Notes under the pieces: model-generated | Seen by the model: only the letters and a program-made list of their open reading frames with translations | The model's database searches: none | Told to the model about the DNA's origin: nothing | From: Bacillota bacterium | GTDB lineage: Bacteria > Bacillota > Clostridia > Oscillospirales > Feifaniaceae | Assembly (NCBI GenBank): GCA_030705925.1 | Contig: JAUZPM010000008.1 | Location: 1 to 50,726 of the forward strand | Direction: 5' to 3' | Length of the DNA stretch: 50,726 nucleotides | Translations under genes and position numbers: made by a program | Shown: piece by piece, positions 1 through 50,726 of the stretch | How the letters are laid out: each line of letters begins with the position of its first letter | Numbering within the stretch: the first letter of the stretch is position 1

Positions 1-579
1 AAGCTCTTCCGGATTCTCGGTATTAAGCGAATAGCCGAGAGATAAAAGTGCAACCCCGATGGAATCACGTTCGCTGTTCATCATAAAAATCTTCTTTTTA
101 TACTTTGGATTCCAAAGTATGTCCCATGAGTCGACAGGGTCGGTCACCATTGTGTCATTATAAGCAATGCAGACGGTTCCCCACTGATAAGGTATGGAGT
201 ACGCGTTCTCCGGGTCATATGACATATTGAGGAATTTGGAGTCAATATTTTTGAAGTTCGGCACGTTGTTATAATTGATTTCGGCAAGCATGTCGTTGTC
301 TATCATCTTTTTGATCATATAATCCGAGGGGATAGCGACATCGTATGAATACCCGCCGCTGTTTTTTATCTTTAAAAACATATCCTCGTTTGTCTCGAAT
401 GTGTCATAAACGACCTTTATGCCTGTTTCTTTTGTAAACTGCTTAAGTACATCCGGATCGATGTAATCGCCCCAGTTGTAAACCTTGACAACCTGTTTGC
501 TGCTTCCGCAGCCGGGCAAAACCCCGATTATCATAATCGCAGTAAGTATGAGCGCAAGAATTTTTATACTCTTTTTCAA
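1..579 (-). CDS. potD: Spermidine/putrescine ABC transporter substrate-binding lipoprotein (3' end missing)
   Basis: This is the polyamine-binding lipoprotein that feeds the PotABC importer. Translation gives a signal peptide (KKSIKILALILTAIMIIG) followed by lipobox LPGC, so the protein is anchored outside the membrane. After the Cys comes VKVYNWGDYIDPDVL, typical of the PotD/PotF family. The 193 codons read without a stop to the window edge, so the C-terminus lies outside. A TTG start at 579 is chosen because GGAGG sits 11 bases upstream; an in-frame ATG at 597 lies inside that site. The gene begins 2 bases after the potC stop, so translation is probably coupled. Spermidine versus putrescine preference cannot be read here. 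Confidence 0.93.
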   Translation of the reverse strand, partial: MKKSIKILALILTAIMIIGVLPGCGSSKQVVKVYNWGDYIDPDVLKQFTKETGIKVVYDTFETNEDMFLKIKNSGGYSYDVAIPSDYMIKKMIDNDMLAEINYNNVPNFKNIDSKFLNMSYDPENAYSIPYQWGTVCIAYNDTMVTDPVDSWDILWNPKYKKKIFMMNSERDSIGVALLSLGYSLNTENPEEL

Positions 580-580
580 T

Positions 581-1399
581 TTATCGGTTCCCTCCATTAT
601 TTAAACTTTCAGCCTTTTCCATTTTGCTGTTTCTTAAATTTATTATGATAAGCAGAGTCAAAACTGTTGCAAACATCAATGTTGAAAGGGCGTTTATTTC
701 AGGCTTTATGCCTCTGCGCGTCATAGAATATATCGTTATCGAAAGAGTCGAAACCCCCGGACCCGTCGTGAAAAAACTTATGACAAAATCATCTATCGAC
801 AAAGTAAGCGCAAGTAAAAACCCTGAAATGATCCCTGGAAAGATCTCCGGGATTATCACCTTGTTTACAGCCTGAAAAGGCCTCATCCCAAGGTCGAGTG
901 CCGCCTCATATGTAAACTGGTTCATCTGCCTGAGCTTAGGCATAACCGAAAGTATTACATAGGGTATGTTGAACGTTATGTGCGCAAGCAGCAGGGATTT
1001 GAAACCGAGTGTGATCCCGAAAAATGTGAAAAGAAGCAAAAGCGAAATACCCGTTACGATATCAGGGCTCAGCATAGGGATATAGGTCAAATTCATAAGC
1101 GCTGTTTTTACTATGCCTTTTCTCAGATAATAAATCCCAATCGCCGCAAATGTTCCGATCACAGTTGCAATAACCGCTGAAAACAGGGCAAGAAGCACCG
1201 TGTTCCTCAGCGAAGTCATAATGACCGAATCGTGAAAGAGGTCAGAATACCACTTAAGCGTAAATCCGCCCCATTTGTTTCGGAACTTGGAGTCGTTAAA
1301 CGACGTAGCCATTAAAACGACAATCGGGGCATATAAAAATAAAAACACAAAAACAGAATATGTTCCCGCAAATATGTTAGTAAGACGGTGTTTTTTCAT
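581..1399 (-). CDS. potC: Polyamine ABC transporter permease PotC
   Basis: This is an inner-membrane permease of the spermidine/putrescine importer, 272 aa, normal for PotC. It has about six hydrophobic segments and the cytoplasmic EAA loop (EAALDLGMRPFQAVNKVIIP) that docks on the ATPase. The stretch LTLSIDDFVISFFTTGPG is characteristic of PotC/PotI. Its start overlaps the potB stop by four bases (ATGA) and potD follows immediately, giving a tightly coupled operon. The short hydrophilic C-terminal tail contains the GGAGG that serves potD. Confidence 0.95.
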   Translation of the reverse strand: MKKHRLTNIFAGTYSVFVFLFLYAPIVVLMATSFNDSKFRNKWGGFTLKWYSDLFHDSVIMTSLRNTVLLALFSAVIATVIGTFAAIGIYYLRKGIVKTALMNLTYIPMLSPDIVTGISLLLLFTFFGITLGFKSLLLAHITFNIPYVILSVMPKLRQMNQFTYEAALDLGMRPFQAVNKVIIPEIFPGIISGFLLALTLSIDDFVISFFTTGPGVSTLSITIYSMTRRGIKPEINALSTLMFATVLTLLIIINLRNSKMEKAESLNNGGNR

Positions 1400-2232
1400 A
1401 AAACCATACCGTCTTCCTCGCCCTGCTTGTCAAAGCCCGAAAACAAAGCCATGAACAGCAGAACGAGTGCCATTATTATAACTGACATAGCCGACCCGAA
1501 TCCCCAGTCGTCCGCCACTTTAAACTGTTTCTCAATGACATCGCCTATGAGAATGGAGTTGTTCCCGCCTAGAAGCTGAGAAATTACAAACGTAGTTACG
1601 GCAGGCATAAAAACCATGTTTATTCCGGACATCACGCCGGGAAGGGTAAGTCTGAACGTTACTTTCCAAAAAGTCCTCCACGGCGAAGCTCCGAGATCCT
1701 CCGCGGCTTCGACAAGACTGCCGTCGATCTTAGTAAGCATATTGTAAATCGGAAGAATCATAAATGGCAGGAAGTTATAAATAAGTCCGATTATTACTGC
1801 CGTATCGGTATACATGATATTGATCGGCGCAAGACCTATCGCCGTTAAAACCATGTTTATAATACCGTTTTTTTCAAGAAGCGTTGCCCATGCATATGTA
1901 CGAAGCAGGAAATTCATCCACATGGGAAGGATGAAAAGCATCGAAAGAATCCCGCGAACGCCCGGCTTCAGCCTTGAAAGGATAAATGCCATCGGATAGC
2001 CTATAATCAGGCATGCTGCTGTGCTTATAAATGATATTTTAAATGATTTGAGCAGCACAACCATATACTGCGGATTTTTAAAGTCAAAAAAACGCTTAAA
2101 ATGTTCTATCGTAAAAACGGTATGCATTGCGGTATGAGTGGTAAAACTGTAGTATACGATCAAAAGCAGGGGAGCCAAAAAGAAAATCATCGCATAAAAA
2201 AGGTATGGGTAGGCGAAAGCAGAGCGCTTCAT
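1396..2232 (-). CDS. potB: Polyamine ABC transporter permease PotB
   Basis: This is the second permease of the polyamine importer, 278 aa with six predicted membrane helices. It carries the EAA motif ([20 protein letters not shown]) and the PotB-like stretch [16 protein letters not shown]. It overlaps potA upstream and potC downstream by four bases each (ATGA junctions), so all three are probably translated from one mRNA by coupling. It should pair with PotC to form the membrane channel. Nothing unusual was seen in length or composition. Confidence 0.95.
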
Positions 2233-3278
2233 ACAAGCCCTCCCTTTTTCATTATATGGATGTCGTCAGGGTTTAAGAAAAGCCCTAGTTTGGTTCCTTT
2301 TTCCGCCGCAGAGGTGGAATGAATCATCCATTTAAATCCGCCCTGATCGACGATTATTTCATAATGAACGCCTTTAAAGATGACAGACTCGACTGATCCT
2401 GATATTTGCCCCTTGTCCGGCGTTGTGATTTTTAGATCCTCAGGGCGTATGACGACATCGACATTTTCGTTCTTTTTAAAATCAGTATCCACGCATTTGA
2501 ATGTATTGCCTGCAAAACTGACGCTGTATGTATCGCCATAGACACCATGAAGTATATTGCTTTCGCCGATAAAATCGGCAACAAAGGGGTTTACCGGCTC
2601 ATTGTAAACATCCTGCGGCGTTCCTATCTGCTGTATAACACCACCGTTCATAACAACAATAGTGTCACTCATCGTCAGCGCCTCTTCCTGGTCATGGGTG
2701 ACATATACAAACGTTATGCCAAGCTGTCGCTGGATGTTTTTAAGTTCTATCTGCATTCCTTTGCGAAGCTTCAGATCCAATGCGCCGAGAGGTTCGTCCA
2801 AAAGCAGGATATTAGGTTCGTTCACAAGCGCCCGTGCAATGGCAATACGCTGCTGCTGCCCGCCCGAAAGTGAATTTACGTCTCTTTTTTCATACCCGCT
2901 GAGATTAACAATAGAAAGAATTCGACCGACCTTTTCTTTAATCTCCTGTTCCGGCTTCTTTTTTATTCGAAGTCCGAAAGCTATATTTTCATAAACATTA
3001 AGAAAAGGGAATAGTGCGTATTTTTGAAAAACAGTATTGACGTTTCTTTTATAAGGCGGCAGCTGTGTAATTTTTTGCCCGTTAAAAAAGACATCACCGG
3101 CATCAGGATAGACAAAACCACCTATAATGCGAAGCATGGTAGTTTTTCCGCAGCCTGAGGGTCCGAGCAATGTCAGAAATTCTCTGTTTTGAATTTTAAG
3201 GTTAATATTTTCTAAAACAGCCTCACCATCGAAACTTTTAGTGATGTTAACAAGCTCAATGATCGGGTTATCGTCCAT
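2229..3278 (-). CDS. potA: Polyamine ABC transporter ATP-binding protein PotA
   Basis: This ATPase subunit energises polyamine uptake. In the 349-aa form it shows Walker [10 protein letters not shown] (about 39-47), signature LSGGQ (137-141), Walker B ILLLDEP (157-163) and an H-loop (VTHDQEEAL). A C-terminal TOBE-type regulatory domain follows from about residue 240. I use the ATG at 3278 (MDDNPIIEL) because the ABC fold begins there. An AAGGAG lies 12 bases upstream, and the 28 codons before it lie in the leader downstream of the promoter. It is the first gene of potABCD. Confidence 0.94.
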
Positions 3279-3333
3279 TCTCTGCAATTTCTCCTTTTTA
3301 CGACAACAAATCGGGGTCACTATATTAAATACA

Positions 3334-3362
3334 AATATAGAATTATTTATGAAAAAAGTCAA
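3334..3362 (-). promoter_or_regulatory. Sigma-A promoter of potABCD
   Basis: On the minus strand TTGACT (3362-3357) and TATATT (3339-3334) are separated by exactly 17 bases. The -35 box abuts the stop codon of the upstream pseudouridine synthase gene. The predicted start near 3327 gives a leader of roughly 50 nt before potA. Confidence 0.75.
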
Positions 3363-4328
3363 TCAATTTTTGTAAATATCAGAAAATCTTTGGAAAATAG
3401 CCGGATTTTCAAGTTTAAAGCATTTATTATTCAAATAACTTAAGATTTCTCCTTCCGTCTCGAATTTGAACTCTATCTTGTATGCGCAAAGAGCCTGACT
3501 CTTGTCACCAAACGGCTTGTTGATTTCGGCAGTGCCGTATTTGGCATCCCCCAGCAAAGGATGTCCGGCGTTTGCAAACTGTGCCCTTATCTGATGGGTA
3601 CGCCCCGTAACAAGATCAACCTCAACTAATGATAAATCCTCTTTTTCGCGGATAACTTGGTATTTTGTAATGCTTTCCTTTGCGCCGGGAACAGGCCTTT
3701 CATAAACATAAACACGATTTTCACGTTCGTTTTTCAAAAGAAAATTCTTAAAAGTCCCGCTTTTTTTTGAAAACAAGCCGTGCGCAATGCATACATAAGA
3801 TTTTTTTATTTCACGCTTTTTTATCTTTTCGTTTAAAATCCTTAGTGATTCGGCGTTTTTAGCCGCCAGCACGAGCCCCTCCGTATTTTTGTCGATCCTG
3901 TTGCATAAAGCGGGTGTAAATGAGTTTTCCTTTTCAGGGTCAAATTCCCCTTTATGATAGAGATATGCCTTTATGTGGTTTATAAGCGTGTTAAAATCCT
4001 CTTTATCGTCCGAATGCACGATAAGCCCTTTTTTCTTGTATACAAGCAATATGTTTTCATCCTCGTAAACAACGTCAAGCATAGGTTTGACTTTCAAAAA
4101 CGCATTCTCATTTTCCTTTTCTTCGAAAAACTCGTCGTTAATGTACATTTGAACAGTGTCGCCTTCATTCAGGCGGGTTGCGGCGTCAGCCCTTTTGCCG
4201 TTAACCTTGATCCGTTTAAGACGAAGATATTTGTAAACAAGCGTTAGGGGCAGCTTTTTAACAGTTTTGGTTATAAATTTGTCGAGCCTCTGGCCGGCAT
4301 CGTTCTGGTTTATTGTGAATTCCTTCAT
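3363..4328 (-). CDS. RluC/RluD-family pseudouridine synthase
   Basis: This enzyme isomerises uridine to pseudouridine, probably in 23S rRNA. An N-terminal S4 RNA-binding domain (about residues 10-60) precedes the PseudoU_synth_2 domain. The catalytic motif is RIDKNTEGL (144-152) with Asp146 as nucleophile. VDLVTGRTHQIRAQFA and HPLLGDAKYG are further family motifs. The start is set at ATG 4328 (MKEFTINQ), with GGAG five bases upstream; a longer in-frame start at 4364 lacks such a site. The 321 aa are usual for the RluC/D group. The exact uridine target cannot be assigned from sequence. Confidence 0.92.
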   Translation of the reverse strand: MKEFTINQNDAGQRLDKFITKTVKKLPLTLVYKYLRLKRIKVNGKRADAATRLNEGDTVQMYINDEFFEEKENENAFLKVKPMLDVVYEDENILLVYKKKGLIVHSDDKEDFNTLINHIKAYLYHKGEFDPEKENSFTPALCNRIDKNTEGLVLAAKNAESLRILNEKIKKREIKKSYVCIAHGLFSKKSGTFKNFLLKNERENRVYVYERPVPGAKESITKYQVIREKEDLSLVEVDLVTGRTHQIRAQFANAGHPLLGDAKYGTAEINKPFGDKSQALCAYKIEFKFETEGEILSYLNNKCFKLENPAIFQRFSDIYKN

Positions 4329-4427
4329 ATATGCTCCGTTCAGCCGTATTTCCCCGGCAATCATTACAAGATAAAAAATATCGCTTTTTTATTTTAGCAC
4401 AAATTTTTGCATTTTTCGATATTGCTA

Positions 4428-4456
4428 TTTATTAGTTTACAAATTTATTATATAAT
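4428..4456 (+). promoter_or_regulatory. Probable pyrE promoter
   Basis: A consensus -10 TATAAT (4451-4456) lies 36 bases before the pyrE start. The -35 at 17-base spacing is weak (TTTATT, 4428-4433). No PyrR-type attenuator or terminator hairpin was seen in the leader. Confidence 0.45.
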
Positions 4457-4492
4457 TAATCAAGTAATGCTTTTTATTGGAGGGTACAATTA

Positions 4493-5071
4493 ATGTTAAC
4501 AGAGCAAAGAGTTTTAGAAATAATGAAAGATGCCGGCGTTCTTCTTGAGGGACATTTTCTGCTTACATCCGGCAGACACAGCAATCGTTATCTCCAGTGC
4601 GCTAAGATCTTTCAGCATCCAAATTACAGTGAAGAACTGTGCGCCGCACTTGCCGAGAAATTCAAGGACGATAATATAGAGCTTGTTATCGGGCCCGCAA
4701 TGGGCGCTGTCCAGATGGCTTACGAGGTAAGCCGCCAGCTTCATGTCCAGAATTTTTTCACTGAGAGAGAAGACGGCGTGATGAAGCTGCGCCGCGGCTT
4801 TCATGTGGAACCGGGAACCCGTGTGCTTGTAGTTGAAGACGTGGTAACGACCGGAGGCTCTGTTAAAGAAGTAATAGATCTTATTAAAGAGGCGGGCGGC
4901 GTTCCGGCAGGTGTCGGCGTAATCGTTGACCGCTCGGCCGGAAAAACAGATTTCGGATGCAAACTTGCTTCTGTAATATCCCTTGACGTTGAATCTTGGG
5001 AAGCAGAAAACTGCCCCGTCTGCAAAACGGGCATACCGCTCGTAAAACACGGCAGCAGAAAACTTAAATAA
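4493..5071 (+). CDS. pyrE: Orotate phosphoribosyltransferase
   Basis: It converts orotate and PRPP to orotidine 5'-monophosphate in pyrimidine synthesis. The 192-aa protein has the PRPP-binding signature [10 protein letters not shown] (114-123), an N-terminal [14 protein letters not shown] substrate region and a C-terminal [15 protein letters not shown] tail typical of the clostridial type. The start ATG at 4493 has a strong site (GGAGGG, 8 bases upstream). It stands apart from other pyr genes and is followed 11 bases later by radC. Confidence 0.96.
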
Positions 5072-5082
5072 GGACAGATCTT

Positions 5083-5763
5083 ATGCATGACGGTCATAGA
5101 AAGCGGCTTAAAGACAGATTTTTAAGCAGCGGACTAAAGGATTTTGAAGAGCATAACGTGCTTGAACTGCTGCTCTTCTATGCTATTCCCCGCATAGACA
5201 CGAACACCACAGCTCATAGACTGATAAAAGAATTTGGCAGTCTTGCGAATGTGCTCGACGCGCCGTATGAGCTGCTATGCGAAGTTGAAGGCGTCGGTGA
5301 AAATGCGGCTACTTTTATCAAGCTGATTCCTGAAGTCTGCAAAAAGTACATTGAGAGCCGCGGCAGAGAGGTCGAAGGTCTTGAACCGATAGACTCTCCC
5401 GCAAGAATCATAAAGAACGTGCTTCCAAAGCTTATCGGCAAAAGAAGCGAAATGTTTGTACTTATGTGTCTTGATAATAAACGCAAGGTGCTTTTCTGTG
5501 ATACAATTTTTGAGGGAACGGTCAATTCGACCGACATCAATATCCGTAAAATAGTTGAGACCGTCATCAGGTTCAACGCTTCCGCAGTCGCAATTGCTCA
5601 TAACCACCCCGGAGGGATAGCGCTTCCCTCGGCAGAGGATATAGCGACGACACGAAAAATACAAGAAGTGCTAGACCTTATGAACGTTAAGCTAATAGAT
5701 CATATCATAGTGGCTGATAACGACACTATCAGTTTCGCGGAAAGCCACTTTCTGCATTTTTAA
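5083..5763 (+). CDS. radC: RadC-family JAB/MPN-domain protein
   Basis: This 226-aa RadC-type protein has an N-terminal helix-hairpin-helix region (about residues 20-95, with VEGVGENAA). A C-terminal JAB domain carries the metal-binding HNHPGG...PSAED motif and preceding Glu. The family is historically tied to DNA repair, but its biochemical role is unsettled. It sits between pyrE and uvrBA with 11- and 13-base gaps, so it is probably co-transcribed. All JAMM ligands appear intact, unlike some phage-borne RadC proteins. Confidence 0.92.
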
Positions 5764-5776
5764 ACTGGAGGATACA

Positions 5777-7738
5777 ATGGATTTTGAACTTGTTTCGGAA
5801 TATAAGCCGTCGGGCGACCAGCCAGAGGCTATAGACGCTCTCGCAAACGGCGTTGTAAACGGCTATCCGGAACAGACGCTCTTGGGCGTTACGGGAAGCG
5901 GCAAAACCTTTACCATGGCTAATATAATACAAAAGGTTCAGCGCCCAACTCTTGTGCTTGCGCATAACAAAACGCTTGCCGCCCAGCTTTGCAGTGAGTT
6001 TCGTGAGTTTTTCCCGAACAATGCTGTCGAATATTTCGTAAGCTATTACGATTATTATCAGCCTGAGTCATATATCCCGCAGACCGACCTGTACATTGAG
6101 AAAGATTCCTCGATCAACGATGAAATAGATAAGCTGAGACACTGTGCCACCTCATCTCTGTTTGACAGACGTGATGTAATCGTAGTGTCAAGCGTATCCT
6201 GCATTTACAGTCTCGGCGATCCTGCCGAATATCAAAACCTTATCCTTGTGCTCAAAGAAGGCATGCAAAAGGGAAGGGACGAGGTAATCTGCCGTCTTGT
6301 CGATATCCAGTATGAGCGAAACGATATCAATTTTATACGCAATAAGTTCCGTGTACGTGGCGATGTGCTTGAGGTCTTTCCCGCAGGTTCGACCGATACG
6401 GTGCTGAGAATAGAGTTTTTTGGTGACGAGATCGAGCGTATAACAGAAATAAACGTTCTGACAGGCGAACTTATCGCAAGGCATAAATACGCTGAGATAT
6501 TCCCGGCATCACACTATGTCGTTCAGCGTAACAAGCTCGATCAAGCAATGCGTGAAATAGAGCTAGAAATGGAAGACAGGGTCACATTTTTCAAAAGCCG
6601 TGGCAAGCTTGTCGAGGCTCAGCGTATCGAGCAGCGCACGAAATATGACCTTGAGATGCTGCGTGAAATAGGATTTTGCAGCGGCATCGAAAACTATTCC
6701 CGTATAATAAGCGGCAGGGCACCCGGCTCAACGCCCTATACGCTGCTTGATTATTTCCCTAAAGACTTTCTTCTTTTCATAGACGAATCGCATGTAACGC
6801 TTCCGCAAGTTAGAGGCATGTACGGCGGCGACCGTTCAAGAAAAGAAAACCTTGTAGAGTTTGGCTTCAGGCTTCCGTCCGCATATGACAACAGACCGCT
6901 CAACTTCGACGAGTTCATATCAAAGCTCAATCAGGTCGTATATGTCAGTGCAACGCCCGGTGAATTTGAGCGTTCACGCTCAAAACAGACGGTTGAGCAG
7001 GTAATCCGCCCAACAGGACTGTTAGACCCGGTTATTGAGGTCCGCCCGACGAAGGGACAGATCGACGACCTGCTGCACGAAATCAAAATCAGAGTCGAGA
7101 AAAAAGCCAAGGTGCTTGTCACAACGCTCACCAAAAAGATGGCAGAGGATCTGACGGCGTATATGGAGAACATCGGCATCAGGATACGCTATATGCACCA
7201 TGATATAGAAACGATAGAACGAATGGAGATCGTCCGCGATTTCCGCATGGACAAGTTTGACGTTCTTGTCGGCATAAACCTTTTAAGAGAAGGGCTCGAT
7301 ATCCCGGAGGTTTCTCTCGTCGCTATCCTCGACGCGGATAAGGAAGGCTTTTTGAGATCGGCAACCTCACTCATTCAGACAGTAGGACGAGCCGCACGAA
7401 ATTCTGAAGGTCTTGCTATAATGTACGCCGACAAAATAACCGATTCAATGGACTTCTGCATCAGCGAAACGAACCGACGCAGAGGTATACAAGAGCAGTA
7501 TAATAAAGAACACGGCATAACTCCTGTGACCATATCAAAAGGCGTCAGAGATATTATAGACATCTCTTCAAAGGAAGAAACAGAAAAAGAAACAACCGGC
7601 AAATTGTCACGCAAAAAGCGTGAAGAACTTATAGAAAAGCTGACAAAAGAAATGAAACATGCGGCGACACTGCTTGAATTCGAGCACGCCGCCTATCTTC
7701 GCGATAAAATTGCAGAGCTTAAGGATGGAAAAGTTTAA
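5777..7738 (+). CDS. uvrB: Excinuclease ABC subunit B
   Basis: This is the damage-verification helicase of nucleotide excision repair, 653 aa (family norm about 660). It shows Walker A GVTGSGKT near residue 40, the beta-hairpin [12 protein letters not shown] that inserts into DNA, helicase motifs DESH and QTVGRAARN, and a C-terminal UVR domain that contacts UvrC. The start follows TGGAGG closely. Its TAA overlaps the uvrA ATG (TAATG), coupling translation of the two partners. No uvrC lies in the window. Confidence 0.97.
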
Positions 7739-10587
7739 TGGCAAAGGAATTCATCACAATAAAAGGTGCCAAGGTGCACAATTTAAAGAATATCGACGTA
7801 AAGATCCCGCGTGACAAAATGGTGGTCGTGACCGGTCTTTCCGGTTCCGGCAAATCGTCGCTTGCGTTCGACACGATCTATGCGGAAGGTCAGCGCCGCT
7901 ATGTCGAGTCTCTTTCCGCATACGCCCGCCAGTTTCTTGGTCAGATGGACAAGCCGGACGTTGAGTTTATAGACGGGCTGTCCCCAGCCATCTCGATCGA
8001 TCAGAAAACAACCTCAAAAAATCCGCGCTCGACTGTTGGAACCGTGACGGAGATATTCGATTATATGCGTCTGCTTTACGCGCGCATTGGTATTCCGCAC
8101 TGTCCGGTCTGCGGTAAGGAAATTACTAAGCAGACAGTAGACCAGATAGTCGATAAAGTGCTCGCTCTGCCAGAGGGCACACGTATACAGGTACTTGCTC
8201 CGGTCGTCCGCGCACGCAAGGGAGAGCATGTAAAAGTGTTCGAGGACGCGAAAAAAAGCGGCTTTGTGCGCGTCAAGGTCAACGGCATAATGTATGAGCT
8301 GACCGAATCGATTAAACTTGAGAAAAACAAAAAACATAATATCTCGATCGTTGTCGACCGTCTGGTTATAAAGCCTGAGATACGCCGCCGCCTTGCCGAT
8401 TCAATCGAAACATCGACATCTCTTACAGGCGGCATAGTCACTATCGATATTATTGGCGGCGAAGAAATGCTTTTTTCACAGAATTTTGCCTGTGAAGAAC
8501 ATGACATAAGCATTGATGAGCTGACGCCGCGTATGTTCTCGTTCAATAATCCATTCGGCGCGTGCCCGACTTGTGGGGGGCTCGGCTCACTTTTAAAGAT
8601 CGACCCAAACCTAGTGGTTCCAAACCAAAACCTGAGTTTACGTGAAGGTGCCGTAAAAGCCTCAGGATGGAACTTTATTTACGGCGGCACCATTGCCGAA
8701 ATGTATTATGAGGCACTTGCAAAAGAATATAACTTCTCGCTTGACGTTCCGTATAAGGATCTGCCCGAGGAAGCAAAGAATGTTGTTCTTTACGGAACTC
8801 AGGGCAAAAAAATAAAAATGACACGAGTAAACGAGTATGGAACCGGCACTTATAACACCGATTTTGAGGGTATAGTCAATAATTTAGAGCGCCGGTTTAA
8901 AGAAACAACCAGTGATTTTATGCGTCGGGAAATTGAAAATTGCATGTCATCAAATCCCTGCCCGACCTGTGAAGGCAAGCGTCTTAAAAAAGAGAGCATT
9001 GCCGTAACTGTCGGCGGAAAAAACATAATAGACCTTACAGATATGTCAATCGTTGACGAGCTTGAGTTCATTAAATCCTTAAAGCTTACTGAAAAAGAAC
9101 AGCTTATTTCAAAGCAGATAATAAAAGAACTTGTAGATCGCCTTACATTCTTAAAAAACGTGGGGCTTGACTATCTAACATTGTCACGTTCTGCGGGAAC
9201 GCTTTCCGGCGGCGAAAGCCAGCGCATAAGACTTGCAACACAGATATCATCATCTTTAACAGGTGTAATATATATACTTGACGAGCCCAGTATCGGGCTT
9301 CACCAGCGCGACAATCAAAAGCTTATCGACGCTCTTAAGCGTCTTCGTGACCTCGGCAACACGCTTATCGTCGTTGAACACGATGAGGAAACAATGTTTG
9401 AATCCGACTATATAATCGACGTTGGTCCTGGCGCCGGCATCCACGGCGGTGAAATCGTCGCCGCCGGCACGGTCGAGGAAATCATGGATAATGAAAAATC
9501 AATTACAGGGCAATATCTTTCACACAGGAAAGTAATTAAAGTGCCTGAAAAGCGCCGGAAAGGGAACGGAAAATTTATAACTGTCAAGGGTGCTGTGCAG
9601 AATAACCTTAAAGACGTCACAGTCAAAATCCCGCTTGGGGTTTTCACCTGTGTTACAGGCGTTTCTGGTTCGGGCAAAAGCTCCCTTATCAACGAGGTGT
9701 TATATAGTAATCTCGCCCATATTCTCAACGGCGCACGTTACCACCATACCAACTGTGAAAGCATAGAGGGCATAAAAAACCTCGATAAGGTCATCAATAT
9801 CGACCAGTCGCCGATCGGCAGAACACCTCGTTCCAATCCGGCGACATATACCGGCGTTTTCGGCGATATCCGTGAAATTTTCGCATCGGTGCCTGAGGCG
9901 AAGATGCGCGGCTATTCAAGCGGAAGGTTTTCCTTCAATATTAAAGGCGGAAGATGCGAGGCGTGTCAGGGCGACGGCATCATAAAGTATGAAATGAACT
10001 TTCTGCCCGACGTTTACGTTCCATGCGAGGTCTGCAAAGGTCACCGTTATAACCGAGAAACACTTGAGGTAAAATATAAGGGCAAAAACATCAGTGAAGT
10101 GCTGGATATGACCGTTGAAGAAGGGCTATCATTCTTTGAAAACATTCCTAAAATAAAAAGAAAGCTTCAAACATTGTATGACGTCGGCTTAGGTTATGTT
10201 AAGATCGGACAGCCTTCAACAACCTTGTCCGGCGGTGAGGCACAGCGGGTTAAGCTTGCGACTGAGCTTTCACGCCGCCCGACCGGAAAAACAATATATA
10301 TACTCGATGAGCCGACAACAGGGCTTCATATGGACGATGTCCATAAACTTATCGAGGTGCTTCAGAAATTTGTCGACAGCGGCAACACAGTCGTTGTTAT
10401 TGAGCATAACCTTGACATTATCAAAACTGCCGACTATCTTATCGACCTTGGCCCCGAAGGCGGGGAAAGGGGCGGTCAGATAATCGCAAAAGGTACTCCT
10501 GAAGAAGTTTCTAAAAATCCGAAATCATATACCGGCAAATATCTAAAGGCAGTCCTTGACGCAAATTACACAGCGGCAAAGGAGTGA
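7738..10587 (+). CDS. uvrA: Excinuclease ABC subunit A
   Basis: This is the DNA damage sensor that loads UvrB. The 949 aa contain two ABC ATPase modules: Walker [10 protein letters not shown] near 33 and GVSGSGKSS near 640, with signatures LSGGESQR and LSGGEAQR. Zinc fingers are present as CPVC...CPTC in the first half and CEAC...CEVC in the second. The length is normal. It overlaps the uvrB stop by one base. The next gene begins six bases later with its ribosome site inside the uvrA 3' end. Confidence 0.97.
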
Positions 10588-10593
10588 CGATTT

Positions 10594-11430
10594 TTGTTTG
10601 GTTATGTTACGATCTGCAAGAGCGACCTTAAGGTATGCGAGTATGAGGCATACAGGGGGATTTATTGCGGACTTTGCAAAGAACTGGGCCGGCAGTTCGG
10701 TCCTACTTCACGGTTAAATCTAAGTTACGACTTTGCATTTCTTGCGCTCGTCGGTCTTGCAGTTCAAAGCAGCGGAAGTCACATATATACCGGAAGATGC
10801 ATGTTAAATCCAATGAAAAAGCGCAAATTTCTCGGCGGAGAGTCTGTCAAGTATAGCGCCTTTACAAGCGTGATCTTCACTTACAGCAAGCTTTTGGACG
10901 ATCTTAACGATGAAAAAAGCTTTAAATATATAAAATCACTGCTTGCTATAATTCCGTTTTCGCTAATGCGCAGAAAAGCAAAAAAAATCTACCCCAAGCT
11001 TGATAAATACGCCTTGGATTTGACACGCAAACTAAGGGAAGATGAAAAAAACGCCGGTTTATCCCTTGACGGATATGCCGATAATTTTGCGAAAATGCTG
11101 ATGACAGTTTTTGAAGAACTGCCGTCAGACGAGAAATATAAGTCCGTTCTGTCTCAGCTTGGCTATCATATCGGGCGCTGGATATACATCATCGACGCCT
11201 GCGACGATCTTGAAGATGATAAAAAGCTCGGGCGTTTCAACCCTTTAATCGGGATTGAAAACGATAAAAACGCTATCAGCACAACGCTTACCGATTCCCT
11301 TGTTCTCGCTTCCCGCGCTTATGAGCTGCTCGAACCGGGACCATATAAGGGGTTACTCGATAACATAATATATATGGGGCTTCCCATGAAACAAAAACAA
11401 ATTCTTTTCGGAAAGGAAAACAAACAATGA
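10594..11430 (+). CDS. DUF5685 family protein
   Basis: This is an uncharacterised 278-aa protein of the kind annotated DUF5685 in Clostridia. The N-terminus has a cysteine set C-x6-C-x9-C-x2-C within residues 8-28, suggesting metal binding. An acidic motif [10 protein letters not shown] lies in the helical C-terminal half. The start is a TTG at 10594 with GGAG ten bases upstream in the uvrA tail. It overlaps the J-domain gene by four bases (ATGA), so the two are likely co-translated. This suggests a metal-binding partner of that chaperone, which is inference only. Confidence 0.8.
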
Positions 11431-12032
11431 AAGACCCGTACAGCGTGCTTGGCGTTTCCCCGTCAGCATCTGATGAAGAGATCAGAAACGCCTATCGCGA
11501 ACTTGCAAAGAAGTATCACCCCGACAATTACGCAGGAAATCCTTTAGCCGATCTTGCAAACGAGAAGATGAAGGAAGTAAACGAAGCATACGACGAGATC
11601 ATGAATAAACGCGCAAGCGGGGATAGGGGACAAAGCACTTACAGCGGCGGATGGCAGGGAACAGGTTCATCGAATTACCCCGATATTCGTGAAACCATAA
11701 TGCGAGGTCAGGCTGATGAGGCAATAAACCGTCTTAATGCCGTTTCGGCTCGCGAGCGCGGCGCCGAATGGCATTTTCTGATGGGCAGTGCCCTTTATAA
11801 AAAGGGCTGGGTTTTTGAGGCTCGTGGTCATTTCGGCACTGCATGTTCGCTTGACCCATCAAACGCCGAATACGCCAACGCATACAACAATATATCTCAA
11901 AGCGCCGGAAATTTCGGCGGATATAGAAATTACGGCAACAATAACGATCAATTATGCAACTGCTGTGCTCAGCTTTGGTGTGCCGACTGTCTGTGTGAAT
12001 CCTGCGGCGGCGACCTTATTCCATGCTGCTGA
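11427..12032 (+). CDS. J-domain (DnaJ-like) protein with Cys-rich tail
   Basis: This is a 201-aa co-chaperone-like protein. Residues 1-65 form a J domain with the HPD motif (31-33) that would stimulate a DnaK-type ATPase. There is no Gly/Phe region plus CXXCXGXG zinc centre, so it is not canonical DnaJ. Residues about 90-155 look like a TPR-type helical segment ([15 protein letters not shown]). The last 25 residues hold nine cysteines (CNCC...CADCLCESC...CC), which could bind metal. It overlaps the DUF5685 gene upstream and is followed one base later by a membrane protein gene. Confidence 0.88.
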
Positions 12033-12033
12033 T

Positions 12034-12543
12034 ATGAAAAAGGGATTTACTGAACAGATCGCATATGGGGGCATAGTGGCGGCGCTGTCGGTTGCCGTTC
12101 TGTTCCTTTCCGCGATTATTCCGAGCGGACAGTTCGGATTTGCAGCGGCGGCAGGCTGCGCTCTTGTTTTAGTGATACTGCACAGCGGTAAAAAAACTGC
12201 TTTTTTAGTATTTATAGCAGTTTCAGTGCTGAGCCTTCTTCTTATTCCGGGCAAAGATACTGCCCTGGTTTACGTTGCGTTTTTCGGGCCATACACCTTC
12301 ATAAAGAATTATATCGAGAGGCTTGGTAACCTTTTGTGGGAATGGGTCATTAAACTTGCGTTTTTCAACGCCGATATAACTATTTTATATTTTGCAGCTA
12401 AGTTTGTATTCAAAATGCCAGACGAACTGGGGCATACGCTTGCGTTATTCTTTGTTATTTATAACGTTACTTTTGTGCTGTATGACATCGCATTTTCCCG
12501 GTTAATCTCGGTAATCTCATTTAAATTAAAAAAATTTATTTAA
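12034..12543 (+). CDS. Small integral membrane protein
   Basis: This is a 169-aa hydrophobic protein with four to five membrane helices. Its N-terminus (EQIAYGGIVAALSVAVLFLS) and overall pattern resemble small S-component-like membrane proteins, but no named motif is present and I do not assign a substrate. The start ATG at 12034 lies one base after the J-protein stop with no strong ribosome site, so expression probably depends on coupling. A longer in-frame start exists, but it would run through the J-protein gene. Synteny with the DUF5685 and J-domain genes suggests one functional unit. Confidence 0.75.
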   Translation: MKKGFTEQIAYGGIVAALSVAVLFLSAIIPSGQFGFAAAAGCALVLVILHSGKKTAFLVFIAVSVLSLLLIPGKDTALVYVAFFGPYTFIKNYIERLGNLLWEWVIKLAFFNADITILYFAAKFVFKMPDELGHTLALFFVIYNVTFVLYDIAFSRLISVISFKLKKFI

Positions 12544-12579
12544 AATAATATATTAAAAAGATACACATATACCTTTTTC

Positions 12580-12608
12580 TTGCCTATTTACCGTATTTGT
12601 GGTATACT
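12580..12608 (+). promoter_or_regulatory. typA promoter
   Basis: TTGCCT (12580-12585) and TATACT (12603-12608) are separated by 17 bases, about 27 bases before the TTG start of typA. Confidence 0.65.
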
Positions 12609-12634
12609 GTTTTTTCGTTAAGGAGTTGACATTT

Positions 12635-14458
12635 TTGGATAAAGAGAATATAAGAAATATCGCAATTATTGCGCACGTTGACCACGGCAAAACTACGCTG
12701 GTGGATGCAATGTTAAAGCAGAGCGGCACTTTTAGGGAAAATGAAGTCGTTGCCGAAAGGGTCATGGATTCCAATGATCTTGAACGTGAGAGGGGCATCA
12801 CGATACTTGCGAAAAACACCTCTCTTTTTTATAAAGGAATTAAGATAAACATAGTTGACACACCGGGACACGCCGATTTCGGCGGTGAGGTTGAACGCAG
12901 CCTCAGCATGGTTGACGGAGTATTGCTTCTCGTAGACGCATTCGAGGGCTGTATGCCTCAGACGCGATTTGTCTTAAAGAAAGCCCTTGATCTTCACCTT
13001 AAGCCTATTGTAGTTGTCAATAAGGTGGACAGGCCCAATGCCCGTCCATATGAGGTCGTAGATGAGGTGCTTGAGCTTCTGATCGACCTTGAGGCATCTG
13101 ATGAACAGCTTGACTCCCCCGTTATTTACGCTTCCGGGCGTGACGGATGGGCAAGTCTTACGACAGACCCGACAAACGATTTGAAAGCGCTTTTTGATAT
13201 GATCGTTGAGACTATCCCGTCACCGCAGGGCGATGAGGAAGGTCCGTTCCAGATGAGCGTTTCCAATATAGACTATGATGAATACACCGGAAGAATAGCT
13301 ATAGGTCGTATCAACCGCGGAAAGATCTCAAATAAAGAGAACATCTCTGTCTGCCGCCAGAACGGCGATATAGATCACGGAAAAATTTCTGCGTTATACA
13401 CCTATGAGGGGCTTAAAAAAGTGCCTGAGGAAGAGGCGTTCTTCGGCGACATGATTGCAATCTCCGGCGTTACTGACATAAACATCGGTGACACGATTTG
13501 TGCAAACGATTATCCCGAAGCCCTTCCGTTCATAAAAGTCGATCAGCCGGTTTTAAGCATGAACTTCAGCGTAAACAACAGCCCGTTCGCGGGCAGGGAA
13601 GGGCAGTTCGTTACTTCCCGCCACCTGCGTGACCGCTTGTTTAAAGAGCTTGAATCCAACATCAGCTTGAAGGTCGAGGAAACGGATTCAGCCGACACAT
13701 ACAAAGTTTCCGGCCGCGGCGAGCTTCATTTATCTGTCCTTATTGAAAATATGAGACGGCAGGGATATGAATTTCAGGTTTCAAAGCCTAATGTTATCTT
13801 AAAAGAGATAGACGGCGTTGAATGCGAACCGTATGAGCTCTTGTTTGTAGATGTTCCTGACGAGTTCACTGGTACAGTCATAGACAAGATCCTTCAGCGC
13901 AAAGGTGAAATGAAGGATATGCACGCAGTTTCCAGAGGTTATACCAGAATAAAATTTCTTATTTCGTCCCGCGCACTTATCGGTTATAGAAGCGAGCTTT
14001 TAACCGATACAAAAGGCAACGGCGTTATGAATACACTGTTTGACGGATATTATCCTGTAAAAGGCTCTGTCCCTGGCAGAAGCCGCGGCGCCCTTGTCGC
14101 ATGGGAAACCGGCGAATCTGTCGTATACGGGCTTTACAACGCGCAAGAGCGCGGCGATCTCTTCATCGACGCGGGAGTAAAAGTGTACGAAGGCATGGTC
14201 GTTGGACTTAACAACAAATTAGGCGACATCGTTGTAAACGTATGCAAGAAAAAACATGTTACAAATATGCGTGCATCCGGCTCGGATGAGGCGCTTAGGC
14301 TCACTCCTCCAAGACTTATGAGTCTTGAGCGTTATCTTGAACTGCTCGATGATGATGAACTGCTGGAAGTTACCCCGGATAATCTTCGTATGCGCAAACG
14401 CATTCTTGATACGGAGCTTCGCGCAAAATACAACAGCCAGCTTAATAAAAAGGCGTAA
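12635..14458 (+). CDS. typA: Ribosome-associated GTPase TypA/BipA
   Basis: This translational GTPase binds the 70S ribosome and is linked to stress and cold growth and to 50S assembly. The 607 aa include G1 [10 protein letters not shown]2 with ERERGITI, G3 [11 protein letters not shown]4 NKVDR, then EF-G-like domains and the BipA C-terminal domain. The start is a TTG at 12635 with AAGGAG nine bases upstream. The upstream in-frame ATG (12599) lies inside the promoter and has no ribosome site. It is flanked by its own promoter and terminator, so it is probably monocistronic. Confidence 0.95.
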
Positions 14459-14468
14459 GTAAAAATCA

Positions 14469-14517
14469 CCGTATTAAAATGCCCTTGCAGTACAAGGTTT
14501 TTTAATGCGGTTTTTTT
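14469..14517 (+). terminator. Rho-independent terminator after typA
   Basis: CCGTATTAAAA pairs with TTTTTTAATGCGG across an inner CCTTG/CAAGG hairpin. A run of seven T follows (14511-14517). Confidence 0.85.
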
Positions 14518-14545
14518 ATAAAAAATTTAAATACGGAGATATGCT

Positions 14546-15148
14546 ATGAACCCAACGCTGAAATTTTTATTTAAAGCTCTATGGTTTACAGTTATGGCAG
14601 CAATAATATGTCTTCTTATCGGCGCAACTTTCGGAATAATATCACAAGGCGGCATACTGAAGTGGATATTGACATTCGCTAACGCTTTAATCTATATCTC
14701 TATACATTACTCATTCGGGTGGAATCAGGGGCTTCGTGACAGAAATGAAGTCAAGTTCAATCACCAAAAAGAGAATTATTTTAAAGGATTCCTTGCCGGC
14801 GCCTTTACTTTTATCCCATCCGCAATACTCCTCATAGGTTTCTTTTTAAGCCATATCGACAATAATACCTCATCTTTCTTTAATATCGCATTAAGGACAT
14901 GGCTTTACGCATTTATAGAATTTATAATATATTTTATAAACCACGGTACAAAAGTATATATCGCCCTTCTGGCGCTGATTGCGCCTCTTACGCTCGGCAT
15001 CTCGTATATCCTGGGCTATAGGGAATTAAGCGTTGTCCGCGGCTTTACTGCAGGCTCTTTTAATGCTTTCAACAAACCTGTTAGAAACGATTCCGCAAAA
15101 AGTATATTAAACGAGAAAAACTTAAGAAATCTAAAAAAGAAAAAATAA
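14546..15148 (+). CDS. Uncharacterised membrane protein
   Basis: This 200-aa protein has four predicted membrane helices (about 10-30, 38-54, 85-105 and 135-158). Its C-terminal tail is strongly basic and ends in KKKK. I recognise no catalytic motif or named family. The start has a GGAG six bases upstream. It lies between the typA terminator and the CwlD-like amidase gene, 48 bases before the latter, so it may share that transcript. A structural role at the membrane is possible but unsupported. Confidence 0.7.
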   Translation: MNPTLKFLFKALWFTVMAAIICLLIGATFGIISQGGILKWILTFANALIYISIHYSFGWNQGLRDRNEVKFNHQKENYFKGFLAGAFTFIPSAILLIGFFLSHIDNNTSSFFNIALRTWLYAFIEFIIYFINHGTKVYIALLALIAPLTLGISYILGYRELSVVRGFTAGSFNAFNKPVRNDSAKSILNEKNLRNLKKKK

Positions 15149-15196
15149 AAAGCATAGCGGGCATATTTACCGAATACGATTTATTGGTGATGCCTA

Positions 15197-15925
15197 ATGT
15201 TTTTAGTTATTAATAAAAGAACTATACTAATTACTCTTGGGGTTTTGATTTTTATTCCAATTTGCCTGCTCGGCATATCTCAATATCATAAAGATACGCC
15301 TGCGCTCGCTGACGCCAAAACCGTTATAATAGATGCAGGGCACGGCGGATTTGACGGCGGTGCTGTTGCCGACAATGGCGTTGTTGAAAAGGATATAAAC
15401 CTTTCGATCGCAAAAAAACTTGAAACAATACTTTTAAAACAGGGAATTGCGGTCATAATGACAAGAAGTGACGACGTTGCGCTGGCGTCCTCCAAGGCCG
15501 AGGATACGCGCGCGCGTGTTCAATTAATGAAAACTCACCCGGAGGCTATATATGTAAGCGTCCATTGCAACAAATTCGGTCAGTCTCAGTATAAAGGTCT
15601 TCAGACTTTTTATTCACAAAATGCAAAAGAGGGGAAACTGCTGGGCGAATGCATACAGGGTGCAGTTAAAGACCTTCAGCCTGAAAATAAACGTGAATCT
15701 AAAGTTGCCGATAGGAGTATCTATATTTTAAAGCATGCCCCAATCTGTGCAACGATCGTGGAATGCGGATTTTTATCCAACAGTGAAGACCTTAAAAATC
15801 TTCAAGACCCGTTATATCAGGATAATATTGCGGATGTTATATCAAAAGGCATTAATAATTTTTATTCCCAGTTGGAAAAATCAAAACTGCCCGCAGTGCC
15901 GGAACAACCAAATATACAGGAGTAG
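15197..15925 (+). CDS. cwlD: N-acetylmuramoyl-L-alanine amidase (CwlD-like)
   Basis: This is a zinc-dependent peptidoglycan amidase of the Amidase_3 fold. An N-terminal membrane anchor (residues 9-29) leads into the catalytic domain with zinc ligands His49 (DAGHGG), Glu64 (VVEKD) and His123 (SVHCN), and catalytic Glu190 (IVECGFLSN). Size, anchor and single-domain layout fit CwlD, which in spore formers makes muramic-delta-lactam in cortex. That assignment is by similarity and context. It ends three bases before radA, so the two are likely co-transcribed. Confidence 0.85.
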   Translation: MFLVINKRTILITLGVLIFIPICLLGISQYHKDTPALADAKTVIIDAGHGGFDGGAVADNGVVEKDINLSIAKKLETILLKQGIAVIMTRSDDVALASSKAEDTRARVQLMKTHPEAIYVSVHCNKFGQSQYKGLQTFYSQNAKEGKLLGECIQGAVKDLQPENKRESKVADRSIYILKHAPICATIVECGFLSNSEDLKNLQDPLYQDNIADVISKGINNFYSQLEKSKLPAVPEQPNIQE

Positions 15926-15928
15926 AAA

Positions 15929-17293
15929 ATGTCTGAAAAAACAAAAAGTGTCTTCGTCTGTTCAGAGTGTGGCTACGAATCGCTTAGATGGTATGGAAAA
16001 TGTCCAGGATGCGAATCGTGGAACACTCTTACAGAAGAGATAAGAACGCCGGAAAAAGAAAAAAAAATAAAGCGTGAAACTGCCAGAGGGTCGACAATAC
16101 AGCATTCAGTAAGTGTAAATGAAATAAGCTTTACAGATAATATTCGCTTTGACACAGGCTTGTCTGAGCTGAATAGGGTACTGGGCGGCGGCGCCGTAAA
16201 GGGTTCTGTTACGCTGATCGGCGGTGACCCCGGCATTGGAAAATCAACGCTGCTTCTTCAAATCTGCGAGTTTCTCGGCAATTCATGCAAAATACTGTAC
16301 ATATCAGGCGAAGAGTCGCTAGGTCAGCTCAAACTGCGTGCACACAGGCTGGGCGTAACGTCGGACAACCTTTTCCTACTTGCCCAGACTAATATCGAGC
16401 ATATAACCGATACTATTTCAAAGGACAAGCCTGATATCGTCATCGTTGACTCGATACAGACGGTCTACAGCCCTGAAATCAGCGCGATTCCCGGCAGCAT
16501 CAGCCAGATAAGAGAATGTTCCTTGAGGCTTACCGATCTTGCAAAATCGACAGATCTCACGGTATTCCTTGTCGGGCATATCAATAAAGAAGGGGCTATC
16601 GCGGGTCCTAAAGTCCTTGAACATATGGTGGATACCGTTTTATATTTTGAAGGCGATAAAAATCAAAGCTATCGCATACTGCGCTCCTCAAAAAACCGTT
16701 TCGGTTCGACAAACGAGATAGGTGTTTTTGATATGGAGACAGATGGCTTAAAAGAAGTTGTCAATCCATCACTCATGCTGCTTTCCGGCCGGCCGCAAAA
16801 CGTGCCTGGCACATGCGTCGTTTCTGTGCTTGAGGGAACACGTCCAATTCTTGCTGAAATACAGGCTCTTTTAGTCCAGACGAATTACGGGATGCCTAGG
16901 CGAACCGCAACAGGTATCGATCAAAACCGTGTTTCCATGCTGCTCGCTGTGCTTGAAAAAAGGGCAGGGCTTCGCATTTCAACCTGTGATGTATTCGTTA
17001 ACGTAATAGGCGGTCTTCGCCTGTTTGAGCCGTCGTCAGACCTTGCAGTCTGCCTTTCAATGGCGTCCAGCTTTTTCGACAGACCTGTTGACGACACACT
17101 GGTTTCAATCGGTGAAATCGGGCTTGCAGGTGAAGTTCGTTCCGTTTCGGGGCTCGAAAGCAGGATATCGGAAGCAACCCGACTCGGATTTAAAAGATTC
17201 ATAGTTCCAAAATTCAATAAATTGCCGCCCATAGATGGGGTTGAGATTTTTCAAGTCAAAAACATCGCTGAGGCGATAGAGATTGCTTTATAA
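15929..17293 (+). CDS. radA: DNA repair protein RadA
   Basis: RadA (Sms) is a RecA-like helicase that extends recombination intermediates. The 454 aa have an N-terminal zinc finger (C11, C14, C25, C28), Walker A GDPGIGKST (99-107), the family-specific KNRFGS motif (255-260) and a C-terminal Lon-protease-like domain (VGEIGLAGEVR) without proteolytic function. Length and motifs are complete. It follows the amidase gene with three bases between and is closed by a terminator. Confidence 0.97.
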   Translation: MSEKTKSVFVCSECGYESLRWYGKCPGCESWNTLTEEIRTPEKEKKIKRETARGSTIQHSVSVNEISFTDNIRFDTGLSELNRVLGGGAVKGSVTLIGGDPGIGKSTLLLQICEFLGNSCKILYISGEESLGQLKLRAHRLGVTSDNLFLLAQTNIEHITDTISKDKPDIVIVDSIQTVYSPEISAIPGSISQIRECSLRLTDLAKSTDLTVFLVGHINKEGAIAGPKVLEHMVDTVLYFEGDKNQSYRILRSSKNRFGSTNEIGVFDMETDGLKEVVNPSLMLLSGRPQNVPGTCVVSVLEGTRPILAEIQALLVQTNYGMPRRTATGIDQNRVSMLLAVLEKRAGLRISTCDVFVNVIGGLRLFEPSSDLAVCLSMASSFFDRPVDDTLVSIGEIGLAGEVRSVSGLESRISEATRLGFKRFIVPKFNKLPPIDGVEIFQVKNIAEAIEIAL

Positions 17294-17295
17294 AC

Positions 17296-17336
17296 GCAAA
17301 AAACGCCCAGACTATTGTCCAGGCGTTTTTGCTTTT
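17296..17336 (+). terminator. Terminator after radA
   Basis: GCAAAAAACGCC (17296-17307) pairs with GGCGTTTTTGC (17322-17332), with a T-rich tail. The A-rich 5' arm may let it work in both directions. Confidence 0.8.
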
Positions 17337-17384
17337 CGAATAACACAACCGGTAACTCAGAATAACTCTCTGAATTCTCTAAAG

Positions 17385-17547
17385 AAAGTAATTTTACTTT
17401 GCAAAACTTACAATATAAAATATGCCTTCCAACCGGGTTTTGACATGTTAAACGAAATGAAAAGGACTATCAACGATCCTTTTATTTTAAACCCTTTTAG
17501 GGTGTTTGTTGGGTAATACTATAGTTGTATTACCCAGTTGGAAGGCA
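17385..17547 (+). other. Promoter plus multi-stem structured element (candidate RNA)
   Basis: This part of the 358-base gene-free gap holds a dyad AAAGTAA-tt-TTACTTT (17385-17400) over a -35 TTTACT (17393-17398), then 17 bases and -10 TAAAAT (17416-17421). Next comes a 15-base inverted repeat, TGCCTTCCAAC.GGG (17423-17437) against 17533-17547 (14 of 15 pairs). It encloses three hairpins: AAAAGGA/TCCTTTT (17460-17483), AAACCC/GGGTgTTT (about 17489-17507) and a perfect 10-bp stem (17510-17536). The last stem competes with the base of the outer one. No T-tract follows, so it may be a leader of the next gene or a small mobile element. I do not recognise a known RNA family. Confidence 0.5.
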
Positions 17548-17651
17548 CTTAGAAAAATTGTGACATTTAAATCAATAAACAGACAAAATCAATATATTCC
17601 TTCCGTGATTATTTTAACCTTTATTAAATTTAATATTCAGGAATATAAATT

Positions 17652-18416
17652 ATGGAATTTATAAAAAAGCCAAACCTGCCGAAAGGGCAGGCGAGCACTG
17701 TCATCATTTCAAAAACAGCCGCAGAATTATTTGAACAGAAATTAAGAAAATTAAATATCGAAGCGCTCATTGTAGGTTCTTGCCCAGATCTTGCGGGGCC
17801 TGTAAGCGACCATCCTGATATGCAGTTACTTCATACAGGTGGCAGAACATTTGTTCTTGCTGCTAATTCGGCATTGCTTTTTGATACTCAAAAAATCGGA
17901 ATGAATGCTGTATACGCTGAAAAACTCAAACATGATTATCCTGATGATATAATGCTTAATGCCGCAATTCTGGATGATAAAATGTTTTGTCTTAAAAAAC
18001 ATATCTCAAAAAAACTTTTCGAATTTCCGTTTAAGGTGATAAGCGTAAAACAGGGATATTCCAAATGTTCGATCTGCGTTGTTGACGAAAACTCAATAAT
18101 AACAGAAGATCTGTCTATACACGAGGCAGCAATGCGTAATGGAATAGCGTCTCTGTTAATAACTAAGGGCTATGTATCAATAGATGGTTACGATTACGGT
18201 TTTATAGGCGGAGCGACGGGGAAACTGTCTGAAAATCTATTGGCGTTCACCGGAAAAATCGACAGCCATCCGGACAAGGATAAAATTTTAAACTTTATTG
18301 ATGCAAGAAATATAAAGCCATTGTTTTTAACCGACAAAGATATTTTCGATGTCGGCTCGATAATCCCTGTAAAAGAATCCTTAAGGGAAGTATTGACACC
18401 TGAGCAAAATTTATAA
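17652..18416 (+). CDS. DUF6873 family GME-fold protein
   Basis: This 254-aa protein belongs to the group annotated DUF6873, related to guanidino-group-modifying (GME) enzymes such as arginine deiminase and dimethylargininase. Fold-like elements include an early LHTGG, the segment KCSICVVDENSIITED and a late GFIGGATGKL, which sits where GME enzymes carry GG-containing catalytic loops. A catalytic Cys equivalent is not evident to me, so activity is uncertain. An AGGAAT about eight bases upstream supports the start. It lies 104 bases after the structured element, which may be its leader. The promoter of the next gene is in its 3' end. Confidence 0.75.
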   Translation: MEFIKKPNLPKGQASTVIISKTAAELFEQKLRKLNIEALIVGSCPDLAGPVSDHPDMQLLHTGGRTFVLAANSALLFDTQKIGMNAVYAEKLKHDYPDDIMLNAAILDDKMFCLKKHISKKLFEFPFKVISVKQGYSKCSICVVDENSIITEDLSIHEAAMRNGIASLLITKGYVSIDGYDYGFIGGATGKLSENLLAFTGKIDSHPDKDKILNFIDARNIKPLFLTDKDIFDVGSIIPVKESLREVLTPEQNL

Positions 18417-18422
18417 TATAAT
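18393..18422 (+). promoter_or_regulatory. Consensus promoter of the Xer-type recombinase gene
   Basis: TTGACA (18393-18398) and TATAAT (18417-18422) are both perfect and separated by 18 bases. They lie at the end of the DUF6873 gene. Confidence 0.75.
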
Positions 18423-18448
18423 TATACAAAATAAAAATTTTGTATAAT
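18421..18448 (+). repeat. 28-bp perfect palindrome, possible dif/Xer site or operator
   Basis: ATTATACAAAAT (18421-18432) and ATTTTGTATAAT (18437-18448) are perfect inverted repeats separated by AAAA. Read as 11+6+11 bases the site has exactly the layout of a chromosomal dif site, and the right arm shares T-T-x-T-G-T with known XerD half-sites. It lies 17 bases before a Xer recombinase gene and overlaps its -10 box, so an operator or mRNA hairpin is equally possible. Confidence 0.55.
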
Positions 18449-18465
18449 TGAGGGAAGGAAAAATA

Positions 18466-19455
18466 ATGGACGGCTATCCTGAAATATTAAATGACTTTCT
18501 GACTCATATGGAAACCATTCGCGGCAAATCACAGAAAACCGTTGATGAATACGCTCTTGATCTTAGAATGTTTTTCAGATTCATGAAAATACATAGAAAG
18601 CTCGTTTCTGCTGACACCGAATTTTCAGACATTACGATCGACGACATCGATCTTGATTTTGTAAGAACTGTTACCTTAAGCGACATTTATTCTTACTTGA
18701 ACTATCTAGGTCGCGATAAAAAAGACAAAGCCGCAACACGCGCCCGCAAGGTCGCTTCTCTTCGCTCATTTTTTAAATTTCTTACGCTAAAGACTCATCA
18801 GCTTGAAAACAACCCGACCGAGACGCTTGACGCGCCGAAACTGCGCTCATCTCTTCCTGTATATCTTTCGCTTGAGGAATCGCTTGAGCTGCTTAACACG
18901 GTTGACGGGCCTTTTAAAGAACGTGATTTTTGCATACTGATCCTATTCTTAAACTGCGGAATGCGGCTCTCAGAGCTTGTCGGGATAGATATAACTGATA
19001 TCAAAGACGACACGCTCCGCGTCCTCGGCAAAGGCAATAAAGAACGTACTGTATATTTAAATGACGCATGTCTTGACGCAATATATAAATATCTTGAGAT
19101 ACGGCCTCGTGACGGCGTTCCGGCTGATTCAAAAAACGCTCTGTTTTTAAGCAAACGGAAAACAAGAATCAGCCCGAAAACCGTTCAGTGGCTTGTAAAA
19201 AAATACATAGAGAGCGCCGGACTTGATGGCAAGCATTATTCTACTCATAAGCTGCGCCATACCGCCGCAACGCTGATGTTCCGCGACGGCGGCGTCGATG
19301 TGCGCACACTTCAGGAAATCCTCGGTCATGCACAGCTTACTACTACACAGATCTATACGCATGTTTCAGACGAACAGCTCAAAAAAGCCGCTATGAAAAA
19401 CCCGCTTTCAAAAGTAACAGGCGCTAAAATCGAAAGCAGAAAAAATAAAAAATAA
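18466..19455 (+). CDS. Tyrosine recombinase, XerC/XerD family
   Basis: This is a site-specific recombinase of 329 aa. An N-terminal SAM-like core-binding domain (about 5-115) precedes the catalytic domain with Arg167 (CGMRLSEL), Lys189 (GKGNKER), His261/Arg264 (HKLRH), His288 (LGHAQ) and nucleophile Tyr297. All six residues are present, so the enzyme should be active, probably in chromosome dimer resolution. The start ATG at 18466 has GAAGGAA upstream; a longer start at 18448 falls inside the palindrome. It is about 30 aa longer than typical XerC because of inserts near residues 50-65. No phage genes surround it. Confidence 0.9.
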   Translation: MDGYPEILNDFLTHMETIRGKSQKTVDEYALDLRMFFRFMKIHRKLVSADTEFSDITIDDIDLDFVRTVTLSDIYSYLNYLGRDKKDKAATRARKVASLRSFFKFLTLKTHQLENNPTETLDAPKLRSSLPVYLSLEESLELLNTVDGPFKERDFCILILFLNCGMRLSELVGIDITDIKDDTLRVLGKGNKERTVYLNDACLDAIYKYLEIRPRDGVPADSKNALFLSKRKTRISPKTVQWLVKKYIESAGLDGKHYSTHKLRHTAATLMFRDGGVDVRTLQEILGHAQLTTTQIYTHVSDEQLKKAAMKNPLSKVTGAKIESRKNKK

Positions 19456-19463
19456 CAGTAATT

Positions 19464-21215
19464 TTAACTTATCTTCTTAGGCTCCGAAAAGCTGCCTATC
19501 CTCATTTCCCCGCCCTCTTTTATAAAATGCAACATTTGTTCATATTTGCCTTCTGGCCCAGCCGACGTCGCATATTCATAGATGATCTTTATGCCGCCGT
19601 CGCTTGCTATTAAGCTATAGTTTTCGACCCATGGGCTTGACGTGCCTGTCACCCAGCCCATATCCTCATACCACTGTTTTTTGGAACTCTTAAGGGAATT
19701 GCTTAGAAGATCATACTGCGCCCTGCCCTGACGGTCTTTGACAGCCTGTGCCCATTTTCCGGCAACCATAAACTTTGCCTCATTATCCTTTATTTTTTCG
19801 CTTGCGCCTTCTTTTATTATGACACTTTTGGCGATTTCAAGCACTGTTTTTTCGTCAGCTTTTGACGAGTCAAAACTAAGATCATAGGCAAAAGCACTAT
19901 TTTCGGGTATCAGGTAAACATGAAGCTCGTCAACATATGAATCGTCCATTGCCGCCGCAGGCTTTGTTCGTCTGATAACAGTCTCAGTCGCCGGATAGCG
20001 AAGCCCGTCGAGCTTTTTTGTGCTCAGCGTTTCTGCATGATTGCCTTCAAACTGTGAAATCGGTAAAGTCGGGTCATAATTTAACACCGACAGAGAGCCT
20101 TGGTCTTCAGAGTCTTTTTTAAATGAAACTGTGCCGTCAAAAGCTGCTTCAACATTCCAACTCGCAGGTGCTGACAAGCTATATAAATCTGTGCTGTAGG
20201 CTTTAAATGAATTATTTATAGTTGTTTTTGTCTCTGCGTTATCGCCATACACAACAGACACTCCGAAAATACTTATTATAATGATAACTGCACAGAGGGC
20301 TAAAATGCCCTTTTTCTTTTTATTTATATTGAAAATATTTTTAAAACGCTCTTTCAAAATACTCTTCCCTCCATAAAAATAGGTGGATAATGCCGGACTG
20401 TGCGCGCTGTTTTTACTCACAGCCTTTAAAATCGCTTCGCTGTAACGCTTTTTATAATCGATATCAGCATTTTTGATCACTTCACTGTCGCAGACTATCT
20501 CAACGTCCCTGTCCGCTGCATAAACCATCAGATATATGAGTGGATTGAACCAGTGAAGCGCGTTTGCAAAAATCAGCGTTAGTTTATACCAGACATCCTT
20601 TCGTTTATAGTGTATGAGTTCATGCTTTAAAATCACCGGCAGATCATTGCCATCAAATTCCTGCTCCGGCAAAAGAAGAATAGGTTTAAAAAATCCTGTC
20701 ATCATCGGGCTTTTAATCTTTTTGCATACCAAAACTCTTATATTTTTGGAAACCCTTGCCTCATTTTTTACTAAGCGCCATAATGAATTTATTTTTTCAT
20801 CAGCGGGTTTTGAATATCTTCTGATATTTTTCAAAAATATAAAGTATCCGCCAATATGATAAATAATAAATAATACAAATCCAACCGCCCAAATAAACGA
20901 AATAGTTTTTTTAAAGTCGATTTTATTATTTGATTGCGTTTCATTTTTATCAGAGGTCAAGTATACCGCAGATTGATGATCAGCTTGACTGATCGATTCA
21001 ATATAATTAGCTGGAATATTTATATTTATCGGCTTATTTTCTGTTTTTATATCAAAAGGAAAAATAAGCCTTAAAGCAATAATGAGCCACACAAAATATC
21101 TCCATTTTGCTGAATATCTCCGGTTTATAAACGGAAAAAGCAGCAGTAAAACGGCAACTATCAAAGAAGTAGATAAAGAAGTTTGAGTTATCAGCCTGAA
21201 AAATGATTCAAGCAC
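19464..21215 (-). CDS. BlaR1/MecR1-type M56 metallopeptidase sensor with non-penicillin-binding C-terminus
   Basis: This is a membrane signal transducer of 583 aa. Four membrane helices and a cytoplasmic zinc protease (HELIH, 198-202) match BlaR1, which on stimulation cleaves BlaI. After the last helix (about 300-322) the extracellular part of about 260 aa lacks the transpeptidase SxxK/SxN/KTG motifs of true beta-lactam sensors. It instead looks like two small alpha/beta domains of unknown ligand. It starts two bases after blaI, forming an operon under BlaI operators. A signal other than penicillin is likely (inference). Confidence 0.88.
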   Translation of the reverse strand: MLESFFRLITQTSLSTSLIVAVLLLLFPFINRRYSAKWRYFVWLIIALRLIFPFDIKTENKPININIPANYIESISQADHQSAVYLTSDKNETQSNNKIDFKKTISFIWAVGFVLFIIYHIGGYFIFLKNIRRYSKPADEKINSLWRLVKNEARVSKNIRVLVCKKIKSPMMTGFFKPILLLPEQEFDGNDLPVILKHELIHYKRKDVWYKLTLIFANALHWFNPLIYLMVYAADRDVEIVCDSEVIKNADIDYKKRYSEAILKAVSKNSAHSPALSTYFYGGKSILKERFKNIFNINKKKKGILALCAVIIIISIFGVSVVYGDNAETKTTINNSFKAYSTDLYSLSAPASWNVEAAFDGTVSFKKDSEDQGSLSVLNYDPTLPISQFEGNHAETLSTKKLDGLRYPATETVIRRTKPAAAMDDSYVDELHVYLIPENSAFAYDLSFDSSKADEKTVLEIAKSVIIKEGASEKIKDNEAKFMVAGKWAQAVKDRQGRAQYDLLSNSLKSSKKQWYEDMGWVTGTSSPWVENYSLIASDGGIKIIYEYATSAGPEGKYEQMLHFIKEGGEMRIGSFSEPKKIS

Positions 21216-21217
21216 TC

Positions 21218-21604
21218 CTATTCCCCCTTCGATGCTTCATCGATAAACCGCCGAAGCTCGTCAAGCTCCTTTTCGCCGATCTCTTTGCTGTTATAGAGAG
21301 ACGAAACAAATGTTGTGACGGAATTGCCGTATAACTTTTCAAGAAATGACCTGTTTTCATACTTAAGATAATCCTGCTCATCAATTAAAGGGCGGTATAT
21401 ATTGCTTTTTCCGTCCTTTTCCACGCTTATAAAGCCTTTTTGGGCAAGTCTAGACAGAAAGGTCAATACTGATGTTATCTTCCAATTTCTTTTCCCTTTA
21501 AGTTTTTCAATTACGTATGCCGACGATACAGGCTCACCCGCTTCCCAAAGAACCATCATTATTTCAAGCTCAGAATCCGGAAGCCGTTTCATTTCATTAT
21601 CCAT
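21218..21604 (-). CDS. BlaI/MecI/CopY-family repressor
   Basis: This is a 128-aa winged-helix repressor (LPDSELEIMMVLWEAGEPVSSAYVI...NWKITSVLTFLSRL), typical of BlaI in length and DNA-binding helix. It should bind as a dimer to the palindromes just upstream and be inactivated by cleavage by the adjacent M56 protease. A start at either of two nearby Met codons is possible (MDNEM). No beta-lactamase gene is adjacent, so the regulated output may be the pair itself or unlinked genes. Confidence 0.92.
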   Translation of the reverse strand: MDNEMKRLPDSELEIMMVLWEAGEPVSSAYVIEKLKGKRNWKITSVLTFLSRLAQKGFISVEKDGKSNIYRPLIDEQDYLKYENRSFLEKLYGNSVTTFVSSLYNSKEIGEKELDELRRFIDEASKGE

Positions 21605-21614
21605 AATATCATTC

Positions 21615-21674
21615 CATTCTACAATTGTCGAATGCCTTTGTTTATATTCTACACTCGTAGAATATAAATGTCAA
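21615..21674 (-). promoter_or_regulatory. Promoter and twin operators of the BlaI-type repressor
   Basis: On the minus strand TTGACA (21674-21669) and TAGAAT (21651-21646) are 17 bases apart. A palindrome with 12-bp arms around ACTC (21641-21668) fills the spacer and the -10 box. A second related palindrome, CATTCTAC-AATT-GTCGAATG (21615-21634), lies centred 30 bp downstream. Both fit ATTCTACNNNNGTMGAAT. This is a clear autorepression layout. Confidence 0.85.
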
Positions 21675-21684
21675 TAATATAAAT

Positions 21685-21721
21685 AAAAAAAAATCCCTGC
21701 GGCAATTTAATGCCGCAGGGA
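21685..21721 (-). terminator. Terminator of the rhamnose operon
   Basis: TCCCTGCGGCA and TGCCGCAGGGA form a perfect 11-bp stem with a six-base loop, followed on the minus strand by nine T. It ends rhaB-fucO-rhaA-rhaD and insulates the BlaI promoter. Confidence 0.9.
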
Positions 21722-21735
21722 ATAAATTATTGAAC

Positions 21736-22551
21736 TTATTTGTTCAGAAATCCTTCCTTAGGAGTAACGTGGAATGCGTTTGCTAAAATCCAAAGCTGCT
21801 CGTCTGTTATAGACTGCTTTATTTCATGATTCATTACTTTGATATAAATCTCTGCGGCTTTTTCAACCGTTTCGATGAGTCCAAACGCTTCGTCGATGTC
21901 ACGGCCGGTGCCAAAAATGCCGTGCTGACCCCAAACGACAAGTCTGTATTCCTTCATCTTTTCAGCGGTAGCCCTGCCGATCTCATCGTTTCCGCAGAGC
22001 ATCCATGGCAAAACGCCGACGCCGTCCGGGAATACGACAAGGCACTCGGTGCACATCTGCCACAAAGTGCGGGTAAACTCACGCTCGCTAAGATCGTGAA
22101 CAAAAGTCATTGCGACAACATTAGTTGCATGAGTATGTATGACGATACGATGCTTCGGATCAACTTTAAGGCGTTCGATATGGCTCATGAAATGTGCCGG
22201 AAGCTCGCTTGTAGGTCTGCCGCCGTCTTCAAATCCCCAAAGGATACCGATGCTTTTTCCGTCTTCGGCAACCTTGATTATTCCAAGGCAGTCGGCCGGT
22301 TTCTTTAAAACATTGCGGAAATATTTTCCCGTGCCTGTGACCAAGAATATCTTTCCAGCAAGATCTACTGCGTGGAACGTTATCGGTATCCACTTTTTGA
22401 CTGTATCGAGGTCAAGATATTGCTTTACCTCTTCAGGATCGAGTATAAGGCTTATATTTCCGCCGTTGCGCTCATCCCAGCCCATACGATACATATTATC
22501 CGCAATGTCACAAAACTCCGTTAAAAACGGCGCCTTTAATATATCTTTCAT
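21736..22551 (-). CDS. rhaD: Rhamnulose-1-phosphate aldolase
   Basis: This class II zinc aldolase splits L-rhamnulose 1-phosphate into dihydroxyacetone phosphate and L-lactaldehyde. The 271 aa match the family length. Motifs include GNISL near the N-terminus, the phosphate-binding TGTGKYFRN, and zinc ligands in HTHATN and GQHG. It begins one base after the rhaA stop and ends the operon. Confidence 0.95.
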   Translation of the reverse strand: MKDILKAPFLTEFCDIADNMYRMGWDERNGGNISLILDPEEVKQYLDLDTVKKWIPITFHAVDLAGKIFLVTGTGKYFRNVLKKPADCLGIIKVAEDGKSIGILWGFEDGGRPTSELPAHFMSHIERLKVDPKHRIVIHTHATNVVAMTFVHDLSEREFTRTLWQMCTECLVVFPDGVGVLPWMLCGNDEIGRATAEKMKEYRLVVWGQHGIFGTGRDIDEAFGLIETVEKAAEIYIKVMNHEIKQSITDEQLWILANAFHVTPKEGFLNK

Positions 22552-22552
22552 T

Positions 22553-23806
22553 TCAAACCCTCTTGCTTAAAACATTAACTTCATATTCTTTTGCGAGCTT
22601 CAGCCAATCCTCACGAACAGGAACGCCCTGCATCTCGCAGTAATAGTCCCAGACTGCCTCAGCCGGATAGGATTTTAACTCTTCCATCATTGCAAGGCGG
22701 CTGGTATAATCGCCTGAAAGCTCAAGCTTCTTAAGTTCATCAGTAGGCTCAAGCAGAGCTCTCAGCAGTGCTTTCAGCATGTTCCGAGAGCCGATAGTCC
22801 AGGCTGCTATACGATTTATGCTTCCGTCGAAAAAGTCAAGCCCGATATGCGTTCTGCCTAAAAATCCTCCGCGAACCAAAGCATATGCGATATTCTGCAG
22901 TTCGTCGTCCAAAATGACTACATGGTCGCTGTCCCATCTTACAGGACGGCTGACATGAAGCAGCAGCTCATCCGTAAAAAGCAGAACGGAAGATATTTTA
23001 TCAGAAATTACCTCAGTAGGGTGAAAATGTCCCGCGTCGAGGCAGACAAGCTTGCCGTTTTTGACAGCATATCCTACACAGAATTCGTTTGAACCAACGA
23101 CATAGCTTTCGGTTCCAATGCCGAAAACCTTGCTTTCAACCGCATCAACATTATACTTTTTATCAATCGGCTCGGCAAATACCTCGTCAAGCGCCTCCAT
23201 CATGCGGCGGCGCGGGGCGACACGGTCGACCGGAATGTCTTTATATCCATCCGGAAACCAGAAATTAGTAACACATTTCTGTCCAAGCTCACGCCCGAAA
23301 TATTCGCCGATTTTACGGCTTAATTTACAGTGACGGATCCAGAAATTACGAATCTTGTCATCTGCACTGCTGATAGTAAAACCGCTGTCAGCGAACGGAT
23401 GAGAGAAACAGGTAGGATTGAAGTCCAGCCCCAAGCCGCGCTCTTTAGCCCAGCGAACCCATGTTTCAAAGTGTTTTGGCTCAAGCTCGTCAAGATCGAC
23501 CTTTTCATCTGTATCCGCATAGATTGCATGCAGATTCAACTTATGTTTTCCAGGTATAAAGGACAATGCCTTGTCAAGATCCTGCCTGAGTTCATCAGGC
23601 GTGCGGGCAGCCCCAGGATAGTTGCCCGTAACCTGTATACCGCCGGTCAGCTCATTGTTAAATAAAAATCCCTTAACATCGTCGCCCTGCCAGCAGTGAA
23701 GTGAAATTTTAATGTTTTTCAGTTTTTCTATTGCACGGTCGGTGTCAACCCCGAGCCCTGCATACAGCTCACGAGCAAGTTCGTAAGCCTTTTGTGTGCT
23801 GCCCAT
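22553..23806 (-). CDS. rhaA: L-rhamnose isomerase
   Basis: This is the metal-dependent isomerase converting L-rhamnose to L-rhamnulose, first step of the pathway. The 417 aa show RhaA hallmarks: [38 protein letters not shown] and the metal-site region [11 protein letters not shown]. Length is normal. It lies 19 bases downstream of fucO and one base ahead of rhaD. Confidence 0.97.
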
Positions 23807-23825
23807 TTGTTCACATCCGTTTCGA

Positions 23826-24977
23826 TTAATAAAGTGATTTATATAATTTCAGAATATCAGCAACGCTTGTCTCTCTCGGGTTGCCGCCTGTGCATACGTC
23901 TGCATAAGCCGCCTCTGAAAGTGCCTGCAAGTCTTCTTCCTTTACACCGATTTCACGCAGTGTTTTCGGGATGCCAACGTCTTCAGACAGTTTTTTAACT
24001 ACATCAACTGCCGCTTTACGTGCAGTTTCGATATCCATTTCGTCAACATTCTTTACACCCATAGCGCGAGCGATCTCACGGAACTTGTCGCCTGTGCAAG
24101 GTGCGTTGTATTCCATAACTGTCGGCAGAATAACAGCGTTTGCAACACCGTGCGGCGTGTCATAGAAAGCGCCGAGAGGATGAGCCATCGAATGAACTAT
24201 GCCAAGACCGACATTAGAAAATCCCATACCGGCAACATACTGAGCTAGAGCCATATCTTCCCTGCCTGTCAGCTCTCCGGCAACAGCAGAGCGCAGTGAA
24301 CGTGAAATGATTTCTATTGATTTAAGATGAAGCGTATCCGTAAGCTCCCAAGCGCCCTTTGTTGTATAGCCCTCGATTGCGTGTGTCAAAGCGTCCATTC
24401 CTGTGGAAGCTGTAAGACCTTTCGGCATTGAAGACATCATGTCAGAATCGATTACAGCTATAACCGGGATGTCATGCGGGTCAACACAGACAAATTTACG
24501 TTTTTTCTCTTCATCAGTTATAACATAGTTGATCGTAACCTCTGCGCCTGTTCCAGCAGTTGTAGGAACGGCAATGATCGGAACGCTTTTCTTCTTTGTA
24601 TTTGCAACGCCCTCAAGGCTTCTAACATCGGAAAACTCAGGGTTGTTAACTATGATGCCAATACCCTTTGCAGTATCGATCGGTGAGCCGCCGCCTATTG
24701 CGATGAGATAGTCAGCGCCTGCAGCTTTAAATTTTTCAATGCCGTTTTTCACGGTTGTGATTGCAGGATTAGCCTTAACTTCATCATATACCTCATATGC
24801 GAGTCCAGCGTTATCTAGCATAGTCGTTACTTTGCCGGCAACGCCGAACTTTACGAGCGCCTTGTCAGTTACAACGAGTGCCTTTTTAAAACCGCGATTT
24901 TTGACCTCGTTAACGATCTCAGCAATTGCCCCTTTACCGAAATAGCTAGTTTCATTCAAAATCATTCTGTTTGCCAT
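23826..24977 (-). CDS. fucO: Lactaldehyde reductase / iron-dependent alcohol dehydrogenase (FucO-like)
   Basis: This 383-aa group III alcohol dehydrogenase has the NAD-binding [13 protein letters not shown] and the iron-ligand region [16 protein letters not shown]. Within a rhamnose operon it most likely reduces L-lactaldehyde, the RhaD product, to L-1,2-propanediol, regenerating NAD+ during fermentation. The start is ATG 24977 (MANRMILNE), with GGAGTG upstream; the in-frame extension to 25160 runs into rhaB and is rejected. Substrate is inferred from context and close similarity to FucO. Confidence 0.92.
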
Positions 24978-25005
24978 TTTAACACCACTCCTTTTTAATT
25001 TATGT

Positions 25006-26472
25006 TTACAGCCCTGCAATTCCCTTGAATTTAGGATAATGCATCTCCCATTCATCAGATTGGTGAGGTGCAAATTGCTGTATATCAACCGCGGCACGAA
25101 CAGCCTTTCTCGCATCTTTAAGATCGGCAAGTTCGCCAGCGGCAATAAGCTGAACCGCAATATTACCTATTACCGTTGCCTCGGCAGGCCCGGCATTTAC
25201 CATAACTCCACATGCTCCGGCAGCCATCTTGCATAAAAACGTATCTTTTATTCCGCCGCCTACGATATGCAGAATCTCAAAATCATACCCAGTGAGTGAT
25301 TTCATCGTTTCAAACGCGTATTTATACTTCATAGCAAGGCTCTGATATATACAGCGCATCACTGCGCCCCTGCTTTCAGGGACAGGCTGACCCGTTTCAC
25401 GGCAGAATTTGCGAATACGCTCAGGCATATTGCCTGGGGCCTCAAACAAAGGCGCGTCAGGATCAATAAAGCTTTCAAACGGCTCTGTATCAAGCGCCTC
25501 ACGCTCAAGATCGTTAAAGGAAACCGTCTGACCCTCACGCTGCCACTGACGGCGTGATTCCTGTATAAGCCATAGACCCATTATATTTTTGATAAAGCGG
25601 ATCTTATTATTGTATCCGCCCTCGTTAGTGAAATTAGCTCTGGCGGCATCGTCTGAAACAACCGGTTTGTCAAGTTCTGTCCCAAGAAGCGACCATGTTC
25701 CGCTGCTGATATATGCGAAATGCTTGACTTTAGACGGAACTGCCGCAACCGCCGATGCGGTATCGTGTTCGCCTACCGCGACAACAGGAACTGGTTTGCA
25801 TCCGAGTTCTTCACAAATTCCTTTGCTCAGCATTCCATATGTACTGCCCGGCTCGATTATTGACGGAAAAATGCCAGAGGGAATACCTAGTTTTTCAAGA
25901 AGAGTTTGATCCCAGTCGCGTGTATGAGGATTTAAAAGATTAGATGTCGACGCAACTGTATACTCGGCATGCTGTTCACCAGTCAAAAAGTAAGCTAAAA
26001 GATCCGGGATAAAAAGCAGCTTATCGACGCCTTCAAGCCCGCCGCTATGAGCAAGATAGTACAGCTGATACAGCGTATTTATGCGCATAAATTGTATGCC
26101 CGTGCGCGAAAACAGCTCATCTTTTGAAACTTTCTCGTATACTTTTTCTGGAACTCCCTCAGTTCTTGCATCACGATAATGCACAGGGTTTTGCAAAAGG
26201 CGCCCTTCTTTATCCAAAAGCCCGAAGTCGACACCCCATGTATCTATACCGATACTGTCGAATCCGCCGCCGAGAGCGACGGCTTTCGATATTCCCTGTT
26301 TAATTTCAAAAAACAGCCTTAAAATATCCCAATGAAGCGTTCCCCCTATCATTACGGGGTCGTTTGAAAATCTATGTATTTCTTCGATTTTTATCTTGCC
26401 GTTCTCAAGCGTTCCAAGCATTGCTCTTCCGCTTGACGCGCCAAGGTCAAAAGCAAGCATTTTTTTTGCCAT
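25006..26472 (-). CDS. rhaB: Rhamnulokinase
   Basis: This FGGY-family sugar kinase phosphorylates L-rhamnulose at O1. The 488 aa show the N-terminal phosphate motif DLGASSGRAMLG, the RhaB-specific GIDTWGVDFGLLD, GEHDTASAVAAVP and the ATP-site GGGIKDTFLCKM. The start is ATG 26472 with GGAG five bases away. It is the first gene of the operon, transcribed away from the DeoR regulator. Confidence 0.96.
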   Translation of the reverse strand: MAKKMLAFDLGASSGRAMLGTLENGKIKIEEIHRFSNDPVMIGGTLHWDILRLFFEIKQGISKAVALGGGFDSIGIDTWGVDFGLLDKEGRLLQNPVHYRDARTEGVPEKVYEKVSKDELFSRTGIQFMRINTLYQLYYLAHSGGLEGVDKLLFIPDLLAYFLTGEQHAEYTVASTSNLLNPHTRDWDQTLLEKLGIPSGIFPSIIEPGSTYGMLSKGICEELGCKPVPVVAVGEHDTASAVAAVPSKVKHFAYISSGTWSLLGTELDKPVVSDDAARANFTNEGGYNNKIRFIKNIMGLWLIQESRRQWQREGQTVSFNDLEREALDTEPFESFIDPDAPLFEAPGNMPERIRKFCRETGQPVPESRGAVMRCIYQSLAMKYKYAFETMKSLTGYDFEILHIVGGGIKDTFLCKMAAGACGVMVNAGPAEATVIGNIAVQLIAAGELADLKDARKAVRAAVDIQQFAPHQSDEWEMHYPKFKGIAGL

Positions 26473-26685
26473 ATATGCTCCAAAACCGCATAACTTTTAG
26501 CGGCTGCCGCATTTTCGGCAAGCGGCATACCAAGATTATCTTTAGACAGTTGTAAAGAATATAAAAAAGTATTATTATAATATCACACGTGTTCATTTTC
26601 ATCTATATTTGAGCGTCATGTTGTTTAATCAGCATAAAAAACTAGTGTAGTGAGCAAAAATAATCACAAGAAACAGGAGAAACCT
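26473..26685 (-). promoter_or_regulatory. Divergent control region of the rhamnose operon and regulator
   Basis: The 213-base gap separates divergent rhaB and the DeoR gene. It holds a TATAAT-like AT-rich core on both strands (about 26570-26582) and an 8-bp palindrome ACACGTGT (26585-26592). In the rhaB leader a 6-bp hairpin TGCCGC/GCGGCA (26505-26527) occurs. ACACGTGT is a candidate DeoR operator. No clear cre site was found. Confidence 0.4.
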
Positions 26686-27456
26686 ATGCTTACACTTGAA
26701 AGGCATAACAAAATTCTTGAAATCCTAAACAAGAAAAAGTCTGTTACCGTGAATGAACTGAGCAAAAAACTTTTTGCCAGCCCCGCAACGATTCGCCGTG
26801 ACCTTACAGCAATGGAAAAGTCAGGGCTAATCACTCGATCACACGGCGGCGCAGTTCTATATGAAAGCTCAAATGCAGAGCCGTCACAGGTTATTCGTGA
26901 GCACGAAAACATAAAGGAAAAAAAGGTCATTGCAAACCTTGCTGCTGATTTTATAAAAAATTCATACTCTATTTTTTTGGATTCAAGCAGTACAGCGGGA
27001 TTTCTTGTCCCGCATCTTACTAGATTTCGCAACCTATCAGTAGTAACAACAGGAATAAAAAACGCGTTGCTGCTTATGGAAAAAACGGATGTGCGTGTTC
27101 ATGTCCCGGGCGGCATGATTGCTCCGAATTCAAACACTATCACCGGCAGTGACACACTTGAATACATATCACATATCAATGTCGACGTGGCATTTATTTC
27201 ATGTGCCGGGATTGACACCATTTCGGGCATCACCGAGGGATCATTTGAACAGTCACAGCTTAAACGGAAAATGCTGTCGAATGCAAAATCCAGGATTCTT
27301 CTCTGTGACAGCAGTAAATTCGGACATACCTTCTTATGCCGAACCTGTGATTTTAACGGCATAGATTATTTTATAAGTGATAAAACGCCTGATGCAGAAC
27401 TTGCAAACGCTATAACTACAGCAGGGTGTGAAATAATAGCTGAAGATAACCTATAA
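26686..27456 (+). CDS. rhaR: DeoR-family regulator, probable rhamnose repressor
   Basis: This 256-aa transcription factor has an N-terminal DeoR helix-turn-helix (VTVNELSKKLFASPATIRRDL) and a C-terminal sugar-phosphate sensor domain of the ISOCOT fold (DSSSTAGFLVPHL...GG...SCAGID). It is divergent from rhaB, and Bacillus subtilis RhaR (formerly YulB) is also a DeoR protein controlling rhamnose genes. It therefore probably represses the operon until rhamnulose 1-phosphate accumulates (inference). The start ATG 26686 has CAGGAG seven bases upstream, preferred over a GTG at 26650. Confidence 0.85.
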   Translation: MLTLERHNKILEILNKKKSVTVNELSKKLFASPATIRRDLTAMEKSGLITRSHGGAVLYESSNAEPSQVIREHENIKEKKVIANLAADFIKNSYSIFLDSSSTAGFLVPHLTRFRNLSVVTTGIKNALLLMEKTDVRVHVPGGMIAPNSNTITGSDTLEYISHINVDVAFISCAGIDTISGITEGSFEQSQLKRKMLSNAKSRILLCDSSKFGHTFLCRTCDFNGIDYFISDKTPDAELANAITTAGCEIIAEDNL

Positions 27457-27493
27457 TAAAAAAATAAATTATTGCGCACTTTAGTAAATTTTA

Positions 27494-27521
27494 ACACCTT
27501 TTTCCCCTTTTTCATATAATA
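27494..27521 (+). promoter_or_regulatory. Sigma-K-like promoter of the ferritin-like gene
   Basis: AC (27494-27495), 17 bases, then CATATAATA (27513-27521) matches the sigma-K pattern AC-N16/17-CATANNNTA. It lies about 30 bases before the start codon, with no good sigma-A -35 at the matching spacing. Confidence 0.45.
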
Positions 27522-27550
27522 ATATGTAATATTTAAAAGGGGGATCCCGT

Positions 27551-28057
27551 ATGCAACACTATGGAAATAATCCCGATAATGAGGGTAATGCTCCTCAGTA
27601 CACTCCCTATATGTCACAGGACCCTTATGGCTATAACAACGGTCTATCGGTGGCACTTCAGCTTATTCGTGATGCATTAAGCGGCGAGACTGAAGACAGG
27701 ATGTTCTACGAATACCTGATAAGCATTGCCCCATCAGAAGAGGAAAAACGAATCATCGAAAGCATCCGTGATGACGAGATGCGGCATTACAGCATGTTCA
27801 GGCAGCTTTATTACGAACTGACAGGTCAAATGCCCACAATCGCTCAAGAGCCGACTTTTGAAAAACCTGCTTCATATTGTGATGGTATCAAACGCGCGCT
27901 TTTCGGCGAACAGAATGCAGTAAGAAAATACCGCCGTATACTTTTTGCGCTTCAGGACAGAAGACAGATCAATATGCTTACAGAAATAATAACAGACGAG
28001 ATCCGTCACGGAATACTTTACAGCTACATATACTCAAAAAACGGCTGCGATGTGTAA
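27551..28057 (+). CDS. Ferritin-like di-iron domain protein, possibly spore-associated
   Basis: This 168-aa protein has a Tyr/Gln/Pro-rich N-terminus (1-30). A four-helix ferritin-like fold follows with two ExxH motifs, EMRH (76-79) and EIRH (150-153), and helix Glu residues near 46-54 and 120. This is the ligand set of a di-iron site. It resembles rubrerythrin-type proteins found in clostridial spore coats, and the sigma-K-like promoter supports mother-cell expression, but this is inference. A strong AAAGGGGG precedes the start. No rubredoxin-type CxxC centre is present. Confidence 0.8.
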   Translation: MQHYGNNPDNEGNAPQYTPYMSQDPYGYNNGLSVALQLIRDALSGETEDRMFYEYLISIAPSEEEKRIIESIRDDEMRHYSMFRQLYYELTGQMPTIAQEPTFEKPASYCDGIKRALFGEQNAVRKYRRILFALQDRRQINMLTEIITDEIRHGILYSYIYSKNGCDV

Positions 28058-28089
28058 TCTCCTTGCATTATAGACTATGCAAACTCAAA

Positions 28090-28133
28090 AAAATGGGCTG
28101 CTACAAATCGAAAGTTTTATAGCAGCCCATTTT
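28090..28133. terminator. Bidirectional terminator after the ferritin-like gene
   Basis: AAAATGGGCTGCTA (28090-28103) pairs with TAGCAGCCCATTTT (28120-28133), with T-tracts on both sides. On the minus strand it follows the conserved repeat at 28134. Confidence 0.85.
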
Positions 28134-28390
28134 CAGCCTGCCGAAAAAGGACGCGCACCGCAAAAGCGATTCATAGGTGAAAACGCAAAATGGAAGTATC
28201 AGGCTTTCAAACGCACTCTTCCTGTTAAGTTATAAAAATCAAAAATAGCGCAAGCGTCCCCATATCGAGGCACCTTTGCAAACTTTACCAACAGGCGCCC
28301 TGCTGTATGCATCATCAACGAGCACCTGCTTTTCGTCTGACTGCCCTTTTCGAGCGTCTGTCAACTTATCAAACAACTTTTTAAATAAGT
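28134..28390 (-). repeat. Non-coding gap with conserved terminator-associated sequence
   Basis: This is the body of a 381-base gene-free gap. The 28134-28175 part is shared with 40718-40760 (about 34 of 43 positions), and both copies sit immediately 5' of a terminator stem on the minus strand. The rest (28176-28390) can form small stems, for example CAGGTGC/GCGCCTG on the minus strand. It contains a stop-free run of about 59 codons without an ATG or ribosome site, which I do not call a gene. It looks like a dispersed intergenic repeat rather than a pseudogene. Confidence 0.5.
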
Positions 28391-28392
28391 CG

Positions 28393-28425
28393 AAAAGAGC
28401 CTGCTTTAAAAGCAGGCTCTTCTTT
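28393..28425 (-). terminator. Terminator of rpsB-tsf
   Basis: AAGAGCCTGCTT and AAGCAGGCTCTT form a stem of about 12 bp with a short loop, followed on the minus strand by TTTT. It lies about 18 bases after the tsf stop. Confidence 0.85.
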
Positions 28426-28438
28426 TGAATAAATTAAA

Positions 28439-29353
28439 TTATTTAACCATTTTAGCAACTTCAGCTGCAAAATCGTCTTCCCTCTTCTGAAGTCCTTCGC
28501 CCTTTTCAAAGCGCGCGAACTTTGCGATAGAAATAGGAGCTCCGATTTCTTTAGAAACTGAATCCATATACTGCTTAACAGACATATCGTTGTTCTTGAT
28601 ATAAACCTGTTCAATAAGGCAGTTTTCTTTATAGAATTTCTGTACACGACCGGCAACCATCTTTTCAGCGATTGCTTCAGGTTTGCCCTCATTTATTGCC
28701 TGAACTTTCAGGATTTCTTTTTCCTTATCCAAAACTTCAGCCGGAACTTCTTCTCTTTTGTTATAGGAAGGATTTGAAGCTGCAACCTGCATTGCTATAT
28801 CCTTAGCAAACTCTTTGAATTTCTCAGTTCCAGCAGCTTCATCAGTTGTATCGAACTTAACCATAACACCGATTCTGCCGCCGCCGTGTATATAAGTTTC
28901 AGTAATGCCCTCATAGCGCTCGAATCTTCTGACCTTAAGGTTTTCACCTATCGTCAGGATCTTATCTCTCAGAACGTCTGCAACTTTAGAGCTTCCGCCC
29001 TCATAGTTTGTTTCAAGCAGAGCGTCAACGTCTGCCGGATTGGTGTCTGCAACAGTCTTTGCGCATCCTGCTACAAAGCCCTGGAAATCAGCATTTTTCG
29101 CAACAAAGTCTGTTTCTGAATTGACTTCGATAACAACGCCGACTTTTTTAGCGTCGTCGGTATAACAAGCAACAAGACCTTCCGCCGCAATCCTGCTTGC
29201 TTTCTTAGCGGCAGCGGCAAGACCCTTTTCTCTTAATATTTCTACTGCTTTTTCGAGATCCCCGTCAGCCTGTGTAAGTGCCTTTTTGCAGTCCATCATG
29301 CCGACGCCTGTTCTCTCTCTTAATGTCACAACATCTTTAGCTGTGAATGCCAT
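28439..29353 (-). CDS. tsf: Elongation factor Ts
   Basis: EF-Ts is the guanine nucleotide exchange factor for EF-Tu. The 304 aa show the N-terminal UBA-like domain (VVTLRERTGVGMMDCKKAL), the conserved SETDFVAKN that contacts EF-Tu, and the C-terminal SKEIGAPISIAKFARFEKGEG. It lies 37 bases downstream of rpsB, the usual bacterial pair, and is closed by a strong terminator. Confidence 0.98.
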   Translation of the reverse strand: MAFTAKDVVTLRERTGVGMMDCKKALTQADGDLEKAVEILREKGLAAAAKKASRIAAEGLVACYTDDAKKVGVVIEVNSETDFVAKNADFQGFVAGCAKTVADTNPADVDALLETNYEGGSSKVADVLRDKILTIGENLKVRRFERYEGITETYIHGGGRIGVMVKFDTTDEAAGTEKFKEFAKDIAMQVAASNPSYNKREEVPAEVLDKEKEILKVQAINEGKPEAIAEKMVAGRVQKFYKENCLIEQVYIKNNDMSVKQYMDSVSKEIGAPISIAKFARFEKGEGLQKREDDFAAEVAKMVK

Positions 29354-29390
29354 ATATATTCAATCCTCCGTTATTTTAAATATTATGCTG

Positions 29391-30119
29391 TTATTCCTTG
29401 TCCCCAGCGGCTTCCTCTTCATCCATTTCGAACTGTTCACCCTGTCTGCCTTCAAGAACAGCGTTAGCCATTGTCTCGGCGATCAGTTTAACGGCTCTTA
29501 TAGCATCATCGTTGCCCGGGATAACATAATCCACTTCATCAGGATCGCAGTTTGTATCAACGATTGCAACGATCGGAATACCAAGATTTCTTGCCTCTGA
29601 TACAGCGATTCTCTCTTTCTTAGGATCAACGATAAAGAGCGCAGCAGGAAGTCTTTCCATATTCTCTATGCCGCCTAAAAACTTTTCAAGTTTTTCTATT
29701 TCACCGCGAAGCTTTGTAACTTCCTTCTTTGGCAGAACTTCGAATGTGCCGTCTTCGGACATTTTACGGAGCTGTTTTAGTCTTGATACTCTTTTTCTTA
29801 TTGTCTTGAAGTTTGTCAGCATACCGCCAAGCCATCTGGCATTGACAAAATACATGCCGACACGCTCAGCCTCTTCTTTAATAGAATCCTGAGCCTGTTT
29901 CTTTGTTCCTACGAACAGAACTTCGCCGCCCTCAGCTGCAACATTGCGGATGAACATGTAAGCGTCTTCAACCTTTTTTACGGTCTTCTGCAGATCGATG
30001 ATGTAAATACCGTTTCTTTCGGTGAAGATGTACTCAGCCATTTTAGGGTTCCAGCGTCTGGTCTGATGGCCGAAGTGAACGCCTGCTTCGAGCAGTTGTT
30101 TCATTGAGATTACTGACAT
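29391..30119 (-). CDS. rpsB: 30S ribosomal protein S2
   Basis: This is ribosomal protein S2, 242 aa, beginning [27 protein letters not shown] in the standard S2 pattern and containing [12 protein letters not shown] and [19 protein letters not shown]. The start is ATG 30119 with a perfect GGAGG nine bases upstream. A 17-codon in-frame extension would overlap that site and is rejected. It is the first gene of the rpsB-tsf operon, with a leader of about 95 nt. Confidence 0.98.
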
Positions 30120-30249
30120 TATTATTTTTCCTCCTTGGTTTTTACCGCCATACCGTTCATTTTCCCGCACAGCATATGCACCGGTGCGGAAATCGCAGTA
30201 TGTGTGTAATTATCTGTGTTATGATACCATATTACAGCATTATTTGCAA
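30120..30249 (-). promoter_or_regulatory. rpsB promoter and leader
   Basis: On the minus strand TTGCAA (30249-30244) and TATCAT (30226-30221) are 17 bases apart, partly inside the upstream gene's 3' end. The leader contains a hairpin CCGCAC/GTGCGG around GCATATGC (about 30165-30190). It could be an S2 autoregulatory leader, but I cannot match it to a known motif. Confidence 0.55.
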
Positions 30250-31142
30250 GACGTTTTTTTAAGTTTTTTGCCAAAAAAGAACATAAAAAATCCCAGAGGC
30301 AGCAGAGCGGCATACTGGATCAAATGTATAAGCAGCGCAGCACCTAACGCGTAACTTTGGTTTATCAAGTCCGACAGTGCAAGTGTTGTCAAAGCCTCAA
30401 AATAGCCTATTCCTCCCGGTGTGCCTGGCACCAGCATTGAAATGTTCGTTGCCACTATTACGCCAAGTGCGCCGCGAAAAGCCACATCAGCCGGCATATT
30501 GAGTGAGAAAAGAGCTATTACAATAGACGCATAGATAAAAAGCCATGATGTAAAAATATGTTTTGAAACTCCGCCGAGGTCTTCTTTGATGAATTCCGCT
30601 GTTTTTTCTTTTGTTTTCGGGAAAAACTGCGCAACCGTAAAAGCAATAACTATGAGGCCGAGAACAATCCCGGAATAGAACATGAAATCCAAGCCTACCT
30701 CATTTTCAAGGCTGTTATAGAAAAAAATCGATAAAAGGCAAAATATAATTAATACTATTATATCAAATAGCTTTGGAATGTACATTATATAAGTTTTTTT
30801 CCAGAATGAATATTCCCTCGGCAGCATATTGCTTTTTGTACTGTCTCCAAGTCTGAATGGAACAACCATATTGATCGCCTCGCCCACGCTCATGATCCTG
30901 AATGCATCTTTTTTTGAAATATCCGCAAGTTCACAGCTGAGCACTAAACCTTTGTTGTAAATGCCCAGTGCGAATAAGATGATCGAAATCAAAGCAAGCA
31001 AAGGATTTACCCTCAGCTCAGAGATCTGTCTTAAATCAATTTTAGAAATAAGATGATAAAAATAAAATATTATAGCAGGTATAATTACACATATGAATGC
31101 AACTCTTGATATATCTCCAAGCCGCTTAAAAGGAATTTTCAC
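30240..31142 (-). CDS. LPG-synthase transmembrane-domain (UPF0104/PF03706) family protein
   Basis: This 300-aa protein has about eight membrane helices and the PF03706 flippase-like fold. NMVVPFRLGD and SMLVPGTPGGIGYFEALT are the conserved loop motifs of this family. It has no C-terminal aminoacyl-transferase domain, so it is not a full MprF and probably does not synthesise lysyl-phosphatidylglycerol. The start is GTG 31142, with GGGAG seven bases upstream; an ATG at 31172 lacks such a site. The 3' end carries the rpsB promoter. Confidence 0.85.
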   Translation of the reverse strand: MKIPFKRLGDISRVAFICVIIPAIIFYFYHLISKIDLRQISELRVNPLLALISIILFALGIYNKGLVLSCELADISKKDAFRIMSVGEAINMVVPFRLGDSTKSNMLPREYSFWKKTYIMYIPKLFDIIVLIIFCLLSIFFYNSLENEVGLDFMFYSGIVLGLIVIAFTVAQFFPKTKEKTAEFIKEDLGGVSKHIFTSWLFIYASIVIALFSLNMPADVAFRGALGVIVATNISMLVPGTPGGIGYFEALTTLALSDLINQSYALGAALLIHLIQYAALLPLGFFMFFFGKKLKKTSCK

Positions 31143-31271
31143 GCTATTTCTCCCTTCAACTAGTGTAACCATTTTCCATTACCTTAACAATTAATTCATA
31201 TTTTTAATTAAAAGAATTAATGCAGCTTACATATTTTTATTATCTTATTTTAAATCTCAAAATATGTAGAT

Positions 31272-31301
31272 AAAAAAACGCGCGGTTCTTCCGCGCGTTT
31301 T
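31272..31301. terminator. GC-rich bidirectional terminator
   Basis: AAAACGCGCGG and CCGCGCGTTTT form an 11-bp stem with a five-base loop (31286-31290), followed on the minus strand by T7. It ends the transcript of the Cys-rich gene at 31383. Confidence 0.88.
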
Positions 31302-31382
31302 ATCATAAATTCAGATAACTTATCACACACGGCATAATCATGCCATATGTATATTGATTTGCCGCTTAAAGCGTAAACCAAC

Positions 31383-32240
31383 TTATCTGCATCCGCAGCC
31401 CCTGTGTCTGTCATCTTCGGGTTCACAGTGTCTATGCCTGTCTTCGTCTTCGATTTCCATGGATGCCGGCGGGAAAAATTCTTCTGTCGGGAACTTAATG
31501 CTTCTGAAGAGCCTGCATGGATCGTCTTCGTTTCCAATGCACTCTTTCTCAGGAATGCAGAAATCATAAGCCGGAATCAAAAGCTGAACGTCTCTGACTA
31601 TTTTAATGATCGAGAAAATGCCGAGTGTAACATAAACCATTTTCTCAGGATCATTGTCAACAAGATCGCCGTCAAATTCTCTTAAGATTGCATCCGGTAC
31701 AGAACAGAGATCTACACCGCAGCCGCAATGTTTTTCACATTTTTCAACCAGTTTAACGCCGAGCGCGATCGGATCCACTACTTCAACAATAGCCTTCGGC
31801 TGGTTGCTTGAGCGGATAGGATTCGGATCGAGTCCGTCTGGTCTGTATGAAGATGTAAATGTTTTTGCTGAGCCCTCGCTGCCGAAAAGAATGACTTTTT
31901 TGTCAAATGTACTTAGTCCGCGAACCTCCATAGGTCTCGAAACACCGCAGAATGCATCAAGCGTGACTTTAAAGAAATATTTTACATCAATAGCATAAAA
32001 ACCTCTGTTGAAAGGAACCTCTTCGACATCGATGTAAACCCAGATGATTTCAGCTTTTCTGACTTTAACATTGATTGCTTTGTCTATAATTTCTTGTGAA
32101 CGGCTATCAAAATAGACTCTCAGATCCTCAAGGCAGTCTTTATCTTTGCATGTATCATAAACCTTAGTAGTATTAATGCAAACGGCTTCTTTAAATCCGT
32201 TAGCGCAGGAAAGCGGTCCCGGAACTACTTTTTCGCTCAT
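31383..32240 (-). CDS. Cys/His-rich protein of unknown function, possible spore-coat component
   Basis: This 285-aa protein has no signal peptide or membrane helix. A beta-rich N-terminal half (about residues 40-125) contains DVKYFFKVTLDAFCGVSRP. Further Cys clusters follow (CEKHCGCGVDLC, CIPEKECIGNEDDPC), and the tail is His/Asp/Glu/Arg-rich, ending GCGCR. Such Cys-rich tails are common in spore coat and exosporium proteins, and a sigma-E/K-like promoter lies upstream, but I do not recognise a named family. GGAGG nine bases upstream supports the start. It is monocistronic with its own terminator. Confidence 0.75.
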   Translation of the reverse strand: MSEKVVPGPLSCANGFKEAVCINTTKVYDTCKDKDCLEDLRVYFDSRSQEIIDKAINVKVRKAEIIWVYIDVEEVPFNRGFYAIDVKYFFKVTLDAFCGVSRPMEVRGLSTFDKKVILFGSEGSAKTFTSSYRPDGLDPNPIRSSNQPKAIVEVVDPIALGVKLVEKCEKHCGCGVDLCSVPDAILREFDGDLVDNDPEKMVYVTLGIFSIIKIVRDVQLLIPAYDFCIPEKECIGNEDDPCRLFRSIKFPTEEFFPPASMEIEDEDRHRHCEPEDDRHRGCGCR

Positions 32241-32262
32241 AGTATTTATCCTCCTACAATGG

Positions 32263-32313
32263 TATTGAAGTTGCCTGCTTCAATATCAGTGTATGCAAGG
32301 AAAAGCATTATGT
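32263..32313 (-). promoter_or_regulatory. Sigma-E/K-like promoter and leader hairpin of the Cys-rich gene
   Basis: On the minus strand AC (32313-32312), 16 bases, then CATACACT (32295-32288) fits a mother-cell promoter: the -10 equals the sigma-E consensus CATACAMT, with sigma-K-like spacing. A stem TATTGAAG/CTTCAATA (32263-32285) follows in the leader. Confidence 0.4.
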
Positions 32314-32353
32314 TAGTATTTTTTTATCACTTCTTTGCACCGCTTTCATATAA

Positions 32354-35032
32354 TTATTGTTTTTTTAATATATGAGAGAACGCTTTCTGCATTTCTACAA
32401 CCGCAACAGGCGTTAAAGAAAGCGCAATAACTATTGCCCACTGAACAGGACTTATAAGCTCCAGCCTGAATACGCTGGTACGGACAGCCGGAATGCAGAT
32501 AGTGACAAGCTGAAGAATAACGTTTATAACAAACGCGCCGACAACATAAAGGTTTGAGAATATGCCGATCTTGAATATAGAATAATTCATTGAACGGGCG
32601 TTGAACACATGGAAAAACTGTATGAACGCAAGCGTCATAAACGCCATAGTAGAGCCTGTTCTTGATGCGATTTCAGTCCCCGAGGCTACCCCCTCTTTAA
32701 ATCCGATGTAATAAGCAAAAAACGTCAGGCATCCGATTAATACGCCCTGAAATGCTATACGAAGACCAAGACCACTGCTGAAGATAGATTCATTGAGTTT
32801 GCGCGGAGGGCGATTCATGATTCCCGGTTCAGCTTTTTCCATGCCGAGCGCGATGGCAAGAAGCGAGTCAGTAACAAGGTTGATCCACAATATCTGAACA
32901 GCGCTGAGCATTTGGACAGGCATACTGAAAAGAAGCGTTCCAAGCAGTGTTGTAAGCAGGATGCTTATTATCTCGCCGATATTGCTCGAAAGCAGAAAAT
33001 GGATAGCCTTGCGGATATTATCGTAAATAACCCGGCCATAGCTTACAGCCGAGACTATCGTTGCAAAGTTGTCGTCTGCAAGTATCATATCGGCGGCGCC
33101 TTTTGCGACTTCTGTCCCGGTGACGCCCATAGAAACGCCTATATCGGCAAGTTTCAAAGCAGGCGCGTCGTTCACTCCGTCCCCCGTCATGACAGTAACA
33201 TGACCATTAGCTTTTAAAGCTTTTACTATTCTTAGTTTATGCTCAGGGGATACACGTGCGAACACACTATAGCTGTGGATATTTTTTGTAAGCTCTTCGT
33301 CCGAAATCTCTTCCAGCTCAGCGCCGCTCATCACCATGTCGCCTTCACCGAGTATGCCAAGATCACGAGCGATAGCGCTTGCAGTTATAACGTGGTCTCC
33401 AGTTATCATAATCGGGCGGATTCCAGCTGTTTTGCATTTTTCAATTGCTTTTTTTGCCTCTTCGCGAGGCGGGTCTATCATGCCGAACAGTCCAACAAAA
33501 ATAAGATCGTTCTCAAGTGTTTCTGTCGAAACTGAACTCAGCATGTCAGATTCGATCTTTTTATATGCAACAGCGATAACTCTTAACGCGCTTTTAGACA
33601 TTTCCTCGTTTGCTTCGGCAATCTTCTTTGCAAACTCATCGTCGATGGGGCTTACGCCACTGTCGTCCTCAACTGCGGTACAGCGCTGAAGCAAAACATC
33701 AGGGGCGCCTTTTGTTATTGAAATAAGTTCGCCGTTCATTTTATTCACGGTTGTCATAAGCTTTCTGTCAGAGTCGAAAGCGATCTCCTCTACCCTTTTG
33801 TTCAGCTCTTTTATCTCGATCGGGTTCATCCCACGTCTGACAGCAGCATCAATAAGCGCGACCTCTGTCGGGTCTCCGACGCTTTCGTATTTTTCGCTTT
33901 CTTTTTTAACGCTTGTGTCGTTGCACAAAACGCCAAAGGTCAAAAATTTTCCGGCTGTGCCCTCAATAGATATGTCCGACGCTGTTACATAATCAAAGTT
34001 GACGTAAGATTTAACGACTGTCATTTTGTTTTGAGTAAGTGTTCCTGTTTTATCGCTGCATATAACCGTGGCGGAACCGGAGGTTTCGATGGCGGGCAGG
34101 CTTTTCATTATGGCGTTCTTTTTCACCATACGCTGCATTCCTATAGCCAGAACTACAGTAACGATTGCAGGAAGGCCCTCAGGTATAGCCGCAACGGCAA
34201 GGCTTAATGAGTTTAGAAATACCGTCATAAGCTCATGGCTTTGAAGGTATCCTATTATAAATATTGTAACACAGACTGCGAGCGCAAAAATCGACAGAAT
34301 CTTTGAAAGCTCCTTCAGTCTTCTTTGAAGCGGCGTTGCATTTTTCTCCGCACCGCTCAGCAAATTTGCAACCTTTCCTATTTCTGTTCCGGCGCCAGTT
34401 TCAGTGACGACGCCATAAGCTCTGCCGTATGTCACAACTGTGCTCATAAATGCCATATTGGTCATGTCGCCAATGCCGCGTTTTTCATTAGAAAGAACAG
34501 TATCTGTCTTTTCGACCGGGACTGATTCACCGGTAAGAGACGATTCATCCGCCTTCATGTTAAAGCATTTTGTGATGCGGACGTCTGCCGGAACATAGTC
34601 CCCGGCCTCCATAACCACAAGATCGCCCAAAGCTACGTCTTCACAGTCTATAACTAATTGTGACCCGTCGCGTATAACCTTTGCTTTAGGCGAAGTCATT
34701 TTTCTGATCGATTCAAGTGCTGATTCAGCCTTCTGCTCCTGAACAAGACCTATTACAGCGTTAATTATGACGATCGAACAAATGATTATGCCGTCGACGA
34801 TCTCGCCGATAGCGATACATATTATCGCCGCAACAAGCAGCACAATGATTGTAGGGTCGGTGAACTGGGATAAGAACTTTTCAACTGCAGTCTTTTTTCT
34901 CTGCTCAGGAAGCTTGTTTTTGCCGTGTTTTTGAAGGTGCTCTTCAGCCTGTTTTACCGTTAGCCCCGTTTTTAAATTTGTTTCAAGGGTCTTTTCGATC
35001 TCTTCTTTCGGCTGTGAATACCAAAGCGCCAT
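32354..35032 (-). CDS. SERCA-like P-type ATPase (Ca2+/Mn2+ export), under Mn2+ riboswitch
   Basis: This P2A-type cation pump of 892 aa has TGES (167-170), phosphorylation site DKTGT with Asp327, and hinge TGDGVNDAP (616-624). Its ion-site motifs are SERCA-like: PEGLP (284-288) in M4, SSNIGE (682-687) in M5 with Asn684 and Glu687, and NLVTD (718-722) in M6. Both SERCA calcium sites therefore appear possible, whereas PMCA-type pumps lack the M5 Glu. The yybP-ykoY riboswitch and terminator upstream argue for a physiological role in manganese efflux, as for related pumps in Firmicutes. The start follows GGAG by seven bases. Confidence 0.9.
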   Translation of the reverse strand: MALWYSQPKEEIEKTLETNLKTGLTVKQAEEHLQKHGKNKLPEQRKKTAVEKFLSQFTDPTIIVLLVAAIICIAIGEIVDGIIICSIVIINAVIGLVQEQKAESALESIRKMTSPKAKVIRDGSQLVIDCEDVALGDLVVMEAGDYVPADVRITKCFNMKADESSLTGESVPVEKTDTVLSNEKRGIGDMTNMAFMSTVVTYGRAYGVVTETGAGTEIGKVANLLSGAEKNATPLQRRLKELSKILSIFALAVCVTIFIIGYLQSHELMTVFLNSLSLAVAAIPEGLPAIVTVVLAIGMQRMVKKNAIMKSLPAIETSGSATVICSDKTGTLTQNKMTVVKSYVNFDYVTASDISIEGTAGKFLTFGVLCNDTSVKKESEKYESVGDPTEVALIDAAVRRGMNPIEIKELNKRVEEIAFDSDRKLMTTVNKMNGELISITKGAPDVLLQRCTAVEDDSGVSPIDDEFAKKIAEANEEMSKSALRVIAVAYKKIESDMLSSVSTETLENDLIFVGLFGMIDPPREEAKKAIEKCKTAGIRPIMITGDHVITASAIARDLGILGEGDMVMSGAELEEISDEELTKNIHSYSVFARVSPEHKLRIVKALKANGHVTVMTGDGVNDAPALKLADIGVSMGVTGTEVAKGAADMILADDNFATIVSAVSYGRVIYDNIRKAIHFLLSSNIGEIISILLTTLLGTLLFSMPVQMLSAVQILWINLVTDSLLAIALGMEKAEPGIMNRPPRKLNESIFSSGLGLRIAFQGVLIGCLTFFAYYIGFKEGVASGTEIASRTGSTMAFMTLAFIQFFHVFNARSMNYSIFKIGIFSNLYVVGAFVINVILQLVTICIPAVRTSVFRLELISPVQWAIVIALSLTPVAVVEMQKAFSHILKKQ

Positions 35033-35074
35033 TTAAATTCTCCTTTTCGATAAATTAGGAGATACCGTGACATT

Positions 35075-35200
35075 AAAAAAGACTTATACATAATACAAAT
35101 AAGTATTATGTATAAGTCTCACCATTTAATTCAAAGCCAGGCGTGACACCGATTGTTGACTTTAAAACATTAAAATGTCGGTTACTCCCTTACAAGGGTT
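35075..35200 (-). promoter_or_regulatory. yybP-ykoY (manganese) riboswitch with intrinsic terminator
   Basis: On the minus strand the leader shows the conserved yybP-ykoY parts in order: GGGAGTA (35189-35183), GTCAACA, CTGGCTTTGA (around 35131-35140) and GGTGAGACTT (to about 35114). Directly after it comes a perfect 16-bp stem, GACTTATACATAATAC (35081-35096 complement) with its partner (35103-35118), and six U. The GAGACTT strand is shared by aptamer and terminator. This fits a transcriptional ON switch: Mn2+ binding stabilises the aptamer and prevents termination. Confidence 0.88.
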
Positions 35201-35229
35201 ATTATATCAGCAACTCAAAAGTTTGTAAA
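35201..35229 (-). promoter_or_regulatory. Promoter of the riboswitch-controlled ATPase
   Basis: TTTACA (35229-35224) and TATAAT (35206-35201) on the minus strand are separated by 17 bases. The predicted start near 35194 falls exactly at the 5' edge of the aptamer. Confidence 0.85.
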
Positions 35230-35285
35230 TAGGTTTGCAAAATTTTTTATCATCTGACCGTAAAAAATACTCGTTTGAGACAAGC

Positions 35286-35597
35286 TTAACTGAAACGTAT
35301 CCCGCATGATCTGCAGTATTCGTCGTTTTTTGACAGCTTATTAAAGCCGCATGTCTGGCACTCGTAATAACCGCTTTCAAGCCGTATTTTCGTGTTTTTC
35401 TTGTATTCACGGATGATTTTTCTGTCCTGCCTTTGCTCTATTTTCAAAAGGACAAACAGGGTCAAAAACAGGATTATCCCTATAGCGATCGAAATTTTTA
35501 TTATCCATACGATATATTTTGCATGGCTGAAAGTGCTGACGATATGCAGCAGCACGGGCAGTATCACCAAAAAAACCGAGATAGCAGCTGCCATCAC
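35286..35597 (-). CDS. Small membrane protein with C-terminal zinc ribbon
   Basis: This 103-aa protein has two membrane helices (about 5-25 and 30-52), a charged linker (KIEQRQDRKIIREYKK) and a C-terminal zinc ribbon CxxC-x11-CxxC (CQTCGFNKLSKNDEYCRSCG). I read a GTG or the adjacent ATG at 35597/35594 as start; the ribosome site is weak. It is divergent from the GDSL gene and lies upstream of the ATPase promoter. Function is unknown; the ribbon suggests protein or nucleic acid contact at the membrane surface. Confidence 0.6.
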   Translation of the reverse strand: MMAAAISVFLVILPVLLHIVSTFSHAKYIVWIIKISIAIGIILFLTLFVLLKIEQRQDRKIIREYKKNTKIRLESGYYECQTCGFNKLSKNDEYCRSCGIRFS

Positions 35598-35666
35598 TTC
35601 GCCGAAACCTATCGAATTTATCTTTTTTATAATCCCATCCCCTGTTCTTTTTAACGTAGATTACAC

Positions 35667-35695
35667 TTGTAACATGAGACGCTGCGGGCTATAAT
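35667..35695 (+). promoter_or_regulatory. Promoter of the GDSL hydrolase gene
   Basis: TTGTAA (35667-35672), 17 bases, TATAAT (35690-35695), with the start codon 36 bases downstream. Confidence 0.75.
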
Positions 35696-35730
35696 TAAAC
35701 ATAAAAATGTAAAAGATTTGAGGGAGAACA

Positions 35731-36369
35731 ATGTCAGTTCAATTCAGATGGCAGGACTGTAAAATGAACGCACTGGGCGATAGTCTCACAAAGGGCGACA
35801 TATCGGGAAAAGGTCTTCAAGGCATTCCGTGGACAGGCCATATGAAAGACTTAACGGGGCTTTACGAATGCAGAAATTACGGAATAAACGGAAACAAACT
35901 TGCTTTGGAAAAAGGAATGGCTGAGAGATATGTAGAGATGGACAATGACGCTGATGTAATCAGCGTTTTTGGAGGAATGAACGACTTCTGCAAAGGCGTT
36001 CCACTTGGCACTGTCAGCGACAATGATGTTTCCACCTTTTTCGGCGCAATAAACGTTATGATTAATGGGCTATACAAAAAATTCCCCCGAGCCGAAATAT
36101 TTTTTATCACGCCGCCAAAATGCAAAAGCTCGTTTTACGGATGGGAGTCTTTCACTCCGAACACTTCCGGCCACATATTAAAAGATTACAGAGATGCTAT
36201 TTTAACAGCCGCCGATATTTATAGTATACCTGTTCTTGACCTTTACAGCTGTTCCGGCATGAGCTGTTATCTTGACGATGGCACATTCCGCCCCGACGGT
36301 CTTCATTTCAGCAATGCAGGTCACGAGCGGTTGGCGCATAAAATAGCAGCGTTTATGAATACGCTGTAA
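35731..36369 (+). CDS. SGNH/GDSL-family hydrolase
   Basis: This 212-aa esterase-like enzyme carries the four SGNH blocks: block I GDSLT with the nucleophile Ser, block II NYGINGN (Gly), block III GGMNDF (Asn) and block V DGLHFSN (Asp/His). There is no signal peptide, so it is probably cytoplasmic. Substrate cannot be inferred; members include acyl esterases and carbohydrate deacetylases. GGGAG precedes the start by about six bases. It is a single-gene unit with its own promoter and terminator. Confidence 0.9.
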   Translation: MSVQFRWQDCKMNALGDSLTKGDISGKGLQGIPWTGHMKDLTGLYECRNYGINGNKLALEKGMAERYVEMDNDADVISVFGGMNDFCKGVPLGTVSDNDVSTFFGAINVMINGLYKKFPRAEIFFITPPKCKSSFYGWESFTPNTSGHILKDYRDAILTAADIYSIPVLDLYSCSGMSCYLDDGTFRPDGLHFSNAGHERLAHKIAAFMNTL

Positions 36370-36389
36370 TCGATACCTTAAATATAACA

Positions 36390-36421
36390 AAAGAGGCAGG
36401 ATATGTCAACCCTGCCTCTTT
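36390..36421. terminator. Bidirectional terminator between GDSL and trkA
   Basis: AAAGAGGCAGG (36390-36400) pairs with CCTGCCTCTTT (36411-36421), with a T-rich tail on the plus strand. It serves convergent genes. Confidence 0.82.
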
Positions 36422-36422
36422 A

Positions 36423-37088
36423 TTATTTTGCTCCAAAAAGGGTATTCAGTTTTTCCTGAGATTCACCGTCTGTGAACGCGATTATCTCATCGCCTGCATT
36501 TATTATCGTATCACCGTGAGGAATCACGACTCCATTATCGTGATATACAGCAATAAGCACAGTATCCGCCGGTATATCCAAATTTTTGACCGCCTTGTTC
36601 ACTGTTGCCGACTGACTGTCGACTTTGACCTGTACGATTGAATAATTTCCTCGGCTCATCTTCATCAGGGTCAGAACATTTTTTAGATTCATCTCTTCGA
36701 CGACGATATGAGCCATCAGGTCAGCCTGATTAAGTCCCACGTCAACACCCATACCGGCATTGAACAGCCATGAGTTTTGCGGATTGTTCACGCGGGCGAT
36801 CACACGCGGAACGTTAAACTCAAATTTTGCGATAGTTGAGGCAACAAGGTTTGCCTCGTCAGCACCCGTAACTGCGGCAACCACGTCGGCTTCCGTTATC
36901 CCGCATGACTCAAGTATGCTCGGGTCTGTCCCGTTCCCGAAAACTAGCACTTCAGGCGGCAATTCATTTTTGATTTTTTCAAAAACACTTTCGCGGTTTT
37001 CTATCACTTTAACAGTGCAGTTATTTTTTAAAAGCAAACCGGCAACATAAGCTCCGACTTGACCTCCGCCTATAATAATAACATTCAT
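36423..37088 (-). CDS. TrkA/KtrA-type RCK potassium regulatory protein (second of two)
   Basis: This 221-aa cytoplasmic RCK protein has an N-terminal Rossmann domain with GGGQVG and the NAD-binding acidic residue in VIENR. A C-terminal TrkA_C domain follows from about 135 (VQVKVDSQSATVNKAVKNL). Such proteins gate K+ transporters in response to NAD(H), ATP/ADP or c-di-AMP. No TrkH/KtrB channel gene is adjacent. It is the last gene of an operon behind another RCK protein (16-base gap) and a P-type ATPase. Confidence 0.9.
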   Translation of the reverse strand: MNVIIIGGGQVGAYVAGLLLKNNCTVKVIENRESVFEKIKNELPPEVLVFGNGTDPSILESCGITEADVVAAVTGADEANLVASTIAKFEFNVPRVIARVNNPQNSWLFNAGMGVDVGLNQADLMAHIVVEEMNLKNVLTLMKMSRGNYSIVQVKVDSQSATVNKAVKNLDIPADTVLIAVYHDNGVVIPHGDTIINAGDEIIAFTDGESQEKLNTLFGAK

Positions 37089-37104
37089 TGCTTTCCCTCC
37101 ACTT

Positions 37105-37755
37105 CTAATAAAGACCCAGTAAAGATTTCAGCCTTTTTGTAGACGATGACAAAGCTGCAATATAAATAACATCATGCTTTTGCAAAGCCGTACCCATTGT
37201 GGGAAGGAAAGTTTTATTGTCACGGCTGATGGCGACAACATGTATTTCGCCAACAACAGTAAGCTCGTTGACGGTTCTTCCGACAAGAAGTGTGGGCGTA
37301 TCAATTCTTACAAGCTCGACATTGCTGTCGCCGATAGTGAGAACGCTGTCAAGCTGGTTATAGCTAAGCATTTCAGTTGTGCGCAGAACGCCCCAGGTAG
37401 TGGTAGATATAGTCTGAATGCCAAGCGAGCGGTAGACCTCTGCCTTTCTCGGGTCGTACAGTCTCGAAATAACACGCGGGACTTTATAGATATTACGGGA
37501 AATCCGCCCGATCAAAGCATTTGCCTCATCGCTTTTGCTGCAAGCGACGATTGCGTCAGCCATTTTTATCTGCGCTTTTTCAAGAATACCACGGTCAAAG
37601 CCGACGCCAACAATGGTTTCTCCCTTGAAGTCTTTGCCGAGAAGCTGGAAAGCTTCGGGATCATTGTCAATAACCGTTACATTATGTCCTTTTTTCAAAA
37701 GGTTCAAAGCGAGTCCCGAACCCAGCTTGCCGCATCCGACTATAATGACTTTCAT
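37105..37755 (-). CDS. TrkA/KtrA-type RCK potassium regulatory protein (first of two)
   Basis: This 216-aa RCK protein has GCGKLG and Asp in VIDND for NAD binding, plus a C-terminal TrkA_C domain (VELVRIDTPTLLVGRTVNEL). It shares the architecture but not close sequence with the following trkA gene, so the two may form hetero-assemblies rather than being a recent duplication. It lies 12 bases after the ATPase stop. Whether it controls a distant Trk/Ktr channel or the ATPase itself is open. Confidence 0.9.
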   Translation of the reverse strand: MKVIIVGCGKLGSGLALNLLKKGHNVTVIDNDPEAFQLLGKDFKGETIVGVGFDRGILEKAQIKMADAIVACSKSDEANALIGRISRNIYKVPRVISRLYDPRKAEVYRSLGIQTISTTTWGVLRTTEMLSYNQLDSVLTIGDSNVELVRIDTPTLLVGRTVNELTVVGEIHVVAISRDNKTFLPTMGTALQKHDVIYIAALSSSTKRLKSLLGLY

Positions 37756-37767
37756 AATATAAACCTC

Positions 37768-40566
37768 CTACCTTCTTTTACTGTATTTCCGGAAAATAAG
37801 TTTTCTGAGTTCTTCTATAAGAACGAGCGGAATCGGCAGAATAATTAGGAACAACCATTCTTTAAGACCGATCGGCGCCGTGTTGAATATTCCCTGAAGG
37901 AACGGTACATATATAAGTGCGCTAAGCAAAAATATCTCAAATATGATGCCGAAAACGATTTTTCTGTTGCTGAATATCCCGACTTTAAATAATGATTGAA
38001 CATTAGTTCGGCAGTTCAGCACGATACCTATCTGGCAGAATACGATGGAGGCAAGAGTCAAAGTCGTCGCCTGTCTGTAAACAAACCCAGTTGAGGCAAG
38101 CGGCACACTCGGCCAGCCATGCAGATAATTCACAAAGAAATATGCGCCCATTGAAATGACCGATTCAATTAGTCCATACCATAAAAATGCTTTTATAATA
38201 AGGTTTTTATGAAGTAAAGTGTCCTTTCTTGACCTCGGCGGCTGATCCATAACACCTTTTTCAGGAAGCTCACATCCAAGACCAAGCGCCGGCATCATAT
38301 CTGTTCCAAGATCGACAGCAAGTATCTGCATTACGGACAGCGGCAGCGGGATTCCGCCCCTTGAGAACAGGAATGCCGCTGAAGGCACAGCCTCCGGCGT
38401 GTTGCTGTTTAGGATATAAAGCAAGAATCTTCTGATATTGCTGTAAACCGCGCGGCCTTCCTCGATTGCCCTTACGATTGAGGCGAAATTGTCGTCCGTC
38501 AAAATCATATCCGCGGCTTCCTTTGCAACGTCAGTTCCCGAAATGCCCATTGCAACGCCAATATCAGCCTTTTTAAGTGCCGGCGAGTCGTTGACTCCAT
38601 CACCCGTCACTGCAACAATGTGTCCCATTTCCTGCAGACAGCAGACGACTCTGTATTTCTGCTCCGGCGCAACTCTTGCGAATATGATCTCATCTTTAAG
38701 GGCCTCTTTCAGCTCATCATCCGAAATATTTTCAAGGTCAACGCCTGATAATATGCGCGGATGCTCGCCCTGAACGATCCCTATGCGCTTTGCTATGCTC
38801 TCAGCGGTAAGTCCATAGTCGCCGGTTATCATTATGATTCTGATATTAGCCTTGTGGCAAAGTGCAACTGCGTCGGCAACCTCCGGTCTTGGCGGATCGG
38901 CCATAACTACAAGCCCTACAAAAGTCAGATCCTGCTCAACAAGTTCTGGCGTATATGCGCTAAGCGCCGCCGGAAGATTGCTTTCCCTTGATATTAATCT
39001 ATATGCGACAGCAAGAACCCTTAAGCCGTTTCTTGCATATTTATCATTTGCTCCAACTATCTCACTGCGCTGATCATCAGTGATTTTTTCCTGCTTGCCG
39101 TTTAAATATATGCTTGTACAAAGATCCAAAACTTCTCTCGGCGCACCCTTGATATATGCAATGCGGTTGCAGCCGTTTATGGGGTTATCCAGCTGGTGAA
39201 CCGTTGTCATCCTTTTACGTCTCGAATCAAAGGGCAGTTCTCTTATCCTTGGCGTAAGCGACGCCTGTTTTTCAATATCTATACCGGCTTTTTTTGCAAC
39301 GACACCGAGGCAAGCTTCCGTCGGATCACCTAAAACAGTATATCTGCCCGATTCTTCTTCCGGGGGGACGACACGAGCATTGCTGCAAAGTCCTGCCGCT
39401 GTAAGAAGCAGATTCAGTTCACTATCGGTCTTCGCATTGATTTCCTTTTCTCCGTCCACGACCTTGCCGACAGGGGCATAGCCAAGCCCTGTTACCTTTA
39501 ATTCTCTGCCAGGCAGCCACAGATTGTTTACAGTCATCTCGTTTTGTGTAAGCGTTCCGGTCTTATCAGAGCAGATAACAGTGGTGCACCCCAGCGTTTC
39601 AACAGCAGACAGCCTCTTTACAAGGGCGTGTTCCTTGACCATCCGCTGTACAGCCATAGCAAGTGACAGCGTAACCGTCGGAAGAAGGCCTTCAGGAATA
39701 AATGCCACAATCATGCCAAGTGCATAAACGAATGACTGGGCAACCGGTTCTTTTACGAAAAATATTGCGGCAATGAAAAATATAATTCCTATGCTTAACG
39801 AGATAATTGAAATCTGTTTTGTCAGTTTATCAAGCTCTTTTTGAAGAGGGCTTTGTTCCTCTTTCATAGACTGTGTCAGATTGGCGATCTTGCCGAATTC
39901 AGTCTGCATTCCGATGGTCGTTACAACAGCTTTAGCTGTGCCGCTTGCAACACTGGTGCCCGTGAAAATAAGGTTTGGAACTTCAAACCTTGAGAGATCT
40001 TCGCGAAGAACAGGCTCATGCGTTTTACGGACAGGGTTCGATTCGCCTGTAAGTGTCGATTGATTCACCTGAAAATCGCTGCTTTCTAAAAGGCGCGCGT
40101 CTGCGGATATCTTGTCGCCCTCCTGCAGCAACATTATGTCCCCGGGCACAAGGTCTTCAGCCAGTATCTGCTGTTCCTGCCCGCCTCTAACGACCCTTGC
40201 ATAGGAGGGCAGCATACTTTTAAGCGCTTCAGTCGCCTTTCCGGCTCTATACTCCTGCCAAAAGCTGAAAACGCCGTTGATGACGTTTACAAGCCAAATA
40301 GCGATTCCAAGTTCGGGCATGTCGGCAATTATTGCGATAATGCCGCCGATCCATAAGAGGATCGCCATAAGACTTATGAAATTAGACAAAAACACCAACC
40401 AGATCGGTTTTCCTTTTTTCTCGCTTATCACATTCTTGCCAAACTTATGCTGGTTTTCCTCCGCTTCTGAGGCTGTCAGCCCGTCTCTTCTTGTCCCCAG
40501 AGCAGCAAGAGCTTCATCATATGTTTGCTTGTAGATGCTTTCATTAACATTCGTCTTTTCTTCCAT
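37768..40566 (-). CDS. P-type ATPase with Na+/K+-ATPase-like ion-site signatures
   Basis: This P2-type cation pump of 932 aa has TGES (173-176), DKTGT with Asp334, and TGDGVND (654-660). In M4 it has PEGLL (291-295) rather than SERCA PEGLP; in M5 SNTPE (721-725); in M6 DLGTDMMPA (752-760). These equal the Na+/K+-ATPase alpha motifs PEGLL, SNIPE and DLGTDMVPA, so exchange of Na+ or K+ is the best guess. It shares an operon with two RCK proteins. The start is set at ATG 40566, with AAGGAT upstream, rather than a TTG two codons earlier. No beta or FXYD-like partner is visible. Confidence 0.88.
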   Translation of the reverse strand: MEEKTNVNESIYKQTYDEALAALGTRRDGLTASEAEENQHKFGKNVISEKKGKPIWLVFLSNFISLMAILLWIGGIIAIIADMPELGIAIWLVNVINGVFSFWQEYRAGKATEALKSMLPSYARVVRGGQEQQILAEDLVPGDIMLLQEGDKISADARLLESSDFQVNQSTLTGESNPVRKTHEPVLREDLSRFEVPNLIFTGTSVASGTAKAVVTTIGMQTEFGKIANLTQSMKEEQSPLQKELDKLTKQISIISLSIGIIFFIAAIFFVKEPVAQSFVYALGMIVAFIPEGLLPTVTLSLAMAVQRMVKEHALVKRLSAVETLGCTTVICSDKTGTLTQNEMTVNNLWLPGRELKVTGLGYAPVGKVVDGEKEINAKTDSELNLLLTAAGLCSNARVVPPEEESGRYTVLGDPTEACLGVVAKKAGIDIEKQASLTPRIRELPFDSRRKRMTTVHQLDNPINGCNRIAYIKGAPREVLDLCTSIYLNGKQEKITDDQRSEIVGANDKYARNGLRVLAVAYRLISRESNLPAALSAYTPELVEQDLTFVGLVVMADPPRPEVADAVALCHKANIRIIMITGDYGLTAESIAKRIGIVQGEHPRILSGVDLENISDDELKEALKDEIIFARVAPEQKYRVVCCLQEMGHIVAVTGDGVNDSPALKKADIGVAMGISGTDVAKEAADMILTDDNFASIVRAIEEGRAVYSNIRRFLLYILNSNTPEAVPSAAFLFSRGGIPLPLSVMQILAVDLGTDMMPALGLGCELPEKGVMDQPPRSRKDTLLHKNLIIKAFLWYGLIESVISMGAYFFVNYLHGWPSVPLASTGFVYRQATTLTLASIVFCQIGIVLNCRTNVQSLFKVGIFSNRKIVFGIIFEIFLLSALIYVPFLQGIFNTAPIGLKEWLFLIILPIPLVLIEELRKLIFRKYSKRR

Positions 40567-40682
40567 TTGCAACCAATCCTTATAATTACATATTACAAGT
40601 AATATACTATATCCTTTTTTTAAAATTGCAATATTTAATTACAATTATGTGTATATTATAGTTCTTTTTTCTAATTTTTATT

Positions 40683-40717
40683 AAAAAAATAGCAGATAAG
40701 CCAATGACTTATCTGCT
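40683..40717 (-). terminator. Terminator of sigI-rsgI
   Basis: AGCAGATAAG and CTTATCTGCT form a perfect 10-bp stem with a seven-base loop, followed on the minus strand by ATTTTTTT. The conserved repeat at 40718-40760 directly precedes it. Confidence 0.88.
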
Positions 40718-40760
40718 CAGACTGTCGAAATATTACACGCACCGAAAAAGCGATTTCATA
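40718..40760 (-). repeat. Second copy of the conserved terminator-associated sequence
   Basis: The plus strand reads CAGACTGTCGAAA, four variable bases, then ACACGCACCGAAAAAGCGA and TTTCATA. It matches 28134-28175 over its whole length while the adjoining hairpins differ. It lies between the rsgI stop and the terminator stem. Confidence 0.6.
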
Positions 40761-40766
40761 TAAACT

Positions 40767-41699
40767 TTAGTTGCTTTTTCCCTTGCCCGGATTATCCTTT
40801 TGTGACTGCCCCTTATTTAAAGAGGCGTCCGTTTTATTTACATCTTTTTTAGAATTTGAATTATTTTTTTTGCTTTTACTACTGCTCTGTTTTGAGTTAC
40901 CTTTATTTTTGTCTGCGGATACGGCGGCTTCATCAGTTTTATCCTTAGCAGGTTTAACTTCAGGTTTCGTCTCTTTTTTGTTTTCTTTTATCGCGTCCAT
41001 GATTTCTTTAACAGGTTTCTTTAACCATTGTTCACGGTCTATACTCTGCGAGTCCGGCGCGCTCTCCTCAAGGTTCTGAACGAGATTAAGTTTGCCTGGC
41101 GTAACGCCCAGTTCATCTGCTTCTTTTACGCGCTCTTCGCCGACGCTGACAGCCTCAATGTCAGTTTCTTCACTGTGATTCTTTGTTTCGGTTTTAATCC
41201 CGTCACGCAGCTTTTGCGCAAGATTCTCTGCCTTTGTTTCATTTTTGCCGGAGGTCGAAATTATTATCCCTCCGCCATTTTCAGCCTTTAAATAACCGTC
41301 GTCAGTAATTTGCTTTACAGTTTTATCAACAGCTTCTTTTATATCTTTGTGGCGAAGGTTATCGGCGCCTATTTCTTTCAAAATCTTTTCGCCATCACTG
41401 TTTACTGCTTTTACAGACAGCACTCGCTCAAATCGGTTGAGTGAATATTCTATCGATGGGTTAACGTCAAGCCCCACATATGAATACGGAGTGAAGTATG
41501 CTAAAGTGCTTGTGGTGCATAGCATCAGAACTGCGGCGGCAGATGCCGACCATGCGGCAATTTTTTTGTCTATTCTTGTTTTCTTTATCTCGATGATCTG
41601 CCCAACGGCATAATTTTTGTTTTTGACTTTAATTATCCTGCTGTCGTCTGCTAAAGCCGCCGCGTATTTATCTCGAAATTCAACGATAACAGCTTTCAT
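40767..41699 (-). CDS. rsgI: RsgI-type anti-sigma factor
   Basis: This membrane anti-sigma factor holds SigI inactive. The 310 aa comprise an N-terminal cytoplasmic RsgI_N domain (1-47), one membrane helix (about 48-68) and the periplasmic domain containing GLDVNPSIEYSLNRF. Its Asn80-Pro81 bond is the autoproteolysis site known in RsgI. The tail from about 235 is Lys/Ser/Asn-rich low complexity with no carbohydrate-binding module, unlike the cellulosome RsgIs. The start ATG 41699 has GGAG seven bases upstream and overlaps sigI by 20 bases. Confidence 0.92.
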   Translation of the reverse strand: MKAVIVEFRDKYAAALADDSRIIKVKNKNYAVGQIIEIKKTRIDKKIAAWSASAAAVLMLCTTSTLAYFTPYSYVGLDVNPSIEYSLNRFERVLSVKAVNSDGEKILKEIGADNLRHKDIKEAVDKTVKQITDDGYLKAENGGGIIISTSGKNETKAENLAQKLRDGIKTETKNHSEETDIEAVSVGEERVKEADELGVTPGKLNLVQNLEESAPDSQSIDREQWLKKPVKEIMDAIKENKKETKPEVKPAKDKTDEAAVSADKNKGNSKQSSSKSKKNNSNSKKDVNKTDASLNKGQSQKDNPGKGKSN

Positions 41700-42420
41700 G
41701 TTCAATCTCCTTTTTGATCGATTCCATATATTCGCCAAGACAGGGATAATCTCCGGTCAAGATTTCAATTGCCGCTATTATATATCTACGATGACGCTCT
41801 AAAATTTTTCGGGGAATCTTGCAGCTTTTTTCAATTTCTTTTATTGGTAATTGTCTATACAAACGCATATCTTGAATAAGAAACGTGTTTTGCACTAGAA
41901 AGGATATCGCCTTTGCACAGGCTTTTTGGGTCTTCCCTGCTTTCGGTGAGCATCCGGTAAGGTCGAAAAATGAGAATCCATATTGTGAAAATGTCTCATT
42001 TGCCGCTTCAATCTCAACCTTAAGCTGATCATTGCTGTCCTGAGCTTTTTGCTCAACCACCTTACGGTAAATCGCAAGATCATCATCGTAATCCTCGGGG
42101 TCTGTGTTGAATACGGCTGGGTTTACCACAATCTCATTTTTCTTTTTCGAGTTTGATCTGTAGTAATCAATTAGCTTTCTTTTTATCACCACATTTGCGA
42201 AACCGAGAAAGCTGCCTTTTTTCAAATCATAGGTATTAACCGCATTAGTAAACGCAGAAAGCGCCAGCGACCATTCATCATCGCTTTTGGTTATATAGCG
42301 ATGTGTTGCCCGGGAGGCGCACTGTAAGATATATGTTTCATTTATACTGATAAGTTCGTTTAAAACCCGCTCATCAGCAGCGGCGCTGACCGCCATCTGA
42401 TCCAAATCCCGCATCCGCAA
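41680..42420 (-). CDS. sigI: RNA polymerase sigma factor SigI
   Basis: SigI is an alternative sigma factor for heat, envelope or polysaccharide-related genes. The 246 aa show region 2 (DDEWSLALSAFTNAVNTYD and GSFLGFANVVIKRKLIDYYR) and the SigI-specific C-terminal helix-turn-helix (LPIKEIEKSCKIPRKILERHRRYIIA). AGGAG lies six bases before ATG 42420. It is followed by rsgI with a 20-base overlap, the classical pair. An extended -10 (TGTTATAAT) lies about 35 bases upstream. Confidence 0.93.
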   Translation of the reverse strand: MRMRDLDQMAVSAAADERVLNELISINETYILQCASRATHRYITKSDDEWSLALSAFTNAVNTYDLKKGSFLGFANVVIKRKLIDYYRSNSKKKNEIVVNPAVFNTDPEDYDDDLAIYRKVVEQKAQDSNDQLKVEIEAANETFSQYGFSFFDLTGCSPKAGKTQKACAKAISFLVQNTFLIQDMRLYRQLPIKEIEKSCKIPRKILERHRRYIIAAIEILTGDYPCLGEYMESIKKEIEHESCYR

Positions 42421-42462
42421 TCTCCTAACGCAATTACTGTATTCATTATAACACTAAACAGT

Positions 42463-42499
42463 ATACAAAGCCCTCGGTTTTTTCTGGAGGGCTTTGTAT
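42463..42499. terminator. 13-bp perfect hairpin between the cadherin-like gene and sigI
   Basis: ATACAAAGCCCTC (42463-42475) pairs perfectly with GAGGGCTTTGTAT (42487-42499) around an 11-base loop. No U-tract follows on the minus strand, so termination efficiency is uncertain. It lies just after the cadherin-like gene's stop and about 43 bases before sigI, so it may be an attenuator or an RNA end. Confidence 0.55.
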
Positions 42500-42510
42500 G
42501 CTATTAAGTT

Positions 42511-43917
42511 TTATTTCTTTTTGGAGTTTTGGTGCTGAGCTTTGCCTGACTGATGAGATTTAGCTGATTTTCCCGGGGCAGCGGGCTGAGCGCCATTTTT
42601 CCCGTGATTATTGTCCTTGACAGATTTATCGGATTTTTTATTCTCTTCCCGTATTATAGTTACAGTATAAGTTTTGGAAGCGTCACCGTTTGTCACAACG
42701 ATCAAAACCTTATTTTCGCCGACATTCAGTCTTACATTTCCGCCATTGGTATTTCTTGTTGTAAAAGGTGCACCGTTTATTGTAATCACTGCATTTTTAT
42801 CTACAGCTTTGGGAATCAGCATTATTTTTTCTCTTGCATAGGGAACGCTTACTGTGAAATCAGTCATATTCGGATTATCTTTTAGTTTGATATGAGCAAG
42901 ATTTATGCTCTTAAGATCCACAGAACCAGCTGTGCTTGTTTCTTCAGGCTGTTTGGTAATTGTTATGCTATATGTCTTTGTTACCTCGCCGAGTGTAACA
43001 ACTATCGCAGCATCTGTTTTATCCTCTGCGAGAGAAATATTTGCTTTTCCGTCCACAAGGCCTACTCCATTAACTGTAATTACAGCGTTTGTATTAGCAG
43101 CTGTGGGAGTTATCTCGACCTGCTCTGTATCTGACGGGACAGCTGCGGTATAAGAAGTAACTTCTCTGATAAAGTCAGGTGCAAGGTTTCCGCAGCTTAA
43201 TGTTATGGAAGTAAGATCAGCATCAGTGAAATCCGCTGGTTTTTCACGAGTGACTGTAATGTTATAAACTTTAATGTTGCCGTTTTGGGCTGTGACGTTA
43301 ACAGCGATTAAATTTTCTCCTTCATTAAGCGCTAATGGCAAAGAAGAACTGCCGGCTTCAATGACGGCATCGCCGATTTTCACTGTTGCAGTGGGCTGTT
43401 CAGCAGTTGGGGTCACTGTGATGCTTTCAACAGCGTTCTCAACGTTTGCTTTATACTCAGTAACATCGCTTGAAAACTCTGGATATAATGTGCCGCTGCT
43501 TAATGAAAGTCCACTAAGATCAGCAGAATCTTCCGCTGCCTGTCTTGTAACTGTAATAGTGTAAGTTTTTGTCGCCGAGCCATCTTCTGATGTTACAACA
43601 ACGGGTATCGTATTTTCTCCTTCGCTAAGCTCAACAGTGACAAAAGGCGTAATGCCTGTAATAGCTATATCTTTTACTGTCACAACACCATTGTCAGCAG
43701 CTGCCGGTGTTACCGTCACGCTGACTGTAGAGTATGGTACGTTTGCGCTATAGGCTGTGATATCGCTTGAAAATTCAGGGGTAAATACAATATCTCCGAG
43801 GCTTAAGGAGCTTAAGCCGGCGTTTGACGACGCAAAACCGAACACGGCTCCACTCGCGGCAATTGCAAAACATAAAGCAAAAGCACAAATCATTCGTAAT
43901 ACTTTTTTGGTTTTCAT
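42511..43917 (-). CDS. Secreted protein with four cadherin-like beta-sandwich repeats
   Basis: This is a 468-aa exported protein. Residues 1-29 form a signal peptide (RMICAFALCFAIAASGAVFGFA). Four repeats of about 95 aa follow, each with LSGLSLSSGTLYPEFSSDVTEY-like starts and TKTYTITVTR-like ends, matching cadherin-like beta-sandwich domains (PF12733). The last 45 residues are Lys/Asn/Ser/Gln-rich and basic, perhaps binding anionic wall polymers. There is no LPXTG or SLH anchor. GGAGG lies six bases before the start. It stands directly upstream of sigI-rsgI and could belong to the SigI regulon (inference). Confidence 0.88.
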   Translation of the reverse strand: MKTKKVLRMICAFALCFAIAASGAVFGFASSNAGLSSLSLGDIVFTPEFSSDITAYSANVPYSTVSVTVTPAAADNGVVTVKDIAITGITPFVTVELSEGENTIPVVVTSEDGSATKTYTITVTRQAAEDSADLSGLSLSSGTLYPEFSSDVTEYKANVENAVESITVTPTAEQPTATVKIGDAVIEAGSSSLPLALNEGENLIAVNVTAQNGNIKVYNITVTREKPADFTDADLTSITLSCGNLAPDFIREVTSYTAAVPSDTEQVEITPTAANTNAVITVNGVGLVDGKANISLAEDKTDAAIVVTLGEVTKTYSITITKQPEETSTAGSVDLKSINLAHIKLKDNPNMTDFTVSVPYAREKIMLIPKAVDKNAVITINGAPFTTRNTNGGNVRLNVGENKVLIVVTNGDASKTYTVTIIREENKKSDKSVKDNNHGKNGAQPAAPGKSAKSHQSGKAQHQNSKKK

Positions 43918-44005
43918 ACCATTCCTCCAAAATCTCTTATTTAGTACGCTATTACTTAATTCGCTTTGAAGGTTTATTATTTTGGGGTATCCATGAAAAA
44001 AATAA

Positions 44006-44141
44006 GATGCTGTTGCAAAATAAATTTGCGAAAGCAGCTTAATAAATACAAAAATGCGCTTTGAAATGGCTTTTGGTGGCCAAATCAGGGCGCATTTTGT
44101 GCATTATTTTTCTAAAGGGGCGTCTTGCAACAGCCCCTTAC
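44006..44141. mobile_element. Candidate miniature inverted-repeat element (about 135 bp)
   Basis: GCTGTTGCAA (44009-44018) and its exact complement TTGCAACAGC (44125-44134) bracket a nested structure. An AAAATGCGC/GCGCATTTT stem (44051-44098) encloses TTTGG/CCAAA. There are also end hairpins (GCAAA-ataaa-TTTGC, and AGGGGC/GCCCCT at 44116-44138). CTGTTGCAA-type termini recall IS6-group ends. No coding capacity or target duplication is evident. A terminator-rich intergenic region is the alternative. Confidence 0.45.
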
Positions 44142-44154
44142 TCGAAACTAAGTA

Positions 44155-44367
44155 TTACACGTTTTTAAGTTCTTCTAAGGTATGGTCTATTTTTTCCTGA
44201 GGAACACGCCCCCTTGCAAACTTTAAAACGTCGTTTAGTGACATATTCCACGCCATACGCATAAGCATAGGATTCACAATATTCGAAAATTCCTGTTCAA
44301 GTATATTTTTTGCTTCAGGATTAGAAGCTATTTCACCTATTGTAATCTGGTTATTTTTAAGATCCAT
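44155..44367 (-). CDS. Small helical protein of unknown function
   Basis: This 70-aa protein contains ITIGEIASNPEAKNILEQEF and WNMSLNDVLKFARGRVPQEK, all predicted helical. The pattern resembles short helical tails found at the C-termini of some clostridial enzymes, but here it stands alone. A strong AGGAGG about seven bases upstream supports translation. It has no signal peptide. It lies 101 bases downstream of the Xre regulator gene. I assign no function. Confidence 0.6.
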   Translation of the reverse strand: MDLKNNQITIGEIASNPEAKNILEQEFSNIVNPMLMRMAWNMSLNDVLKFARGRVPQEKIDHTLEELKNV

Positions 44368-44467
44368 CTATCTGCCCTCCTAAAATGGTTTCATATCATT
44401 GTATGTTATTATATTCCTTATCGTGTTTTGAATATTACTTTTTAATCTATATAAAAAAGGTATTATT

Positions 44468-44677
44468 TTATTCAAAGTAAAAGACATCTTCAAAACTTTT
44501 ATCGAGAGCAACGCATATAAGCAAAGCCAGCTTGGCGCTGGGGCAAAATTGCAGATTTTCAATCGAACTTATAGTCTGTCGCGAAACATTAACCATTTCG
44601 GCCAAATCGCCCTGTGATATTCTCTTTTCAGCGCGCCACATCCTAATGCGATTATTAAATTTCAATTCATTTTCCAT
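44468..44677 (-). CDS. Xre-family helix-turn-helix regulator
   Basis: This 69-aa compact DNA-binding protein is essentially one HTH_3 domain (RISQGDLAEMVNVSRQTISSIE), of the type seen in small clostridial regulators partnered with membrane proteins. It begins five bases after the DUF6442 gene stop and so shares its transcript. The dyad over their promoter is a plausible operator. Confidence 0.88.
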   Translation of the reverse strand: MENELKFNNRIRMWRAEKRISQGDLAEMVNVSRQTISSIENLQFCPSAKLALLICVALDKSFEDVFYFE

Positions 44678-44682
44678 TCAAA

Positions 44683-44994
44683 TTACCACGTTTGAAAAAT
44701 ATAGACCAATAAAAATCCAACAGCAGCAATCATACCGCAAACAGCTGTTAACAGTGCGCTTTTGGTTTTAAGAATCCTGTACTGTGAAATATAGTTCACT
44801 CCTAGATACCCCCAAAAAATCGCCAATAGGTCATAGATTTGAAGACCTTTAAAAAAATTGTATAGGACAAGTAAAACAAAAAATATGCTAAGTCCCCATG
44901 CCCCGGACTTGCTTGACTTATTTTCAATAAACTCTTTACCTTCATCTTTAGGCTTTCCAGCTTTATTACGGTTTAATATTTCGTCACGATCCAT
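44683..44994 (-). CDS. DUF6442-like small membrane protein
   Basis: This 103-aa protein has a charged N-terminal third (RDEILNRNKAGKPKDEGKEF) and three short membrane helices (about 33-50, 53-68 and 80-99). It corresponds to the DUF6442 proteins that travel with small Xre regulators in Firmicutes. It is the first gene of the pair, with AAAGGTGG upstream of the start. It may act as a membrane sensor for the regulator, which is inferred from pairing only. Confidence 0.72.
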   Translation of the reverse strand: MDRDEILNRNKAGKPKDEGKEFIENKSSKSGAWGLSIFFVLLVLYNFFKGLQIYDLLAIFWGYLGVNYISQYRILKTKSALLTAVCGMIAAVGFLLVYIFQTW

Positions 44995-45023
44995 TTATAA
45001 AACCACCTTTCTAATATAAATGG

Positions 45024-45082
45024 ATTGTATAATATTCTTGGCTTTTTGTCAAGTATGCAAGACAATATTTCTTTCATACTTG
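45024..45082 (-). promoter_or_regulatory. Promoter and dyad operator of the DUF6442-Xre pair
   Basis: On the minus strand TTGACA (45052-45047) and TACAAT (45029-45024) are 17 bases apart. An 8-bp inverted repeat CAAGTATG/CATACTTG (45050-45057 and 45075-45082, 17-base gap) reaches into the -35 box and is a likely Xre operator. Confidence 0.65.
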
Positions 45083-45118
45083 GCTATTTATATATGACAA
45101 GCATTGTAACAATATATT

Positions 45119-45154
45119 AAAAACCTCCAATCGTATTTTGATTACGACTGGAGG
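45119..45154 (-). terminator. Terminator of the DUF4234 gene
   Basis: CCTCCAGTCGT and ACGATTGGAGG (minus strand) pair with one mismatch and are followed by TTTTTAAT. Confidence 0.82.
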
Positions 45155-45195
45155 CATAGTATTCTCGCGTTATAATTTTGAAATTTATAATTAAA

Positions 45196-45639
45196 TTAAC
45201 CATTTATATTATAGTGTTCTGCAAGCTTATTGCTGGCAGTTGCAAGTTTATGTAGGTAAATAAAAGGCCCGACTATAATTAAAGAGCCAAGCACATTCCA
45301 TAACCAATAATCTTTTGCGCCAAAATCGTATTTTATGTTACGACGTATCAACTCACAGCTAATACGTTCTGAAATTTTGTGAAACCATACTAAAAAAGCA
45401 ATACCAATCGTTACCGGACCGACTAAAAACGCTAATAGACAATAATGCATCGTTTTTTGACCATCGTAACGACTTGCAATGATGTTAATGTCACTTGAAA
45501 TGCCTGAGAAAAACACTATAGGATAAATTCCTAATGTAACTATTCCTAAAAGGATCAATTTAGCTAAACTACGATTTTTTTTCAATTGCCCAATCGGCGC
45601 AGTTGATACCTGATAACTTTGTGGTGTTTGCGCACCCAT
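45196..45639 (-). CDS. DUF4234 domain membrane protein
   Basis: This 147-aa protein carries the DUF4234 pattern: a basic start, then ILLGIVTLGIYPIVFFSGISSDIN, a second helix pair (HYCLLAFLVGPVTIGIAFLVWFHKI) and a fourth helix near the C-terminus, with about four membrane segments. Function is unknown. The start ATG 45639 has GGGGG seven bases upstream; an in-frame ATG eight codons earlier lies before that site. It has a consensus promoter and its own terminator. Confidence 0.8.
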   Translation of the reverse strand: MGAQTPQSYQVSTAPIGQLKKNRSLAKLILLGIVTLGIYPIVFFSGISSDINIIASRYDGQKTMHYCLLAFLVGPVTIGIAFLVWFHKISERISCELIRRNIKYDFGAKDYWLWNVLGSLIIVGPFIYLHKLATASNKLAEHYNING

Positions 45640-45683
45640 TCGAAAGCCCCCAATATAATACATTTTTTGCTAAAATTTCTTAT

Positions 45684-45712
45684 ATAATACCTCAATTCTC
45701 CTTTTATGTCAA
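45684..45712 (-). promoter_or_regulatory. Promoter of the DUF4234 gene
   Basis: TTGACA (45712-45707) and TATTAT (45689-45684) on the minus strand have a 17-base spacer. The remaining 45713-45882 of this 306-base intergenic region shows nothing I can name. Confidence 0.72.
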
Positions 45713-45882
45713 TATGTTTAAAATGGATATTGTCAGCATAATTGTATTTAACTGCTGTTTTCGTAACATTATGTTTCTTCAAACATTCTATTAGCGATCG
45801 CCTATATTGCAACGTTAATGTTTCTTATTCATAGCGAATATACAGTTCCCTTGCTTGTTTTAACATATCAGTTGTAATTCTA

Positions 45883-45915
45883 CATATTGAAAATTATTAC
45901 AATATGTGCCATAAT
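45883..45915 (+). promoter_or_regulatory. Promoter of the lipoprotein gene with overlapping dyad
   Basis: TTGAAA (45887-45892), 17 bases, CATAAT (45910-45915). A 7-bp inverted repeat CATATTG/CAATATG (45883-45889 and 45900-45906) overlaps the -35 box and could bind a regulator. Confidence 0.5.
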
Positions 45916-45945
45916 ATGTTGCAATATATAAAGGGGGAATTGTAC

Positions 45946-46311
45946 GTGAAACATTTTAAACTTATGGGGGTTTTCTTGTGTTGCCTGCTATTGTGCATTA
46001 GTTTTGCATCATGCAGCAGCAATAATGACAAAAGAACGATGGATGATTTTATCAAAGCATATCAAGATGCAGGAATTACGGTTGATAAAAGTGAAAAGCC
46101 CTTTTTCTCAATGATCGGGGCGATAGATGGGGTAATCTTTGACATAAACGGCAGTACTGTTAAAATTTATCAATATAAAGATATAGCTACTTATGAAAAG
46201 TCAAAAAAAGATTATAATATGATTTCTAGCTGGCCAGTAAATGGTGTATTCGTGTTGGAATCAACTAATGCAAAGGCTACGGAGATTTTTAATAGCGTAA
46301 AACGAAAATAG
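45946..46311 (+). CDS. Small lipoprotein of unknown function
   Basis: This 121-aa protein starts at GTG 45946, with GGGGG eight bases upstream. The N-terminus KHFKLMGVFLCCLLLCISF is a signal peptide ending in the lipobox FASC, so it should be lipid-anchored outside. The mature part (about 95 aa) is one small alpha/beta domain (TMDDFIKAYQDAGITVDKSEK...NGSTVKIYQYKD), similar in feel to small clostridial stress lipoproteins, but I do not recognise the family. It is followed by a 19-bp terminator stem. Confidence 0.75.
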   Translation: MKHFKLMGVFLCCLLLCISFASCSSNNDKRTMDDFIKAYQDAGITVDKSEKPFFSMIGAIDGVIFDINGSTVKIYQYKDIATYEKSKKDYNMISSWPVNGVFVLESTNAKATEIFNSVKRK

Positions 46312-46344
46312 ATTTTTTTGGGACGATTTACGGTTTAACAGTGA

Positions 46345-46389
46345 AAAAAGCAGGTGTAGGTACAGCTTTTGTACCTACACCTGCTTTTT
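46345..46389. terminator. Long bidirectional terminator
   Basis: A perfect 19-bp stem (46345-46363 with 46371-46389), core GCAGGTGTAGGTAC, starts in A5 and ends in T5 around a seven-base loop. It separates the lipoprotein gene from the convergent HAAS gene. Confidence 0.92.
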
Positions 46390-46410
46390 CCTAAGCTGTA
46401 ATTAAACAGC

Positions 46411-46974
46411 TCACTTTGTGGCAAGGTTAAAAAACATAATGAGGAAAAAGTTAATATATGCCGTCCATATAACTATTTTCGGCGGAAGCAGCTTTTTGAA
46501 AATTATATTGAATAGACTGCCGATATACAAAACTAATAGTGGCGCCGATAAAACCATTCCGTTTATAACATTAGAATCGATTGCATGCCAGCCCAGTCTT
46601 CCGTTATCCTGACCTGCAACAGATAAAAAACCGGAGAGAGAGAATGAAAATCCGTATACAGTCATTAGAAATATTATTATAAAACTGCTGACTATTACCC
46701 ATTTATTGTAGATTAATTTTTTGATATCCATAACTTGGTCCTCCCGATAAATTTTATTGAACATTTTTGCGAGTTTACTCGGTTCTTCAAAAGTTTTGAT
46801 AGTATAGCTTATACTGCCGCTTAATCCGTAACCCTGTATCAAATATTCGTTATATTTGTCATAAAGGTTCTGTTCAACCTCCAGACAAATATGCTTGTTG
46901 ACATCCGAGTTTGTATTCAACCCTCCCGATAATGCTTTTATGTAAGCATCAAATTCAGGAATTCTGCTCTCCAT
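46411..46974 (-). CDS. HAAS/permease-prefix-type membrane protein
   Basis: This 187-aa protein has an N-terminal helical HAAS-like domain (FDAYIKALSGGLNTNSDVNK through FEEPSKLAKMFNKIY, about 1-85) and three membrane helices. Such proteins are regularly encoded with PadR regulators and are thought to pass envelope or transporter signals. The start is ATG 46974, with GGGGAG eight bases upstream and a 20-base overlap with padR. The in-frame extension to 47115 lies wholly inside padR and is rejected. Confidence 0.82.
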   Translation of the reverse strand: MESRIPEFDAYIKALSGGLNTNSDVNKHICLEVEQNLYDKYNEYLIQGYGLSGSISYTIKTFEEPSKLAKMFNKIYREDQVMDIKKLIYNKWVIVSSFIIIFLMTVYGFSFSLSGFLSVAGQDNGRLGWHAIDSNVINGMVLSAPLLVLYIGSLFNIIFKKLLPPKIVIWTAYINFFLIMFFNLATK

Positions 46975-47290
46975 AAATGATTCTCCCCATAGTACCCATA
47001 AAGGTTTTCCACTTTTTTCTTTCCTCTTCAACTGTCTTTTCGCCCTTTTGGGTAATCCTATAGTATTTTCTTCCCGGTCTTCCCTGTTCCTGCTGGCTCC
47101 AATAGCTTTCGACAAGCCCGTCCTTCTCCAGCTTATGAAGTGCCGGATAGAGGCTGCCCTCTTTTAATTGAACCTCATCGTTAGTTAATAGTGAAATCTC
47201 TTTTGTAATCTCATAACCATACTTATCGCCTTCGAGCAGTGCCGAAAGCAATATCAGAGACATATTTCCTTTTATTGAGTTGCTGGGCAT
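46955..47290 (-). CDS. PadR-family transcriptional regulator
   Basis: This 111-aa winged-helix regulator has the PadR hallmarks: LILLSALLEGDKYGYEITKEI, LKEGSLYPALHKLEKDGLVESYW and GRPGRKYYRITQKG. It precedes and overlaps its HAAS partner. A very strong site (AAGGAGGTGA) precedes the start. The consensus promoter upstream is covered by an 8-bp dyad, so it probably represses itself and the partner. Confidence 0.94.
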   Translation of the reverse strand: MPSNSIKGNMSLILLSALLEGDKYGYEITKEISLLTNDEVQLKEGSLYPALHKLEKDGLVESYWSQQEQGRPGRKYYRITQKGEKTVEEERKKWKTFMGTMGRIIYGEQNS

Positions 47291-47319
47291 AATGTCGTCA
47301 CCTCCTTTTTCTATATATC

Positions 47320-47356
47320 ATTATATACTATATACCTAGAATGTCAATGTATATAG
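47320..47356 (-). promoter_or_regulatory. padR promoter and operator
   Basis: On the minus strand TTGACA (47347-47342) and TATAAT (47325-47320) are perfect, with a 16-base spacer. The inverted repeat CTATATAC (47328-47335) and GTATATAG (47349-47356) brackets the -35 box, a likely PadR site. Confidence 0.75.
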
Positions 47357-47375
47357 AAAGAAATTTTTTCTATAT

Positions 47376-47409
47376 AAAAAACAGCAGCAGAAATTATCGT
47401 CTGCTGCTG
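47376..47409 (-). terminator. Terminator of the methyltransferase-like gene
   Basis: CAGCAGCAG and CTGCTGCTG form a 9-10-bp stem (47382-47390 and 47401-47409), followed on the minus strand by six T. Confidence 0.8.
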
Positions 47410-47461
47410 CTTAAGGAATATGTATATCTGGACATTTTTTTATTTACTGCCGGCATTTTAC

Positions 47462-48094
47462 TCAAAATACGAAGCCGGCAGCACTAAATAGTGCTGCTAA
47501 TACAAGTGCGGCGATTTGGCTCCTTGTTAAAAGGATGCAACTTACATTCTTGATATATACATTATATTCTTCGCCAAAGATTGGCTTTAGCTGCTTTTTT
47601 TCTTCGATAATTGCATTGGAATATTGAATAATTATAACTATCAGTGCAATGATCATTCCCGCAAAAGACCGGAGAGAAAGCATAAAGCCAGCCTGCAGTA
47701 TGATAAATGTTCCGTACATTGGATGCCTCACCTTGGCATAAAAGCCATTAACCAGTAATTTTTGCGGCATATGGCCTGTTTCACTTCTAGCACTGTGGTT
47801 TTGAACCGTTATCTTTGAAAGTCTAACGGTGCCATAGCAGTTTAGGATAAGTCCGAACGTAAAATAGACTAAATCAGCTTTTATAAATCTTACGCCACCA
47901 ACAGCAAACCATGTTTCGATGTCACCCCAGGGTCGAAAATCCGGAATATAGGCAAGGATATATCTGGCGAAATAATAAAGTAAAACATACCCTGCGATCC
48001 CCCATACAACACCACTGTACCTCTGTAGAACGTTGTTTTCCTGCAGCTTGTTATAGTATTTATCAAAATGAAGTTTCTCTTCATATTTCCGCAT
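47462..48094 (-). CDS. ICMT-like membrane methyltransferase family protein
   Basis: This 210-aa protein has about five membrane helices and the conserved core of isoprenylcysteine methyltransferase/PEMT-type enzymes: GFYAKVRHPMYGTF and the later EEKKQLKPIFGEEYNVYIKNV, which bind S-adenosylmethionine and lipid substrate. The bacterial substrate is unknown. AAAGGAG precedes ATG 48094. It is followed by a terminator and lies 62 bases downstream of the nucleoside phosphorylase gene. Confidence 0.82.
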   Translation of the reverse strand: MRKYEEKLHFDKYYNKLQENNVLQRYSGVVWGIAGYVLLYYFARYILAYIPDFRPWGDIETWFAVGGVRFIKADLVYFTFGLILNCYGTVRLSKITVQNHSARSETGHMPQKLLVNGFYAKVRHPMYGTFIILQAGFMLSLRSFAGMIIALIVIIIQYSNAIIEEKKQLKPIFGEEYNVYIKNVSCILLTRSQIAALVLAALFSAAGFVF

Positions 48095-48156
48095 AATTAT
48101 ATCTCCTTTAAGCGTAATTACAAATTAAAACGCCTATCGCTTCATTTATTCTCTAA

Positions 48157-48912
48157 TCAGATTCTTAAAGCTAACTCTAAAGCCATATAAAAACTTTTTA
48201 TCTGATGGGTTCCACCTGCATCCCCGAGTATTCGCCGATCCCATTCAGGAGAGTCTAAAAGGTCACCGCTAATTAAAAAATTATATAATTCAAGATTTCT
48301 GAAATCACACACTGCCTGAACCCCTGCACATTCCATTTCAACAGCAATACACCCTTCAGCCTTCCGCTTTTCCATGTTGCCGCGCGTTTCACGGTAAAAT
48401 GCATCGGTTGTCCAAGTTTTTCCTGTTACATATGGAATTCCAGCTTCACTTAAAAATGAAGCAACAAAATCAGAGTTCTTTATCTTTATATAATTTGATG
48501 CTTTTGCATAATGATATGAAAGCCCCTCATCCCGATAGGCGTCCGTCGGAACAATAACTTTACCTTCGGTAATATCTTTATCAAGACAACCACATGTTCC
48601 GAACATGATATATTTTTTAGCACCAATGAGACAGTGTGTTTCTTCAATGCACGCTCCTGCGCCAGCCGAACCGATCATTGTCATATAAAAAGCAATATCT
48701 TTTCCTTTATAGTTCAATTTATAACAAGGTATAGACCCGTTAGCGCTTTTAATTTCAGCAATTTTTACGCATGCAAATTGATTAATAATTTTAGCTATGA
48801 TTTGATTAGAAAAAGTAATTATACATATGTCGCATAACGCCTTGTGAGTTCCATAAATTTTTTCCGGAGATATAATCACTTCAGTGGCCACATCAAAAGT
48901 ATCGGTTATCAT
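48157..48912 (-). CDS. Nucleoside phosphorylase family protein
   Basis: This 251-aa PNP_UDP_1 enzyme cleaves nucleosides with phosphate. It has MTMIGSAGAGACIEE in the phosphate/ribose region, FGTCGCLDKDI and the nucleoside-site VEMECAGVQAVCDF followed by ISGDLLD with the catalytic Asp. The closest feel is to uridine or purine phosphorylase, but base specificity cannot be decided. GAGGAG precedes the start. The N-terminus lacks the usual GDPxR phosphate motif, so activity may differ from the classical enzymes. Confidence 0.82.
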   Translation of the reverse strand: MITDTFDVATEVIISPEKIYGTHKALCDICIITFSNQIIAKIINQFACVKIAEIKSANGSIPCYKLNYKGKDIAFYMTMIGSAGAGACIEETHCLIGAKKYIMFGTCGCLDKDITEGKVIVPTDAYRDEGLSYHYAKASNYIKIKNSDFVASFLSEAGIPYVTGKTWTTDAFYRETRGNMEKRKAEGCIAVEMECAGVQAVCDFRNLELYNFLISGDLLDSPEWDRRILGDAGGTHQIKSFYMALELALRI

Positions 48913-48950
48913 TTTCTCTCCTCACTGTCATAAATAAAATTCACAAAATA

Positions 48951-50726
48951 TCAAAACGTTTTAGATAACAGGTTGTACAACACCTGAGCCATCTGTGCCC
49001 TGCTTGTATATCCCAACGGATCAAGCTTTCCGCTGCTTCCGGAGATTATCCCGCCCGACACCAATGCGTTCATGGCGTCAAGCGCATAGCTCGAAACAGA
49101 GTCAGCGTCGGAAAAGCTCGAAACAGTTTGGCCGTTTGCACTTACTGAAAGTTCATTTATTGCCTTAAGCACTCTATAAAGCAATACCGCCATATCCTGT
49201 CTTGTTATCATTTTGTCCGGTTCAAACTTGTTGTCTCCAACACCCCCAGCTATTCCAAGCTGCTTTGCAGCCGCCAGATAGTCTGTATAGTAAGTATTGC
49301 CCGCATCTGAAAAATTGCTGGAATTAGCATCAGGGCTGATTCCATAAGCACGCATCAGCATTACGAGAAACTGACCTCTTGTAAGTGGGGCATCCGGATC
49401 GAAACAGTTATTGCTGGTGCCTGTTGTAATGCCTCTGGCGGCAATAAATGTTACCGCACCACTATACCATGCGCTTCCCGAAACATCACTGAACATGACC
49501 TTGTTGTATCCCACCGCATACTTGGAAAAATGCGAGGTTGTGAATTCCGCCATGCCTGTTGCTGTATTGTATGCGCCCTTGACAGTTTGAAGTTTTCCCA
49601 AATCGTCTATCCAGTAAACTACTATTGCTCTCGGATCTTCTCCGTCTTTCAAAGCATACGGCAAAGCAACGTTAATAGCACCGCCGCCGAATGTTGAAAC
49701 ATGTGCGCTGCCAACCATGACAGACAAATCGTAAACCGGTCTGTCTCCAACAGCTTTCTGAAGCGAAGAAGACAAGGCTGAATTATCCATAACAGCGATG
49801 CTGACATCGACATTGCCTGAAGAAGACGTTTTGCTGATGCTGTCAACTGCTTTACTGTCAAATGTAATTGATCCTAAACCGGTCTGAACTTTAACATCAG
49901 CATTTGTTTTGTCGGCAATATTGTCAAACGCACTCCTCTGCATATCTGCAGTAACTGATGCACTATCTGAGGATGAATTTACACTTATAATAACATTTGA
50001 AGATTTGCCTTGTTTTTCTGCGTCAGCGGCACTGTCTGCCATATTATTTAACGCAGAGGCTGCGACACTTGCTGTTACTTTTCCCAGCGCGTCACTTTTT
50101 CCGGCGGTTGTTGCAGTAAGGGTCGTAGTGTTTCCGCTTGTCTCCTGCTGTACATCCGATGCCGTTTTTGTTGTCCCGCCTCCTGAAAAGCCTGGTTGCG
50201 CTGCCGTATATCCCGGAACAATTACTATTACGTCTGCGCTTGCGTTATATCCGTCTTTAGCCGCATACCTCACGTCGTATGTTCCAGCTGCAAGACCGGT
50301 TATCACAGTTCCTGTAACGGCAGTATAATTTGTGTCTGCCGAGAGTTTGTATTCCATTGCCCAATCAGTACCCGTTATCTGTCCATCGGTGTTCCCCGAT
50401 GTCGTCGGCGCAACACCTGTTAATCCTGTTGGCGCAGGCTGATCCTTGATCTGTTCAGTATGAGAAGCCACTGTTACCTCTGTATCCGGGCTTGCGTTAT
50501 ATCCGTCCTTCTCCGCATATCTGACATAATAGGTTCCCGGTATCAAACCTGTAATCGTTGTCCCTGTTACAGGCGTATATGTGGAATCGCCGCTTAGTCT
50601 AAATTCCATATCCGTCGAAACACCCGTTATCTGCCCATCGGTGTTCGCCGATGTCGTCGGTGCTACTCCTGTTAATCCCGTTGGCGCAGGCTGATCCTTG
50701 ATCTGTTCAGTATGAGAAGCCACTGT
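48951..50726 (-). CDS. S-layer homology protein, C-terminal part (5' end outside the window)
   Basis: At least 591 residues of a large surface protein are present; the frame is open to the window edge, so the N-terminus is missing. In order: two 84-aa repeats (PAPTGLTGVAPTTS through GTYYVRYAEKDGYNAS), a Ser/Ala-rich region (about 180-390) with a beta-rich module, and three SLH domains. The SLH domains are FSDVSGSAWYSGAVTFIAAR, FSDAGNTYYTDYLAAAKQLG and FSDADSVSSYALDAMNALVS, which hold the protein on pyruvylated wall polymer. The SLH1 motif TRGQ and SLH2 TRQD are intact. The ligand of the repeats is unknown. Confidence 0.93.
   Translation of the reverse strand, partial: TVASHTEQIKDQPAPTGLTGVAPTTSANTDGQITGVSTDMEFRLSGDSTYTPVTGTTITGLIPGTYYVRYAEKDGYNASPDTEVTVASHTEQIKDQPAPTGLTGVAPTTSGNTDGQITGTDWAMEYKLSADTNYTAVTGTVITGLAAGTYDVRYAAKDGYNASADVIVIVPGYTAAQPGFSGGGTTKTASDVQQETSGNTTTLTATTAGKSDALGKVTASVAASALNNMADSAADAEKQGKSSNVIISVNSSSDSASVTADMQRSAFDNIADKTNADVKVQTGLGSITFDSKAVDSISKTSSSGNVDVSIAVMDNSALSSSLQKAVGDRPVYDLSVMVGSAHVSTFGGGAINVALPYALKDGEDPRAIVVYWIDDLGKLQTVKGAYNTATGMAEFTTSHFSKYAVGYNKVMFSDVSGSAWYSGAVTFIAARGITTGTSNNCFDPDAPLTRGQFLVMLMRAYGISPDANSSNFSDAGNTYYTDYLAAAKQLGIAGGVGDNKFEPDKMITRQDMAVLLYRVLKAINELSVSANGQTVSSFSDADSVSSYALDAMNALVSGGIISGSSGKLDPLGYTSRAQMAQVLYNLLSKTF
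50223..50726. repeat. Tandem 252-bp coding repeats
   Basis: Two units (50223-50474 and 50475-50726) encode 84-aa repeats. The segment TGAGAAGCCACTGT recurs exactly 252 bases apart, with a flank of about 49 bases identical except for one position, while the middle differs more. The array probably continues beyond the window. Confidence 0.85.

Follow-up and report, generated by a model that had tools for sequence, protein, structure and literature searches.

A Na+/K+-ATPase-like P-type pump encoded with two RCK proteins in Bacillota and its possible regulation by the RCK pair

In the window analysed here, the 50,726-nucleotide stretch of contig JAUZPM010000008.1 from a Bacillota bacterium (GCA_030705925.1), a P-type pump with a Na+/K+-ATPase (NKA)-like cation site is encoded directly ahead of two RCK proteins, and the same trio of genes was found in three phyla. 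We consider it fairly probable that the pump is a Na+/K+-ATPase-like exchanger regulated by its dedicated nucleotide-binding RCK pair, where the ion, the ligand and the contact between the proteins are what we infer. RCK proteins are regulators of channels and antiporters. No description of an RCK-paired pump was found in open-access papers, in agreement with the initial annotation, which knew of no pump of that kind.

Gene arrangement in the window

The features of the locus are as follows.

37768..40566, minus strand: P2-type cation pump gene (from ORF list, Pfam domains, site residues, trees and structure match)
37105..37755, minus strand: RCKa gene, encoding a TrkA_N and TrkA_C protein of 216 aa (from ORF, Pfam and RCK tree)
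36423..37088, minus strand: RCKb gene, encoding a TrkA_N and TrkA_C protein of 221 aa (from ORF, Pfam and RCK tree)
40655..40684, minus strand: promoter-like site TTAATA-18-TATAAT, 5' of the pump gene (consensus match only)
36390..36421, minus strand: terminator-like hairpin of 13 pairs, directly 3' of the RCKb stop (from hairpin scan)
40691..40717, minus strand: terminator-like hairpin between the upstream gene and the operon (from hairpin scan)

The pump ORF (37768-40572, minus strand) has 934 aa when counted from the TTG at 40572; judged from the sequence, the ATG at 40566, which is preceded by AAGGA, is the likelier start. The gene order is pump, RCKa, RCKb, with intergenic gaps of 12 bases between pump and RCKa and 16 bases between RCKa and RCKb, and no channel gene (TrkH) was found among the ORFs of the operon. 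This arrangement, with both gaps and the missing channel gene, had been described in the initial annotation and was confirmed from the ORFs and Pfam domains. Since hairpins lie on both sides and a promoter-like site precedes the pump gene, all of them consensus matches only, the transcription unit probably consists of just the three genes; 17 promoter-like sites were found in the region versus 12.0 expected in shuffles, and 12 terminator-like hairpins versus 6.8. Searches for a riboswitch gave zero Rfam matches in the window and three in eight related loci, none of these directly before the pump gene.

Both RCK proteins scored above the Pfam cut-offs, RCKa with 90.2 bits for TrkA_N and 37.4 bits for TrkA_C, and RCKb with 93.7 and 44.4 bits, respectively. 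The GxGxxG motif and the acidic residue ending strand 2 are intact in both (residues 7, 9, 12 and 30).

Cation site and class of the pump

The window pump contains the Pfam domains Cation_ATPase_N, E1-E2_ATPase, Cation_ATPase, Hydrolase and Cation_ATPase_C. The motifs PEGLL, SNTPE and DLGTDMMPA that had been read in it, and the SERCA set (PEGLP, SSNIGE and INLVTDS) read in the neighbouring pump at 32354-35032, were both confirmed. Numbered from the TTG at 40572, its site residues are E294, Y719, S723, N724, E727, D754, T757, D758, Q847 and E879, and they were compared with NKA in the residue numbering of that enzyme. Cation sites I and II are complete, with E294, N724, E727, D754 and D758 matching NKA E327, N776, E779, D804 and D808. 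Na+ site III is incomplete: the position of NKA D926 is I850 in the window pump and mostly Asn, Ala or Thr in other relatives, and the M9 Glu (E879; NKA E954) is kept. The proposal that the pump has the residues defining the NKA site held for sites I and II, with the qualification that one residue of site III is absent.

Relatives were divided by their M6 residue. The Asp-site group was defined by D754 (Asp in M6, as in NKA), which is therefore present in all of its 174 rows, and the Asn-site (SERCA) control group by an Asn in M6. In the Asp-site rows E294 was found in 174/174, E727 in 173, N724 in 152 and D758 in 151. Q847 occurred in 174/174 Asp-site rows versus 30/74 Asn-site rows, and the M9 Glu in 164 of the 174, whereas 72 of the 74 Asn-site rows have Ser, Gly, Ala or Cys. 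In 18 relatives N776 is replaced by Leu and D808 by Glu, and the RCK pair is retained in 15 of them.

When compared with NCBIfam models, the window pump scored 623.2 bits with the IIC model TIGR01106, below the cut-off of 946.1, and 645 bits with the PMR1-type Ca2+ model, which is below the cut-off of 798 and slightly above the IIC score of 623. Against a SERCA-type (IIA) assignment, Asp754 replaces the M6 Asn and the pump is placed outside the Asn-site clade. In the trees, all from "quick" searches and with SH-aLRT as the sole measure of support, the Asp-site clade was split from the bacterial SERCA-type clade with a support of 100, bearing out the expectation that the pump would lie outside the ordinary Ca2+ pumps. 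NKA fell within the Asp-site clade (SH-aLRT 95 and 97) and its grouping with the SERCA-type set was rejected (p-AU 0.03), in trees where NKA is a long branch and which were built without archaeal P2C, IIB and IID rows.

The best PDB sequence matches of the window pump were NKA. Its AlphaFold2 model (mean pLDDT 85, pTM 0.75) also matched NKA best, with Z 44.2, against SPCA (41.3), SERCA (40.0) and LMCA1 (39.1); because the latter values are close to that of NKA, the model leaves the ion undecided. PF00287 (beta subunit) had no match in the window's genome, and the control likewise matched in none of 14 genomes. Taken from the residues, a cation site that appears NKA-like rather than SERCA-like is supported.

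Co-occurrence of the pump and the RCK pair

A search for conserved ATPase-RCK-RCK order, as had been proposed, recovered the trio in Bacillota, Actinomycetota and Chloroflexota. The RCK pair follows 96/168 distinct Asp-site pumps but only 1/74 distinct Asn-site pumps, 5 of the 74 having too little downstream sequence, which indicates that the association is not due to chance; chance neighbourhood was ruled out by this Asn-site control. The sole exception, L282, is of SERCA type and has TrkH as well as an RCK pair adjoining it. In surveys that list only matches passing a set E-value, the pair was found behind 7/7 orthologues of at least 55% identity in the class (391 genomes, window's own pump included) and behind 9/10 pumps of at least 48% identity in the phylum (398 genomes, window's own excluded). 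Counted in rows that include duplicates, it was present in 11/14 Chloroflexota and 50/64 Actinomycetota Asp-site rows, the latter sample comprising 62 genomes with a match minus G1314 and G1164.

Among five plasmid pump regions there was one trio, on a Streptomyces plasmid, with genes overlapping by 4 bases; three further regions, incompletely annotated, had no TrkA gene listed beside the pump. A single-protein query gave zero relatives in viral contigs, and none of 266 pump ORFs, Asp-site and Asn-site together, was a natural pump-RCK fusion. The RCK pair is no obligatory companion of the pump, as 67/168 distinct Asp-site pumps have room downstream yet no RCK pair. Such pumps include L071, L072 and L141, which are 62-65% identical to that of the window, and most lactic acid bacterial pumps in the sample.

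The RCK tree took in 32 of the 101 pump-associated pairs. RCKa formed a single clade (SH-aLRT 96) and so did RCKb (SH-aLRT 86), both separate from the same 53 other, mostly channel-side, RCK domains. They are two distinct lineages, each seen only alongside these pumps, where a pair without a pump was looked for in 13 genomes only. The nearest neighbour of every pump RCK was of its own type, RCKa or RCKb (202/202). Pump and RCK distances were correlated at 0.81 and 0.78 versus at most 0.07 when shuffled, and species relatedness accounts for part of this correlation. Thirteen genomes have pumps that are RCK-less (12) or broken (1), and of their 11 RCK matches none was nearest to the pump type. 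One of the 11, L309, is only weakly like any type.

A c-di-AMP signature of RCK_C domains has been published (PMC10117811). Its strict form was found in 0/202 pump RCKs and also in 0/53 other RCK domains. A relaxed pattern, drawn up after inspecting nine KtrA-type sequences and thus tuned on these controls, was found in 0/202 pump RCKs, 0/44 other domains and 8/9 KtrA-type sequences. c-di-AMP was set aside as the RCK ligand, its known site being apparent in the pump RCKs with neither pattern.

Interpretation and relation to known systems

In the reading we favour, the protein would be a primary cation pump, most likely carrying Na+ outward and K+ inward; since the site III Asp is missing, perhaps fewer than three Na+ would be moved per cycle. 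RCKa and RCKb would assemble into a hetero-oligomer with NAD(H) or an adenine nucleotide bound in its Rossmann domains. This oligomer would dock on the cytosolic side of the pump and raise or lower its turnover, which would then follow the energy or redox state, as TrkA and KtrA do for the TrkH and KtrB channels.

Alternatively, the pump and the RCK pair may share one K+ or osmotic regulon without contact, with the RCKs acting in trans on TrkH/KtrB or another K+ transporter. RCK and TrkH genes are indeed neighbours at another site of the window's genome (C28:9390-11170), TrkH is present in 28/50 trio-bearing genomes, and it lies close to the trio in at least six Actinomycetota loci, so that K+ regulation in trans may be common to both; many survey-locus flanks are only about 1.5 kb, which makes these six cases a lower bound. 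Even within these loci, however, the channel-side RCKs fall in other lineages than those of the pump. A TrkH/KtrB match was absent from 22/50 trio-bearing genomes and a TrkH match from 4/13 of a second set (one genome common to both), many of them drafts in which an absent TrkH can be an assembly gap. In three genomes (G015, G295 and that of L068) the pump's RCK pair represents the only TrkA_N matches above cut-off and TrkH was also not found. With flanks of up to 8 kb, a TrkH-like ORF was seen in 0/80 named loci, the best 80 of at least 555 relatives; the expected absence of trkH/ktrB beside the trio therefore stood in this set and not in the six Actinomycetota loci. We regard separate action in trans as rather unlikely. 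The trio recurs in three phyla, even where no channel is detectable, and the pump itself is thus probably the target of the RCK pair, through a physical contact that we infer.

Two other readings concern the ion. An electroneutral H+/K+ exchanger, in which K+ uptake is paid with protons as in the gastric and non-gastric H+,K+-ATPases, is unlikely in our estimate: it would agree with the absent site III Asp and with H,K-ATPase structures matching the window pump about as well as NKA, but S723 stands where the gastric pump has Lys791, and Tyr719, Thr757 and Glu879 are retained. Quite unlikely is an exporter of Ca2+ (or Mn2+) like the bacterial PMR1/SERCA-type pumps, to which RCKs were added for energy or redox control. 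The separation of Asp-site from Asn-site pumps by Q847 and the M9 Glu, beyond the defining M6 column, argues against it, as do the SH-aLRT split described above and the SERCA-type pump already close by in the same genome. In its favour are the PMR1-type model as top NCBIfam match, though under cut-off, the nearly equal fit of SPCA structures, and the actinobacterial pump CtpF of M. tuberculosis, which may be related to the window pump and is a reported Ca2+ exporter (PMC9180918).

The window pump shares with type IIC enzymes (animal Na+/K+- and H+/K+-ATPases; archaeal P2C) the residues E327, Y771, S775, N776, E779, D804, T807, D808, Q923 and the M9 Glu. In sequence as well as in fold, its closest solved structures are also of these enzymes, and in the trees described above NKA falls inside its clade, as a long branch. 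It differs from them in lacking D926, in its score below the NCBIfam IIC cut-off, and in an operon that contains, apart from the pump gene, two RCK genes and nothing else, with neither a beta nor an FXYD subunit encoded. The archaeal Na+/K+-ATPase-like pumps are functionally uncharacterised according to a 2023 review (PMC10654040, section 7).

As in TrkAH and KtrAB, the RCKs have TrkA_N, TrkA_C and a nucleotide-binding motif, and two separate RCKs are encoded, comparable to the TM1088A/TM1088B pair; here, however, they are encoded with a P-type ATPase instead of a TrkH/KtrB channel, and RCKa and RCKb each fall in a clade of their own and lack the Arg of KtrA-type c-di-AMP signatures. KdpFABC likewise allies a P-type ATPase with a part from the Trk/Ktr world for K+ movement, KdpB being joined to the channel-like subunit KdpA (PMC6255902), whereas here the ATPase is a P2 pump with an ion site of its own, and what has been borrowed is a soluble regulator. 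In KhtTU and CpeAB, a soluble RCK_C protein is co-encoded with a cation/proton antiporter and acts on it (PMC10117811). An RCK-type protein is thus also encoded beside a non-channel transporter, but those systems combine a secondary antiporter with one RCK_C protein, whereas the pump here is ATP-driven and comes with two complete RCKs.

It is also quite possible, and is put forward tentatively, that the trio represents a widespread, undescribed class of primary pump: an NKA-like P-type ATPase with permanent hetero-oligomeric RCK subunits, whose rate would respond directly to NAD(H) or adenine nucleotides and which would be a main K+/Na+ system where Trk/Ktr is absent. If the bacterial pump is RCK-controlled, it would be a new kind of RCK client, bacterial Na+/K+-type pumps would gain a testable physiology, and an ATP-driven pump would be tied to the energy state of the cell without animal-type subunits. 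The trio-bearing genomes in which no Trk channel was detected are clean genetic test cases.

Organisation of the operon

The initial annotation had described a Na+/K+-ATPase (NKA)-like pump with two RCK genes, and three minus-strand open reading frames were found at the places it gave, separated by intergenic gaps of 12 and 16 bases:

37768-40566, minus strand: P2-type pump, with AAGGA before the ATG and an in-frame TTG also at 40572
37105-37755, minus strand: RCKa, TrkA_N and TrkA_C domains (Pfam)
36423-37088, minus strand: RCKb, TrkA_N and TrkA_C domains (Pfam)

The pump protein had a complete P2 pump architecture (Pfam). A terminator-like hairpin lay directly 3' of RCKb, and a second one with a promoter-like site lay 5' of the pump gene (consensus matches). 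Since these elements bracket the trio, the transcription unit probably consists of the pump, RCKa and RCKb only. Upstream on the same strand (40767-42420), a SigI-like sigma factor and an RsgI-like anti-sigma factor were encoded, separated from the operon by a terminator-like hairpin. Another P2 pump near the operon (32354-35032) carried the SERCA motif set, as annotated before, and no RCK gene directly adjoined it.

Cation site and class of the pump

The top solved-structure matches of the pump by sequence were Na+/K+-ATPase alpha chains. In an alignment to human alpha-1 (usual NKA residue numbers), E327, Y771, S775, N776, E779, D804, T807, D808, Q923 and the M9 Glu were present; D926 was replaced by Ile. 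Among the 174 Asp-site rows, a group defined by the M6 Asp itself, Y771 and Q923 were invariant (174/174) and the M9 Glu occurred in 164; in the comparison set of 74 Asn-site rows (M6 Asn as in SERCA), M9 was Ser in 58 and the Y771 position Phe in 59. Asp-site and Asn-site pumps were separated with an SH-aLRT of 100 in a 118-row tree, which left the pump outside the SERCA-type group. NKA was placed within the Asp-site clade in this tree (SH-aLRT 95) and in a 38-row mixture-model tree (97), where its grouping with Asn-site pumps was rejected (p-AU 0.03), NKA being a long branch, SH-aLRT the sole support measure and archaeal P2C rows absent from the trees.

The NCBIfam type IIC model scored 623 bits (cut-off 946) and the PMR1-type Ca2+ model 645 bits (cut-off 798). 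Because the IIC cut-off was missed and the PMR1-type model scored as it did, we name the pump NKA-like, short of type IIC membership. The AlphaFold2 model (mean pLDDT 85, 50 sequences used) matched NKA best (Z 44.2), with SPCA (41.3) and SERCA (40.0) near.

Pump loci L153-L156, L212, L227, L240 and others had a site variant (AHL.PE / D.GTE) in which Leu replaces N776 and Glu replaces D808; the RCK pair was present in 15 of its 18 rows. This variant may prefer a different ion.

Conservation of the trio and lineages of the RCK pair

Of 58 relatives surveyed along with the pump's own genome (59 in all), two had an orthologue, at 66 and 60%, and the RCK pair accompanied each. All seven orthologues at >=55% in 391 class genomes, own included, had the pair (next best 43%), as did nine of the ten pumps, its own not counted, at >=48% in 398 phylum genomes. 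The pair accompanied 11 of 14 Asp-site rows in Chloroflexota (201 genomes searched) and 50 of 64 in Actinomycetota (296 genomes; 13 without, one ending too early), and a Streptomyces plasmid showed the order pump-TrkA-TrkA with 4-base overlaps. After duplicate removal, the pair was found with 96 of 168 distinct Asp-site pumps (none despite room in 67, downstream sequence too short in 5) versus one of 74 Asn-site pumps (none in 68, too short in 5), at a median of 34.5 bases and a maximum of 438 from pump to RCKa domain (100 pairs). The ATPase-RCK-RCK association pointed out in the initial annotation is real and conserved.

Among the best 80 of at least 555 relatives, both RCKs occurred in 26 and RCKa followed by the contig end in one; the other 53, chiefly lactic acid bacteria, lacked the pair. 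Most Lactobacillales loci within L069-L143, and plasmid L150, carry near relatives of the pump that have no RCK pair beside them. L070 (Clostridium psychrophilum) holds a pump remnant with its middle missing and no RCK pair after it, apparently an operon copy in decay. Tandem Asp-site pumps were seen at L261 (genome G1041) and L268 (G1087), the pair directly following one only. Two cyanobacterial plasmids, from Picosynechococcus and Nostoc azollae (L146, L147), also encode Asp-site pumps that no RCK gene accompanies.

In 101 pairs, GxGxxG and acidic residue 30 were conserved in both RCKa and RCKb, motifs that would fit nucleotide binding. The nearest neighbour was of the same RCK type for 202/202 pump RCKs, and pump-RCK distances correlated at 0.81 and 0.78 (shuffled <=0.07), to which species relatedness contributes. 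In a tree of 32 of these pairs and 53 other RCK domains, mainly out of TrkH loci, all 32 RCKa formed one clade (SH-aLRT 96) and all 32 RCKb another (86); the other 53 fell outside both, even those sharing Actinomycetota loci with the trio. Given these clades and correlations, RCKa and RCKb appear to be a pair of ancient lineages tied to the NKA-like pump. No KtrA-type c-di-AMP site was apparent: its signature occurred in 0/202 pump RCKs versus 8/9 KtrA-type controls, the pattern used being a looser one adopted when the strict version had missed the controls themselves.

Possible clients of the RCK pair

No TrkH-like ORF was found in any of the 80 named loci (best 80 of at least 555 relatives, flanks <=8 kb). 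Six Actinomycetota loci (L292, L293, L294, L295, L256, L267), in contrast, had TrkH nearby, though the non-pump RCKs there belonged to other lineages in the RCK tree. The Actinomycetota loci L292-L297 are K+ islands that contain as many as seven RCK domains, TrkH adjoining the trio in L292-L295; their RCK lineages are separate, as if there were one set per transporter.

That the pair acts in trans is a rival explanation on which genome content bears. TrkH was matched in 28 of 50 trio-bearing genomes and once in the window's genome, on a different contig adjoining another RCK gene. No match was found in the other 22, three of which are single-contig genomes (G015, as well as G523 and G558, whose pumps carry the Leu/Glu variant), nor in 4 of 13 trio-bearing genomes of a second set sharing one genome with the first. 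The pump's own pair accounted for every TrkA_N match above cut-off in three genomes (G015, G295 and that of L068); G558 had beyond its pair just one partial TrkA_N hit over 38 positions. Among 13 genomes with a lone (12) or broken (1) pump, the only ones in which a pair without its pump was sought, none of 11 RCK matches was nearest to a pump-type RCK, and five genomes had no TrkA_N match at E 1e-12. Since lone pumps occur in genomes in which no pump-type RCK was found, the pair is not obligatory for the pump.

By analogy with TrkA and KtrA on channels, an RCKa-RCKb assembly would most likely dock on the cytosolic side of the pump and set its rate through NAD(H) or an adenine nucleotide bound to the RCKs. 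The pump itself would most likely exchange Na+ for K+ and, as D926 is absent, might transport less than three Na+ in each cycle. Its rivals as to ion are a Ca2+ pump, for which the PMR1-type score (below its cut-off) and the near SPCA and SERCA structures speak and against which the Asp-site/Asn-site split speaks, and an H+/K+ exchanger, for which the loss of D926 counts and against which the retained Y771, T807 and M9 Glu count; Na+/K+ exchange is the reading we prefer.

Among the open-access titles and abstract openings listed, none described an RCK-regulated P2-type ATPase, and no paper in the open-access set searched joined 'P-type ATPase', 'TrkA' and 'RCK domain'. Archaeal P2C pumps are called uncharacterised in PMC10654040, in which neither TrkA nor RCK occurs. 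Within the reach of this open-access search, the pump-RCK association is undescribed; since its parts are already known and their coupling is putative, we rank it as a candidate RCK-regulated transporter and not as a new class. The RCK-less pumps of lactic acid bacteria offer a natural contrast set for locating a putative RCK docking surface, and if the coupling is true, the pump would represent a new class of RCK client.
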